Shown here: one piece after another, positions 1 to 64,000 of the stretch
How positions within the stretch are numbered: position 1 is the first letter of the stretch
How the letters are laid out: the number at the start of each line of letters is the position of its first letter
DNA from: Phalacrocorax aristotelis
Lineage: Eukaryota; Chordata; Aves; Suliformes; Phalacrocoracidae
Assembly: GCF_949628215.1 (NCBI RefSeq)
Contig: NC_134288.1
Coordinates: 10,361,682 to 10,425,681, forward strand
Reading direction: 5' to 3'
DNA: 64,000 bases
Translations under genes and position numbers: made by a program
The notes under the pieces: model-generated
Databases searched by the model: none
The model's input: the letters and a program-made list of their open reading frames with translations, nothing else
What the model was told of the DNA's origin: nothing

Positions 1-128
1 TATCTGTCACTGCTGGGAAGGAAGTGCAGCTCCCTGTCAGGGGTTATTAAATCCTATAGTACTCCTCTGCTTGCGTGACACCCTGCAGCTGTTCAGTTAA
101 CCAAAATACCATCCATTCTCATACTTAC

Positions 129-3100
129 CCAGTAAGAGCAGAGCAGGCTTGCGTCAGGCAGTCTCTCTTCCCAATTTTGTTAATGCAGTCACTGAATGCT
201 GTCTTGATGTCAGGTATTGACAGACAAGTCTGCAAGGGAAACCAAAAGAAGAGCTTGCTTTCTAAGCTACAAGACATGGTGGCCTTCTTCCAAAATGAAT
301 CCTACCACATCCACAGTTCTGCCTCAGACAGGGTGGCACAACACACTTATGTTAAACCCCATCACCCACTAACACAGCAAATTCACTTCTCTACATTCAA
401 AAAAAAAAACAAACCAAAAAAAACCCCCAAAACCAAACAATCATATTCTTTCTTCACCAAAGAGAATGCTATTTTCAGACAGTATACACAGACTGCCACA
501 CCTCCCTGATCCTCAAGACGCACACTTCTAAGCAAATAGAGTCACAAAAACTAGCACAACCCACACACACTCCTTCCAACCGGCCCAAATCATCACACAC
601 AAGTTCTGTCTATCAGAACGCTATGGGAGCACATCTATTTACAAAGCCTTTTGAAAAAGTGCCAGAATCCCAGACAAGTCTGTTCCTGTGGCTGACTTTT
701 TGCCAATGGCCTGGATCACATCTCCCTACATGTGCACTCTCAGAAAACAGCTTGGATGTGATTTTTCCTAAGTTCTCAGCAAATTCCTTGATATTAAAGG
801 CATAACTACTCTGGGCTTTTTTGCATTTTGCATGCAGGAGAAAATGCTGACAGTACTAAATGCAGCACATTTTCTGATGCCTGGTGTCACTTTGCTTTTG
901 ATCACCATCAGGATGATGTGTACATGTGTGATACAGCACTTCTGTAAGGCTGCTACAACATTGCCAGGAAGTGGTTTCAAAATACACAAACGCATAAACC
1001 CCCCCAATAAATCAGTGGGTTACTTTCCTGACAAAAATCAGTGTTACCACAAAAATTTTATTCTTAGAGTTACAAACACAACAAAAGCAAACCTGCCTTA
1101 CTGATGTCTAAACTTGCATTCTCCTCCCTGAACATGGGGAAGCAGGTAAAAGAAAAATCACCTGCCTTTAAATCATTTTCTGATCTTGGTGCTCACTTTT
1201 TCCTCAGAAGCCTTGGACAAGCCATTTAAGCACTTAAGCTGGCCATGAGACCAGCTTTCTTCCTCTCTCTGCAAAGACATTCTGGACCTTCAGTGAGGCT
1301 CAAATACATGGTTTGAGCAAGTGTTTCCTGAAATGCCAAATCAGACCCTTGTGAGTCTTGAGGATTAGTCCAAGTGGATGTATGCTTTGAAGGAACAGAC
1401 TACCTGCAAACAGGAATTCAGCCTTCAAGTTGGGGGCTTAACTTAGCAGAATGATAGAAATTAATAATACCAGCTATCCATTTTGCAAAATACTGGTTCT
1501 GGAGAAATTAAATACAGGAAACTACTGTGGAGATGACCATGTGACAAATAGGCAGGTTTCAGTGCTAATAAGTAAGAAGGGTTCTTAAGAAATGGCTTGA
1601 GAGGAGTTTAATGACACCCAATTCACCCAGTGTCCTTGAATCCAGACTTGTGATTTTTCACTGTGAAAGGCCTAGAATCCATTAGTTGTGCAACTTTTGA
1701 AATGCAACTTAGGTCATAAGAAAGTACAGTCATCAAACTTGCAGTTTCAATTAATGAGCTGGAAACTGTATCCAGAAATGTAACTTACTTCATTGACCAA
1801 AGCCCTAACAACTTACAAACCTGCAATTCATAAAGATGAGCTGTCATCCACAGGATAGTTAAATAAATAAATTAAAAAATCAAATACTAACTTTAGAGGG
1901 AGTCAGACTGGACCTGGGAGCTGGAATTCATTCCAGTAGGTCTGGAAGATGGGCAAGAGATTACTACCAAACAACCATTTCTCTGCAAGTTTGTAAAAGA
2001 CGCTACTTTAGTTTTGGTTTGACATTCACTGCCAAATAAGAAAGGCAAGTCCAACAGCCTCTTGACTTAAGCCAAAGCTTCAGACAAGTCAATCACCCAG
2101 CAACTGGGAAGGAAGAAGAGGTGTACGTCAGTAATTTGAGCTATTTTTCATGTCTTTACTTTTTCCCCCCCCCCCAGTAAATGAGACTTGGTGGCAGGAA
2201 AGTTAAATCCTAAGGCAGCTGAAACTGAGCAAATGTTTCTTGAAATATGCTTTAAGCTTATCACAGTTTAATATCATATATATTAAAATTTCTCCTTTTC
2301 TGAACGATTGTGTACTTTTTAACCTTTTAAAAATATATCTGAGAGAAAGTGCTCAAGGTAGGAAATTACAGTGCAGACCATAGTCATGCTGTCCTTTATT
2401 TCTACTTGCCTTTGCAAAGCAGTCAGGCAACTGGCTTCCCAAAAAACACCAGCAGACCAGTACACCTGCACATATCCAGCGGCACATAGAATCCACCTTC
2501 TTCACCGCGTCCATCTCGGAGGCCTTTAAGAAGTCTACTTTTCCCAGTGCAGCTTACAACTGTTGTAGCCATTTTTTCTCCCGCCTTAATCCATTATAAT
2601 AATTTCCCTTTCTTACCCCCTGGTATAATCATGGCTTGTCCTAACTTCCAAAAGCTGTCTAGCCATTGTTCTCCATAAAGATCTGCATCAGAAAGAGTTT
2701 TGCTTCTGAGGAGACTTTGCACGATTTATGCTGTTCATAGTAGGACATCACTGCATCATAATGCTACACCTGTTTTGAGGAAGGTCTTTTTCCCCTTGGG
2801 ATGAAGTACAGTAACATAGCAGAGGGCACAGCACCACTGAACTATCAGTTCAGAGAAGCCTTGTTTTAGTGTTCAAGGGGAAGCCATGAACTGGAAATCT
2901 TGTCTCACAGCAGAGGATGAGGTAGATTACCCATCACTTCAACTAGGAGCATTTGAGCTTCTCATGCTTGGCAGAAAATGTCAGCTGTGTTTTCTGAGTT
3001 CCCCTCTTTTCCACCTCCTTGTATACATTACAAAATATTTGTTTACGCATGTGTCCTGGTTTCAGCCACAGGACAAAAAAAAACATGACAAGATGTGTTT

Positions 3101-6100
3101 TGTTTCTCAACTGAAACCACATAAACCAAGAGCAAACTAGGGAAGCTGGATTTGTGATCACATAAACAGTGTACCATTACAATAATAAAATCCACAAGTG
3201 ACCTTTCTGGAGTGATGTTATCTGCCATACATTTCAGAGGAAACACACAATTTGACAAGTCATATTTCTATCTCGACTTCCCCAAAAGAACGCACTGCAA
3301 ACCATCTTTTCATGAAGGCTCTTCAAGGCATAGTCTAGCCATGACCTGCCTGCACAAGCAAATTGCTTTTACAAAGGGTTCAGAATGACATTACCCAAAT
3401 TAAGGCTCAGGGATGGTACACCTAGAAATATATCAAGCAGCAAGGTTCCATTTCTGCAGTCACCTGCAGAAAAGCATGAGTGGTTGTTTTAGGCAAAAAG
3501 GTTGCACTGTAGAGTCTTTATCTATCTGCCAAACCCACTGCAGGGAAGACAGTGCTGCTGCTTGGCCTCAGGTCAGGACAAAACCTGAAGTATAGACTCT
3601 TCAGCCATCTCAAGAGTAATCACTCGACAGAATATAACTAAAACAGAAACAACAGAAAGGTGGATAGCCTAAGTAAAACTATTTAATAAAGTTTAAACCA
3701 CCTTACCTCTGTTCTGTGCTATCATTTTTACGAGCTTACTTTAAACTAAAACTTAAGCATGTTTAAATTAAAACAAGCTTATCTAAATTAAACTTATTTT
3801 ACAGGGAAGCTGTGATATTTCTTATGTTGGAAATTAGAATGGCTGTCATGCAGAAGGCCTATATTCTAACAACTGTGGAAAATAGGTAACACTATGAGCC
3901 TTCAAAAATATGCTGCTACTCACCATGACTCCTCTCATTTTCCAAAGACATGAGGAGGCTTTCTAACATTCTGGAGATTTCCAAAAATTTATCTTAATCT
4001 TAAGAAGGCAGAACTTCCAGACACCACGTAACACCCGATTATTTTCATGTGCTACTTTTTCAGCTCAGTTTTTCTAGCACTTTTAAGTGTGCGGCAAAAT
4101 CAGCCTTTCTCTCCTTAAGCTTTAACAGTTCATTGTACAGCTCAGAAATATATAGCTTTTATAAACCTTGAAACAGCTGCATTCACTTCAAAATGGCAAA
4201 TATAAATTCTTATTTTGCAGCTTTTTCTGCAGTAAGCAGTAGGTAAGCAAAACTGCCTAAAATTTTCAAAAGCGGCATTCTGACTTGAGAGTCCACTTGA
4301 ATTATTATATATCAGATATCTAATTCCCCTGCAAAGCAATAGTTCCTTTAAAAGACAAACCAAAACAAACTCCCTCCCACAACACACATTTGACCCAGTC
4401 TTTTAATTAATTACAAAATGATCCAGTTTTGAAGCCCCTGCTAAATAGAGAGCATCCTCCTGGTACAAAAGAAAACTCATATACAATATTGTCATGATAT
4501 TAGAATTGGTTATTTTGTGGTCTATGACTTTATTTCATCTCCTGATACGACCAAACACCACTCATGCTTGGCAGCGCTGATCTGGGTAGTGGTGGCTATT
4601 AATTGTGAAATTCTTTTTTACAAGGAATTTAGCATCAGGGCCAAAAAAATCTTACACTTCGTGCAATTTCAGGAATTTCAGGCATTGAGTCACAACTTCT
4701 GTGAGCTTATTGTGAGGAATAGAAACCTAAAAATAAAAACAATAATCTAGGTCAGATGTACTACTTCTGACACATTTCACCAGAAGTCTTCTGCTGGCCT
4801 TTAGAGACAATATCATCATGAATTATCTTTCATCCGCATATACCAGCAAGGTTAAGACACCACTTATCCTCCCATACCACGATGCACGTAACAACAGAGG
4901 GATGCTGGTGAGAATTCCCCACTACAAATTATATGTCTGGGGATCCAGAGCAGAAAAATCTCTACCAATGATAATCCTGTAACATTCTATTTTCTTCCAG
5001 ACGTCTTCAATTCTGCTAGATCAGTGGAAGAGAAACAGGCCTTCCAGTTTTCTAAATCTTGCTTATGGGAGCCTGAATAATTACTGAATAATAAGATATA
5101 GTCTCTTTAATGTTCTCTTAACAGCACTGATGTGTCTCTGCTCTGTGTCCATATCCAAGATCAGACGCAAGCAACAGACATCTAAATACACAATTTAAGT
5201 ATTTCTTAAAAATAGACCTACCTCTAGTCAGTACAGTTTTGCTAATCTCGTTACAGTTCTATGACTGCATAAAGGCACTGAATCTGTGGGCTGGTCTTGG
5301 ACCCTCCAGAAGGGGCAAGGAGTCATTCACAGTTTTTATCTTGAGAGCCTGTTCCAAATACCTCTTTCTAGTTATACAAAGAAGCCTACTTGTCTAATCA
5401 TTTTTCTTTAGTCTGGCTAGGGTGCCAGAAGAGCTGGCTTTTGCAGTATGCCCATAACAAAATATGCATATACATCCATAAAGAAAATTGGAACAGCTTT
5501 TTCACTGCATATAGTTTAATGATCAACAGCTAAAGGCAAGAGTGCAAACCGCTCCCTGCTGTAAAGCTGTAGTGTTGCATGGAAATATGAGAGTTAATAT
5601 TCTGGTCTCCACACAGAGAAGACAGTCAGTTTCCCCACATCCCCATTTCCCAGAAATCACTGCAAAGTCAGGACCATATATCAGAAGTCCTGTCTCAATC
5701 TCACACTGACTTTTAAGTGGAACTACATTTCTTTTGTTTCTACGACTAGATAATCTTATGATCATCAAAAAAATCGATTGTGTTGTACACAGGAAGTGTA
5801 ACCAAATCCTCCTTTAAAGCCAAAGTGATTTGTATGTAAGTCTCAAGTATCTCCCACAAGTACACTCACTGAGATAGGTGTGAAGTCCAGGGGAAGAAGC
5901 TGAGAAGTATTAGCATACTTTGAAACAGATACTGACCACAGCTGCCAGGCATGGTACTCCAAATTCTACTGAAAGTCTCTGGCTCCATCTAGAGATTAAT
6001 CACTCTAACTGCAGTACAGGAATTCCAGGTACAAGCCATGGAAAGGAGGAAGAAAACATCGAAAATACCTCGACCACTTTAGGCACTCTTTTCCGTTTTT

Positions 6101-9017
6101 TCCATGCCAGGGGAGATGAGGACCATCCTGGATGCATCACCTAAACAGCCACACTGTAGTGCCTGCTAACTTGCCAAATACAAAACGAAAGTTTTGCAGT
6201 TCTGGATATGCTAGAAAGAATTCAAATTATACTATCAAGAAAAAGCACTCCTTGCCATTCACTGCTGTCATTGACTGAATGCCCAAGGACAAACAGAATG
6301 CTTCATTGAACAGATCTTATCTGCTTATGGGAGAAGGATGATGCTGCTTCACATACGTTTGTGTGCTGTTCCCAGGTAACAGCAGAGCAGCATAAACAAA
6401 ATGCACTAAACATTTTTTTGCTGAATAAACAGGAAAAACAGTATAAAGATACCAAGTCATGGTACAGGAAAAACCCACCACAGCTACATAGTCTCTTCTG
6501 TTTACATAAAAAGTTCAAATCAGCTGAAATGGATGTGCCTGTAGTAAGCTTACTTATGCCATTGGAAAAAGGTTGGAGAAGCAAGGAAAAAATTACAACT
6601 AAATTAAAACAATTATTTCCAGCAGCAGGAAAGCACTGTAGGATCTGTCCAGAAATACGAAACAAATTTAATATGAATGCAGAGTTCATCTTTCCAAGGC
6701 TTATTTGCTTGCTTAAGTAGTAGATCTACACAAATCTTACCTCTACATCCTGCTTGTTTGCTAATACCAGAATGGGAACCCCTTCCAGAGCTTCGCTGGT
6801 AATCATCTTCTCTGTAAAGCACAGAAACAAAACCAGAGGTTTAGCCGGTTCTGGAACAGAGTTGTGCACGTGCCTGACACAGACTATCTGGACACAGGAA
6901 TGAAGCCAGAGGCTCCTTCTTGTATTACAGTTTCATTTGATACAACCTTCCAGGTCTATTTTCTTCACAGAATTTTTTCCATATCAAACTCCAAACTTAA
7001 TTTTGATCAGCAAGCATGTTACAGAGAATTAATGAGGTGATAAATATACAATAAGGAATAAAAATTCCAAAATCATTAGCACAAGTACAAGAAGAGATTC
7101 AAGGCCATTATAAACAACAAAAGCGAGTCCTGTGTAGCAGACAAGACAGACTTCAAAAAGTACAAAAGTTGTGTCATCAACAGGCCACACAGCTCACTTC
7201 AAGAACACAGGAACAGACAGGATAGTAATGAGAGAACTGTACCACAATACGTCATGAAATCACAGTACAGGTAAAACATAACATACTCACCAAAAGCTCT
7301 TTTAGATTCTGAGAGCCTCTCCTCATCAGTGGAGTCAATAACATAGATCACTCCGTGAGATTCGGCATAATACTGCAAGGATAACAGAGATATTAGTGTA
7401 TCTGCTAGTACCATTTGTTTTGGGGGAGGGGGATTGGTTTTTTGTTTTGTTTTGTTTTGTTGGGGGTTTTTTGTTTGTTTGTTTTTGATTTGGTAATTTT
7501 GAGACACATGGAAGAGATCAACCAGTTAGAGCCAGCTGTTTCCGTGGTGTATGTCTGGAGAGAAGAATAGTGGCACACAGAATGCATTGCCTGTTCTGTT
7601 TGCGGGCCTACTGGATATAACAGGTGAAAAAGTTTATCTGTCCCCCCAAAAGCTTATCTCTATTGGCTCAACCCTCAGATATGGGTTGGTAATTGCTGTC
7701 TGTAAACAATAATGCAAATATTAAGCATTATCTTTGCTAATCTTGCACATATATGGTTGAATCGCTGGAAAAAACTGGGCTTACTACTAAGCCTGTATGA
7801 TTACTAAATGATCATACTGATTCAATTGTAAGAGAGACAAAAAACATTTCTAAAAAGTAAAAAAAATACATCTCCAACCTTGTCCCAAAGAGACTGTAGC
7901 TCCTCCTGTCCACCAAGATCCCAGAACATTAGCCGAGTTTTGCCAACATCAATAGTACCAACTAGAAGGAAAGAAAAACAAAATTCAATGAAAACTAAAG
8001 GTGTTCTCTAAAGCACAAACACCTGTACAGCCCCCTAAGAAGTCTGGGGTAAAACAGTCTTCTAGAGGAACAAAATCACATACAGTGACCACTTTCAGCA
8101 ACAGAACACCACCTTTGCAAAGAGTGACCACTAATACCAGATAGAGTCGTATCAGTGCAAATAGTATCAGAATTAGGACAATGAATGAACTCCAGTGAAA
8201 TTTAGCTCAACCTCTGAGCATAGCACTGAAATGGGCTACTTGGTCTGTTAAGACTTCAGGTTTTTTTCCTCATAAGCCAAGCAAGTCTATTTTATTCTTA
8301 TACAAAAAGACATGGGGATCTGGCAGGTACGACCTCTACTTCCACGAACTATTTTGCCCTTCTTGATTCTTAAATATTTCAGACAAGAACTAGCTGTTGT
8401 CTAATTGTGCAGGAAAGCTGAAAAAATTCCAGACAGATTTACTTACTGTTCAAGCCTACAGTGGTTGTGATTTTGGACAAACTCATCCCTTTGTAGTTCT
8501 TGTTAAATCGAGTTTTAGTTTGTTCAAGGAAGGTCTGAAAAGAAACAAGAAAAAGTATTTACTCTAAAATATTTTACTGGCTGGGGTAATCCTAACCCAA
8601 ACCTGCTTTTTCATTGCTGCAGAACCCTGCTCTAATAGACACTGCCCTACCTAACCTTGGAACAAACCTCTCTTCTTGTTCCCTATTTTAGCAAGGAAAG
8701 AAGGGATGACAGGTGATTACAGGATTACTGAAGCCTCAGTTATATCCCTCAAAGCTTATGCTAAATTTAAGCAAGATGGAAAAGTAAATTCCTTGGTGTG
8801 ACATTGCTAAAATAACTCATAATACAGCTGAAGAAAGACTGACCTGCCATTTGGAAGTTTTCTCTTTGGAGGATGTTTAGAATTGCATGTGCCCTACACA
8901 GAATTGGTAATAAACAGCACTTACGGTTTTACCAGCATTGTCCAAACCAAGGATCAAGATGCAGTATTCATCCCTCTGGAACATGTATTTATAGAGTCCA
9001 GACAGCAGAGTATACAT
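129..9017 (-). CDS. ARFRP1: ADP-ribosylation factor-related protein 1 (3'-partial in window)
   Basis: ARF-family small GTPase of the trans-Golgi, acting upstream of ARL1 and golgin recruitment. Six coding exons, all phase-compatible with GT/AG sites: 8925-9017, 8447-8534, 7879-7961, 7291-7372, 6741-6811 and 129-229. They encode 173 residues; the human protein has 201, so one last exon lies left of the window. Visible G motifs are GLDNAGKT (residues 24-31), the TTVG switch I segment, WDLGGQ (74-79), NKQD (134-137) and CSA (168-170). The N terminus is MYTLL, without the Gly2 of myristoylated ARFs. This fits the family, which is known to use an acetylated N terminus and SYS1 instead. The ATG at 9017 sits 7 nt inside its exon (acceptor after 9025), so a 5' noncoding exon is required; a donor for it is at 10277. 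The intron at 230-6740 is unusually long for this compact gene. Identity is very likely: nearly every residue matches my memory of the family. Confidence 0.96.
230..6740 (-). other. ARFRP1 intron 6, no gene recognised
   Basis: AT-rich intron of 6.5 kb between the NKQD exon and the CSA exon. Short open frames on both strands lack splice or family signals. One block near 2430-2790 has more CpG than its surroundings and is reported under findings. I recognise no repeat family with confidence in the rest. Confidence 0.7.
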
Positions 9018-9024
9018 CCTGCTC

Positions 9025-10277
9025 CTGCAACAAGTACCAGGAAATCATTAACAAACAGATCATTTCCAAAAGTCTCACATTCCACAATGCAAGTTTTTCT
9101 CAACACCAGATAAAAAGATGACGTTACTCTTTTATCAGTAACTCTCATATTTAGGCAACCCAAGGACAAATCACAGATCTAAGAGAGATAATGCAAATAG
9201 TTCAAGATCCAATTTTCAAACGCACACAAGTGAGGGATTACCTTCCAAAGAGCTTAACCTCTGTTTCTGCATGCAGTGCCCAGCATCCACTGCAAACTCA
9301 ACCGTCATTTGAAAACTATACTATCTGCTTTGGGGCTTAAAGGAGAGCTAAAGAAGAGCTTGAACATCTTTTGTGGTACATGTAAGACCCACAGAAAATG
9401 AAGCCAACTTCATGCAAGTACACAGAATGGGTATCTTGAGCAAGAATGTACAGGTCAGCCTTGTTCTCAATCCATATAACAGTACCATGGGATCTTTAAT
9501 GGTCGAACTGAGCACAGCATACTCTAAAGGTGCATAAACCCCTCTACTTATCTTAAATTAAGCCTTATCCAGCAACAGTGTTCTGTTATGGTATCCACCA
9601 TATAAGTATTTGGTCATCTTGCAATGCCATGAACACAAGATGGGTAAGTTAGCGAGCCAAACGCGTAAGACTAAGACTCAGATAAAGTGACACCAACACC
9701 TGCAGAAGCCCTCACGTTTTTTGTTGTTGGATTTGCACAAACAAGGCAGAGATTTGCTAAGGTGGAGGAAGGATTGGTACCAAGCGCTACAGCTGACTCA
9801 CAGAACATTGCAACAACTCCTCCGTTTAAATACAAAGTGAACCTCAAGGCAAAGACTTTGAGAAGCAACTATCTCAGAGCAACCGTGCAGATAAATAACC
9901 ACTTCAGAGTCAAACAACACTGCTGGGGGGGGGGGGGGGGGGGAGGGAAAGGGGACCCGCTAGGCGAGCGGGGACCCCTCAGCTCCCCCGAGGCTGCACC
10001 GGGGCCGCAGGCTGGGTACAAGCCGACCGGCCAGCCCCCCTTTTGGGCCAGCAAGTGATCCTAGGGGTGCCCCTAGATCCGGAGACCCACCTCCCCCTGC
10101 TCCTTCCGTGCCACAGCCTGACAGGGAAAGCGGGGAAGTCCACCCGCACCGCCATTTCCCCCTCACGGCCCGGGGCCAGGCCCGCCCAAGCCCAGTCGTG
10201 CCCCGCCGGCCCCCGCCGCGGCCCCAGCCGCCCCCCGAGCGCGGCAGAGCGGAGGGCAGCGCCCGCAGCCCCTCACC
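9025..10277 (-). other. ARFRP1 intron 1 with a long poly-G run
   Basis: Non-coding stretch between the inferred 5' noncoding exon and the first coding exon. It turns from AT-rich to very GC-rich at about 9920, where a run of 19 G (9925-9943) begins. The section from 9950 to 10360 is CpG-rich and looks like the ARFRP1 side of the promoter CpG island. Confidence 0.6.
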
Positions 10278-10366
10278 GCGTACCGGAGGGGCCTCCGCCG
10301 CCTCCCCGCTCCCCCCGGCACCGGCCGCCGGCGCCGCTCCGCGCGCGGCGCTCTGGGAAGCGTAGT
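10278..10366 (-). promoter_or_regulatory. ARFRP1: ARFRP1 promoter and 5' noncoding exon with ZNF143-like site
   Basis: On the minus strand, 10366-10351 reads ACTACGCTTCCCAGAG, close to the SBS motif ACTACAnnTCCCAG bound by ZNF143, followed by GC-rich sequence. A donor (CGCG|GTGAGG, exon edge 10277) lies downstream, so 10278 to about 10340 is probably the first, noncoding exon. There is no TATA box, as expected of a CpG-island housekeeping promoter. The transcription start itself is not visible. Confidence 0.6.
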
Positions 10367-10415
10367 TCTGGGGCGGGGCGGGGGGGGCGTGGGCTGGGGT
10401 CAGTCGTGTGAGGTG

Positions 10416-11168
10416 TAACTAGGCCAAGGGCCGGGTCCTGCCTTTGGGTCACGCCAACCCCAGGCAACGCCCCAGGCCTGGGGCAGAGCGGCTGGAAAGT
10501 GCCCAGCAGAGAAGGCCCTGGGCGTGCTGGCTGACAGCCGGCTGGGCATGAGCCAGCAGTGCCCAGGTGGCCAAGGAGGCCACCAGCCCCCAGGCTTGTG
10601 TCAGCACTGGTGTGGCCAGCAGGAGCCGGGCAGGGATGGGGCCCCTGTGCTCGGCCCTGGGGAGGCCCCACCTCGAATGCTGGGCTCAGGTTTGGGCCCC
10701 TCAGGACAAGAAGGCCCTTGAGGTGCTGGAGCGTGTCCAGAGAAGGGCAGCGGGGCTGGGGCAGGGTCTGGGGCACAAGTGTCCTGGGGGGCGGCTGAGG
10801 GGGCTGGGGGGGTTTAGCCTGGAGAAGAGGAGGCTGAGGGGAGCCCTTCTCGCTCTCTGCAACTGCCTGAAAGGAGGGTGTAGTGGGGTGGGTGTTGGTC
10901 TCTTCTCCCAAGTCACTAGTGATCGAACAAGGGAAACCACCTCAAATTGTGTCAGGGGAGGTTTATATTGGGTATTAGGAAAAATTTCTTTAACGAAAGA
11001 GTGGTCAGGCATTGGAACAGGCTGCCCAGGGAGGTGGTGGAATCAACATCCCTGTGGGTGTTCAAAAAACGTCGCACTTCCGGGCATGGTTTAGGAGGCC
11101 AGGGTGGTGTTGGGTTGACGGTTGGACTTGACCTTAGAGGTCTTCTCCAGCCTTAACGATTCTATACC
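10416..11168 (+). mobile_element. CR1 LINE, 3' fragment
   Basis: Decayed 3' end of a CR1 retroposon in plus orientation. It shows the typical end of the reverse transcriptase frame ([10 protein letters not shown] at about 10819), then the familiar 3' UTR with GGAACAGGCTGCCCAGGGAG (from about 11014), and ends in the CR1 tail GATTCTATAC. The left edge near 10416 is judged by eye. It is 5'-truncated like most CR1 copies. It lies exactly between the divergent ARFRP1 and ZGPAT promoters, 7 bases before the ZGPAT ZNF143 site. Confidence 0.93.
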
Positions 11169-11174
11169 TCTTTG

Positions 11175-11365
11175 ACTACAATTCCCAGAATGCTCAGCGC
11201 CACAGTCTTCCAGGGATGCCGAGTGCGCAGGCGCAGTATGGTGGGGGAGTCTCGCCGCTGAGTGGCGTAACGCATTGGCTAGAGAAGCCGGAAGTGGACG
11301 CGCTTGGGCCGGAAGTTGGCGGGGTGTCATGGCGGCGGCAGAGTAGGGGAAGGGGGAGCTGAGGG
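11175..11365 (+). promoter_or_regulatory. ZGPAT: ZGPAT promoter and 5' noncoding exon
   Basis: At 11175-11199 the sequence is an almost perfect long SBS (ACTACAATTCCCAGAATGC followed by three bases and GCG), the ZNF143 target. Two ETS/GABPA-type sites, CCGGAAGTG (11288-11296) and CCGGAAGTT (11309-11317), follow, along with an inverted CCAAT (ATTGG, near 11273). A GGCGGC-rich start region contains an ATG at 11329. A donor GGG|GTGAGC at 11365/11366 closes the probable first exon. The exon carrying the true start is likely entered at an acceptor near 11711, whose pyrimidine tract is poor. Confidence 0.75.
11329..11346 (+). other. Short upstream ORF in ZGPAT leader
   Basis: A six-codon frame (five residues plus TAG) begins at an ATG followed by G, within the inferred 5' noncoding exon. 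If the transcription start is upstream of 11329, ribosomes would meet this frame first and could reinitiate at the main ATG at 11738. Presence in the mRNA is inferred. Confidence 0.4.
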
Positions 11366-11737
11366 GTGAGCGGGGCGGCCGAGGCGGGGTCGGGTTAGGG
11401 TTAGGTGTTCGTTGCCGGCCCCGTGGCGGCGGGTCGCGCTGCAAGAGCCCAGGCTGTAGCGGGGGAGCGGTGCCGTGCGTGGGCCCTAGTGGGTGCCGTG
11501 GCTGGGGAGGGCAGGGCCCGGCTTCCCCTCGGACTCTCTCATCGCCTTTTGGCGCTCGTTCGCTGCGGGAGCATCGATCGGTTTCTTCCGAGGGAAGAAG
11601 AGGGACGGGGGGGTAGATGGTAGCTTCTGCGGGCAAAAGCTCCTTATCCAAAAAGCTGCTCATCTTAAGCAAACTGTCTGAATATGTTCTGAGTTCCCGG
11701 CAAGGACACAGTTAAACACGCCTTTATTTTGCTGATA

Positions 11738-14700
11738 ATGGATGAAGAGAGCCTGGAAGCAGCAATTCAGACCTACAATGCCCAGCTGCAGCAAGTGGAG
11801 CTGGCTATAGGGGCAGGCCTGGACCCATCGCAGCAGTCGGACTTGATTCAGTTGCAGGAAGATTTAAAGCAGCTGATAGAACTGACTGAATCTAGTCTGG
11901 TGTCTGTTAAAAAGAGCAAACTTCTGGCTACTTTAGATACAAATGCTTCCTCCTCCTCCTCCCCAGCAGGTCTTGGGGAGCAGGAAGCCAACCCAGACAC
12001 TTCTGCCCAAGATAAGGAGTATGCTGCTTTTAAGGAAGCCATTGCTGAGCTTGGAACTGATGAGAAGCCTTCGGCTAATAACAATGAGATGTCATCAAAG
12101 AGAGATGAAGAAACTGATGACAAAAATGAATCAAAGTTCAGTGAAGAGGAGGAGGAGTCTGACAGAGAGGAGGAGGAGTTGAGCGGGATGAAGGTTAAAG
12201 CCCCCTACTACAGTTCTTGGGGGACCCTGGAGTATCATAATGCCATGATTGTGGGGACAGAGGACTTAGAAGATGGCAGTGCGGGCGTCAGAGTGCTGTA
12301 CCTCTATCCAACTCACAAGTCTCTGAAGCCGTGCCCGTTCTTCTTGGATGACAAATGCAGATTTAAAGAGAACTGTCGGTAAAAGAGAAAAGGGGGTGGG
12401 AGGGGGCGTGTGTCCTTCCTGTAGCCAAAGGTCTTGTCATTCAAAAGGATAAACCTCCTCTGAAAGTACCGTGTTTGGCTTTTATACCCAATGAAATGTT
12501 GCCTTTTTGTTTATGTTTTTAAAATGTGTCATGGCAAACAGTGGCATCAGTTGGGCTGTTTTCTTTAGCTAACACAGAGATGAAATGGAAAGTTGCCCAT
12601 GGGGGAGGTTGCAGAGGTTTTACATAATCAAGTGGCTAAATTAATAACTGATTAAGTATTTTAAAATAAAACATGAAAGCTTCTCTGTCAATAGTGCATA
12701 TATAGTGCGTACATTCCAGTTGCATGTAGGGGTTGTAGGGTCTGCGTCTCTGGAGGTCTTCAGAACTTACCTAGATAAGGCCTTAAGCACCCTCCCTGAT
12801 CAGTCTTTGAGGTTGGTTGTGCTTCGAGCAGGAGGTTGGTCTAGCAATGCACGTGTCTGTGATCCTGTTTATCTCAAAGGATCTGTGAACTTTTTTTACT
12901 GGATATGTCACTAGAAAGGAAAGCTTAATTCTCTCGCATAGGATCTGTTCTTTATTACATGGCCTAAGTAACACATTTAAGATGAAAAATGAATAACTTG
13001 TTTAACTGAAATAATGCATGATGAAACCTATGTAATTACTGGTGAAGATTCATCACTGCTGACAACTCATTTGCATTGCCTTCGAGGAGAGAAGGAATTT
13101 TCATTTAAAGCCTCTTCAAATGAGGAAGAGATAATTCCTCTTCTGCCTTCCCTGGCAGGTTTTCGCATGGTCAGGTGGTCTCTGTGGAAGAGCTTCAGCC
13201 CTTTCAGGAGCCCAATCTGAGCGGGCTGGAGGTGGGCTCAGCTTGCCTGGCGAAATACAGCGATGGAATATGGTACACGGCAAAAATAACCGGTGAGTCT
13301 TGTGTGAGTGTGCTTTGCCAGGGTTCTGTGTGGAAGGTGAAGGCTGATGCTTGCTTAAGTGAATATAAAACTTGATAGAATGATAGAAAAACATTAACTA
13401 TGTAGCTGCACCCCTAAGCTGAAAAGCTTGACATGGCTGAGAAAATGTTCTGAATTTTGTCAGGCCTGGGAAGGGAATAGGCTAGGAAACAAAAGTGTGT
13501 TAGACAAAAAGGAGACATTAGAGCAGGAACATGGAAAAGAAATCACTGTGTGGTCGTTAACTGCACCGAAAAGGAAGAAGGTATTGCAGGAATTTGTGTG
13601 CATATTAGGTTAGAATTCCAATAATCTGCTCTCATTTAAAAAAAGCCAGGGGAGCTGGCCCTGCCCATCAGCTGCTGGTCCTGGCTTCTCTGTGTCCTGG
13701 GAAGGGTGAGGGTTTTTCTTTTTTTCCATCTTTCTTTGACTATTATTAGGTCAGAGGGGAGCAAGTGTAACTTCTCTTTAATTCCATCTCTCAGCAGACC
13801 ATCTTTCTTCATTTTTAGAAAAAAAACCTTGAAGTATCAACACAGGCCTTGTGGAAATAGCTTTTCATTGCAGTGGGTGGTTCTTCCTTCCAGACAGAAA
13901 TCCAAAGCACAAAGAAAAAACAGGTTTTTTTAAAACACACGTTCCATGGACCTTACCCCTCTCCCATGTTGTTCCGCTGGAGCTAGCTCTTGTTTTAGAA
14001 AGCCCTCTGCCAGTTGCATATTGTCAACTGACTTGAACTCTTGTTCCTTGCTTTTCCTTCTGTAGATATCGACAGTGGTTACTATACTGTGAAGTTTGAT
14101 TCCCTGCTGCTCAAGGAAGCCGTTGTGGAAGCAGATAGTGTCATCCCCCCACTGCGAAGTGAAGATGGTGCCTCATCTGCTGAGTCTGATGAGGACAGCG
14201 TTGATGATTCTGGTTACGCTAAAGGTAAGAGAGTGGGGAGGGTCTGAGCAAAAGTGACATGTGATTTAGGTGACCTGCTGAGTTACTCTCCTGGAGCTTT
14301 CATTGTAAGTGTCTCACCTCTGATGAAAGAGTAGCTAATCCCTCTATATGTTGCTGAAAGACAGAGAATGGTAATTAGCTATTATGTTACAATTAGAAAC
14401 GAAAATCTTTGGTTTATGCAAATTACTGGGCTAATGAAGGTTGGAGGTTTCCATGGGAACTCCCAACATGGGAAAGTAGAGGGTGTGGTATTTCAGAGCC
14501 AAGTTCCAAGTTCTGAGTCTCTCTTATGTGGCTGGCTGAGTTGAGCTAATAAGTGAATCAGGAGACTTCCTCATCTCTGGGAGCCACATGTAGCCTCATG
14601 ATACCAGAGTCTGAGACCCCAGGAACTGTGGGCGTTTGGTCCTTCCAGTGCCTCGATGAGGTCGCAGGATCAGCCATGTCCTGCTCAATACCTCATTTCA

Positions 14701-17229
14701 GGAAAGCTGACACAGAGAGAGCTCAAGTGACTTCTCTGAGATTACACCGACAGCACTGTCCCTGTGCTAGTGCCACAGTTACGCCACGGGGACAAAGCTG
14801 TGTCCTAGAGCTCTTCAATTTAGCCTAATAGAGATTATTGGATCCTAATAACACAAAATAAGTATAGTGGCCTAGAGGAGCTTCACACCAGAGACATGAG
14901 CTGGAGGCAGCTGATAAATACTACGTGCCACAGTGCCAAATTTTACTCTGATGGTGTATGTTGGTCTGTATGACCAGGAAAGGAACCATAAAAACTTCTG
15001 GATGGTTCTGGATATGATTCTGCCTGGAACTATGAGATGGTGTGTACATGAAATCAAGTGAGAGCTTTCATTTAAGTAACTTGCTATGCAGTGATTGTGA
15101 GAGGTGATAGCTCAATAGAGAACAAGTAAGGCTGAAGAAGCTGCTGAATGATTCTAGGGTGAGGGAAGTATATTTTACTGTGTTGTGGGGGGGGGGTTCA
15201 TGCTGTGTGGGTACTTCAGATGGAGGCTTTGTGTGGCAGCTTTGTTCCTGTGTTTCACTGATTCATCTCTTCCGTGCCAGTGATAGATTCGGGACTTCCA
15301 GAGAATGGGGAATGGACTCCTGCGTGCAGTTCCTCTTTTGGCGGCTGGGAAGCCCATACTCGGGGTATTGGCTCCAAACTGCTTGTTCAGATGGGGTACG
15401 AGTTTGGAAAAGGTAAGGGGAGAAGGCAGTCCTGGTGCTGAGAGAGCCTGACTGCCTTGTCATCTCAGTCTCCTGATGGATCCTAAAAGATAGTTTAGAA
15501 AAACAAGATTTTTTGGATGAAGCTAAAACTTTTCTATGCTGAAGGGCCTGTTAAATAAGGCTCAAGCTATGTGGTGAATCACACCTGTGTGGAAGCGTTA
15601 GAAGGAAAGAAGGAATAGCTATGTGATCGAAGTGCTCCGGCCCCTGTATGGTAATGGCAAAAATTGGAGGCCTTTGGAACCATGGTCAAGTTCATGATTA
15701 AAGCCGTGAGAACTCTTGTATGAGACGTTCAAAGGCTTTAGGTAGAAGGGAACTGATCTGTGAAGCTTCTGATGATGGCTCTAGACGCAGACTTCAAAGC
15801 CTGCTGAACTAGCTTCTCACTACACAAATTGTAATGAGCCTTGGGGGCTTTAGGAGGGCAGTCTGCTACTTGCATTTATCTGTAGTTCTCCCAGAGGAAC
15901 CAAACCAGTTTTAAGAAGAACCTGGCTTGAGAAACTGAGAATGTGAGGCTGAACCTAGTTTCACAGAACTGGCCTGACAGATGGCCTCAGGCTTTTTACC
16001 ACATATCTTCTGCTGTAGAAGGCTCCTGTCGTAGCATCTGCATCTACCATGCTGTGGCCTTTGCTGCTCCCCTTGACTTGTCATCGCTTTTTGTACCTCG
16101 AAAGCCTGTTTGCTTGTCCTAAGCTAGTTACTGTCAGCATGAACTTGTGGTGGGAGGTTACTCAAGGGGATGCCCTCGCTTGCAGTAATCGCTTGGTGTC
16201 TCTCCTCAGGATTAGGGAAGAATTCTGAGGGCCGAGTGGAGCCGGTGCAGGCTGTGGTACTTCCTCGAGGGAAGTCCCTCGATCAGTGTGCTGAGGTGCT
16301 TCAGAAGAAGAAACAGGGGAAGCTGGACCCAGGCAAATCAAGGAAATGCCGAGCAAAGAGAAACAGCTCTGGACAATCCCCGGCGGGCAGCCATAAGCCT
16401 TCCCGCAATGTGTTTGACTTTTTGAATGAGAAACTGCGCGGGAAGAGCACTGGGGAGAAGGCTGGAGGGATGGCACTGCCAGAGAGGAACAGCAAAGAGA
16501 TCTACCATGCTAGCAAGAGCACCAAGAAAGCCCTGAGTGTCCGCCTCTTCCAGACAATGGAGAAGATTGAACAAACGCAGAAAGATATCAAGGGGATCCA
16601 GCAGGCCCTGGCACGCAACATTGGAAGGTAGGAAAACATTGGTTTTGGGACTGCAGGATGAGCCGAGAATTCTTGGTGCTTCTGGGAAGGGGTGGGCTTG
16701 AAATGAGGTATAGGAAGGACAAGTGAAACATCTGGATGAGACCTAAGGGGAAGTGGAGGGGAGAGACTTTAGAGTGTGCTTCAGGCCAGCTTGGACACTG
16801 GCAGATGTGTCTGGGGTCCTTTGGCTGGAATTCAGGCTGTGGTAAAGAGAGGAGCTCTCTGAGGAAAGGTACTGGAGTCCTTTCCTTCTCATGCCCACCT
16901 CTGCAGCATTGCTGTGAGCATCACAGGAGGACATTTTCTAGCCCAGATCGTGCTAAGCGTCAGGTTCTTCCTGGCTTTCAGCAGGTCACTTGCGGTAATT
17001 CTGCAGGAAAGGGCAAACCCTCCTGGGATGATGACAAGCCTTTGATCTTACCGTGCAGGATGACATTGCGGTACTGCTTTTTGCTTTCAGGCACAGCATT
17101 GCTACAGCTCAGCTGGAGGAGAAGCTGGCTAATGCGCACAAACAGCTGGGGCAGCTGCAGGCCCAGGAAGCCAGCCTGCAGCGGGAGCAGAAGAAAGCAG
17201 ACACACATAAGAAGATGACTGAGTTCTAG
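11738..17229 (+). CDS. ZGPAT: Zinc finger CCCH-type and G-patch domain protein
   Basis: Nuclear DNA-binding repressor, known in mammals to recruit NuRD and to down-regulate EGFR. Six exons in phase: 11738-12378, 13159-13292, 14066-14224, 15281-15412, 16210-16627 and 17091-17229, giving 540 aa (human 531). Residues 1-70 form a helical N terminus (MDEESLEAAIQTYNAQLQQV), followed by an acidic low-complexity stretch near 130-160. The CCCH finger spans the first splice junction, with C199, C207, C213 and H217. A Tudor-like segment lies around 235-300 (YYTVKFDSLLL), the G-patch starts near 334 (GIGSKLLVQMGYEFGKGLG) and PRGKSLDQC follows. A C-terminal coiled coil ends in HKKMTEF. A TTG nine bases upstream is in frame, but the ATG matches the family start. 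No broken exon is seen. Confidence 0.97.
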
Positions 17230-19330
17230 TCTCTGAGGAAGGCATTTGACTGCAGTGATTGTCCTAGCCAGCACCGATGCTTGTGGCCTCAGAGCCTGGG
17301 CAAGCCATCCTGCTCCTCTGGGTAGTTTTCAGGGTGCCCAGCCTGAAAACTGGGCTGAAAAGCAGCAATTTCTAAAACTAGATGCTTCTGAGCTCTGCTG
17401 GGAGAGGGAGGAGCACCCATCTGTCTAGCCCTGAAAGCATTCAGTAAGCCTGAGCCTTGTATAAGGACTAGCTACAAGAAATACAATTCTCTGCTCTCTT
17501 GCACACTTCTTTCCTCTGTTATCACTGCAGTAGCACCTCCATCCAGAGTCTGTAGCTACTCGGGTGATAACAGTGCTGGCTACAAACCAGCTGAGGAGGG
17601 GCTTTGAAAGCCCCACATCCTGCCATCAACTGTGGCTTGTGTTCGCAGCCAACTGACAAATACAAGTCAAGGCAGGGTCCCGAGCACATTCCGGCAAAGC
17701 AGAAGAGGCTTGTGCTAGGTGAAAACAACAAAGGCAAATGCTGCAGCTACTCTCTGCCTTCTGGTTTTTTGCTATGGGATTTATCTGAGAACTCAGTTTT
17801 TTTGGGAGCAGTTCCTTATAGCCCTAGTGTAATGAATAGAGAGAGAACTGGCAGCTTGGGTACTAGTGGCCTCAAGCATCAGATTTCATCAGTTTGACTG
17901 TAAGAGTATCCCTAGGACATGCTATCGCCTAACTCATTGACTTGGCATGGAAAGCTGTGTGGCTCCACACGTAGAGTGCCAAAGCTGGGGGAATAAGACA
18001 GCAGAGTAACGGATTCTCAAACCAGCTAGGACAACTCCACAGGGAGCTTTGCGATTTTTGCCATCATTGCTCAAGTTTTTCTGTCCTAGGTGGCTCTCTG
18101 AACACAGGTTCCTTTTATTAAACAACCTCGGGACCCAGACACAGGTCAGGCTGGGGCCCCGATGAGCACAAAGATTGGGAGGTCTGTATGTGCCCAGCAT
18201 GCAGCTCTGCCTGTGGGAGAGCTCTGGGCCATGCTGGAAGTGGGCCCAGAAAGCGAAGTGCCCTTCCCTATGGCATGAAAAGTCTTTGGGCAGGAAGGAT
18301 GTCTTCTCCCCCAGGTTATATTCTGCGTTGGTGGCAGCCAGCCCTTGCCCCAGAGGAGATGGTGGTTTCATCGGACCCTGTTTCTGGTGGGACTTGTGCA
18401 TTGTAATTGCTTTTAAAAACAAAAATTTGTTCGCAATTTCATGCCAGTATCTTACGGACACTTTTTTTTTCTTAATTAAAGAAATTGATTTCCTTTTATT
18501 CTGAGTCATTTTTCTAATGAAACGTTTTGCTCCTTTAGTACCACCTTTTTTATCCGTTCCTAAGAAACTTATAGAGCTGTCAGCCTGGGCAGGGTTGCAC
18601 CTACTTGTAGGGTCAGGCTGCCGAACTAACCAGAAAATCGAAGGCTGAAGGAGATACGATCAGAGCTGTTCATGTCATGTGGGATTTAGCATTGCTGCAG
18701 ACACACCTCAGAAAACACAGAGCAACAGCAAAAGTAAACAAGATGAAAATCTTCAGGAAACCTGTTAGAGTGAATCTCTTCTTGGAAAGCGCTTGGATCC
18801 TGCTACGAGGAGCACCATGTAGATGCAGAAGGCAGCGTGGGCTGCCTTGAGCACTTCAGCATCTATCTTTTTCTAACTAAATTGGCTGTACTATCTTCAT
18901 TGTTCTGAATTTGTTCTCCGTGCACTGGGCTTAACTCAAGGGTTTAACAATGGCTGCTCAGTGCCCTTCCCTCACAAATGACTGTTTGTTTCCCACACTC
19001 AAGTGTTGAGTGGTGACAAGGATTAATGTGCCCCGCTTAGCATGGGCGCTTGCTGAAGCGTCCCGTGAGTTGTGAGCTGAGCGGGTCAGAGAAATTTCTT
19101 GGGTTTTGTGCTCTGACACTATTGGACATCATCTTCTCTTTAAGAATTGGGTGTATTAGCCCTATGTCTGGGCTAAGTCATATTTTGACTCTTCCTTGGG
19201 ATTTCCACAGCCTTACTTGTTAATAAGTACTGATTTACTTAAGTACTTACTCCTATTTGAATGGCTGCTGCCCCCCACCCCCACCCCGGACAGTTCATGT
19301 TCCTGGTGAATAAAGTTGGCTTTTATTTTT
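17230..19330 (+). other. ZGPAT: Probable ZGPAT 3' UTR
   Basis: No coding potential is seen after the ZGPAT stop. Possible poly(A) signals are AATTAAA near 18474 and a canonical AATAAA at 19309-19314 followed by a T-rich tract and GT-containing sequence. The true end could be at either, so UTR length (1.2 or 2.1 kb) is uncertain. Confidence 0.45.
19309..19314 (+). terminator. ZGPAT: Candidate ZGPAT poly(A) signal (AATAAA)
   Basis: First canonical AATAAA I noticed downstream of the ZGPAT stop on the plus strand, followed by a T-rich stretch and a TGT-containing segment. No transcript evidence. Confidence 0.4.
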
Positions 19331-22300
19331 CCCCCCCTCTGTCCTTGTAAGGTGTTCATTTGCATAGTAATGATACATGTGGCAACCCATTCTTTCCTTA
19401 TATTCACCTGCAGGTAGAGAGCTGGCACTAAAACCAGCTCAGTGGGAAGCAGAGCGTGGCAGAGGGTGCTCTTGGGTGCCTGCAGAGCCCGTCTGCAGCG
19501 CTGCTCGCAGCCAAGGCGGGGAGAAACCCAGCCTACCATTGGGTGAAGCAACCACCTCTGCAGGCCAGGAAGCGAGCTGTGGTATGTGCTGCATGGTATC
19601 TGCTCAGAGCTGCTTTAGAAGGAGCTGAAGAGTGGGAGAGCTCAGATCAAGATGTCTGAAATGTTCGGGAACCCCTAATTAGGAATAACTCTCTGGGGTA
19701 AAAGAAACAAAGTCTCCAGGCTGGCTGGCAAGGAAGAGAGCATGACTGGATTCCTGCTCTTCCCGCTCACTGGCTTTTGAGTTTCTGTGAAGTAAGTGGT
19801 GTTTGCTTTCTTGCCTGGCAAACTTGGGTATCTGCAACTAAACCAGGGTTTGAAAAATACTTAAAAAAAAAACTTGATCCATGTAGAAATTGCAGCATTG
19901 TCGGAGATGCTGTTGGCAGCTAGCGAGACTGGACAGGCAGGATTCCTACACTGCACTGGGGAAGCATTGGCTGGGTTAAACTTCGAGGTGGCTGCGAGGA
20001 GGGCTGCAAGCTTTGTGCCACTTAATGCTTTGTGCTCTGGAAGCATCTGGGCTTACAAGAAAGAAAAGGTGTTTGAACTTGGCTATGCTGCTGGGCTCCC
20101 ACAGCTGGAATCTAGGGGTTGAGTGGGAACCCATTGGTTTTGTGGTGAATGAATTGTTGAGTTCACAGGTGTGGGGCATTGCTTTTTTCAACAGAAAAAT
20201 TTGCAGTTGTCTTGTGGGGAGGGGGACTAGATTTTTTGCTTGCATGTGAAACAGCTCTTGGAGAACTGCTGAGCTCCTGGCTGCAGGTGAGGAGGCTTGA
20301 GGGAGCATGGTCATTGAAATGCTGAAATGATGTAAAACTATTGAATTTGTGGGAAGAAAATCACTGTGGTAGGCACATGATTCTTGAGAAAACATGCATC
20401 TCCTTAATACACCCATCCTGTATTTTGGATTCTGGCTTCCCATAACTGCAGCACCGAGGTCTTCCCAGAGCTGCTGTCCCGCTGTGGCTCAGCTCCACAG
20501 AAAATCTGTCTAGCTGGTTCTCGGCTTCTGCTTAGAAGTGCACTTCTCTGCCCAAGTGTGTGTTTCCAGCAGTCACAGAAGGGCAGGAAGAAAGAAAGAT
20601 GCTGAAATGATGTCAGCCTCGACCAAAGCCACATGGTGTGAACAAGCAGGTCACTTACCTTAAGGCTTTAAAATTATATTGTCACAAAAGCCACTCCAGC
20701 ACATGAGTAGCGATCAGGACTGTAATTAGCAGCATGCATCCAAGTTTTGTAACATTTGGGTCTGGCGTGTAGAAATACAGTTGGCCCTTTCTAGACGAAA
20801 CACCTCCGGAGGAGTTTTACGATGAGATCTCTCCCTCCCGCTGTGGGAATGCCACTGGAGTGGGTGAAATCCGGTGCCTGCTCCGTGTTTGAAACAATAG
20901 TCTTAAAATTTTCTAATTGCATCCCATGGTCTAGGGCAGATTCAGTGTTGTTGACTAACTGTTACGGGGCTTTCCTTTTACTAATTGAAGAGAAAAAAAG
21001 ATCTACTTCTGCTTCTTGAGACTTTTTTCAGTACAACTCCCCAAGGTACCTGAGCTGTGTCTGCTGCAGCCGTGTTCACAGCCACTGATGGAAATCAGCT
21101 TGTAATGTTTGTCCTGGTTTCTTGCAAATATGCTTTTAGTATTTTCATGTGCTTTCTTCTCGTCACCCTGCGCTGAACACTGTGTGTGGTTTTATCTGGG
21201 TAGGTGAATCAGAGGCCAGGCAAAATCAGCAGCAGCAGCAGCACTTAATTTTACACTAAATACAGTCTTGGTTTTTTGAAGCCCAGCTGAGAAACTTGTG
21301 CCTTTTGTGGGAATCACAAAAAACTCCCATGTCCTGGGGTACCAAACCAACTGCATTTATTGTGCCTGCGCTCAGGTACCACGAAAGGGAGTTATTCCCC
21401 TTCAGTGGGCTGTGGGTGTGTGTTGCACGTACGCAATGGCTGTGACTGCTCTCATCTTCAAAGCCATCTTGGCTCATGGAGACAGTGCGTTACGAAATGC
21501 TGTCTGCTGAGTATCGGGCCCCGGAAAATAGCCCCAGGACTGGGAGATCAATAACTTTATTGGCAGGAAATTCAGGTGTACATTTCGGGTCTGTTTGAGA
21601 CTTTGCCTTGCAAACCTACTCGCTCCTACCTGAGTGACTTCAGTCAGGCGCTGGGTTTTCCTCTCAAATTGGTAATTGTGGGAGAACCAACGTGTCATCC
21701 CAAGAAGTGTGGCTTCTCCCAGTGACTGCTGAGCCTGAAAGAGCATGCGTCGGGCATTTCTGTTGGTCAGAAATCCAGGAGCAGCCACTGACCTCCTGCA
21801 CAACAGAAAGTAGGTCAGAAGAATTTCTCTGCATTGATTTCAACTTAGGAAGCCTCTCCCTTCTTTCTTCAATCTTAAAAAATCAGGGATGGAAAATCCA
21901 CCTGCTGTGGGATAAGCTGCCCCTGTGTGCCTGCCTCAGCGTGCTACAAGCTCGCACTTTGATTCCAGCATAGCACCAGCTCCCAGCCATCGTACCTCTT
22001 TATAATTTTGTCTGCTAAACCTCAGAGTCTGCTGAGTTCTGCCCTGAAAGCGGTCGCTTCTGCAGCCTGCGATCCTGTCGCTCTAATGAGCTAAACAAGT
22101 TCAGCGAGGACTGTCTAAAGTGACTGCCCATGTTGCAGGTAATCCATGTAACTAATGTATGCTTAGACAGAAAAGCAGTGTTGTCTAATTAAAATGTCAT
22201 TGGAGAGGGAACAGCGTTCCCTTCCCAGCTCTGATCTAAGCCAGTCTGTCCAGCCCGGTTAGTCCCTAAAACCTCACTGTCTCAGTTTGCCCGTTGAAAT

Positions 22301-24302
22301 AATTGCTCTCCAGGGGTTAAGGCTTCAGTCAGAGAAGCTTCCAAAGGCGTGGGAAGTTCTCAGATAAAAGGGTGCTGCTTAAGTGGGCAGAGACTTGCTG
22401 GTTACTGGGGTACAGATGCGGCAAAGGCACTGCCATGTGGCACGGGGTGCAGGGGAGAGGGGAGTGACACCGGTCCCTCGACGGGCTCACATCTCCCTGC
22501 TCGCCCTTGGGCTGGGGCTGCCGTAGCACCCGAGATTGACATGAGGCAGGGTGGCTTCTCACCAGAGCTCGTCTGATCTTTGTCATCTGGATTAAGATAT
22601 GTAAGAGGGTAAGTAAGAGGTGTGCAGGTGCCCATGGCCATGGGCTTTCTGTATCCCCAGTTGTGCTAGTGGAAGCCGTCCTGCTCGGCTATGCCGGCCG
22701 CATCCCACCTAGGGGCTCTGCTGCCGGCCCCATCTGGATCAGTTACTGTGGCTTCTTCGAGCCATGCTTTACTCCAGTGCTGGGAAACTGCCTCCATCTC
22801 TCTCTGGATGCTGGCATGCAGATCTCTAGTAGTCGGCCAGCCTTTCTGGGGAGCGGAGTGTGCATGGAGCGGGGTGTGCACAGAGCTGGGCTTGCACTGA
22901 GCTGGGAGCAGCAGCCGCCGTCTTGACACTGGGGCAGGTGAAGTGGTGTCAGCTTTTGCTTTGGGCTTTGCAGCACACTGATGGCTGAGTGGGGACAGGA
23001 ACGATGGGATGGGGTGTCACCAAGAACCCCCCCTGGAAAAGGTGCAGGATCCTGACGGGCTAGGGAGCATCTGCTCTTTGTGTTGGGCTCCTTGGCACCT
23101 TCATGTCTCTGTGCAGCTTGCTCTGGCCTTGCTGCTGACGTGGTTTGCAGGGGAGGACCATTTTCCTTGACTAAGGCACAGGGAAGAAGGCGCGCTTTGG
23201 GCAAGGCATGGCCTTTTCTTTAGGCAGAGGAAAGTGGTTGAAAGGTTGGGCATTTTTTGCTCTCGTGTCACAGCACAGAGAAGCTGCAGAACCAGGGTTA
23301 TGGTGTCAGAGGTGGCGCAGGGTCTGTGTATGCCGCGTTGTGGGTGGCAAAGAGCTGGCCTGGCTGGGCTGGTGCTTGGCTGAGATCCCACACCTCCTGG
23401 CCCAAGTGTGGATCATGCTGGGATGCTGCAGGGAGCGACCCAGGTTTCTGTGACAGCAGAAATATCACAGTGGGGTTTGCAGGGCTGGGCTGGGCTGAGC
23501 CCCTGGGAGCTCGCCATGCACTGTGCTGCAGACGGGGTGACACTGGTGATGCTGGCAGCATGGTCACTCCCACCTGGGATTTTCTTCCTGGTGACTCCGC
23601 AGGTCCCATGGCATGGATGGACAGGGCCAAAACCTGTGGGGTTGAGAGGGGGAGAGGGTGAGACCTGCTGCAGAAAGAGGGTGTCCCGGTGCGGCTGCCA
23701 AGCCTGGTGTGCGAGGAGGGAGAGGTGGCTGCAAGGCTGAAGCTCGCCCTGTTTCCGGGAAGCTGAGTCATCTGTTTGCCCATCCTGTCTCTGCCACCCC
23801 AGGGCCTGTGCTGGGGAGCAGCGCTGCTCCCGTCCCACAGCCCAGGGCGGTGTCCCAGTGTCCCCAGAAAGCACACTGGCACTTTCCAGGATGTCTCCAG
23901 AGGGTTTTCAGGGCCCTGGGCATCTTCTTTTCAATGTCTTGGTGGCAGCTTGGGAGCTTGGATCCTGTTGGGTTTTGGAGTTTTGTTTGTTTGTTTGTTT
24001 TTCTTAAAAAGGAACAAAAATCTGAAATTTTTCCAGGGGGTGGCAGAGCACCTGCTGCAGGGTGTCTGCACCAGGGTGGGCAGAGCAGTGGAGGCATCAC
24101 AGTGACCCTGGAGAGGGCAGTGGCTGGTCAGAAAACAGGGCTCCCAGTGCACATCCCCCTCCAGAGCATCTGGAGAGACCTCCTGCCCAAGGGCGGTGCT
24201 GCAGGGGTCCTGGCAAGCCCTGTAGGCAGTGGAGCACTACCTCATGCTGTGGTGAGCCCAGCAACGCTCAGATGCACCCTGACTTGTGTTTTCTCTCCCC
24301 AG
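19331..24302. other. ZGPAT-LIME1 intergenic region, probable LIME1 leader region
   Basis: I see no coding exon here. GC content rises from about 22.3 kb onward, where many long open frames on both strands are a by-product of composition. LIME1 coding exon 1 begins with an acceptor (24302/24303), so at least one noncoding LIME1 exon must lie somewhere in this stretch, but I cannot place it. A short (CAG)n run is near 21227. Confidence 0.6.
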
Positions 24303-24339
24303 AGCTCAGCTCCGCAGTGGTGTTGGAAGCAGCTCCCCC

Positions 24340-26591
24340 ATGGCTGCAGCCAGTGGCGAGGGGCTGGCACAGACTCCACTCCTGCCAGCCAGCACTGCCC
24401 TGGCCCTTCTCGGCATCCTGGTCTACCTGGGCACCCTGTGTGCTGCCTGCAGACGGTACGCACTGCCCACAGCCCCTCTGCTTTCCCTCCTGGTGCTGGG
24501 GCTGGAGGCCCCTTGGTGGCACACAGTGGCTGCATGTGGAAACCCCGCATGTGCCTGTCCTGAGCTGGGACTGCTGGCATCTACTGCTCTGTTCACCTCG
24601 AACTCCCAGCTGCAGCCCCAGTACAACTCTGCCTGGCCTGATCCTGCTCCCCTCTGCCTCACTGCCCTCTGCCACACCCTTGTGCCCAAAGGAGCTGGTA
24701 CCAGCTGGGGATGGGGGACATGGCCTTGCAGGAGCTGCCTGGAGAGATCTGTGAGCAGGATGGGCAGGATGGGTGATGCTGGGTGATGCTGGGGATGTCT
24801 GGCATTGCTCAGCAGGGCGCGGGATGTACTTGAGCCCCCAGCCAGCACAGACCCTGCTGCGGGGCTGGAGAAGGAGCAGGGTTGTGGGTTTGGGGGGTGC
24901 TGCTGCCCTGGTGAGGGGCACACAGCGATGCCCATTGCGGCCAAGTTGGGGCGCTGGGGCACCCACTCCTTGCCCCCAGCTTGGCCACCCACCTCAGATT
25001 CAGCCCTGCTTCTCCCTGCAGCAAGGGCAGGAAGAAGAAGGTCCCTCCGGATGGGGTGAAGCTGGTTGACGAGGTAGGCATATGCTGAGCAGGGGCAGGA
25101 TCAGCCCTGGGGGAGCTCTGGGCACCGTAGCTCCCAGCCACGAGCCTGACATGCATTTCCCCCGTTGCAGTCCCTGCTCAGACAGACACAGCTGCGGTCG
25201 CTCAGCAAGTCTGACACGAAGCTGCATGAGCTATACCGGGTGAAGGCCAGGGACGACAGTGAGTGGCGGGTGCCCACAGTCCCCACACCGCCCGGCGAGC
25301 GCATCGCGGCATGCACACACATGCCATGGTGCCCCCGTGGTGCTGGCACAGGGGTTGCTGTATCCCCGGCGTCCTCCCATCTGCTCTCCTCTCCCTGCAG
25401 CTCAGCGGCCAGCCAGCCTGGATTTCCCCTGCACCGTGTTCCCCCCCACCGATGCCAACTCCCTGCACAGCTCCAGCATCAGCGTCCTCCTGCACCGTGA
25501 GCTGCCCCAGATCCCTGTCCCTGAGCCCCGAGCTGCCTCCCCGGCCCCCGATCAGACCTACTCCAACCTGCTCTTCACCCCGCTGCGGAAGCCAGTGCCA
25601 GACACTGTCTATGAGTGCCTGGCGATGGGGGGGGAGGATGCACCGGTGTCCCCTGCACCCACCAGCACCCAGCTGTCCCCACCCCGCGCTGGGCATGGGG
25701 CAGCCGATTATGCCTGTGTCCGCAAGGTGAAGAAGATGGTGCCCACGGAGGTGCAGGATGGGGCCGTGGCAGGGCCTCACGCAGCCCCACAGTGCTGGGA
25801 CAGTGATGCCTCCCAGGTGAAGGTATGGCTCTGGGCGGGTGGCAGGGATGGGGCGTGGGGCTGGTGCTGGGCTTGCTGGATGGAGCCACGTAACACCCTG
25901 CCTCCCTGTGTTCGGAGCAGGGTGTAAATGAGGCTACTGCATTCCCAGTGGAGCTTTTAGTGGGGGGCAGGATGAAGCTGAGACCCCGAGGGCCGGTGAT
26001 GCCCACAGTGCTGGTCTCAGTGTCCTCCAAAAGGCTCCTGAGTCATGGCAGAATAAGTGGGATCCCCATCGGGTAATCCACTGCTGGAATCCAGCCGGGG
26101 ACTGTGGGAAGCCTGGGGGGGCGTGGGTGTGGGGATGCCCTGCAGTGGGCAGGGATTGCCCCTGAACCCCCACCTTCCCTTTGCAGCTGGAAGAGATGTA
26201 CTCGACGGTGTGCAAAACCACCAAGAAGAAAACCCAGGTCCCTGCATCATCCCCAAGGGCAGCGAGGGAGGCGGGTGCTGGGCGGTCGCTCCCCTGCCAG
26301 GAGGAGGGTGCCTCAGCCGGGTGCTGGTCCCCAGCAGGTCAAGGTCCCCCTGACCCCTGCTACGAGTCCATCAGCGACAGAGCCTGGACTGCTCAGGGCC
26401 ACGGCCCCGACCCAGACTATGAGGCTGTGAACGTTAACTGGAAGAAGGCGGCGAAACGGGACAAGCTGGGGAAGCCTTGTGCCCCTGAGAACCTGTACGA
26501 AAGTGTCAGTGACATTTGGGCAGGGGAGCCCCGTCGAGCCTCTGCTAGGATGGCAGCGAATGGGCTGGAGGTGTACATCACCAACCTATAG
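24340..26591 (+). CDS. LIME1: Lck-interacting transmembrane adaptor 1
   Basis: Raft-resident adaptor of lymphocytes which, once tyrosine-phosphorylated, binds SH2 proteins such as Lck, Csk and Grb2. Five exons in phase: 24340-24455, 25022-25073, 25171-25258, 25401-25822 and 26187-26591, giving 360 aa (human 295). A short extracellular end is followed by one membrane helix (about residues 17-33), then CAAC (C34 and C37), the expected palmitoylation motif, and a basic stop-transfer KGRKKK. The tail has tyrosine motifs YSNL (YxN, Grb2 type), YECL, YACV, EEMYSTV (like the Csk site of PAG), YESI, YEAV, YESV and YITN. It ends in ITNL, a class I PDZ ligand pattern. The ATG at 24340 is the first in its exon after acceptor 24302/24303. 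Gene order supports LIME1 rather than the related PAG1. Confidence 0.9.
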
Positions 26592-29114
26592 CATCCCCCC
26601 GGGAGCGGGGTCCTTGCTGCAGGGTGGTCCCATCCTGGACAGATGCTGTCAGGGTGGGGATTCCCCTGGGAGTGGCTTTCCATGGGTTGAGCCTCCCGGG
26701 GACAGGCGCACACGAGCCCAGTGCCCGCCGGTGTGGCTACATCCCTGCAAGTGCTTTCTTTATATATTTTATGTTACTTTTCTGTAAGTCCTGTCCTGGG
26801 GGCTCATCCTGACTTTGGGATGATCAGGGAGTCTGCAGGGTGATGTCTGGCCTGAGCCGGGTGCTGGGTGCCATGTGGGAGCCCAGTGGGCCAGGGCTGG
26901 TGCTGCCACCAAGGTGGGAACTGGGTTGGGACTGGTCATGTTTTGGACTGGGTGGTGGCAGGGCTGTGGGCGAGCCCTGTAGGCCTGGGCTGCAGGATCA
27001 GGTCCCTTATCAGTGGGGTTATGTCTTGAGTGAGGGTCTCTGTCCTCTTCCCTCTGCCTAGGGGAGAGCAGGCGCCTGTCCAGCCCCCAGAAAGCCCAGA
27101 ACAGCTTTGTTCCCATCACTGAACGTCCCCAGGGCTGGTTATGGGGACTGGAACAGCAGCTCTGGCCGTGGCTGGGGTTAGTCACATGCCTCAGTACAAG
27201 GCAGGATGGAGCATGGGCCATGGGCTCTGGTCTGGGATAGCTGCCTGTCCCCCAACACTTGCTCCCACTTTTCAGACGTGTGCAAGGACACCTTCATGAA
27301 CAGCCATTTTGCAAATACCATTAAAAGGCTGAGAGGGGTTTACCCTGTTCAGGAGAACACACTTTTAAACTGGATCTAAAGCCCTGGTTCTGGTGGCTGG
27401 TGCTGCTGCTGCAGCTGCAGCAGCGTGGTGGTGCCTGCTCTGGGAGAGCAGCTTTGGGTGTACCGTAACTGTGAGTGGGTGCCCCCGCCCATGTGCGTGG
27501 TTTTGCACCTCTGAGGTGGGGATGGGCAGCCATGGAAAGCTGCTGAAATGAGTTGTACATCCCAGAGCAGGGACTTGCTCTGGGGCTTTGCAAAGGGTCA
27601 GGGTCAGAGTCGTGGAAGCATTTGCACAATGCTTTCTTCCTGCTCACCGCCACGTTGCTCCCGCAGCTGCTGCAGCCTCAATAGGTGTCAAAATGCTCGG
27701 GAGACCTGGATGTGCATCCTGAGCCCTCGGACCCTGGGGCTCAAGCTTTCCTCTTCTCCTCCCCATGGGGAGTTTGGCTTCCCTGTCTCAAGGGACACCT
27801 GGTGTCCCCCAGGCCGTATGCCTGGGTGGTGAGCTGTGAAAGCACTGGGATGTGGGTGTTGCGCTGATGGTGGCCCCAGTCCCACTGCCACCACCCTGGG
27901 TGTAGAGCAGCCGCGTTACAGCCAGCCTTCCAGGGGCCACCTGGCCTCGCGGCGCACTGGCCTGATACTCGCTGGGGCTGGCCGGGCCCTGCAGCAGCAG
28001 AGCCACCGTGCCGTGCGACAGGCAGGCAGGAAGCCACATGCCTTCCTTTGGCAGCTTTGTCCCTCCATCGAAGCAGGCGAAGAGATTAAAAAATGAAAAC
28101 AGGGCACTCAGCAAAACCCACTGCAGGCTGAAGACGTTAAAGCTGGAAGGCAGCTCAGGCGCTCGTGCCGCTTTGTCAGCCCTGCGCTTGATGCCAAACC
28201 ACAGCCGCTCGAGATAGAGGAGTCAGCCCCGGCAGCTGCTCCCATCCCCCTGCGAGATAAGGGCCCCGATAGAAAACGGCACGGGGTGGCTGGCGCCGAT
28301 GCTGCTGTGCTCTTCCTGCTGCCAGCCGCGCTGCACCAGCGTGTGGGCTCCACCCGCACTGCCCCCGGCCACATCCTTCCCCTGCTCCCTTTCTCCATCA
28401 TCCCACCCCACAGTTCTCTAGGGCTGGGTCCCTCCTGCACCACCCGAATCCCCTGGGAGCTGCCTTTGCGCTGCACCAGCCCTGCGCAGGAGCATCACCT
28501 TGCAGGACCAGAGCTGCTTCGCTCGCCGGGGCAAGGTGGGCCCTGCGCTGTCCGCAGGGTCAGGACGTGGGTACCACTGAGCTGCTTCCCCAGGGAAAGC
28601 AGACTTGGCCCAGCGCAGCGCTGCACCTGCGCCAGGGAAAGTTTCTGCTCTCGCTGAGCTGGGGTGGCCAAAGCGTCTCCCAAACCTGCCCCAACAGCAG
28701 CAGGAAAAGCCCCATGTGCAGGGCTGCATGCTTGGCCAGCATTCCCGTGCAGAGCCAGACTCCCATTTAAATACGAGAACAACTGCCCAGTCCTTGGGGT
28801 GACAGAAAATGTGCCCAGAGCCCCATCTGGAGGCTCAAAAACTGTGTGGTGAATGAAGGATCCATCCCAAAACCTCTCTTGAGGTTTGTGGTCTGGCCAG
28901 GAAGATTGGGGTCAGAATGAGGGGAGTGGGTAGGGCCGGGAGCACCCCTCCTTGTCGCAGGGGACAGCAGGCTGCCTGCTCCTCCCCACTGACCCAAGCC
29001 CACTCAGGGCCAGGCTCCCCATCACGCTGCGGGGAGATGGTGCTGAGAAGGGACGGCGCTGCGAGGGGACGGCGCTGCACGGTGCCATTCCCACAAGGGG
29101 GAGTGAGCAGGAGC
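26592..29114. other. LIME1-SLC2A4RG intergenic region, left part
   Basis: No exon recognised. LIME1's 3' end is not clear: no AATAAA follows closely, and ATTAAA near 27320 is the nearest weak candidate. A CpG-richer islet at about 28080-28330 with several GATA-type motifs is discussed under findings. Confidence 0.55.
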
Positions 29115-29520
29115 CCAGCACACACTGTAGGGTGCTGCACACTGTGCTGCACGCCATACAGTGCTGCACTCTGTAGGGTGTTGTACAGTGCTGCACGATG
29201 TACTGCATGCTGCATGCCTTTGCATGGTGCTCTACACTATGCTGCGTGGTGCTGCACACTATGAGGATCCACACGCTGTGTGGCTCTGCACCCCATGTGC
29301 ACCCCAGATCCACATCCCAGGTGGCTCTGCACGCTGTATGGCTGCACGCAGCATACGGCTGTGCACCCAAACCAGCTCCGCACCCAAACCAGCTCCAGAC
29401 CCATACAGCTCTGCACGCCATATGGCTCCGGACCCCGTACAGTCCCATACAGCTTCATACCCCCTATGGCCCTATACCCCCTATGGCCCTGCACCCCTTG
29501 CAGCTCTGTACCCCACAAGT
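29115..29520. repeat. Degenerate minisatellite of GCTGCAC / CCATACAGCT units
   Basis: About 400 bases of imperfect tandem units of roughly 15-21 nt built on GTGCTGCACACTATG in the first half and CTGCACCCCATATGGCT in the second. The two halves look like drifted forms of one unit. It produces spurious open frames rich in H, C, P and Y on both strands. Confidence 0.8.
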
Positions 29521-30660
29521 AGGCTGCCAGGCAACTCAGGAGAGACAGGCAGCGCAGGCAAGGCCCTGCCTCCCTCTGCAATACTATGGGGTAGGCGGGC
29601 ACCACAGCCCAGCCCAGAGTCGGCCCCGGCCCCGCCAAGGGCAACCAGGTACCACGGGAGCATCTCCCAGGGATGTGGTGTCGCGATGCCACCCTGCCTG
29701 GGAAGGGGGGGTCAGGCTGGTGGCAGTGGGAGCCCTTGTGCAACGGGCAGGCGATGCTCGCAGGAGTTGCACAACACTGAAGCTGCTGGAGCCGCCAGCT
29801 CAGCGCTTTGGCCAGCGTTAACGATTAAACCAGAGCGGGGGGCGGCCGGTGGAGCCACCACCCGGGACATGCTGCAGCAGAGCCCAGGCTGGTTATCATA
29901 ACTCCGGGGGGAGGAGAGGCATCCTGCCTGCTGCCAGTGCTGCCGGGCTTGGTCACCAACTCCTCCGGGGAGACAGAGCTGAGGCTGGGAATGATCCTGG
30001 TCCCCGATCCCCGGCAGCCCTGGCTCAGCCTGGGTAGGTTTGGGGCCCTGCAGGTGCCTCAGTTCCTGGGGGGATGATACCCTTCGTCTGGCCGCTCCCC
30101 CCCTTTCTGTGGCGTGCAAGGGGACCCGTGGGTGACTGTGGCGGGGTGACACCTGGTCTCTTGGCTGGGCACACAGGGGCTTTCCTGGTTTGCTGGGTAT
30201 TTTTCACACTTGTGAAAGCACCTGCCCCCAGGCATGGCACAGGGCAGAGGTGACACCTCCAGCCACCCCTGAAGGCAGGGGACAAGGGGTGGCCGAGCAC
30301 CCCAGGGCTCCTGCCTGTCTGCCACGCTGGGGGCATCACTGCCCCACCTCTCCCTCCCCAGGCAGGGGCTCCCCGGGATGCTGGCCCCAGCACCTCCATG
30401 GCCCTGAGCCACGGGAAACACACGAGTCAGCCAGCCCAGGGCTGCCGGTGGGGACGGCAGTGGGGGAGCAGCCAGGGGCCGCCAGCCAGGACAGCCACAC
30501 GGACTCTGTCCTGGCCTTCAGGCTGCACATTGGCAAATCAAACAGCAGCAGGGCCTGGGCGGCCCCACACCAGAACACGGTGCTTGTGGCCCCACGGGTT
30601 TTGGGGCAGGCAATGAGCAGAGCGTGGGTGGGCGCTAGCTAGCCAGGGCACCCTGAGCAC
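29521..30660. other. Intergenic, nothing recognised
   Basis: GC-rich sequence with overlapping open frames on several strands and no recognisable domain, splice structure or repeat family. Confidence 0.5.
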
Positions 30661-30815
30661 CCCCTGCACCCCAGTACCCCATGCACCCCATGTACCCCAT
30701 GCATCCTGGGCACCCTATGCACCCCGAGAATCCCCTGCACCCCAGGCACCACGTGTACCCCATTTACCCCATGTACCCTATGCACCCCGGTAACCCCTGC
30801 ACCCCGGGCACCCCA
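30661..30815. repeat. Minisatellite with 9-bp unit (ATGCACCCC)
   Basis: Around 16 copies of a 9-base unit of the form ATGCACCCC / ATGTACCCC / CTGCACCCC. The unit is a multiple of three, so it reads as an open M-H-P-M-Y-P repeat from an ATG, which I treat as an artefact. Confidence 0.88.
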
Positions 30816-30964
30816 CAGCCAGCCCTGCTGTTCTGGGTGGCTTTTGACAGTGTTTCCTCATGGAGGGCAGGACTGACCCAACCTGTGTGGGGCTGGGGAC
30901 CCCTCTCCTGCTGGGAACTGCCCTCCCACCCCAAAAATCCAGACACTCCCCCCCCCCCAGCAGA

Positions 30965-31365
30965 AGGACACTGTAACTTTTACGGGAGCCCTTTAACTGA
31001 TGGGAGAGCCCTATAACTTTAGGGGAGCCCTGTAACTTCCAGTGGGTCTAAAACTTTGGGGGGGAACTTTCAGCGGGACCCCTCTCACTTTTGGGATGTA
31101 TAACTTTGTGAGGAGCCTTGCAACCTCTGGAGAGCCCCAAAAGCCCCATAATTTGGGGGGAGGGCACAACTTTTGGGGGAACCCCACAAGTTTTAACACT
31201 CTGAGTTTCAACCCTGTAACTTTGAAGGAGCCATAGAAGTTTTGCGGGATCCTCCAAGCTGGCGGAGACGCCGGAGTTTCGGGGGAAACCCTTAATTCCG
31301 CCCTATTATAATAAAATCAGAACTTTTGGGGGACACCCTGCAACTTTCGGGGAGCCCCGGCTTTG
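30965..31365. repeat. Minisatellite of TAACTTTnGGGGAGCCC-type units
   Basis: Irregular tandem units of about 22-35 nt centred on TGTAACTTT then GGGGAGCCCC. Copies are clear at 31011-31040 and drift across the array, up to the border of the SLC2A4RG CpG island. It includes an AT-rich patch at 31303-31318. Confidence 0.75.
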
Positions 31366-31530
31366 GCGGGAGGGCGGGGGGCTGGCGACTTTGCGGGGGC
31401 GGCCTGCCAGTCTCCCAGTCCCGCAGCTAACGGGGGTGCACCGCAAGGGCCGGCTGAAGGGGCGGTGGGGGGGGTGGTTTTTGGGGGGCCCCGCGGGCAG
31501 CGCGCGGGGCGCCGGAGGGCGGGGCGCGTG

Positions 31531-31790
31531 AAGATGGCCGCTGCCGGCGGGGGCGTGTCGCGGCGGGGGCGTGTCGCGACGGGGGGGCGTGTCGCGGCGC
31601 GTAAAGTGGCAGCTCGCCGAAACCAATAGAAACCGTCGAAAGCGGCGGCCGCGTTCCAACCCGGGCGGTTTGACCAATGGCGGTGGGCGTGGGGGGCGTG
31701 GCCTGGCCGGCGCCGACACCGGGCCGCGCGCGGCGGAGCGCGCTCCCCCGCCGGGCCCGGCCGCGGCCGCCGCCGCCGCCGCTTCCCCGC
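31531..31790 (+). promoter_or_regulatory. SLC2A4RG: SLC2A4RG CpG-island promoter
   Basis: Very CpG-dense. A YY1-type AAGATGGCCGC lies at 31531-31541. Three copies of GGCGTGTCGCG lie at 31552-31562, 31568-31578 and 31586-31596. Two CCAAT boxes lie at 31623-31627 and 31674-31678. No TATA box. The transcription start is probably between the second CCAAT box and the ATG at 31791, but cannot be read from sequence. Confidence 0.65.
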
Positions 31791-34700
31791 ATGGAGCCCC
31801 CGCGGCCGCCCACGGCGCTGCTGCCCGCTGCCCGCCGCCGCCGCCGCGATCCTCCGCCGCCTCCTCCTTCCCAACCCGGCGGCGGCGGCGGCGGCGCCGC
31901 CCCGAAGGTACCGGGGGCGGTGGCGGCGGCGACCGGGGGGGAGCCGGGGGAGGGGAGGGAGGGAGGGGGGGCGGTGACAGCTGACAGCGGCCCGCCCGAA
32001 ACTTTCCCCGCCGCTAAAATGGCGCCGCTCGGGGACAAACTTCGGGGGAGGGGGGCCGCCCCCCCCCGCCCCGCCCGGTGGGATCTGCCGGGGGCCGGCG
32101 CTTCTCCCCCCGGGAATCGGCGCCCGGTAAATCCCAGCGGAGGGGGGATCCGGGGGGGATCCCAGCCAGCTTGGGATCTGCTAGGAGAGGGATCCATCCC
32201 GGCGGTGCTGGTGGGTCAGGGCTAGGGAGATCCCAGCTGGATTCCCGTGGCAAATCGGGCTTGGTTTTCGGCCGAGCTGAGGGGGGCGGGGCGCGGGGGG
32301 GGATCCTGCAGGATCCCGGGGTGGGGATCCACTCTGTGGGCTCCCCTTCCGTGGTCCCAGCTCGGCAAAGGCCTGGGGGATCTGTCTGCAGCGGGGGATC
32401 CGCTCCGCGCTGGCGCCCCTGGATGCTCCTCCCTTGGAGCAGCCCGCTCGGCTCCCTGAAGCGCTCGGGTGATCCCTGTTGGATCCCAGCCCTTGGGGAA
32501 TCCCCTCAGGGTCCGCCCGGAGAAGGATCTACTCAGCCAACCCGCGGGCGCTGCTGGCTCGGGGCAGCCCAGTCTGCTCCTGCTCCGCAGAGCTGCAGGG
32601 GGATCCCTGCTGGATCCCAGCTCTGTCCCAGAGGATCTGCCTGGGATCTGCTGGGAAGGGATCCACTGAGCGCCAGCATGCAGGCAGGCAGCACTGCCGT
32701 CCTGGAGCAGCCTGGTCTGGTTCTGCAGAGCTTAGGGGGATCCCTGCAGCATCCCAGCCCCACTCTGGAGGATTTGCTTGTGATCTGCCTGGAGAGGGAT
32801 CTGCTCAGTGCTCCCATGCAGCCAGAGGACAGCGATCTCTTGGAGCAGACCCTGTCTGCTCCCTGCTCAGCAGAGCTCCAGGGGCATCTGTGCTGCATCC
32901 CAGCCATTTGGGATCTTCCAGGAGTCTCCCCAGGGAGAAATCCACTTGGTGCTGACAGTCGGCCAATGGACACGGCTGTCCTGAAGCAGCCCTGAGGAGC
33001 TCACCAAGTTGGCTCCTTCCTTTGCGAGGCTCGGCGCAGATCTGAGCCTTGGGTGATCTGCCCAGGTACATCTTGCAGAGGGATCCAGCTGGTCACCACA
33101 CTTGACCAGCAAGTGCTGCTGACCTGGGTCAGCCGGTGGAAAGGGCTGCTCCCTGCTTCTCGGGGGTTCCCCATGGGGCCCCAGCCCAGCTCCAGGGAGA
33201 TTACCTGGGATCCACCGGGAGTGGGATCCACTTCGTGCCCGTGCTCAGTCAGTGGGTGCTGCTGTCTCCCAATTGGCATGACAGGGCCAAGCCTGCTCCC
33301 TGCTCTGCAGAGGTCTGTGGGATCTCCGCTCGATCCTGCGTGATCTGCTCAGAGTGGGATCTGCTCGGTGCTGTCATGTGGCATGTGGATGCGGTCACCT
33401 TGGAGGCACCCTGCAGGAGGGTGTCAGGTCTTCTGGCTCTGCAGAGATCCCTGGTGGATCCCCACTCTGGCCCTGGGGATCTTCCTGGGGAGGGATCCAC
33501 TGGCTGCTGACGCTCAGCTGGCAGGTGACAGCGCTGGGACCAGCCTCACAGGAGGATGCTCTCTGCTCTCGCCTCTGCAGAGCGCCAGGGAAATCCCAGG
33601 TGGATCCCAGCTGCGACCTGGTGGGATCCACCTGGGATCTACCCCAGAGGGACCCACCGAGCGGCCATTAGGGTGCCACTGCAGCCCTGCCTGCAGGCGC
33701 TAGTCCAGCTCCCCTGTACCGCCTCCACTCCCTGCCGAGGTCAGGGGAATCCCCAGGGGATCTGTTGCCCCGGGGATCCCCTGGTGACAACCACCATCTC
33801 TCCCACAGGCTCCTCTCCCCTGCGGCGGCCGGGGGCTGCCGGCGGGAGCTGAGGGCTGGCTGCCACACCTGGGGGAGCTGCTGCCACGCCGGGAACCGGC
33901 CAGCCGGGAAGCGATGCTGCGGGTGCTGGACGCCGGGCTGGAGCGATACCTGGCGCTGCATTCGGCGTACATCCCCGTGCCCCGGCACAGGTAGGACCAC
34001 GATGGCGGTGGGATGGGCAACGGTGACTGCAACCGCCCTGGCGAAACCTCCCGCCGACGCCGGCTTCACCGCAGCGAGCCAGGATTTTTTTCCGCTGGCT
34101 GCAAGAGGAGGACTTTGGCCGCTCGTCCGCAGCGCCGGGGTCTCCGACTGTGACCGGCTGTCCCGCATACGGCAGCACCGAGGGCCCTGCCTGGCCATGG
34201 CCCCGCTGGGTGATGAAGCAAGGCACCATATACGAGCCCACGAGTGGTCGCGGTGCTTGGCGCTGGCGAGGCTTTGCCTACTTGAGGGCTTGGAGAGCAT
34301 CGCCGTTCTCCAGTGCCCTATTTATCCATCCCCATGGCATGAGGAGTTTGCAAAATGGCTTCTGTTGCTCCTGACCTCTCACTTTTTTTCTAAATTTAAT
34401 TTTTTAATAGTTTTGGGGCTTTTTTTTCCGCTTCAGGAAGTTGTTTGGCCCCAGCTAAGCAAACCCTGCGTTTCTCGGCACTCGTGGCAGGATGCAGGTG
34501 CCGGTACCCTCCAGCGCGGCGCTGCCCACGAATGCGTAGGGTTGTAGGGTTCCCCCCTGGAGTGGTAAACAGCGGCGTTTTGGCTGGCCGCCTCTACTGC
34601 TGCCTCACTGCTGCCTGCACTGCTGCCCAGTGGGGTTTCCAGTCTGGCTGCTGGGATGATGCCTGGGTCAGCTGGGCATCTAAGGGTGCTGCAGGGGATG

Positions 34701-36422
34701 GGGCACCCATGGGTGCTTTTGCACGTGGTGATGTCCCCAGCACAGTGTGGCCACCATGACTCTGTGCCATCCCTGTCCCCCAAACACAAGCCACCCCTGT
34801 GTTGGGTGCAGACCCAGACAGCATGAGTAGGGAGTCCCAGCACCTTGGTGGATGATGGAGAGGGATGAAGGGTCCGAGGGGGCCATGTCCATCCTCACTG
34901 CAGCCCCCCCGCTTTGCTCTCGCTGGCAGGAAGCTCTCGGGCAAGGCAGGCATTGACGAAGTGATGGCGGCCACGGTGCTCACCAGCCTCTCCACCAGCC
35001 CACTGGTGCTTGGTCACCCGCCAGCCACCCCCGCCCCAGGTAAGTGCGTGCCCCTGTCCTCCCCTCACCATCCCTGGACACGTGTCCCATGACAGGACCT
35101 GACCTTCCTCCTCCTCACCAGAACCCGGCAGTGAGGTCTGGAAGGAGGCACCCACCATGTCCTCCAGCTGCAGCAGCAGCAGCAACACCAGCGGGGACTG
35201 GAGCTGGGACCCTCCCAGCGACCGCTCCACCCCCTCCACCCCATCGCCCCCGCTCTCCAGCCACGTCCCCAGCACCTTCCTGCCTGCCCCGCTGCCGGAC
35301 GAGGGCCCCGACGAGCCTGACAGCACCCACTTCGTCTTCGGAGAGCCCATCCCACGGAAGAGGAAGGTGGGATGAAGCTGTGGATGATGATGGGGTTGAG
35401 GTTGGGATGGGGATCATGAGGATGGGGATGAAGGGGAGGATGACGTTAGGGATGGGGATGACGGCAGGCCAGGGATGACTGTGGGATGTGGACGGTGATG
35501 GGGATGAGCCTGGGGATGACAGTGGGGTTGGGGATGGGGATGGGCTGCCAGCCTGACACCTCTCTGCTGCAGAACTCCACCAAGGTGATGTTCAAGTGCT
35601 TGTGGAAGAGCTGTGGCAAAGTCCTCAGCAGCTCCTCAGGGATGCAGAAGCACATCCGAACCATGCACCTTGGGTAAGCGTGTGGGGTCTACCCGGACAC
35701 CCCCAGGCCCCCTGGTGCCCCCTGCAGGGTCCTGCCATGGTGGGGGAGAGAGCCCCCCCCCCCCAGCCAGACCCTGCTCTCCCCGCAGCCGGAAAGCCGA
35801 CCTCGAGCAGAGCGACGGCGAGGAGGACTTCTACTACACGGAGCTGGACGTGGATGTGGACTCGCTGACAGACGGGCTCTCCAGCCTGACACCCGTCTCG
35901 CCCACCTCCTCGGTGCCGCCCACCTTCCCCGGCCCTGAGGTGCAGGGTCCGGTGCCACCGGCGCTGCCGACCCCCGACCCGGCACTGGCCTCCCCTCGCA
36001 GCCCCCTGGCCCCCGCTGGCCTCTGCCACATCCACACCGACCACGCGTACCAGGTGAGATGGGGGATGGGGATGGAGGGGCCGCTGCTCGCCGCATCACT
36101 GTCACCCTCCGGCTCTGACGTGTGGCCGTGTCCTCCCTCGGCAGGGCTGCCCGGCCCCTCTGCGGCCACCGGTGCCCCCCACCACGCCCACCCCGCCACC
36201 GCCCAAGCCACCCGCTGTCCCCAGGTAAGCCACCACCATCCGCGCCCCCACCCCATCCCCTCATGTCCGTGTGTCCTCCCCACACCATGACGTGTCCCCT
36301 CTGCCCGCAGGAGGCCGCGGGGGGAGGCCAAGAAGTGCCGCAAGGTGTATGGCATGGAGAACCGGGAGATGTGGTGCACGGCGTGCCGCTGGAAGAAGGC
36401 CTGCCAGCGCTTCCTCGACTGA
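31791..36422 (+). CDS. SLC2A4RG: SLC2A4 regulator (GLUT4 enhancer factor / HDBP1)
   Basis: Nuclear transcription factor related to ZNF395 and ZNF704, known to bind the GLUT4 promoter and a huntingtin promoter element. Eight exons in phase: 31791-31907, 33809-33990, 34930-35039, 35122-35366, 35573-35673, 35789-36053, 36145-36224 and 36311-36422, giving 403 aa (human 387). Exon 1 is low complexity (Arg5, Pro6, Gly6 runs). Conserved blocks are [20 protein letters not shown], a C2H2 finger with C227, C232, H245 and H250, then [21 protein letters not shown]-clamp-like end follows ([20 protein letters not shown]376, C389, C392, C398). An in-frame ATG at 31677 would add 38 residues but overlaps a CCAAT box, so I prefer 31791. 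Intron 1 contains a tandem array. Confidence 0.95.
32186..33660 (+). repeat. Tandem array, about 12 units of ~138 bp, in SLC2A4RG intron 1
   Basis: A unit carrying GGATCC or GGATCT recurs with spacing 129-143 bases: landmarks at 32396, 32525, 32659, 32797, 32938 (drifted), 33081, 33224, 33357 and 33493, with weaker copies before and after. Each unit also contains a CTGCTCTGCAGAG-like core and an ATCCCAGCC segment. Because units are near a multiple of three, a long frame stays open through half the array; I regard it as non-coding intron. Confidence 0.88.
33991..34929 (+). other. SLC2A4RG intron 2
   Basis: Non-coding stretch of 939 bases between exons 2 and 3 with no recognised feature. Open frames here have no family similarity I can name. 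Confidence 0.7.
35368..35548 (+). repeat. GGGATG-rich simple repeat in SLC2A4RG intron 4
   Basis: Almost the whole intron is made of drifting GGGATGGGGATGA-type units. It is confined between the donor at 35366 and the acceptor at 35572. Confidence 0.85.
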
Positions 36423-37074
36423 CGCTGGTGCCGCCGGCGCTGCCGGTGCTGCCATGGCGGCGCTCCCTCCTTCTTGCACATTTTGCACTTGAGGTGCCTT
36501 TGTGCCCCCCCCGCCACCCCGGGGCCCCCCCGGACTCAGGGAACGGCCCCCCCCAAAAGCTTTATGCACACAGCCTCCTGCCCCCGCCACGGAGCTCTTC
36601 CCCCTCCTATTTTTCCTTTGAAAATAAGCTAAATCTGCGTCCCCCCCTTGCTGGCACCATGGCAGGGGCTGGTGGGGGGCGGCCGGCTGCTCCCAGCCCC
36701 CCTCCCTGTGCCAGGTTAGGGTCTACCCCCAGGGCTGGGGGCTGCCCATCGCTCAAATAAGCTGTGCCTGCAGCCAGCGGGGGCTCAGAAAAGGCGGTGT
36801 CCGTTCCTGTCCCCCCCCATCAGCTCCCAAGGGGGCCCCCAGTGCCCAGGGCAGAGGTGGGCGCCTGCCCTTCCCCCCTTGCCCCCCCCGAAGGGGGTTT
36901 TTACTCTTTGTATCATCGTTTCTCTCTATTTTTCCTATCGGGGAGCAGCTGCTCCTGCCGGGGCAATGCTCTGGGAAGTGCCTGCAGGAATGCGCCCATT
37001 TGCACTAAGCCAAACTGCACAAAGAGACTTCTTTTTTTTCTTTTCTTTTTTTTTCTTTGTGTTTTTATTTTTTA

Positions 37075-37080
37075 AATAAA
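37075..37080 (+). terminator. SLC2A4RG: SLC2A4RG poly(A) signal
   Basis: Canonical AATAAA after a T-rich tract, 650 bases after the stop. A second AATAAA at 37776-37781 may serve a longer form. Both lie upstream of the oppositely oriented ZBTB46 end. Confidence 0.65.
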
Positions 37081-38130
37081 ATATATGAAAATTCATATTT
37101 TTAAATACTCCCTCCCTGGGCATGAGAGTGCACTGCAGCAGTGTAATGCCTCCAGCCCTTGGGGGGTTTAAGGGGCTTTATTCTCTTCAAACCCCTTCCC
37201 CCCCCAACCCCCCTTTTTTCACCCCAAACCCTTTCTCCCCTCTCATCCCGTCACCCACCTGCCCGGGCAGTGGCTCAGGATGGCGTTTGGCCAGGCCATG
37301 CCTCCCTGTGGGTGGATGGGGACAGTGGGGTGGCCTTGCCCCCCTGCCCAGCCTCGCACCCGGGGCCACGCCGGGGCAGGTACCCCCGCTTGCAGGAGGG
37401 TTCCCTTCGCATCAGGGACGCCCGCCCTGTGCAGGGTCCCCCCCTGCCTTTAAGGGGGTCAGACCGCTTCGGCCCCATGGGTTGGGACGGTTCTGCGCCA
37501 GGCTGGGCCCCCGCTTGTCCCCAACGTGGCGCCAACGGGGAGTAGATGTGAGATCCAGAAGAAAAAAAAAATAAATATTTGGATTCTTTTTTTTTTTTTT
37601 TTAAATTCTTACTGGTCTTTGCTTACTTTTAAGATAGGCTCTGCGCTGTGGGGGGGGGGGCAGCCCCAGAGCTGGTGCTGTCACCCTCCTCCTGCATCCC
37701 GCATCTTTTGGGGATGGTGTCACCCTGTGCATCCTCCCTGGATGGAGCTGGGCAAAAAGGAGTATTTTATTTTCAAATAAAGCCCTAAAAATAAGGAAAC
37801 TGCCACCAACGCTTACCCATTGGGGCGGGGGGAAGAGCATGGGAAAGGTAAAGGCGGCGTCACCCTCAGCCTGGGGGTGAGCCAGGCTCCCCGTGGGGGC
37901 GAGGGGGGATTTGGGGGAGCAGGGACCCCACAGTGGCCCCATCGCAGTGCCCAGGAGCAGGCGGGTGCACGGCCCTGCAGCATCGCAGGGCTGCAGCTGG
38001 GTGGTGCCCGCGGCCCCTGGACGGCTCCGTCATCAGCCTGTCCGTACATGCACGACGAGGAGAAAAATACAATATTTAAAAAAAAACCAAACCAAAACCC
38101 CAAGACAAAATTGTAGCAGCAATTTCCCAA

Positions 38131-38136
38131 TTTATT
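38131..38136 (-). terminator. ZBTB46: ZBTB46 distal poly(A) signal
   Basis: TTTATT on the plus strand reads AATAAA on the minus strand. It is the last such signal before the SLC2A4RG 3' end, about 350 bases from the farthest SLC2A4RG signal, so the two genes converge tail to tail. Confidence 0.5.
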
Positions 38137-38882
38137 GAAACTGATTGATTTTTTGCATGTATGTCTAAGCTAAATCCCATCACAAAGTAATTATACTCAA
38201 GAGGCACGCCTCCGGCATGCCCAGGCAGACGAAAAACCGGGAGATCAACTAGAAAATAAGGTCATATTTACCTGAACTACATTTACAGAAAATCAGTACA
38301 ACACAGCCATGTTCTCCCACTGACTTCTGGTTACTAAAATCTCCTCAACCTCCCCAAAATATTAAACACATCTTCAATACAAACACAGGTTTATAATAAT
38401 TAATATAAAGTCAGTATAATATAGAATATTCCCAGCAAAAAAAATAATCAACAATCTTCAAACACTGTCCTTTTTCATTTGTTTCTTTAGCTTTATTTTT
38501 GTAGACAGGTTTAAAGCACGTTGAAAAATAAATATATATGAAAGCATACACACAGCACTCTTACTATGCAGAACTAAAAAAAAAAGGCAGAAATTCAAAA
38601 CACAATATAGAATCTAAAAAATAAAAAGAACCATTAAGTATGGCTTTCTTAGGAGTTGCACATGTCACAGAATGAGCTAAAATAAGATTATCTTTCATAA
38701 TATTGCAAAAAATTCCAGTTTTTGCATTATTTTCATGGAGTTTCTTTCCTAAAGGGCGACGTGCAAACTGGGACGCGTGGAGGCGGGGATGGGGGTGCCC
38801 GGGGGGGCTCAGCCTCAGCCCTGCAGGGAACGGGGACTCCCTTGGGGCCACAAACCGAGCCCCCAACCAGGTCATCGATCCC

Positions 38883-38885
<3 letters not shown>

Positions 38886-38913
<28 letters not shown>
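38886..38913. repeat. (AC)n microsatellite
   Basis: Fourteen AC dinucleotides inside the ZBTB46 3' UTR (GT repeat on the transcript strand). Confidence 0.95.
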
Positions 38914-39594
38914 CCCCAAACGCCAAAGCAACGTGGCTTTCGCTTTGGAGAAGCGGAATATTTAAAGGCATGAGTTGAGAGAAGAAATAAAATGGGAACT
39001 AATGCTAGAGCGGGTTTCCTTTTGTACGAAAAATATTCCTTTTGTAGTCCAAACCACTGATTTTTGATTAAATAATAATAATAATAAAAAAGACAGCCAG
39101 TTTGCCAACCTTCATTAGACACATCCCCCTCTCACCTCGGCACAAAAATCGCTCTGTAGCTGCGAGGCTCTCGGGTGACCATAAAATATACAAAACTGGG
39201 TAATTTATGATTTTTAAATAACATTTTTGGAAAAACCAAACTGACGGAAGGCCTCGCAAGAACCTCTTTCGTCTTCATTAAGGTATTCTCCAAAAGCAAT
39301 TCCAGACAAGGCCCACCTCGTGCGTGACCTGGTGCGTTCCTCGAGGACTTCTGGAGGGCGAGGGCAGGACGAGGCTGTTCGCACCCTGTTTTGCGCGAGA
39401 CGGTCGCAAAGCACGGCTCGAAATGCTTTTTGTACTCCCGGCACGCTTCCGTACTTAAAAAAAATGAGGATAATAGATGCAGGGAGGAACATTTACAGGT
39501 ACATATGAATACTTAAAAAAGAGGTGCGAGTTACTGAGACCAAGCGTATCAGTTTTTTACCAATAAGGGAGTTAGTTTTTTGAAATGAAATCTT

Positions 39595-39627
39595 TATATA
39601 CACACACACACACACATATATATATAC
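39595..39627. repeat. (TA)n(CA)n(TA)n compound microsatellite
   Basis: A TA run passes into a CA run and back into TA. It lies within the ZBTB46 3' UTR. Confidence 0.9.
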
Positions 39628-42600
39628 TTAGAAAAAATTAAAAAAAGGGAACCTCAGTGAAGTATACAAAGCCCTGAAGGGAAATACAAAGACGAGATGC
39701 TAGAGGTTACTTGAGCTAGTGTTGGATAGAACAGGCAGAGTTATCGGTTTTTTGTTTAAATCTCAAAGAGCAGAAGTTTGCATAGGCAGCAGATCCGAGA
39801 GGCGTCCGGAGAGGATCCCGAGAGGTCCGGTCGCACGGAGCAACTGATGAAGTTTTATAAAGTTTCAGCATCAAAAAAAAAGCGCCCAAATTCCTTTTTT
39901 GAACCCAAACCTCAAAGCACCAGCCAGAGCACAGAAGTTTAAAGACTAATCCCTGCATTTCCAAATCTGCATGCCTCCATCAAAACAAAGCACTTAAAAT
40001 ATACGTCAGGTGTTAGAAGGATTTTATTTGGTATATATAGTCTATGTTAGTAATATAGAAGCATGTGCTAGATTATAATGGCAACATTGTAAATGTTAGC
40101 TTTTACGTGGATTTTCTGTTTTTCTCTCCTTTTTTCAATTTACTTTTTGCATCCTCGGCTCAAAGAGCTTCAAAGTGACACTACTGGGAAACACTCTGAA
40201 AGCCACCCGCCTTGCTGCCCACCCTTTAAAAAAAAAGGAAAGAAAAGAAAATATGAAATGTTTCCAAAGGAATTGCGAAGTAAAGCTAAGCACCCCATAA
40301 CTCTGATTACAAAGATCGAGTCACCCAAGGGCGAGGGCAAGGAGGAGTGAGGAAGAGGAGGGCTCGGACCAACATCTCCTGCTCCTCCTCGGAAGATCGA
40401 ACAGCAGATGCACACACCGGCATCGCAGTAGATGGGCAAGATGGAATGTCACAGAAACCGGGGGGTTTTGAACAGTTTGGGTTTTAAAGTTTTTTTAAAT
40501 AGATTTTTACATACAAAAAGCAAAGCTACAGATATCTTTTAAAGTACTGTATGTATTTGTCTACATGTAACAGGTGAGGCTGCAAGTTCAGGACCTCAGA
40601 CACCCCCTACCCCCCCTCCATATTTACAGGATAAATGACAATAAATACAGAGCCTGCGCTCCAAGAGGCAAAAGTCAGGGTAATGAAACAGCGACCTCGC
40701 CCTGGGACCCCCCAGCTGCTACAACTGCTGGGGAAAAAAGTGTACAAAGGTCCAATCGTAAAATACTGGGTTTGTTTATATCTTTTTAAATACAGTAGGA
40801 AGGCGTTACAAGAAGCTAAAAAGCAAAATTAGATTTTTAAAGTTTAATAGAAATGTTTCTGTGTGACCCTACAGCTCTATTCTTTAAGTATTTAAAAGAA
40901 GAGAGTTATCCACTCTCACTGGCTAAAAGCACCCTTAACCCCTTCAGTCCTAATGAGCAGCAGCAGCAGCGATGGTGCTCGTGTGGCCTCACCAAGCCAA
41001 ACAGAGGATTTTAGGAAAGACCCAGGTTTCCAAATCACTGACGTGCACTAAAACCAATCGACCAGGAGCCTGGGAGCTGCTGGAGGCTCCCAGGCGGCAA
41101 TTGTTAGCATCAACCAGGATGATGCACACAGAAAGGCGGCAGCAAACGTTTGCAAGGAACCAAGGAGCAGAAAAAGGCATCAAACACTAAAACCCAGGAT
41201 GCAACTTAAATCGAGGAATGAATAAAGATCCAGCTACTGCAGGTGCCAGGACCAAGGCTCCCACCATCCTCCACCAGATCCCGGCACCGAGGGGCTTAAA
41301 TCCTTCAAGATTTTTTGCTTTACTGGGGTTTATTGTACAATATACTTTTTATTTCTTTTGCTGGGTGGAACCACGCTTTTTGTTAAGGACCACCTGACCT
41401 GCAAGAACGCTCGCCACCCCGCTCGCCTGCCCCACCATGGGAGGAAAATAGCACCGTTAAGTCATTTGGCTTTCTGGTAACAGGTTGTCTTTCGTGGCAG
41501 GTTTCCAGATACCACCGTCACAGACACTGTATACAATTGTTCCACAGCAAGGAAGGAGTGAGGTCTTCACCTTTTTTTTTTTTATTTCTTTAAAAAAGCA
41601 CCAGAAGCAAAGAGGTGAAGGGTGAAATAAGCTGCTTCACAGGAAGAAGACACTTCCAACACGCTTTGTTGCTGCTGTTGTTTAGGTGTAGCTGGAAGAA
41701 GGCAACAGTGGCCGATGTGAACAAGGAGAATCCAACTACCTGGAGCAGCCCCAGAGGCTCTGTTAGGAGATGCTGGGGGAAAAAAACCAAACCTGGTGGT
41801 TCTTTAAAAAAAGGAAAAAAAAGTTTATTTGGAAATTTACATGTAACCAGTGCAGCTAGAACTGAAGGTTTTTGTCATGAATTAAGTAGGCGTTATGCCT
41901 ACCAATGATGAATTACATTTTTTAGCTTGGCAAGGAAGAACAATGCACCCAGCTAAATTCCTGGCCCCAGCAAAGTCTACGGGACAGGAGCAGCAAGATT
42001 TTCACCCAGCTGGGATCTCCTCACCTTGGCTTCTTGCACTTCCCAGTTCATCCTGCACTTTGCCAAATGCCTCGTTTTTGCTATGGTTTGCATATATTTA
42101 CGAAAAAGGCAGCTGAGCAAAGGGAGAAAGTGAAGATACTTGCAGGGAAGAATGACAGGTAGATAATTACCTGTGTCTTTTATAGCAAAGGGTGCTTCTG
42201 GAAGCACCAATACGCATTTCAGCGACTGCGAATAACCAAGGCTGGAAGATGGGATGTGGGTAAGATGCCAGTAGGTCCAAGAAATACCATATCCTTTCTT
42301 TTTTGATGGTGATGCTTTTGGAAGCTAAGAATCTAAGACAGTAATTCATAAGGCTGTAATCTGACTTGCCTTTTGATCGATTTAGCTCCATAAAAAGTAA
42401 TAAAAACTCTCTTTAAATAACTTTGCAAAGGCCTGTATCATCAAGGAAGCCCTCCAACACATACATCAATTTGCTTTCACAATGTTAGCTTGTAATTCCA
42501 CTGCTGCTGGGATTTCAGCACACAGACAAGGTGTTAAAAAAAACAAACAAACCAACCAACCCAATATAACCAACCACCACCAAAAATACCCCTGCTTTGG

Positions 42601-42985
42601 ACACTAGAATCAACCCAGTGTTCAGTTCAGGGTGGGAAGGGTACAAGGACTCATGCTTCACCCAGCCTCCCCATCGCACAGCGCTCACACCTGCAGAAAC
42701 TCCACCTCACTTGCATGCAACCTGGCTGGCTTGGCCGGAGGGGCGGCCGCGGTCGGGATTGTTCATGAAAGGAGAAGGGGGAAGGCGAAGTCAGTTACGT
42801 CGCTGGAAGCGACATTGCTAAGACAGTATCTGAGTGGAACAGAGAAGGACTTGTTTAGAAAACACAAGTTATTTTGCACACATGGACGACAACAAGGCTA
42901 CTTAGTTTTTCCAACATACTCCTTCCTCCCCACCCTCCCTCCCCCTACAAACAACAGAGCAAAACAAAAAACAACAAAAAAATCC

Positions 42986-45900
42986 CTAAGAAATCCAGGC
43001 AAAATCCTTGTCGTTCTCTCCAGAGTTGTCCTGGTCCTGCGGAGAGTCGACATCTTTGTCATCATCTAAAATCACATCATCTTGTGACATTCCCACATCA
43101 TCCTTCCACTTGATGTCATCATCATCTCCCATCTCCTCGTCTCCTTCCACTTTGATGTCATCTGGGTCTTCCATGTACTGGCCTTCCCCGGGGTAGCACT
43201 CGTCTGGAGAGCCGTCTCCTCCGTTGTGGTCCAGGTGACCAGCTATGCCTCGACCAGAGCAATCGGCACAAACCCCGTGGCGGCGAGAGCCGTGCTTAAT
43301 CCCCACGCTGGCTGCAGACATGAACACTCGGTTGCACACTTTGCAGACGTACTTTTTATCTTTGCTGTGGACCTGGAAAAGGACAACGATCAGAAACATT
43401 CATGCCAAAGGAGATGGATGGAGAGCTGCAGGGAAGGGCACGTTCCCCTGTCCCTCTGCAAAGGCAAAACCACTGTAGCCAAAGGTAGTCACGGGCTTTC
43501 ATCACTGAGCTTGAACACACCATGCTTAATTCAACCCTGTAATGGCGTCATACAATGGAAAGTACCTTTGAGACTGCCTTTTGATCATCAAACTCATAGT
43601 TTTGAGAACTTTTATCACTTAATTTTTTCTCCCCTTTTTGTTTTTCTGGGGTGCAATACTGGCATTACACGATCACCATGAGGAAAATCTTAAAAAGAAA
43701 AGCCCTACCAGCCCCAAGCACCAGCTCTCTGCAGAACAGCCCACAAAGAAACCGGTGTTAACATCATGCTAATATTGCCGTCTCGCTCCTCAGCCCATTG
43801 CTGCCAAGAACCAAAGACTAGGAGCACTGTTAACACATCTGTATCTCTAAAAACATGCAGCCGAATGCTCTTCTAACCTTATCTCTGACTACTTTGGTGG
43901 CTGAAAAATGGTTTGTCACAAATGTTTCTATTCCATAAACCATGCTGCATTTTATGTCTGAGAATAACAGGCATACAGAGCTATCACACTTACAGAATAA
44001 GATGTAAGTGGGAAAGTGCTCTGTGGGATACCAGAAATCACTTCAGGATTCAAACTTCACTACACAAAAAGCAAAATGACATACTTTGAGAAGCTCAAAA
44101 ACAGCTAATCAAAGGTGAAATCTGTTGCTGGCTACTTTTGTCATGTGTAGAAGGCAAGGAGCTTGCTCAAAATGTTCACCTGCTCCTCTCCCAAAGAAAA
44201 CAGCTGACCAGTGCAGCAAGAACTCCTGAATTCCACCATGAGGAGCCTCATCAGGTACTTTTTTCATACTTTTTTTATATATATATACACACACGCTTGT
44301 GTATATATATGTTAAATAAATATATATAATATATTAAAAATACATATATATAGAGATTTCATTTATATATAGAATAGTTCAGTTGGAAGGGACCTACAAC
44401 CACCATTTAGTCCAAGTGCCTGACTACTTCAGGGCTGACCAATATATATTATACATATATATATACACACACAAAAAAAAGAATGTATTATTTATTTTTA
44501 AATATATTAACGCCACACTGGGACAGCCCAGGAGCTTGCCTTGGCCCGCACCCTGTTGCTGGCACTGATCACCAGGAGACACTTTGGGCAGCAGTGTAGA
44601 AGTAGAGAAGGATCCACCTTGTACTACGCTGTCCGTGACCAGTGATTTGTGGTTGACCTGAGCAAGGAATTTCGTGCAGGATATCAGCAACCAGAGCCTC
44701 TGGGCAGGTACTGCCACTGCCTAATCCTGTTTTAACTCATTTATTCTTTTCATGCTCACAACGGCCTGTAGGAAAGGTCTTGCTCGTTAAATGCACCTTG
44801 CGTGGAGAAGTCCGTCCTTTTATTTTAAGCCAGCCGCCTGGCGAGGGCAGCTCCCCGCTCCTGCCCCAGCATGGGACTGCCTGCTCTCACAACCAGATTC
44901 TCCATAACCCTGCACTCACTGCTCATCTGGAATACCCAGCTGAGCTAAAGGTATTTGGGAAGACCCAAATTGACCCATCTTACCCCCTCAGCCCTCACTA
45001 CCACAGGACACTCGCTCAAGCTTTGTATTGCACTGGTCCCAACCGCGTTCAAAGCCTGCGAGCTCTTCTGATGTGCTCCGGCTTCAGGTTCTCCTTGCTC
45101 TGAGTTAGTCCCTGCGATGTATTCTTCAACTGCATCACACAAAGTCACTGTATTTTTTTTTTAAACTACAGGTAAGCTTTTTATAAAAGCAGTTGGACAG
45201 GGCTGGTCAAAGCCATCTAACAGGCTTAATAGGTGTTGCTCATTTTTAACTGTTAGGAGAATGATTTTCAGGCATCAAAAGCTGATTAAGATTACAGTAG
45301 GTGGTCAAGGGTGCAGAATAAGGGCTAAAAGAGCCATACAAAAAAGAAATTATGAAACAGGTACTAAAACAATGGACAACTGAAATATCTGTTAAAAAAA
45401 CTAATCACCTCTCTCCCTCTTTTCCAACACCAACAAGTTTTAGACAGGATATTCGCAGCCAACCGTATTACTGGAGGCAGCTGAGCAGAAATTTAATCCT
45501 ATTTCCCTTATCGCCAAATTAGTAAGTACTAAACACAGAAATGGCATTTGGCCCTCTGGAGCCGAAAAGACCGACCATATTCCAACTGACTAAATATCAA
45601 TATTCCAAGAGAGAGAGGGTCAAACATTGTGCTGACAACATCCTAAATTTCTGGGGGGAAAAAACATTAAAGAAAAAAAAAAAGGAAAGGTCTGAGAAAT
45701 ACAATGATGGAGGCAACCAGGTGGCACAACAAGGTGTTCCCTCCTGCAAAACTAGTAACAGAGCTTGAAATCTGTTCACTTGCAGCAGGACTAAGCTCTC
45801 TGCTTGGATCTGCCTCCCGAACACCAGAACCCCAACAACCCAAGGAAATCACAAAGGGGCATCTCGGGGAGCAGGCAAGTCCCCCGAGCAGATGGCTGGG

Positions 45901-48900
45901 CACTCATCCGAATGGACACACACGCATGGAAGGAAGCGGTAGTAGATGGCGGGATTTTGAACACCATAGCAACTCGTCATGTAAGCCCCTTGATCATCCC
46001 GGTGCAGGGGGTTGGGGCTAACCGCCTGCCTGGTGCGGGCAGCACCGCTTGCCAAACCATGCCATGCACCAGTATCTGCTGCAAGAGGACGACTGGCTTC
46101 CAGCGGGCCGGGCAGCAGCCCTTCCCAGGAAAAGGCACATGCTTTTGCAACAGCAGCAGGGATGGAGCAAGCTGCATATGTGGTGCAATGCCTGCAATAA
46201 TAGTCAACTTCACTATGGATTTTCAAAAATAAAACAAACAAGAAAAAGAATTAAAAATGCTACTGTGAGGAAACAAAAACTCAGTGTGCAAAGAGAACCA
46301 CTCTTCCCAACTAAATTTATCCTGCCAGTTTTAAGCAGTTTGCAGTCACTTGCGATGCTGCAACAGATGAGGTAAGAAAGTTCAGTATATCTAGAATCAC
46401 ACTTCAAACTAGAACTAAGAAAACTTTGGTTAAGTTTTTTTCAAGCTGAAAACCTTGAGGTTATTACAGGGGTAGCGCTTCCTTCTGGACACAGCCGTTC
46501 ACTGCAACAGGGCGAGAAACCTCAGTTTATGCTCTTGCCACTCCACGGAAGTATCACTTGAGGTATAGAGATAGTAGAAAGAAAATCGTGTTTTTACTTT
46601 AATATTCCAATTCAAAGAAAAACAGGGTTTCTATTAAATTTAAATTTTCTATAAAGACTATAAAATATGCTTTTTAATTTGAGCTAAACAAACTAAAATA
46701 GTCCCTTTTGTCTTTGGTTATCAGTTGAGGAACTGAGAGAAACATGGGGTTTGGTGTGTTAAACCTACTTCCTTTTCCTAGACGTTATTTTTATACCATG
46801 TCTTTTTATTTGATGCACATCAGCGCTCGTCTTTACAGATTTACCTGAGAGCTGACAATTAAGCCCCAAAATGTCATACACACAGGAAGTAAGATAATAA
46901 GACAAGCAAAGTGTACGGATCACAGAATCCCACAGAATCCCACAGAATCCCACAGAATCCCACAGAATCCCACAGAATCCCACAGAATCCCAGGTTGGAA
47001 GGGACCTCAAGGACCATCTAGTCCAACCTTCCTAGGAAGAGCACAGTCTAGACAAGATGGCCCAGCACCCTGTCCAGACGATTCTTGAAGGTGTCCAACA
47101 TGGCCGAGTCAAACCCATTCCCTGGGGAGATTATTCCAATGGTGACTGTCCTCACTGTGAAAAATTTCCCTCTGGTGTCCAACTGGAATTTCCTCAAGAG
47201 CAACTTGTGTCCATCCCACCTTGTCCTCTCCATGGGACTCCTTGTAAAAAGGGAGTCTCCATCTTCTTTGCAGCTGCCCCTTAAGTACTGGTACATGGTG
47301 ATGAGATCCCCTCTGAGCCTCCTTTTCTCAAGGCTAAACAAACCCAGCTCTCCCAGCCTATCCTTATATGGCAGGCTTCAAGGTCCTTTGATCATCTTGG
47401 TGGCCCTTCTCTGGACCCCTTCCAACCTGTCCACATCCTTTTTGTATAGCAGGGACCAGAACTATACACAGTGCTCCAGGATCCATCAATTAATCTTGCC
47501 ACAAGCACTTCAGACAGCCTGCATGACTGCTTTTGTAAATGAAGATCACGGTGTCATTTGCATATAAGAAAACACCCCTTTTTGTAGCTTCATTTTAAAA
47601 GAAAGTTCAGATAAATAATGAAACTGGAATTTTTCTGAGGCCTTCCTTACAACAGTACCCCCAAAAACCCCAAATCCCTCTCCTTTTTTCTTTAGTGCAT
47701 CTATGCCAAGATACCTCAGAGTAATTTATGGCTTTTTGGAAATGAAAACAAATCGGTATTGTCAGTGCTACACTTTTTTCAGGATTTGGCACTAGAAGTT
47801 TGTAATCTAGCTGGTATTATCTTAACTAACTTAATTCCTGACATAAAAGAAGTCATACAGAGATTCAGACAGACATATCCTCTCCTGTCCCTGTTCACAA
47901 ATAGCTGATTTCATCTCCCTGTGTGTTACAGAGAACTTGAACCTCAAACTCAACAGAACCAAGTCACTCACTCAGAATGATTCCAGCAGCAAAAAACCGA
48001 GAACTAACAATTTGCAGATCACCTCAGAATGTACAATGTATTTTCCTGCCTTCCCCATGGCATGTAAAGATACGCTGATTCTCATTAGTATAGAAATTTA
48101 TAGAGCAAGAAGAAGAACTGCAAATTTTGTTACACTTGAACCAAATTTGCGTTACTGCTATTAAACTGCCTTTGAAGGAGGTATGCAAGGGGATGCACGC
48201 GCTGGCAGAACGGGGATGAGGACATTAAAGTTCTTTGTGGCTTTTTGAGAATTACAAGCAGGAAAACATTAACTAGTCTAAGCACACCATCTCCAGTAAG
48301 ATAGTCTTTACATTCAAAATTTAACAGATAATATAAATATGATATAGAGAGATGATACAAATATGAAAAAGTTATTTAAATGACCTCAACAAATAAATTC
48401 TTAGTCACTGAAACTGTCAACTCATGATTTATTTTTTTTTCCCCAATATCTCACTGTATTGGAACCTCACAGCCACCATACCCCCAGTACTGAAAAAAAA
48501 TTCAAGTTTTCTCTACAAGATTAAAGGGGCAACAGAGCTTGCTGGCATGTATTACTGAAATAGTTACACAGAAACTATTTGCTCTTCCACAATATCACCC
48601 CTACACCAAGCTTTGAGAAACCGCTTTAGGATGGCAAATTAATTCTCCCCTGAAAAAATGCAAAACAGCTTAAACTTTTGTTTCTGAAGAAGTTGTGAAA
48701 AGCCAGACACTGGCACCAGCCAGCCTCCTCATCAGTTTTGAGCAGTCATCTTCAATGTGACGTAACGTTATTTTTGATAACTATGCACTGCCAGACCAGA
48801 GTAGCTTTGTCTCCAATTCTCCTTGCGGAGCAACTTATTTTAAAGCTCTCTGCATCGAGACATTCAATCTATTAGAAAAAAGAAAATCCTCTTTCCATCC

Positions 48901-51900
48901 TGAAGACAGCATTAGCGGTTCTACCTCCCATCCCTAATGCCCAGGCTCTCCCCACCAGTCAGACTTGCTTTGGAAGGAGAAGGCCGTGCTGGAGAGCAAG
49001 GCTGGGTTTGCAAGGCCAGCTCAGCCCGGGCAGCGCTGATGGCTCAGCTGTGCAGCTCAGGAACCTCTGGCTGAGCTAGGAGGGCAGGTGGAGGTTAGCT
49101 CTGGATGAACAGGCAGCAAGACACGGGCCCTTTGAAAGGTGGGGAAAAAAGATACTGCAGAAGCCTTCAGAGAAGTCCCAAAGGGGAAAGCAAAATACAG
49201 ACCTAAACCAGATGAAAATCCTGTTATCTCTAACCTGAACAAATCAGCCGTTTCCACCCAATGCCTGCCCTCTTACCAAGGTGTGCCGCTTCATGTGCTC
49301 CCGGCGGGTGAACTTCTTCCCACAGATCTCGCAGGGATAGGGTCTTTCTCCCGTGTGGGATCGCATGTGTCTCTTCAGGATGCACTGATGCATGGCCGAA
49401 AAACTGCAGTACGGGCACTTGAATTTCTTCCTGATGACTGTGAACTCGTTGACTGTAAGAGCAAGCATAACACGCAGATTACTTTCAGAACATCTCAGTC
49501 TTCTCACCATTTCACTATTAAATTAGTTCACTGTGAAATCACCCTCTTACCTCTTAACCATCTAAATTTTTTTTAAATCCTGATACTGTGTTATTGCACT
49601 TATATTATTAAAGCTAAGAACTTCAAGTACCTTCATCAGAGAAGCTTTTGAAAAAGCCAATACACAAACATTTAGCAACAGTGTGTAACACACATTGCCT
49701 CATGCTTGCTAAATGCAAATAAAGAGGGCTGACAATCTGCTGTAATTCTTTATTATAATGAATTATCCTAAATATGAAGATCTAAAATTCTAACACTGTT
49801 ATTTGTAGAAGTAGCAGCTAGCCGTGAACAGAAGAACACAAACCTAACACCCCAACAGTGCTGCATGCTTTAGTTTTCTTTACGGGGTAATGTAAGAACA
49901 TCATCACACACTGCAGGAGAAAGTCTACCCAGAAGGAAGAGGACAGTTACGACAAACACACACTACATTATCCAACTCGACTAGTATTACCATTGCAGCA
50001 TGGATACAGAAATATAAAGGGATGCACAATGTTGAATTACAGCACGACCCTTGCAAGCCTCCTTACGAGACAACTGCATATAGCCCTTGATGGACTTTTT
50101 TTCTGTCCCCCCAATTTGTATTTTGCTGAACTAGAAAAGGGATGAATTCTTTGAAGTCATTCTGACATTGTTGATTCTTTTCTTCTTGTCATCTCCTTAG
50201 AAGCACACTGAAAGCGGACACAGGGGACGCGTACAGTATCGACAGCCCAAGGGTCTAATTTGCCAGAAGAATTCACATGGCAGCTGCCTTGGTATTTCTC
50301 CTCCAAACAAAGTGAAAGCACAATATGCAAACTACAGCAGGTGAACACAGTATATTTGCTATTCCCTGAAGACACCTACCCACTGTAAGTCTGGAAGTGA
50401 CTGTCCACATACATGTGATTTTAAATCTCCACCTTCTAATAATTCTACTCTTTTCCATTAGTATGATAATTTTCACCCACTATTCTCCTAATTACTGTAA
50501 TTTCTCAAAGCAATATATTGTTTACATAACAACGAGGGTGGGGAGAAAGAATGCAAGTTCTACTTAATCACCTCAAGTACGCTATCGTGTATGTAAATGG
50601 CTTTTGGTAAATGAAAACAGTCTATGTAGGAGCGCTAAGGGAACAGGGGAAATACCAGACCTACTATACGGCTTCTAACATATTGAGTACTTTGCAATAT
50701 TTTTAGGTGCTTATTGAAATGTTATTTGCTACGAATGCCTTACCAGCTGAATGCGCACTGCATGCGCTCAGTACACCACAGATAATGCCCTGGGAGTTAC
50801 ACTGTACCCTGAAAACAGCTACTTAAAAATTGGCTTTTTAAAGAAAGTCATTAGGCCCATGTACACAGTGTTGTTTGCTTTAATGTCTGATTTGTGGGCT
50901 TCTTTTTCCTTTTGTTTTTAAAATTTACTTTGTTTCGTATTTGCAATACAGATAAAACAATACGAAAAGTAACTACATTTGTCACTCATGTAAAAGTGCA
51001 AACTACATGATGCTACGAAGAGACATCTTTAAACAGAGTAACATGACCCTTCATAATCAGAGCAAACATTTCAACACAAGCTCATCTTAGGAAAGTACTC
51101 TAAGAAGTTTTTTATTGTTCTAATGCAGACTAAAAGTATGCTTCAAGATCTTAAAAGTTGCCATGACATGAATTTTGTCTTCACATTTGTTTTGACTATT
51201 TGGCATTAAACACATCCTCCACATGGGTAACTTTCTGGGAAAAACTACTCCCTCTGGCAGTTTGAATTGGATCTAGTAGTCTTATATTCTTTTCTCATGC
51301 TCCTAACTTGCTGCTCTGGGCTGCTCAGCAACTGTAGTGGTCCATCCTACAGGTGCTTTTTTTTGGTGGTTTGGCAGGTTTTCTCCCAGCACATTTGTAA
51401 AGCCATCAAGAGAATTTTCTAGCCCAAGGTAAAAAAAAAAAGCCTACTCACCCTCACCTGGGCCGTGGCTGCAATACTGATGACAGGGAAAGTGAATGCT
51501 AAGAATATTTTATTCACCCATCAGTAGAGATTACTCACTGTGATGAGGCAGAATTTTGAAGGGCTGGTTTCAAGTGACTCTGCACAGACAGATTTGCACT
51601 GCGCTGGGAACCTCCCAGAGGAGACAGTTCAACATGGCCTGACGCCCAGAGCCTTGTGCAAGCTCCTGGTGATAGCCTAACAACTCGTCTGGGCCGCACA
51701 ACCCTTCTCCTGCCCCAAGCCTAACTCCTGAATTACAGTACATTTTTTCCTTTTTTAAAAACAGAATATGAAAACTCTCTTTTATTTAACAGAAGTATTG
51801 TTTGCTTTACTTTCTCCTTTGGATTTGACACCCCCTTGTCTGTACAATCAGAGGCAAGGAGCCCACTTTCTTCTACAGGAAAGTCTTAAGCAAGTATCAA

Positions 51901-54900
51901 TTTTATGATGCAAAGCTATTTATGATAAATATGCATCCGGTTTGACCGTGTAATGGTTCAATTATTAGTGACAGGCTACACAAACACTTATGTTCCCCAG
52001 GATCACTATAAACCTATTACTATGGAGTCTAGACAAGGTAAGCAAGCTATAAGCTGATTAAGGGAAGTCAAGAGGGGACATGTAACCCTCCTTCCTCCAG
52101 TCCAAGGCCAAGTCCAGGCCTAATCAACACAAACATGCTGCACGTGCACACCACAACTAGCAGGACGAGCTGCTCAGCAAGTCAGGTTTAACCACCTCAC
52201 TCTGGAAAAAGCTGACACAGAAAACCTCACAGCAACCAGATACCAAGATTACAAAGCAAAAGTGCTTCTTCAGAGAAGAGAATACCACAAAAATCCCTTA
52301 TTTCCTGCATCGGCAGATTGTACCTGATCCCGTCATTTCCTAAATGATCAGACGCCTCCTCTCATTTACTGTCCGTACCTGTCCCTTCACTTCAAGGCTG
52401 AGCTGAAAAGGCAACTCCAGACCTTGGGTGCACAACTTGCACGCTGGCACACTCCTTTCACACACAAATAGCCATCTACACTTTTATGTCTCCAACACAA
52501 ATATATTTCCAACAACATATTTGTAACACTTTCTGATTTCAAGATTCTTACGCTTACTTTTGCCTGTATTCATCTAAAATCACTTGAGATAACATTTTCA
52601 GCTTCTAGTATGCCTATATTTAAAAATAGTCACAGAACAGTTTTGGCAGCTCTAGTTTTATTGAAAACTATTTTTTTACTGAATAGCCATATATTTAGTC
52701 CTTGTATCTACAAAAGTAAACATCTGAAAAATAACAACATTGTTAGAAAAATAACTGTATTGCAGAGTTAACGTTTTCACAGTACTGTTAAATATATGCA
52801 CCCACAAGTCAACATACCAGCTTGGGTATGAGCATAATCTGTTCTCTAAATGACAATATTTTATAAAGCTTATGTATAGCAGCATTAAGGTCCTAAGAAA
52901 TAACCTTTAACAAGATCATCAAGACCATTAACAGTAGTGCCACAGATAACTAGCTGCTGGACACAACCATAGGAAGAATAGCACCAAGAAATGGAGAATG
53001 TAATACAAACAGTGCCATAGTAAAAAAACCAAACAAACAAACAAACAAAAAACTATGTACTTAACTTCACTAAAACATTTACAGAAGGTGTGCATTGTTA
53101 AAACCAACACAACAACACTCGGAAAAAAGCCTTTTGTACTGTCATCTTGAGTAACTTTACTAATTTCACTGAGGCTGTTAAATAAGCTCCTGCACCCCTG
53201 ATGTGAGCAAAGAAAAAGCAGTAGTGATAAATGCTGCCTGATAGAGATACTTTGTATTAACTCTGTAAACTGATGTGTAGTTAATAATCACTGAAATACT
53301 ACACTCATTTGGTTATTATGAAGAATTCACAAACTTTAAGTGGACAAGAATTCTCTTAATTATCATTATATTTAAGGTCATAAATAGCAAGGTGCAATTT
53401 AACTGTCAAACTTACACTTCTCATCATATTCCTGTGCCATTTTCTAACACAAAATCCTACTTCTAGAAAGTTTTCTACACAAATTCTGTAAGCCTCTGCT
53501 ATGTTATACCTTATGGTTCCAACATTTTAAAAAACCTACTCCTGATCCTGTAGGGAAAAACTGGAAATTCTCAGTGCTGAATTCAGGAAGCACTCTGATG
53601 GACAGGCTGAGTAAAACACTACTTAAACCTCTATTAGGGAGACTGAGTTGACCTGACCATAGAAAAATAGTTCCATGTTGAGTTAAATTCTCAAATATGA
53701 GAAAAATGAACAAATGCGAAACATCATTAATTATCATCATTCATCACGTGGACGAAACCTCTCAAAATTTGCTGAAATTACTTTTGCTGGCACCTTACTT
53801 TTCCAACTCAGACAAACCCTACCACACTGCTCCCAGATTTCCAGAGAAGACTCATTTTGGTCAGAAATTTCTCTTCTGGCTCAGCCTTCTGTTCTCACTT
53901 GCTTGTTATTTAAGAGCAAAATAAATTGCGAGGCAATTAAACTGACATCTGTAACAAGGGAAGCTGACAGACTATAAACTACACACATTTACAGCCAGCC
54001 ATGATCCACAATGCCAAAGATGTCAATGGGAACAAGAGCGAAAAAAGTGAACCTGACTTTGCAAATAAATTTACTTGCAAAGTAACTTTAAAAAAATTAC
54101 TAAAGGATGGTGTACTACACTGGTTATATAGGAACATATTCTCAACTCTGACCGCACCCCACTCAAAGAGCAGGAACTAAGCCAAGCAGGGCAACTCTGG
54201 GTTCCCAGCCCTAATGCGGCACGGAGCTGTCTCCCTGAACCTCCGACTCACAGCAGGAATGGGCAGAGCAGCGCTGCGCCAGAATATACCTGTTCCCTCT
54301 CTGCGAGAGCAAGGGCAACAGGAACCGATGATCTCCTGAATCTAGCTTCCCACAGGAAACAGCTTTGCAAGAAACCCTCCACTGGAGGCCTCCAAGCTGC
54401 TCAAGTCCACTTTGTGCATGATCAAGTATTTCTCATTTTTGTCTCCCTGAGGTGCAACAATGTTGTGAGAAAGAACTTTTCCAAAGAACTCTAAAGATCA
54501 TTTGTAGAAGTTGCTTTCATGTCCTCAGCTGTTTCTCTTGCACATTAAGGAAAGCAACCCTACAATGCTCAAGCTCAAGCTGCTGACAAGCTGTGTTGTA
54601 CACAGCGCAGCTGGAAAGCACTACACTTAATTATGCTACTTTCATTTCACAGTCGCTATAATGTGGTTTTGCATGTAAATATATAGCAAGAGACAAAGAA
54701 ATATTTAATCTTAAAAAAAAAAGATTCCCATATAATAAAATGGGAATTCCAGTACGACTTCTACCCTCCAGTAACAACCATTACAGATTTTGTATGCGCA
54801 CCCTAAGATGCAATTAGACCTTCTATGTAAAGCCTCCTCTCCTCAGTTTCAACAACATACATTCAGTCTGGCTAACTTAATTCCATTATATAAAGCAAAT

Positions 54901-57900
54901 GAGTCAAAAATTTACAGAATTTCTGAAAACTGCAGCCATACTCCAGCATATTTTTTAAAAAGTCCTACATTACTCAAATATAGTATCAATAGACAAGCTT
55001 TGCAACAACTTTCAAGCCCAAATAATATACCCTGTTGCACATATGAACAAGCAGCATGTTTTTCTCCTTTAAATGACACAGAAAAATCAGACTTACATAA
55101 AACAGCTCACATGACTGAGCAATCCAGTGCTTTCACAGCTCCTACAAGGTGAAAAACTTTGAAATACCCGAACTGTCTAATGGACGGAGCACTACACCAG
55201 AACTCAGAAGACTGAATTCCATTATTAAGTCTATTGCTAATATGCTCAAACTGAAGCATGTTATTTTCCCAGGGAATATGAGGAAATCATCACCATTTCT
55301 TTTATAAAGCACTTTGAGATCTACTGATAAAAAAAGAAGTTTAAAGGTAGTATAAGCACACAGTATGATCACACCAAGATAGCCAAAATGCCCATTATAC
55401 AGACTGACAAAAGTCACCTTTGCAGAGAAATTGCACCATGGCTCCGTTACAGAGTATCTAGAACCAGCACATTATCAACCTGATCAGCTTTGGAGAGTTA
55501 CTCTCTTGTGTTACACCTGTGGTACATTTATTTGCAGCATGAGAACAATGGAACAATTTGCTTTTCTTAGTTTAGAAGAAGCGCCTCATACATGCAACAG
55601 TAGCTACGCATCCACATGATCCTCGTTTTGTCCTACACTGTCCAAAAGCTCGAACTCGCCCAGCTGGGCGGAGCCCAGGTAACACACTTTCACATGGTTA
55701 GTGAGATTCTTCTGTGTACCGAAGCCCTTGCCACAGAAGAGACACACAAAGGTACGCTCGTTTGAGTGCACAGACATAAGGTGCCGGTTTAAGTCTGTCT
55801 TGTCTCGAAACAGCTTGGCACAGTTAGGACACTGCATCTTCTTACAGTTGAAGTGGATGGTCTTTTCATGCCGATCCATGTTTGATTTCAGAGTGAAGCT
55901 CGCGGGGCATTTGGAGCACTGGAAGCGGGCGAGCTGGACAGGAGGCACGCTGTCAGCGAAGCCAGGCTGGGAGCAGTCGACCAAGTCAAATGGAAGAAGC
56001 ATGGAGAAAACATGCTCGTGGAAGTGCTCCTTCAGCTCTTCAGCACACTGGAAAACCCTCCTGCAGAAACCACAGGTCAGCCTCTTGGCTAGGGCTGAAT
56101 CCAGGAACAGGCCACCAGTGGTTATGTCCATGTCTTCAGATCTCGAGAAACTCGTATCTAAAACAGAAACACAGATACACACGTACAAATCAGTGTCTTC
56201 TGGTGTCAAACAATGACAGTTCAGAAAAATATTTTTCTCTCTACCTACCTGAATCAGAGTTATCAAACTGCCAAAGTGCTAAAAATCCATCATAAGTGGC
56301 CTGCAAATGAAAAGATTCCTTAAGTTAAGGCAAGCACTTACAAGAACACATCTTTGTAGTTAGTGCTTAGACTCCCATCTTACCATTGCCGTCACCCGTC
56401 CTTTAAGGGAAGCTCACCATTTGACTCCGTGACCTTATTTGCCTTTACAAAGCTTTCACTGTCAAAGCAGCTAAGTTAACTGGGCCACAATTTGCAAGAT
56501 TTGATGTTTAAAGACAGTAATCAACGTGTCTATTTAGGTGCTGGGTAACTACTCAGTTTTGAGTCTTGCAAAGCATCTGTAGCTCCCACTCAGGCCAATG
56601 GGAAAGAAACACTGGATAGAAAACGCCTAGCAGATACAACAGACTGGAAAAATCTCCCTTAGCCCTACATAGCTACTTTTGCTTTCCACATAGAAAAGCC
56701 CGTAGAAAACAAACACCTTCTGGGTAGCTCCCTTTATGCAATGCTCTCTGGCATCGCCGATCCACATTATAAATAAAAGCTGGTTTGTTTTTTTCCCCCC
56801 CCACCATAAAGCATTTGCAATATGCCAGTGTGCGGCAGATGGCAACCCTCTATGAGGCAGAGGCATGACGCAGCCTGGCCAGGTCTGCTGGAGACTGGGC
56901 AAGCGGCTACCAGCCGTTCTTACCAGCTCACTTTCCTCTAAGGTGACTGCAAAGGAAGATCTGTGTTTCCACCCATTTTTTTTAAATGGAACTAGTCTCA
57001 TTCAAAAATATTAAGAATACGAAATGCCACAGAAAGCTATGGATTTTACCTCAAACTCCTGACTCCTGTCGCCAGCCTGCTTCTATAACCCAATTTAGAC
57101 AGTTACAAGAAACCCAAATGCAAAACACCAGAAGTGGGCAATGGATAGCCAGGGTCTCAGCTATCTTTATGCATTATTATATTCTTGTCTGCAATGCTTT
57201 GCAAACAAAGGGATTTACAATATAAAGGGCATGTATACCTTAAAAAAAATAGGGTTTTTTTTGAACACAAGTTCTGTTGAAGTAAGGCAGAAAGGATAAA
57301 ATTAGGACAGTACTAGTCCTGACCTCAACTGGCTTCTACTTTTAAAATAACCTATATTTAAAAAAAAAAAAAAAAAAAAAGAGCTACCAGATCAAAGTAT
57401 AAGGTATTATGGTCTTTCAAAGTGCTCCTAACTGGGGAGAATTTGATTAAACAGATACCTTTGCATTTAAATGTCTCTGCATTTTCCCCCACAATCTTAC
57501 CTGGGCTGAGGAAGGCACCTCTCCTTTTATCATGGTTTCTGGTGACATTTCACCAGAGGAGCAGATCTCAGGGGGGCTCTGAGTGGCAAGGTGTGATGAA
57601 GGCAGCAGGGGAGATGGTGCTTCCACTTTGCCATCACATTCGCCCCTTGAACGATTCAAGTTGGTGCCAGGCCCTGGGGAACACAGGAAACGAATCTCAC
57701 CCACGTGAACTAGCACCAGCTGGTGGTTTTAAAAAAGGCCTTGCAAAGGCAGCGCACCAGCACTCACAGCTTATCTTCTGTCAGTGGGAGGGAATGCAGC
57801 AGGACAGTGATGCCAGGCTTTTGTTTGTTTGTTTTAAAACCAGCCTCCCCACCCAAAATGCCTCGGCTGTGCGTGATGTATGTAGTGGAGATATATCGCA

Positions 57901-60900
57901 TGGCATGGTCACTAAAGAGTCCGTCGGGAGAGAGAAGCACAGTGCAGCGCAAATATCCAGAGCAATCGCATTTCTGAAAGACACCTCTTGGAGAAGCACC
58001 ATTTCAAACACATACATTTCCATCTTTAAGGAACATACACACAAACTTTATTCTGCTGCTAACTTTCTTGCAAATGTATGTCAAAGCTTCAGATCTCAAG
58101 ATTTGACCATGGTGTTTATTTAATACAGTGCTGTCAGTCCTTGATCTCAAAGTGCTTTACAAAAGATGGGAAAAAAAATATTCCTTTCATTCTATAGCTA
58201 GCGAGCATGGAAGTTCAGGTATTTGTACGAAACCATTCAATTATACCTGACAGCCGTTATGTTTTCAAAATCTACTGTAGTTAAAAACATTTTTTGTCCA
58301 GCTGAAGCAGAAGCATACCCTCTTGCCTACGCTGTGGCAACAGCCAAATGGTAAACAATATTCCAGGAACTGCACTGATAATAAACAGCAAATCTACGTA
58401 CAAATAAAGACTCTAATCAAGATTGGCGTACATGACGAGCCGTTAAACAAACTTTAACAAACACCTTGACTGAGTATCAGAACAACATATTGAGCAGGTC
58501 ATTATTTTTGAAAAGCAAGCAGGCAAAGTCAGAAGCAAATATGGCATAAAAGTAAACAAATTCTTATTTAAAGCACTCTATGCCCTAAAGGCCTTTTTAT
58601 TTCTAACACAAAAGAGTCTGATTGAAACTTTTACACATGTAAAAACCACTCTTTAATGCAGCTACAAATAACACATCAAAGTTTATACTACGTCCGAATA
58701 CAATACCCTGTGATCTGGGTCACAACAAAGTGTTTGAGTGAAACCGCACAAAGGTTTCTAAATGCGAACAATCCCAAACCTAACTTTTTATCAGCTATCA
58801 AAGGAAGCTCTGCTCTTGTGCCACAAGCTGGATGTTTGATATACCTTCCTCTGCTTTGATCACAGATTGAAATCTTTCACAACTTAGTTAACTCTATTCA
58901 AGTGTCATAACAATACTTCAAGTTTTCATTCTGGTGGTGCTTGTCTACTGCTGTTATAATTTATAGGCAGGACAACAAAATGCTAAAATCCTCAAGACAG
59001 GAAAAAATGGGGGAAAAAGTGAATTAATCAGTATTTCCTCTTAGAAACTGTTACCAGGAATCCAGCTCTCCAAGTCTATAGCAGCTCCTTTTTCTTCCCC
59101 TGAACATCCCAAACTGATTCAAGCTGCTCTGTTTACATTGAAGCTACACACTGTCACCATGGACAACTTGGAGGCATCTCTGGGTTGCACTTCCTTAACA
59201 AATGGTATTTTAGCATACAGTGAAGATAAGCCAGTGGGGCTGGCTTGATTAATTCGTTATTAGCACCTTTACAGACTTACTTAGGTTCCTAAGAAACCAT
59301 GCACTTCTTAAAGCAGAAGTTAAGGCTAATGATCAAGCAATTAAACAGAATAAGGAGAAACAATACACTCAAATCGTCCAACAGGAGCCACAAAGATGTG
59401 CAACAACAAAGTACAAAGATGATTTTTAAAACAATATCTAGTATTTATTTGGTTTCAACAACTGCAAGTAACACAAGAAGAGAAACCCATGTAAGTGACC
59501 CATACTTTGTACACAAGAACTCAAACAGCACCTGAGTTTACATCTTGTCCCATTCTGACTGGTACTGTGAGAAACCTTTTTCCCTCTTAAGTTTGTATTG
59601 AAATGAATATTAGTGAAAAATATTTTAATTTCTGAATCAGAAATCAAAAGTGCTTTCATTTGGTCAGCTTTGCATACGGAAGATGATGCACTCGTTTAGC
59701 AGTATTTATATGAATACAGTATTCTGTGACAGCTGGACAGTAAGCTATTGCAGGAAACAGAGAGGCAAAGGTTATTGTATCTCATTTAAAACTGCATCCA
59801 TTCTCCCCTAAATCTTGGTTTACCATGTACAAAAATTCTGCACCAAACTGAATACCTTTAAGTCCCTCTTGAGAAAGTTGACCGCTGTGTAAAACGTATT
59901 CCTTTAACATCCAGTGCAAGTATAAATTATTGGTTCCAATGAACCACTAACTAAAAATAACATATTAGCTGGTTTGCCCAAAAGAAAAGGGCTCTGTGTA
60001 CCATGTAATCACTTGGACAGCAAGCTTCACAGGAATTGCTTCTATAAACAGTTTCAGTTGCAACAGGGTAAACAGGAAAAGCCAAACTTAGACATATAAA
60101 AAAGCATGCAATGTACTATTCTGAAAAAGTGGAAGAGTCGCCCTTTAAGGTAGTCAATCACCCCAAAATCTAAAAGTTTTGTGACCTTTTTTTTTTTAAA
60201 TGAGAACACAAGGACGTAAACTAGCCAACTCATCTTCTAATGAGTATTAAAATTCTCATTCGCTTGATTATACTTGGCAAAACCAACTAAAAATATTCAA
60301 CTAAAGCCTTTGAGACTTTTGTAGATGTGGTGTAACCGTACAGAACAATGCTACCAAAGTTCAGCATCGTAAATGAAATAAGACACATGTTATTCAACCA
60401 AGGAGCTCAGGAGAACAGCACTGCTGAAGTTGGAATAGCCCGCTTTTACAGTCAAACCATGAAAACACATGAAGACGAGGGAAACCAAGCCTCTTATATT
60501 GTCTTATCTGAAAGACATCCCCAACAACAAACTGTGCAGGTTCAATACCTAATGGTACCCGAGACGACCTCAGTGTTACCCATAAATATCTGACATGTAC
60601 TTCTTTCTGCAGAACCTGCATGTTCTTTAGGTTTCTGACAAGCATATGAACACCAACCTTGATTGTACACCATGAATGTTGTAAATTCTCAGAGCCCTTC
60701 AGCTGCAGGTTATGTGGCAACTGTGTTACTCAAATAGCAATATATTTAAATTTTCCCTTCTGATTTTAAATCAGTTTGGTTAACTCTAGAAAAGCTGCAC
60801 TTACGTTTGGCTACATCATACTGATAGAACAACCCCACACACGTCCCGGGCTGCCTTTTCCATCAGCAGAATGTTAAGTAATTTCACACCTCACACGATC

Positions 60901-63826
60901 TTTACAATACACAATGAATTAGGAAAAAAGAACACAGGGTAAAAAAAAAAACTTGGGGTATCCTCTATTAACTTCTACAACAGTATGAACTATGTGGAAG
61001 GAAAATTAAAACTTGTAATGTATGCAGTAGCTCGGAGAGTAATATCCCCTTTAGAAATGGCTTATCAGAATTTTAAACGTGTATAATATGCTCTTCGGAT
61101 CTGCCCACTTCCATTAAGTCTTTTCCTCCAGAACAGAAAAATAATAAACATGAACACTGCTCCTTGAGTCAGTTCCTTACCATATTACTTCATAACTAGA
61201 TTGCCTTCGTATTCTCTTATGGCAGTTAAGATTAAAAACACACTTCACTTTTTTTTAAACTCGAGAGATTATTCACTTAAAAATCTTGAAAACAGTGCGT
61301 TTCCTTTTCAGATCAGACAGATGAAAACTGCCACACACTGTGCTGGTTTTGGTTTTTAAAAAATAGAATATTTTTCACTGTGCTCCTGCCTACTCCCCCA
61401 CAATGCCCCCCCCCTTTTTTTTTTTTTAATATAACCCAGGACTTAAAATGACTCAACATCCTCAAATTGTGTTTGAAGAGAAATGTGAAAAACATGTACA
61501 AAGCGAGCACCAATCTAGACTGTGCTTTTAGATCTCTAGAATCTTCTTACCACTTGCTTTAATGTAATTTTATACACTGAAAATTCTCATTAAACTTGAT
61601 ATTCTATTGTATTCAGTAATGACCATTTAAAAGCAAGCGAGTCATGTATCAGAACATCTTCTTCAAAGTGATTAAAATAAATTGATACCTGTGAATCTGA
61701 ATAAGATGAAAGAAAAATATGTGCCTTAATTCCCTGCCTCTGTAAAAATCCTCTTACCAGGTCACGGCCACATCCACCTACCAGTGCGAGAGCTACAAAC
61801 CAAGCAAGCAGTTCTCGTTTTGTCTTAGGCAATTCACTTTGCTTCCACAAAGATGATATATTTGAAGCTTAGCTAAATAAAATTCAAGTAATAGCAAGAG
61901 AACTGGAAAACAGGAGCCTCAAATACAGGCCGAAACGACCTCCAGAGCCCCTCAATGAGCGATCATTTACCCTCTTTTCTAGATCTATCAAGCTTTATTT
62001 TAAACCAGTTGGTCTTCTGCTTATACCATGCCTGTTCTCAAACTCTGCTTCTCAGCTGGTCAGGCAATCTGTAATTTCTAGGCAAAATTTATGACTGCCT
62101 TATACTCATTTGTCTTTACACCAAGTGGTCCTTCAGCTTTTAAGTAAAAGCTTGAAATCCTCCAAACAAGGGGAGGATGATGGATAGAGGGAAGCCCCTT
62201 CATTACTCCAGTTTATCATGACAGAAGATGAAACCACTGATTTCACCTGTCACAAGTCACAGGTCTGAACACATGGTGCATAAATCACCCTTGCAGCCAT
62301 GCATCCATTTATGCTCCCACCCATCCCGGTGCCAGCTGAGGGCACTCTTCTTGCTGCACGCAAGCTTGGCAATTAAACTGCTGCACAGGATCTTTGCTAT
62401 TTCATTGCAACGAAGGGATTTTCAACCCAGGAGCCTAGTTTGAACCATCTGAATCTGATTTAATTGGAGATTGTTCAGTAAGCAAACTACTGTGGAAGAA
62501 ACAAGAATGCTGCATGAGCAATTCTCCCCCAAACATTAAAACTGCAGAATAAGGTACAAAAAAAAGTTTTTCCCCTCTAAATTTGGAAAGATTTTTTAAA
62601 AAACATAATTCTACTGTTCAGACATAAGAAGCAAAAAGAGATACTAAGACTGATATTATATTGTGCATTTTTTGACCCTTTATCGTACAACCCAAGTGAC
62701 CATTAAAAGGTATCAGGGTTTTTTGCCATCAAGGAAACTAAAAGTAAGTATCTTTCTTGAACTTTTCATTCTATTTAATTGGTCAATTTTCTCAGCATAG
62801 ATTAAAATAAACCTTTTCTCCTGGAAACTAACACTTAGTCAGAAAGCCACCGCTTGCTCTATTTTGTGTCACAAATGATACCCCATCCTCTGAGAGTATT
62901 ATTAAAGTACAGCATTAATACTTTTTCTTTCTTTGTGCATTGGAGAATCAAACTATTTTACGATTGCAATGAAGAATACAAAAGTATGCTGAAAAATGAG
63001 CTGTCCACACATAATGGCACATATCAGCCATCTTCAACAGATCACCAGAAGAAAAACATTCATTTCCATGAGCGAGTATAATGAAACAATCAATAGCTGC
63101 TCATTACTTAGAGAGCTCTAAAAGTAAACAGCAGTAAGTGAAGATCACACAACCTACAAAAATCACAACTGTTTCTACACACAGGAGCAACAGTCAAGCC
63201 TCCTTTCAACACGAGGCAATTTTGGATTCAAAACCTTTGCAGCTACTTTTACCATAAGGACTCACGTACTTTTTATTTCGTTTGTAAGTACCATTTTGCA
63301 AACAAGTAAAACAGAAATTTGAGGACAAGTGCTACAAACATACGCACTGAATACTTTCCTCCATGACTTCAGCAGTTAACGTTAAAGTTGGATCAATACC
63401 AGACACAGGTTTCCAAGTTTTATGGAAAGTGGGATTAAGCAGGATTTCAAACTGGATATAAACACATCAGTAGTAATAAAGGAGACAGTGACCTGCAGTT
63501 TCTTCTCACTAAAGTAAACAAAAAATATAAAAACACAAACTTACGAGAGAGAGAATGCGTGCCTTTGGGTAAGTACTCAAACAGCAGAGAACTATCCTCT
63601 CCCAGCATGTCGGCTTTCAGAGACAGCAAACTGTTCTTACTCATGAGAGCCGCACGCAGGTTGGCAACGGTGGCAGCCTGGAGTGCATCCTCCTTCTCTG
63701 GAGTCAGGGGCTGAGAGATGTAGCTGGCTTCCCCACCGATTAGGGCTTCGTCAACATTCGCGTAGGGGTCTGATCGCTCCACCCTGCTGTCAGAGCTGCT
63801 GGGCTCTGTTACTGTCACGTCAGCAC
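42986..63826 (-). CDS. ZBTB46: Zinc finger and BTB domain protein 46, known C-terminal form (5'-partial)
   Basis: BTB zinc-finger repressor that marks the classical dendritic-cell lineage and also acts in endothelium. The window holds three coding exons of the known form: 63545-63826 (shared), 49277-49452 and 42986-43372, about 280 residues. The BTB exon is to the right of the window. The shared exon ends in [15 protein letters not shown] and breaks a codon after its first base. The next exon completes it as Leu and encodes [15 protein letters not shown], then two C2H2 fingers joined by HTGERPYPC. The last exon starts [17 protein letters not shown], a third finger-like CxxC with HGSRRH, then an acidic tail ending DKDFAWIS. 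The tail holds IKVEGDEE, a SUMO-site pattern. All phases agree. Gene order next to SLC2A4RG supports the name. Confidence 0.95.
44275..44345. repeat. TA-rich microsatellite
   Basis: Runs of TA with interspersed CACA and TATATAATATATT, followed closely by a short CR1 remnant. A second TA run lies near 44440-44470. Confidence 0.85.
44372..44440 (-). mobile_element. CR1 LINE 3'-end remnant
   Basis: The minus strand reads GGTCCCTTCCAACTGAACTA and then TTCTATAT, the known CR1 3' terminus (GGTCCCTTCCAACC ... ATTCTAT). Only some 70 bases remain recognisable. Confidence 0.75.
46921..46990. repeat. Seven exact copies of CACAGAATCC
   Basis: Perfect 10-base tandem repeat at the 3' end of the adjoining CR1. 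CR1 tails usually carry a few copies of an 8-base unit of ATTCTRTG type; this unit has two additional bases. Confidence 0.97.
46921..47482 (-). mobile_element. CR1 LINE 3' fragment with expanded tail
   Basis: The minus strand encodes the end of the CR1 reverse transcriptase frame ([19 protein letters not shown]) and the 3' UTR with GGTCCCTTCCAACCTGGGAT. The terminal tail has grown into seven perfect copies of a 10-base unit (46921-46990). The element is 5'-truncated; the right edge near 47482 is approximate. Its subfamily differs from the copy at 10.4 kb. Confidence 0.9.
49453..55526 (-). other. ZBTB46 intron, part below the alternative cassette
   Basis: About 6 kb of AT-rich intron between the known two-finger exon and the alternative terminal exon. 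I see no exon or named repeat in it. Confidence 0.65.
55527..55532 (-). terminator. ZBTB46: Candidate poly(A) signal for the alternative ZBTB46 end
   Basis: AATAAA on the minus strand, 72 bases after the TAG of the alternative terminal exon. The minus strand next contains GGTTGATAATGTGCTGGTTC, a plausible GU-rich downstream element. This would give an exceptionally short 3' UTR. Confidence 0.45.
55604..56157 (-). CDS. ZBTB46: Alternative ZBTB46 terminal exon with four zinc fingers
   Basis: Exon of 554 bases after acceptor CTGTTTTAG, open to a TAG at 55604. It completes the codon left by 56249-56300 (G+AT, Asp) and begins [11 protein letters not shown]. Finger 1 starts CGFCRRVF (C-x2-C-x12-H-x3-H). 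After a 30-residue gap come finger 2 ([10 protein letters not shown], x12, H-x4-H), finger 3 ([10 protein letters not shown], x12, H-x4-H) and finger 4 ([10 protein letters not shown], x12, H-x3-C, a C2HC type). Fingers 3 and 4 are joined by HSNERTF, similar to the TGEKP linker. GC and CpG content stand well above the surrounding intron, as expected of a conserved exon. These fingers differ from the known ZBTB46 pair. It could also be part of another gene, but no other first exon is evident. Confidence 0.82.
56249..56300 (-). CDS. ZBTB46: Alternative ZBTB46 cassette, middle exon
   Basis: Small exon of 52 bases between acceptor CATTTGCAG and donor CAG|GTAGGTAG. It starts in phase 0, encodes [17 protein letters not shown] and leaves one base that the next exon completes. 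Both phases fit their neighbours, which is the chief support for so short an exon. Confidence 0.7.
57501..57673 (-). CDS. ZBTB46: Alternative ZBTB46 cassette, first exon
   Basis: Exon of 173 bases between acceptor TGTTCCCCAG and donor CAG|GTAAGATT. Its first two bases complete the split codon left by the shared exon 63545-63826 (C+GG, Arg instead of the Leu of the known form), and it ends in phase 0. It encodes 57 residues rich in Pro and Ser ([18 protein letters not shown]), with a [11 protein letters not shown]-site pattern near the end (57519-57530). It has no zinc-finger residues and looks like a flexible linker between the BTB half and the four-finger exon. Confidence 0.78.
57674..63544 (-). 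other. ZBTB46 intron, part above the alternative cassette
   Basis: AT-rich intron between the shared exon and the alternative cassette, with short A/T runs. An open block at 61700-61850 is discussed under findings. No repeat family recognised. Confidence 0.6.
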
Positions 63827-64000
63827 CTGTGAGGCGAAAGATGCCATCAGAGACACAAACAAACTCCTGGGATGAGGCATACCAACCACGCACACCCGTC
63901 CAAGTAAAAGAACCAGGAACTTATCACCACCTCTTTTGGCCTTATTGTCACTTTTCATGTGAGAGTATTGTTTCTTGACCCTACTTTTCCAAAAGTCTGA
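63827..64000 (-). other. ZBTB46 intron leading to the upstream (BTB) exon
   Basis: Begins directly at the acceptor CGCCTCACAG of the shared exon. The preceding exon must end one base into a codon. It lies outside the window. Confidence 0.8.

Follow-up and report, generated by a model that had tools for sequence, protein, structure and literature searches.

The window analysed here, a stretch of 64,000 nucleotides of the Phalacrocorax aristotelis genome, holds within intron 3 of the ZBTB46 gene (14,092 nt) three minus-strand exons that are open in one frame, at 57673-57501, 56300-56249, and 56157-55604. It is likely that together they make up a genuine cassette of alternative last exons for ZBTB46, by which one BTB domain could be given either of two zinc-finger ends. 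The observation itself, which was made in a first-pass annotation of the same letters, is confirmed by our analysis, and its reading as an alternative ending of the gene is probable.

The ZBTB46 locus and the three exons of intron 3

The minus strand of the window carries a ZBTB46 orthologue, whose exons were searched for in the window extended by 60 kb (~124 kb in total). The name ZBTB46 (also BTBD4, BZEL, and zDC) rests on general features of the human protein, on exon lengths, and on neighbours. On the plus strand, open frames resemble what we take to be ZGPAT, LIME1, and SLC2A4RG, in an order that we assume to be that of the human genes; together, these neighbouring frames span 11693-36290. 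The features of the locus are as follows.

82150-81181 (extended coordinates), minus strand: BTB exon, coding for the N-terminal BTB domain, in frame with the shared exon
63545-63826, minus strand: shared exon of 282 nt, equivalent to human exon 3, in phase 1 at either end, with its donor at 63544
57501-57673, minus strand: alternative exon 1, 173 nt, 57 full codons, acceptor in the top 0.36% of AG and donor in the top 0.12% of GT
56249-56300, minus strand: alternative exon 2, 52 nt, acceptor in the top 4.46%, donor in the top 0.22%
55604-56157, minus strand: alternative terminal coding exon (exon 3), 554 nt including TAG, four zinc fingers, acceptor in the top 1.78%
55527-55532, minus strand: AATAAA hexamer, 72 nt past the TAG of alternative exon 3
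49277-49452, minus strand: known two-finger exon, the competing splice choice, acceptor in the top 2.14% of all AG
42986-43372, minus strand: known terminal coding exon, protein end DKDFAWIS
11693-12382, plus strand: open frame, presumably ZGPAT-like
about 24283-26591, plus strand: open frames, presumably LIME1-like
35589-36290, plus strand: open frame, presumably SLC2A4RG-like, with a C2H2-like motif at 35597-35668

The identity of the gene given by the first-pass annotation is borne out, in that the BTB, shared, two-finger, and terminal exons were all located. The exon structure matches that of the human gene: the BTB exon and the shared exon add up to 1252 nt here and their human counterparts, exons 2 and 3, to 1255 nt (PMC13421333), and the fingers lie in the next exon in both. 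In human, the zinc-finger domain is assigned to exon 4, and the accessible part of that study names no other ending. When joined, the known form has 593 aa, of which the last 187 follow the shared exon, and its second finger is split by an intron. In the Pfam search, PF00651 is found with an E-value of 6e-27 on the joined protein.

By its length and its phases, the shared exon could be left out of either form with the reading frame preserved. Because the BTB exon and the shared exon end in the same phase, either ending could directly follow the BTB exon, and such skipping would bring either finger set nearer to the BTB domain.

The last base of the shared exon, C, opens a codon that is completed at either acceptor: the TC at 49452 gives CTC (Leu), and the GG at 57673 gives CGG (Arg). 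The later junctions of the alternative exons are in phase 0 and then in phase 1, all of the alternative-exon junctions have GT-AG, and the 259 codons run without disruption to a TAG stop at 55606-55604. The exon coordinates, phases, and junction codons (Leu/Arg) of the first-pass annotation were all exact when the sequence was re-read, and the stop and nearby AATAAA that it had reported were found in place, the latter 72 nt on from the former. Its estimate of a new end of about 259 residues with four C2H2/C2HC fingers corresponds to exactly 259 aa and four pattern matches. On the minus strand of intron 3, AATAAA occurs 12 times in 14,092 nt, and for 8.3% of positions the next one downstream is no more than 100 nt away. 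The alternative protein would comprise 665 aa, of which 406 residues are common with the known form and 259 are new, compared with 187 in the known end. At the level of sequence, the locus is one BTB part with two phase-compatible finger ends.

The predicted four-finger end and its relatives

The new end contains four matches to the zinc-finger pattern, three of the C2H2 type and the last of the C2HC type, and all 16 zinc ligands are present.

56012-56074, minus strand: new finger 1, CX2CX12HX3H, with an acidic helix face by eye
55853-55918, minus strand: new finger 2, CX2CX12HX4H
55766-55831, minus strand: new finger 3, CX2CX12HX4H, with a seven-residue linker on each side
55682-55744, minus strand: new finger 4, of the C2HC type, CX2CX12HX3C

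Fingers 2-4 stand in tandem with seven-residue linkers, and finger 1 is set apart from them. Judged from this arrangement, fingers 2-4 would be expected to read DNA, finger 1 lying apart with its acidic helix face. In Pfam, the terminal exon matches zf-C2H2_4 with an E-value of 1.3e-14, four stretches being found individually at E<=1, and PF00096 and PF13894 are also above the cut-off. For the joined protein, Pfam finds both BTB and fingers by whole-protein E-values, no single finger reaching <=0.001 alone. For the beta-beta-alpha fold of C2H2 fingers, an AlphaFold2 prediction from a single sequence, without an alignment, reached a mean pLDDT of only 30.4. Among solved structures, 202 distinct sequences matched at E<=1; the best 60 of these 202 are all zinc-finger proteins by name, and no specific relative is apparent among those 60. 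NCBIfam, which is a prokaryote library, gave 0 families at E<=0.1. The viral and prokaryotic contigs gave 1 and 25 pattern matches, respectively, of which 0 were confirmed by tblastn, as expected from non-vertebrate collections.

The new fingers had been described as unrelated to the known pair, and the comparison agrees with this: the two forms have the same BTB and shared exons, and their tails show generic finger similarity only, with 35% identity over 51 aa. In the bird's own genome (1.28 Gb, 352 contigs), the finger exon has one full-length match, which is itself. Second to it in E-value comes a match with 38% identity across fingers 2-4, and the others stay at or below 42% identity among the 149 matches listed, the exon itself included, with 150 of the 476 candidates scored. 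The intactness of the exon was compared with neutral drift in a simulation that counts substitutions only and assumes descent from another finger gene. Of 2000 copies, 148 retained both the frame and the zinc ligands at 0.05 substitutions per site, 6 did so at 0.1, and 0 at 0.2, where identity to the starting sequence was still 67%. Since the finger exon is intact yet distant from the other finger genes found, constraint has most likely acted on it over a long period, an argument that is drawn from one genome and simulated drift.

The nearest relatives found for the known ZBTB46 fingers are four matches, at 55-63% identity, in the two-finger exons of paralogues that we take to be ZBTB8-like and ZBTB10-like. 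Around these loci, over stretches of 60 kb and 20 kb, the four-finger cassette was not seen. Outside the window, at C20:5856267-5886921, three genes that are presumably ZBTB8-like follow one another in the same orientation, and by eye a BTB frame and a two-finger exon accompany each of them. Two of these BTB frames closely resemble each other, so that a ZBTB8A-like gene may have been duplicated in tandem. A lola-like arrangement of the three two-finger exons was rejected by eye; three BTB-like frames accompany them.

Splice sites, coding signal, and rival explanations

Splice sites were scored with matrices that approximate published vertebrate frequencies and were ranked among the 6793 GT and 9068 AG on the gene's strand in 124 kb. 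With these matrices, the ranks of the five new sites run from the top 0.12% to the top 4.46%, compared with 1.87-4.17% for the sites of the shared and two-finger exons and 0.31 and 0.65% for those of the BTB exon. The two sites of alternative exon 1 and the donor of alternative exon 2 score above the sites of the shared and two-finger exons, and the acceptor of alternative exon 3 equals them. The acceptor of alternative exon 2 (top 4.46%) is the weakest among the acceptors scored for ZBTB46.

A gene finder was constrained to enter in phase 1, to use exactly three exons, and to accept only sites scoring >0, with intron 2 as the background and with a small codon model trained on the known ZBTB46 coding sequence itself. 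The best three-exon chain in intron 3 consisted of exactly the exons of the first-pass annotation, with a score of 51.8. The maximum chain score in 60 Markov-1 random introns was 31.5, and five of six real control stretches scored 25.0-32.7, but the remaining one, which is GC-rich (0.553 vs 0.391), reached 67.4 and thus exceeded 51.8. The terminal exon alone scored 25.2, compared with 9.5-28.3 for the six real controls and a maximum of 19.4 for the random introns; the GC-rich stretch, at 28.3, exceeds it, and intron 4 comes close at 23.3. Because the GC-rich control lies above both the chain and the terminal exon, the gene-finder scores alone are not decisive, and it is the fingers, rather than these scores, that decide that the exons exceed chance. 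The in-frame codon score is 0.164 per codon and is negative in the other five frames; the maximum among 5000 intron windows, drawn from the same intron that served as background, is 0.038.

Alternatively, though we regard this as unlikely, the intron could harbour an independent zinc-finger gene, in the orientation of ZBTB46, to which these exons belong. Such a gene would have a promoter of its own, its first exon would be non-coding or would code for a short stretch only, and translation would begin at the Met codons of alternative exon 1. Alternative exon 1 does have in-frame Met codons, the first of them after 41 codons that carry no codon-usage signal (LLR 0.0), and upstream in the intron there are nine weak phase-1 stretches from an ATG to a donor at a donor threshold of 0. 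However, the best donor among these nine single-exon starts scores 2.01 and comes with five residues, and at a donor score of >=2.2 there is no single intronic first coding exon, the sole candidate being the shared exon's own donor. Furthermore, intron 3 contains no CpG island, its observed/expected CpG ratio being 0.16-0.47 per kb; in the 49-65 kb and 97-101 kb computed, a CpG island (0.82-0.85) is found at 98.5-99.5 kb, upstream of the BTB exon. The stretch of 41 codons before the first Met was open by chance in 28.5% of resamplings (5703/20000), and a phase match with the ZBTB46 donor would occur by chance in 1 of 3 cases, so that a nested gene would have both features with a joint chance of roughly 10%. 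Ownership of the exons by ZBTB46 is favoured by their strand and position, by the phase match, by the frame open up to the acceptor, and by the lack of another likely start among single first exons.

It would also be conceivable, but quite improbable, that the exons are a dead relic, that is, a formerly functional alternative ending that is now unexpressed and still undecayed in this species. In favour of a relic, mammals are not known to have a four-finger ZBTB46 ending; nevertheless, the 259 codons are undisrupted, GT-AG is present at all junctions, and all zinc ligands are in place. Because only 6 of 2000 simulated copies were intact at 0.1 substitutions per site, such a death would have to be recent. 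That the frames are open by chance, or that they stem from retroposition of some other zinc-finger gene, is scarcely credible. Zinc-finger genes do leave retrocopies, and the GC-rich control stretch gave a higher-scoring chain of no known meaning, but the terminal exon has four complete fingers and a Pfam E-value of 1.3e-14, the presence of introns speaks against a plain retrocopy, and no close relative was found elsewhere in the genome among the 150 of 476 candidates scored. Given the introns and the single full-length genome match, a retrocopy or a recent duplicate was rejected, although weaker relatives may have escaped at that scope.

Proposed choice between two endings and its meaning

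In the preferred reading, the three exons form an alternative ending of ZBTB46, and we infer from the genome that they are transcribed, spliced from ZBTB46, translated, and kept by purifying selection, and that their product dimerises and has DNA targets. The shared donor at 63544 would splice either to 57673, giving the new form, or to 49452, giving the known form. Upon joining to 57673, two further introns would be removed, and the RNA would be cut and polyadenylated just past the AATAAA at 55532. The resulting protein would keep the first 406 residues, including the BTB domain, and the four-finger end of 259 residues would replace the end of 187 residues. Probably, the outcome depends on how splicing to 49452 competes with polyadenylation within the intron. 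The new acceptor at 57673 scores 8.13, compared with 5.16 for the known acceptor at 49452, and it is also nearer to the donor; because it is both stronger and nearer, the known form would need something that restrains the new exon. The known form might be favoured through repression of the new exon or by a weak poly(A) site, and the splice-site scores suggest that it probably needs active repression of alternative exon 1, whose sites are stronger. With a common BTB dimerisation domain, the two forms should be able to dimerise with each other and to recruit a common set of co-repressors, each form to DNA sites of its own, as would be expected from what holds for the family.

The arrangement can be compared with known systems. 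In Drosophila lola, common BTB-containing N-terminal exons are joined to unique finger-containing C-terminal exons in at least 20 forms (PMC1947980), and for fruitless (fru) at least three isoforms are described that differ in their finger domains (PMC3969150). Both lola and mod(mdg4) use trans-splicing, and most ends of mod(mdg4) carry FLYWCH domains (PMC11426971). The ZBTB46 locus too has one BTB part and at least two phase-compatible finger ends, known here from the DNA, but differs in that ordinary cis-splicing would suffice and in that two finger sets stand against about 20 ends in lola, far from the many ends found there. On the gene's strand, a pattern scan of ~124 kb, which misses fingers that are split by an intron or off pattern, gave the four new fingers and, besides them, a single known one. 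Several hidden finger sets of the lola kind were thus not found, the scan showing two sets on this strand. The lola parallel drawn in the first-pass annotation thus stands for the shared BTB part and the two in-phase ends but does not extend to the number of finger sets, of which the ~124 kb scan gave only two; it might be called fair as a way of working, but limited.

In skipped-terminal-exon intronic polyadenylation, a new acceptor in a long intron is followed by AAUAAA (PMC5928244). Intron 3 of ZBTB46 is similar in having a new acceptor and a poly(A) hexamer, whereas it has three new exons with a complete finger module in place of one small new exon that ends at the cleavage site.

Expression of ZBTB46 serves to distinguish conventional dendritic cells, and the gene is also expressed in dendritic cells of the chicken (PMC10634274). 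Among the literature matches listed, the chicken dendritic-cell work included, the accessible texts hold no report of a four-finger ZBTB46 ending, and a predicted isoform may already be annotated. Gene-level counts in published ZBTB46 expression work would not reveal a second ending. A wider claim, which we hold to be possible but rather doubtful, is that ZBTB46 has been a two-headed vertebrate factor since before birds, with one or the other of two unrelated DNA-binding modules placed on its BTB domain through terminal-exon choice, that one of these modules was lost or overlooked in mammals, and that the work on ZBTB46 as a dendritic-cell marker describes only half of the gene. If the alternative ending is true, gene-level expression, as well as 3′-end probes, antibodies, and tags, would conflate two forms or overlook a protein that has other DNA targets, and the logic of lola, in which one BTB part is combined with swappable finger ends, would be at work in a vertebrate.
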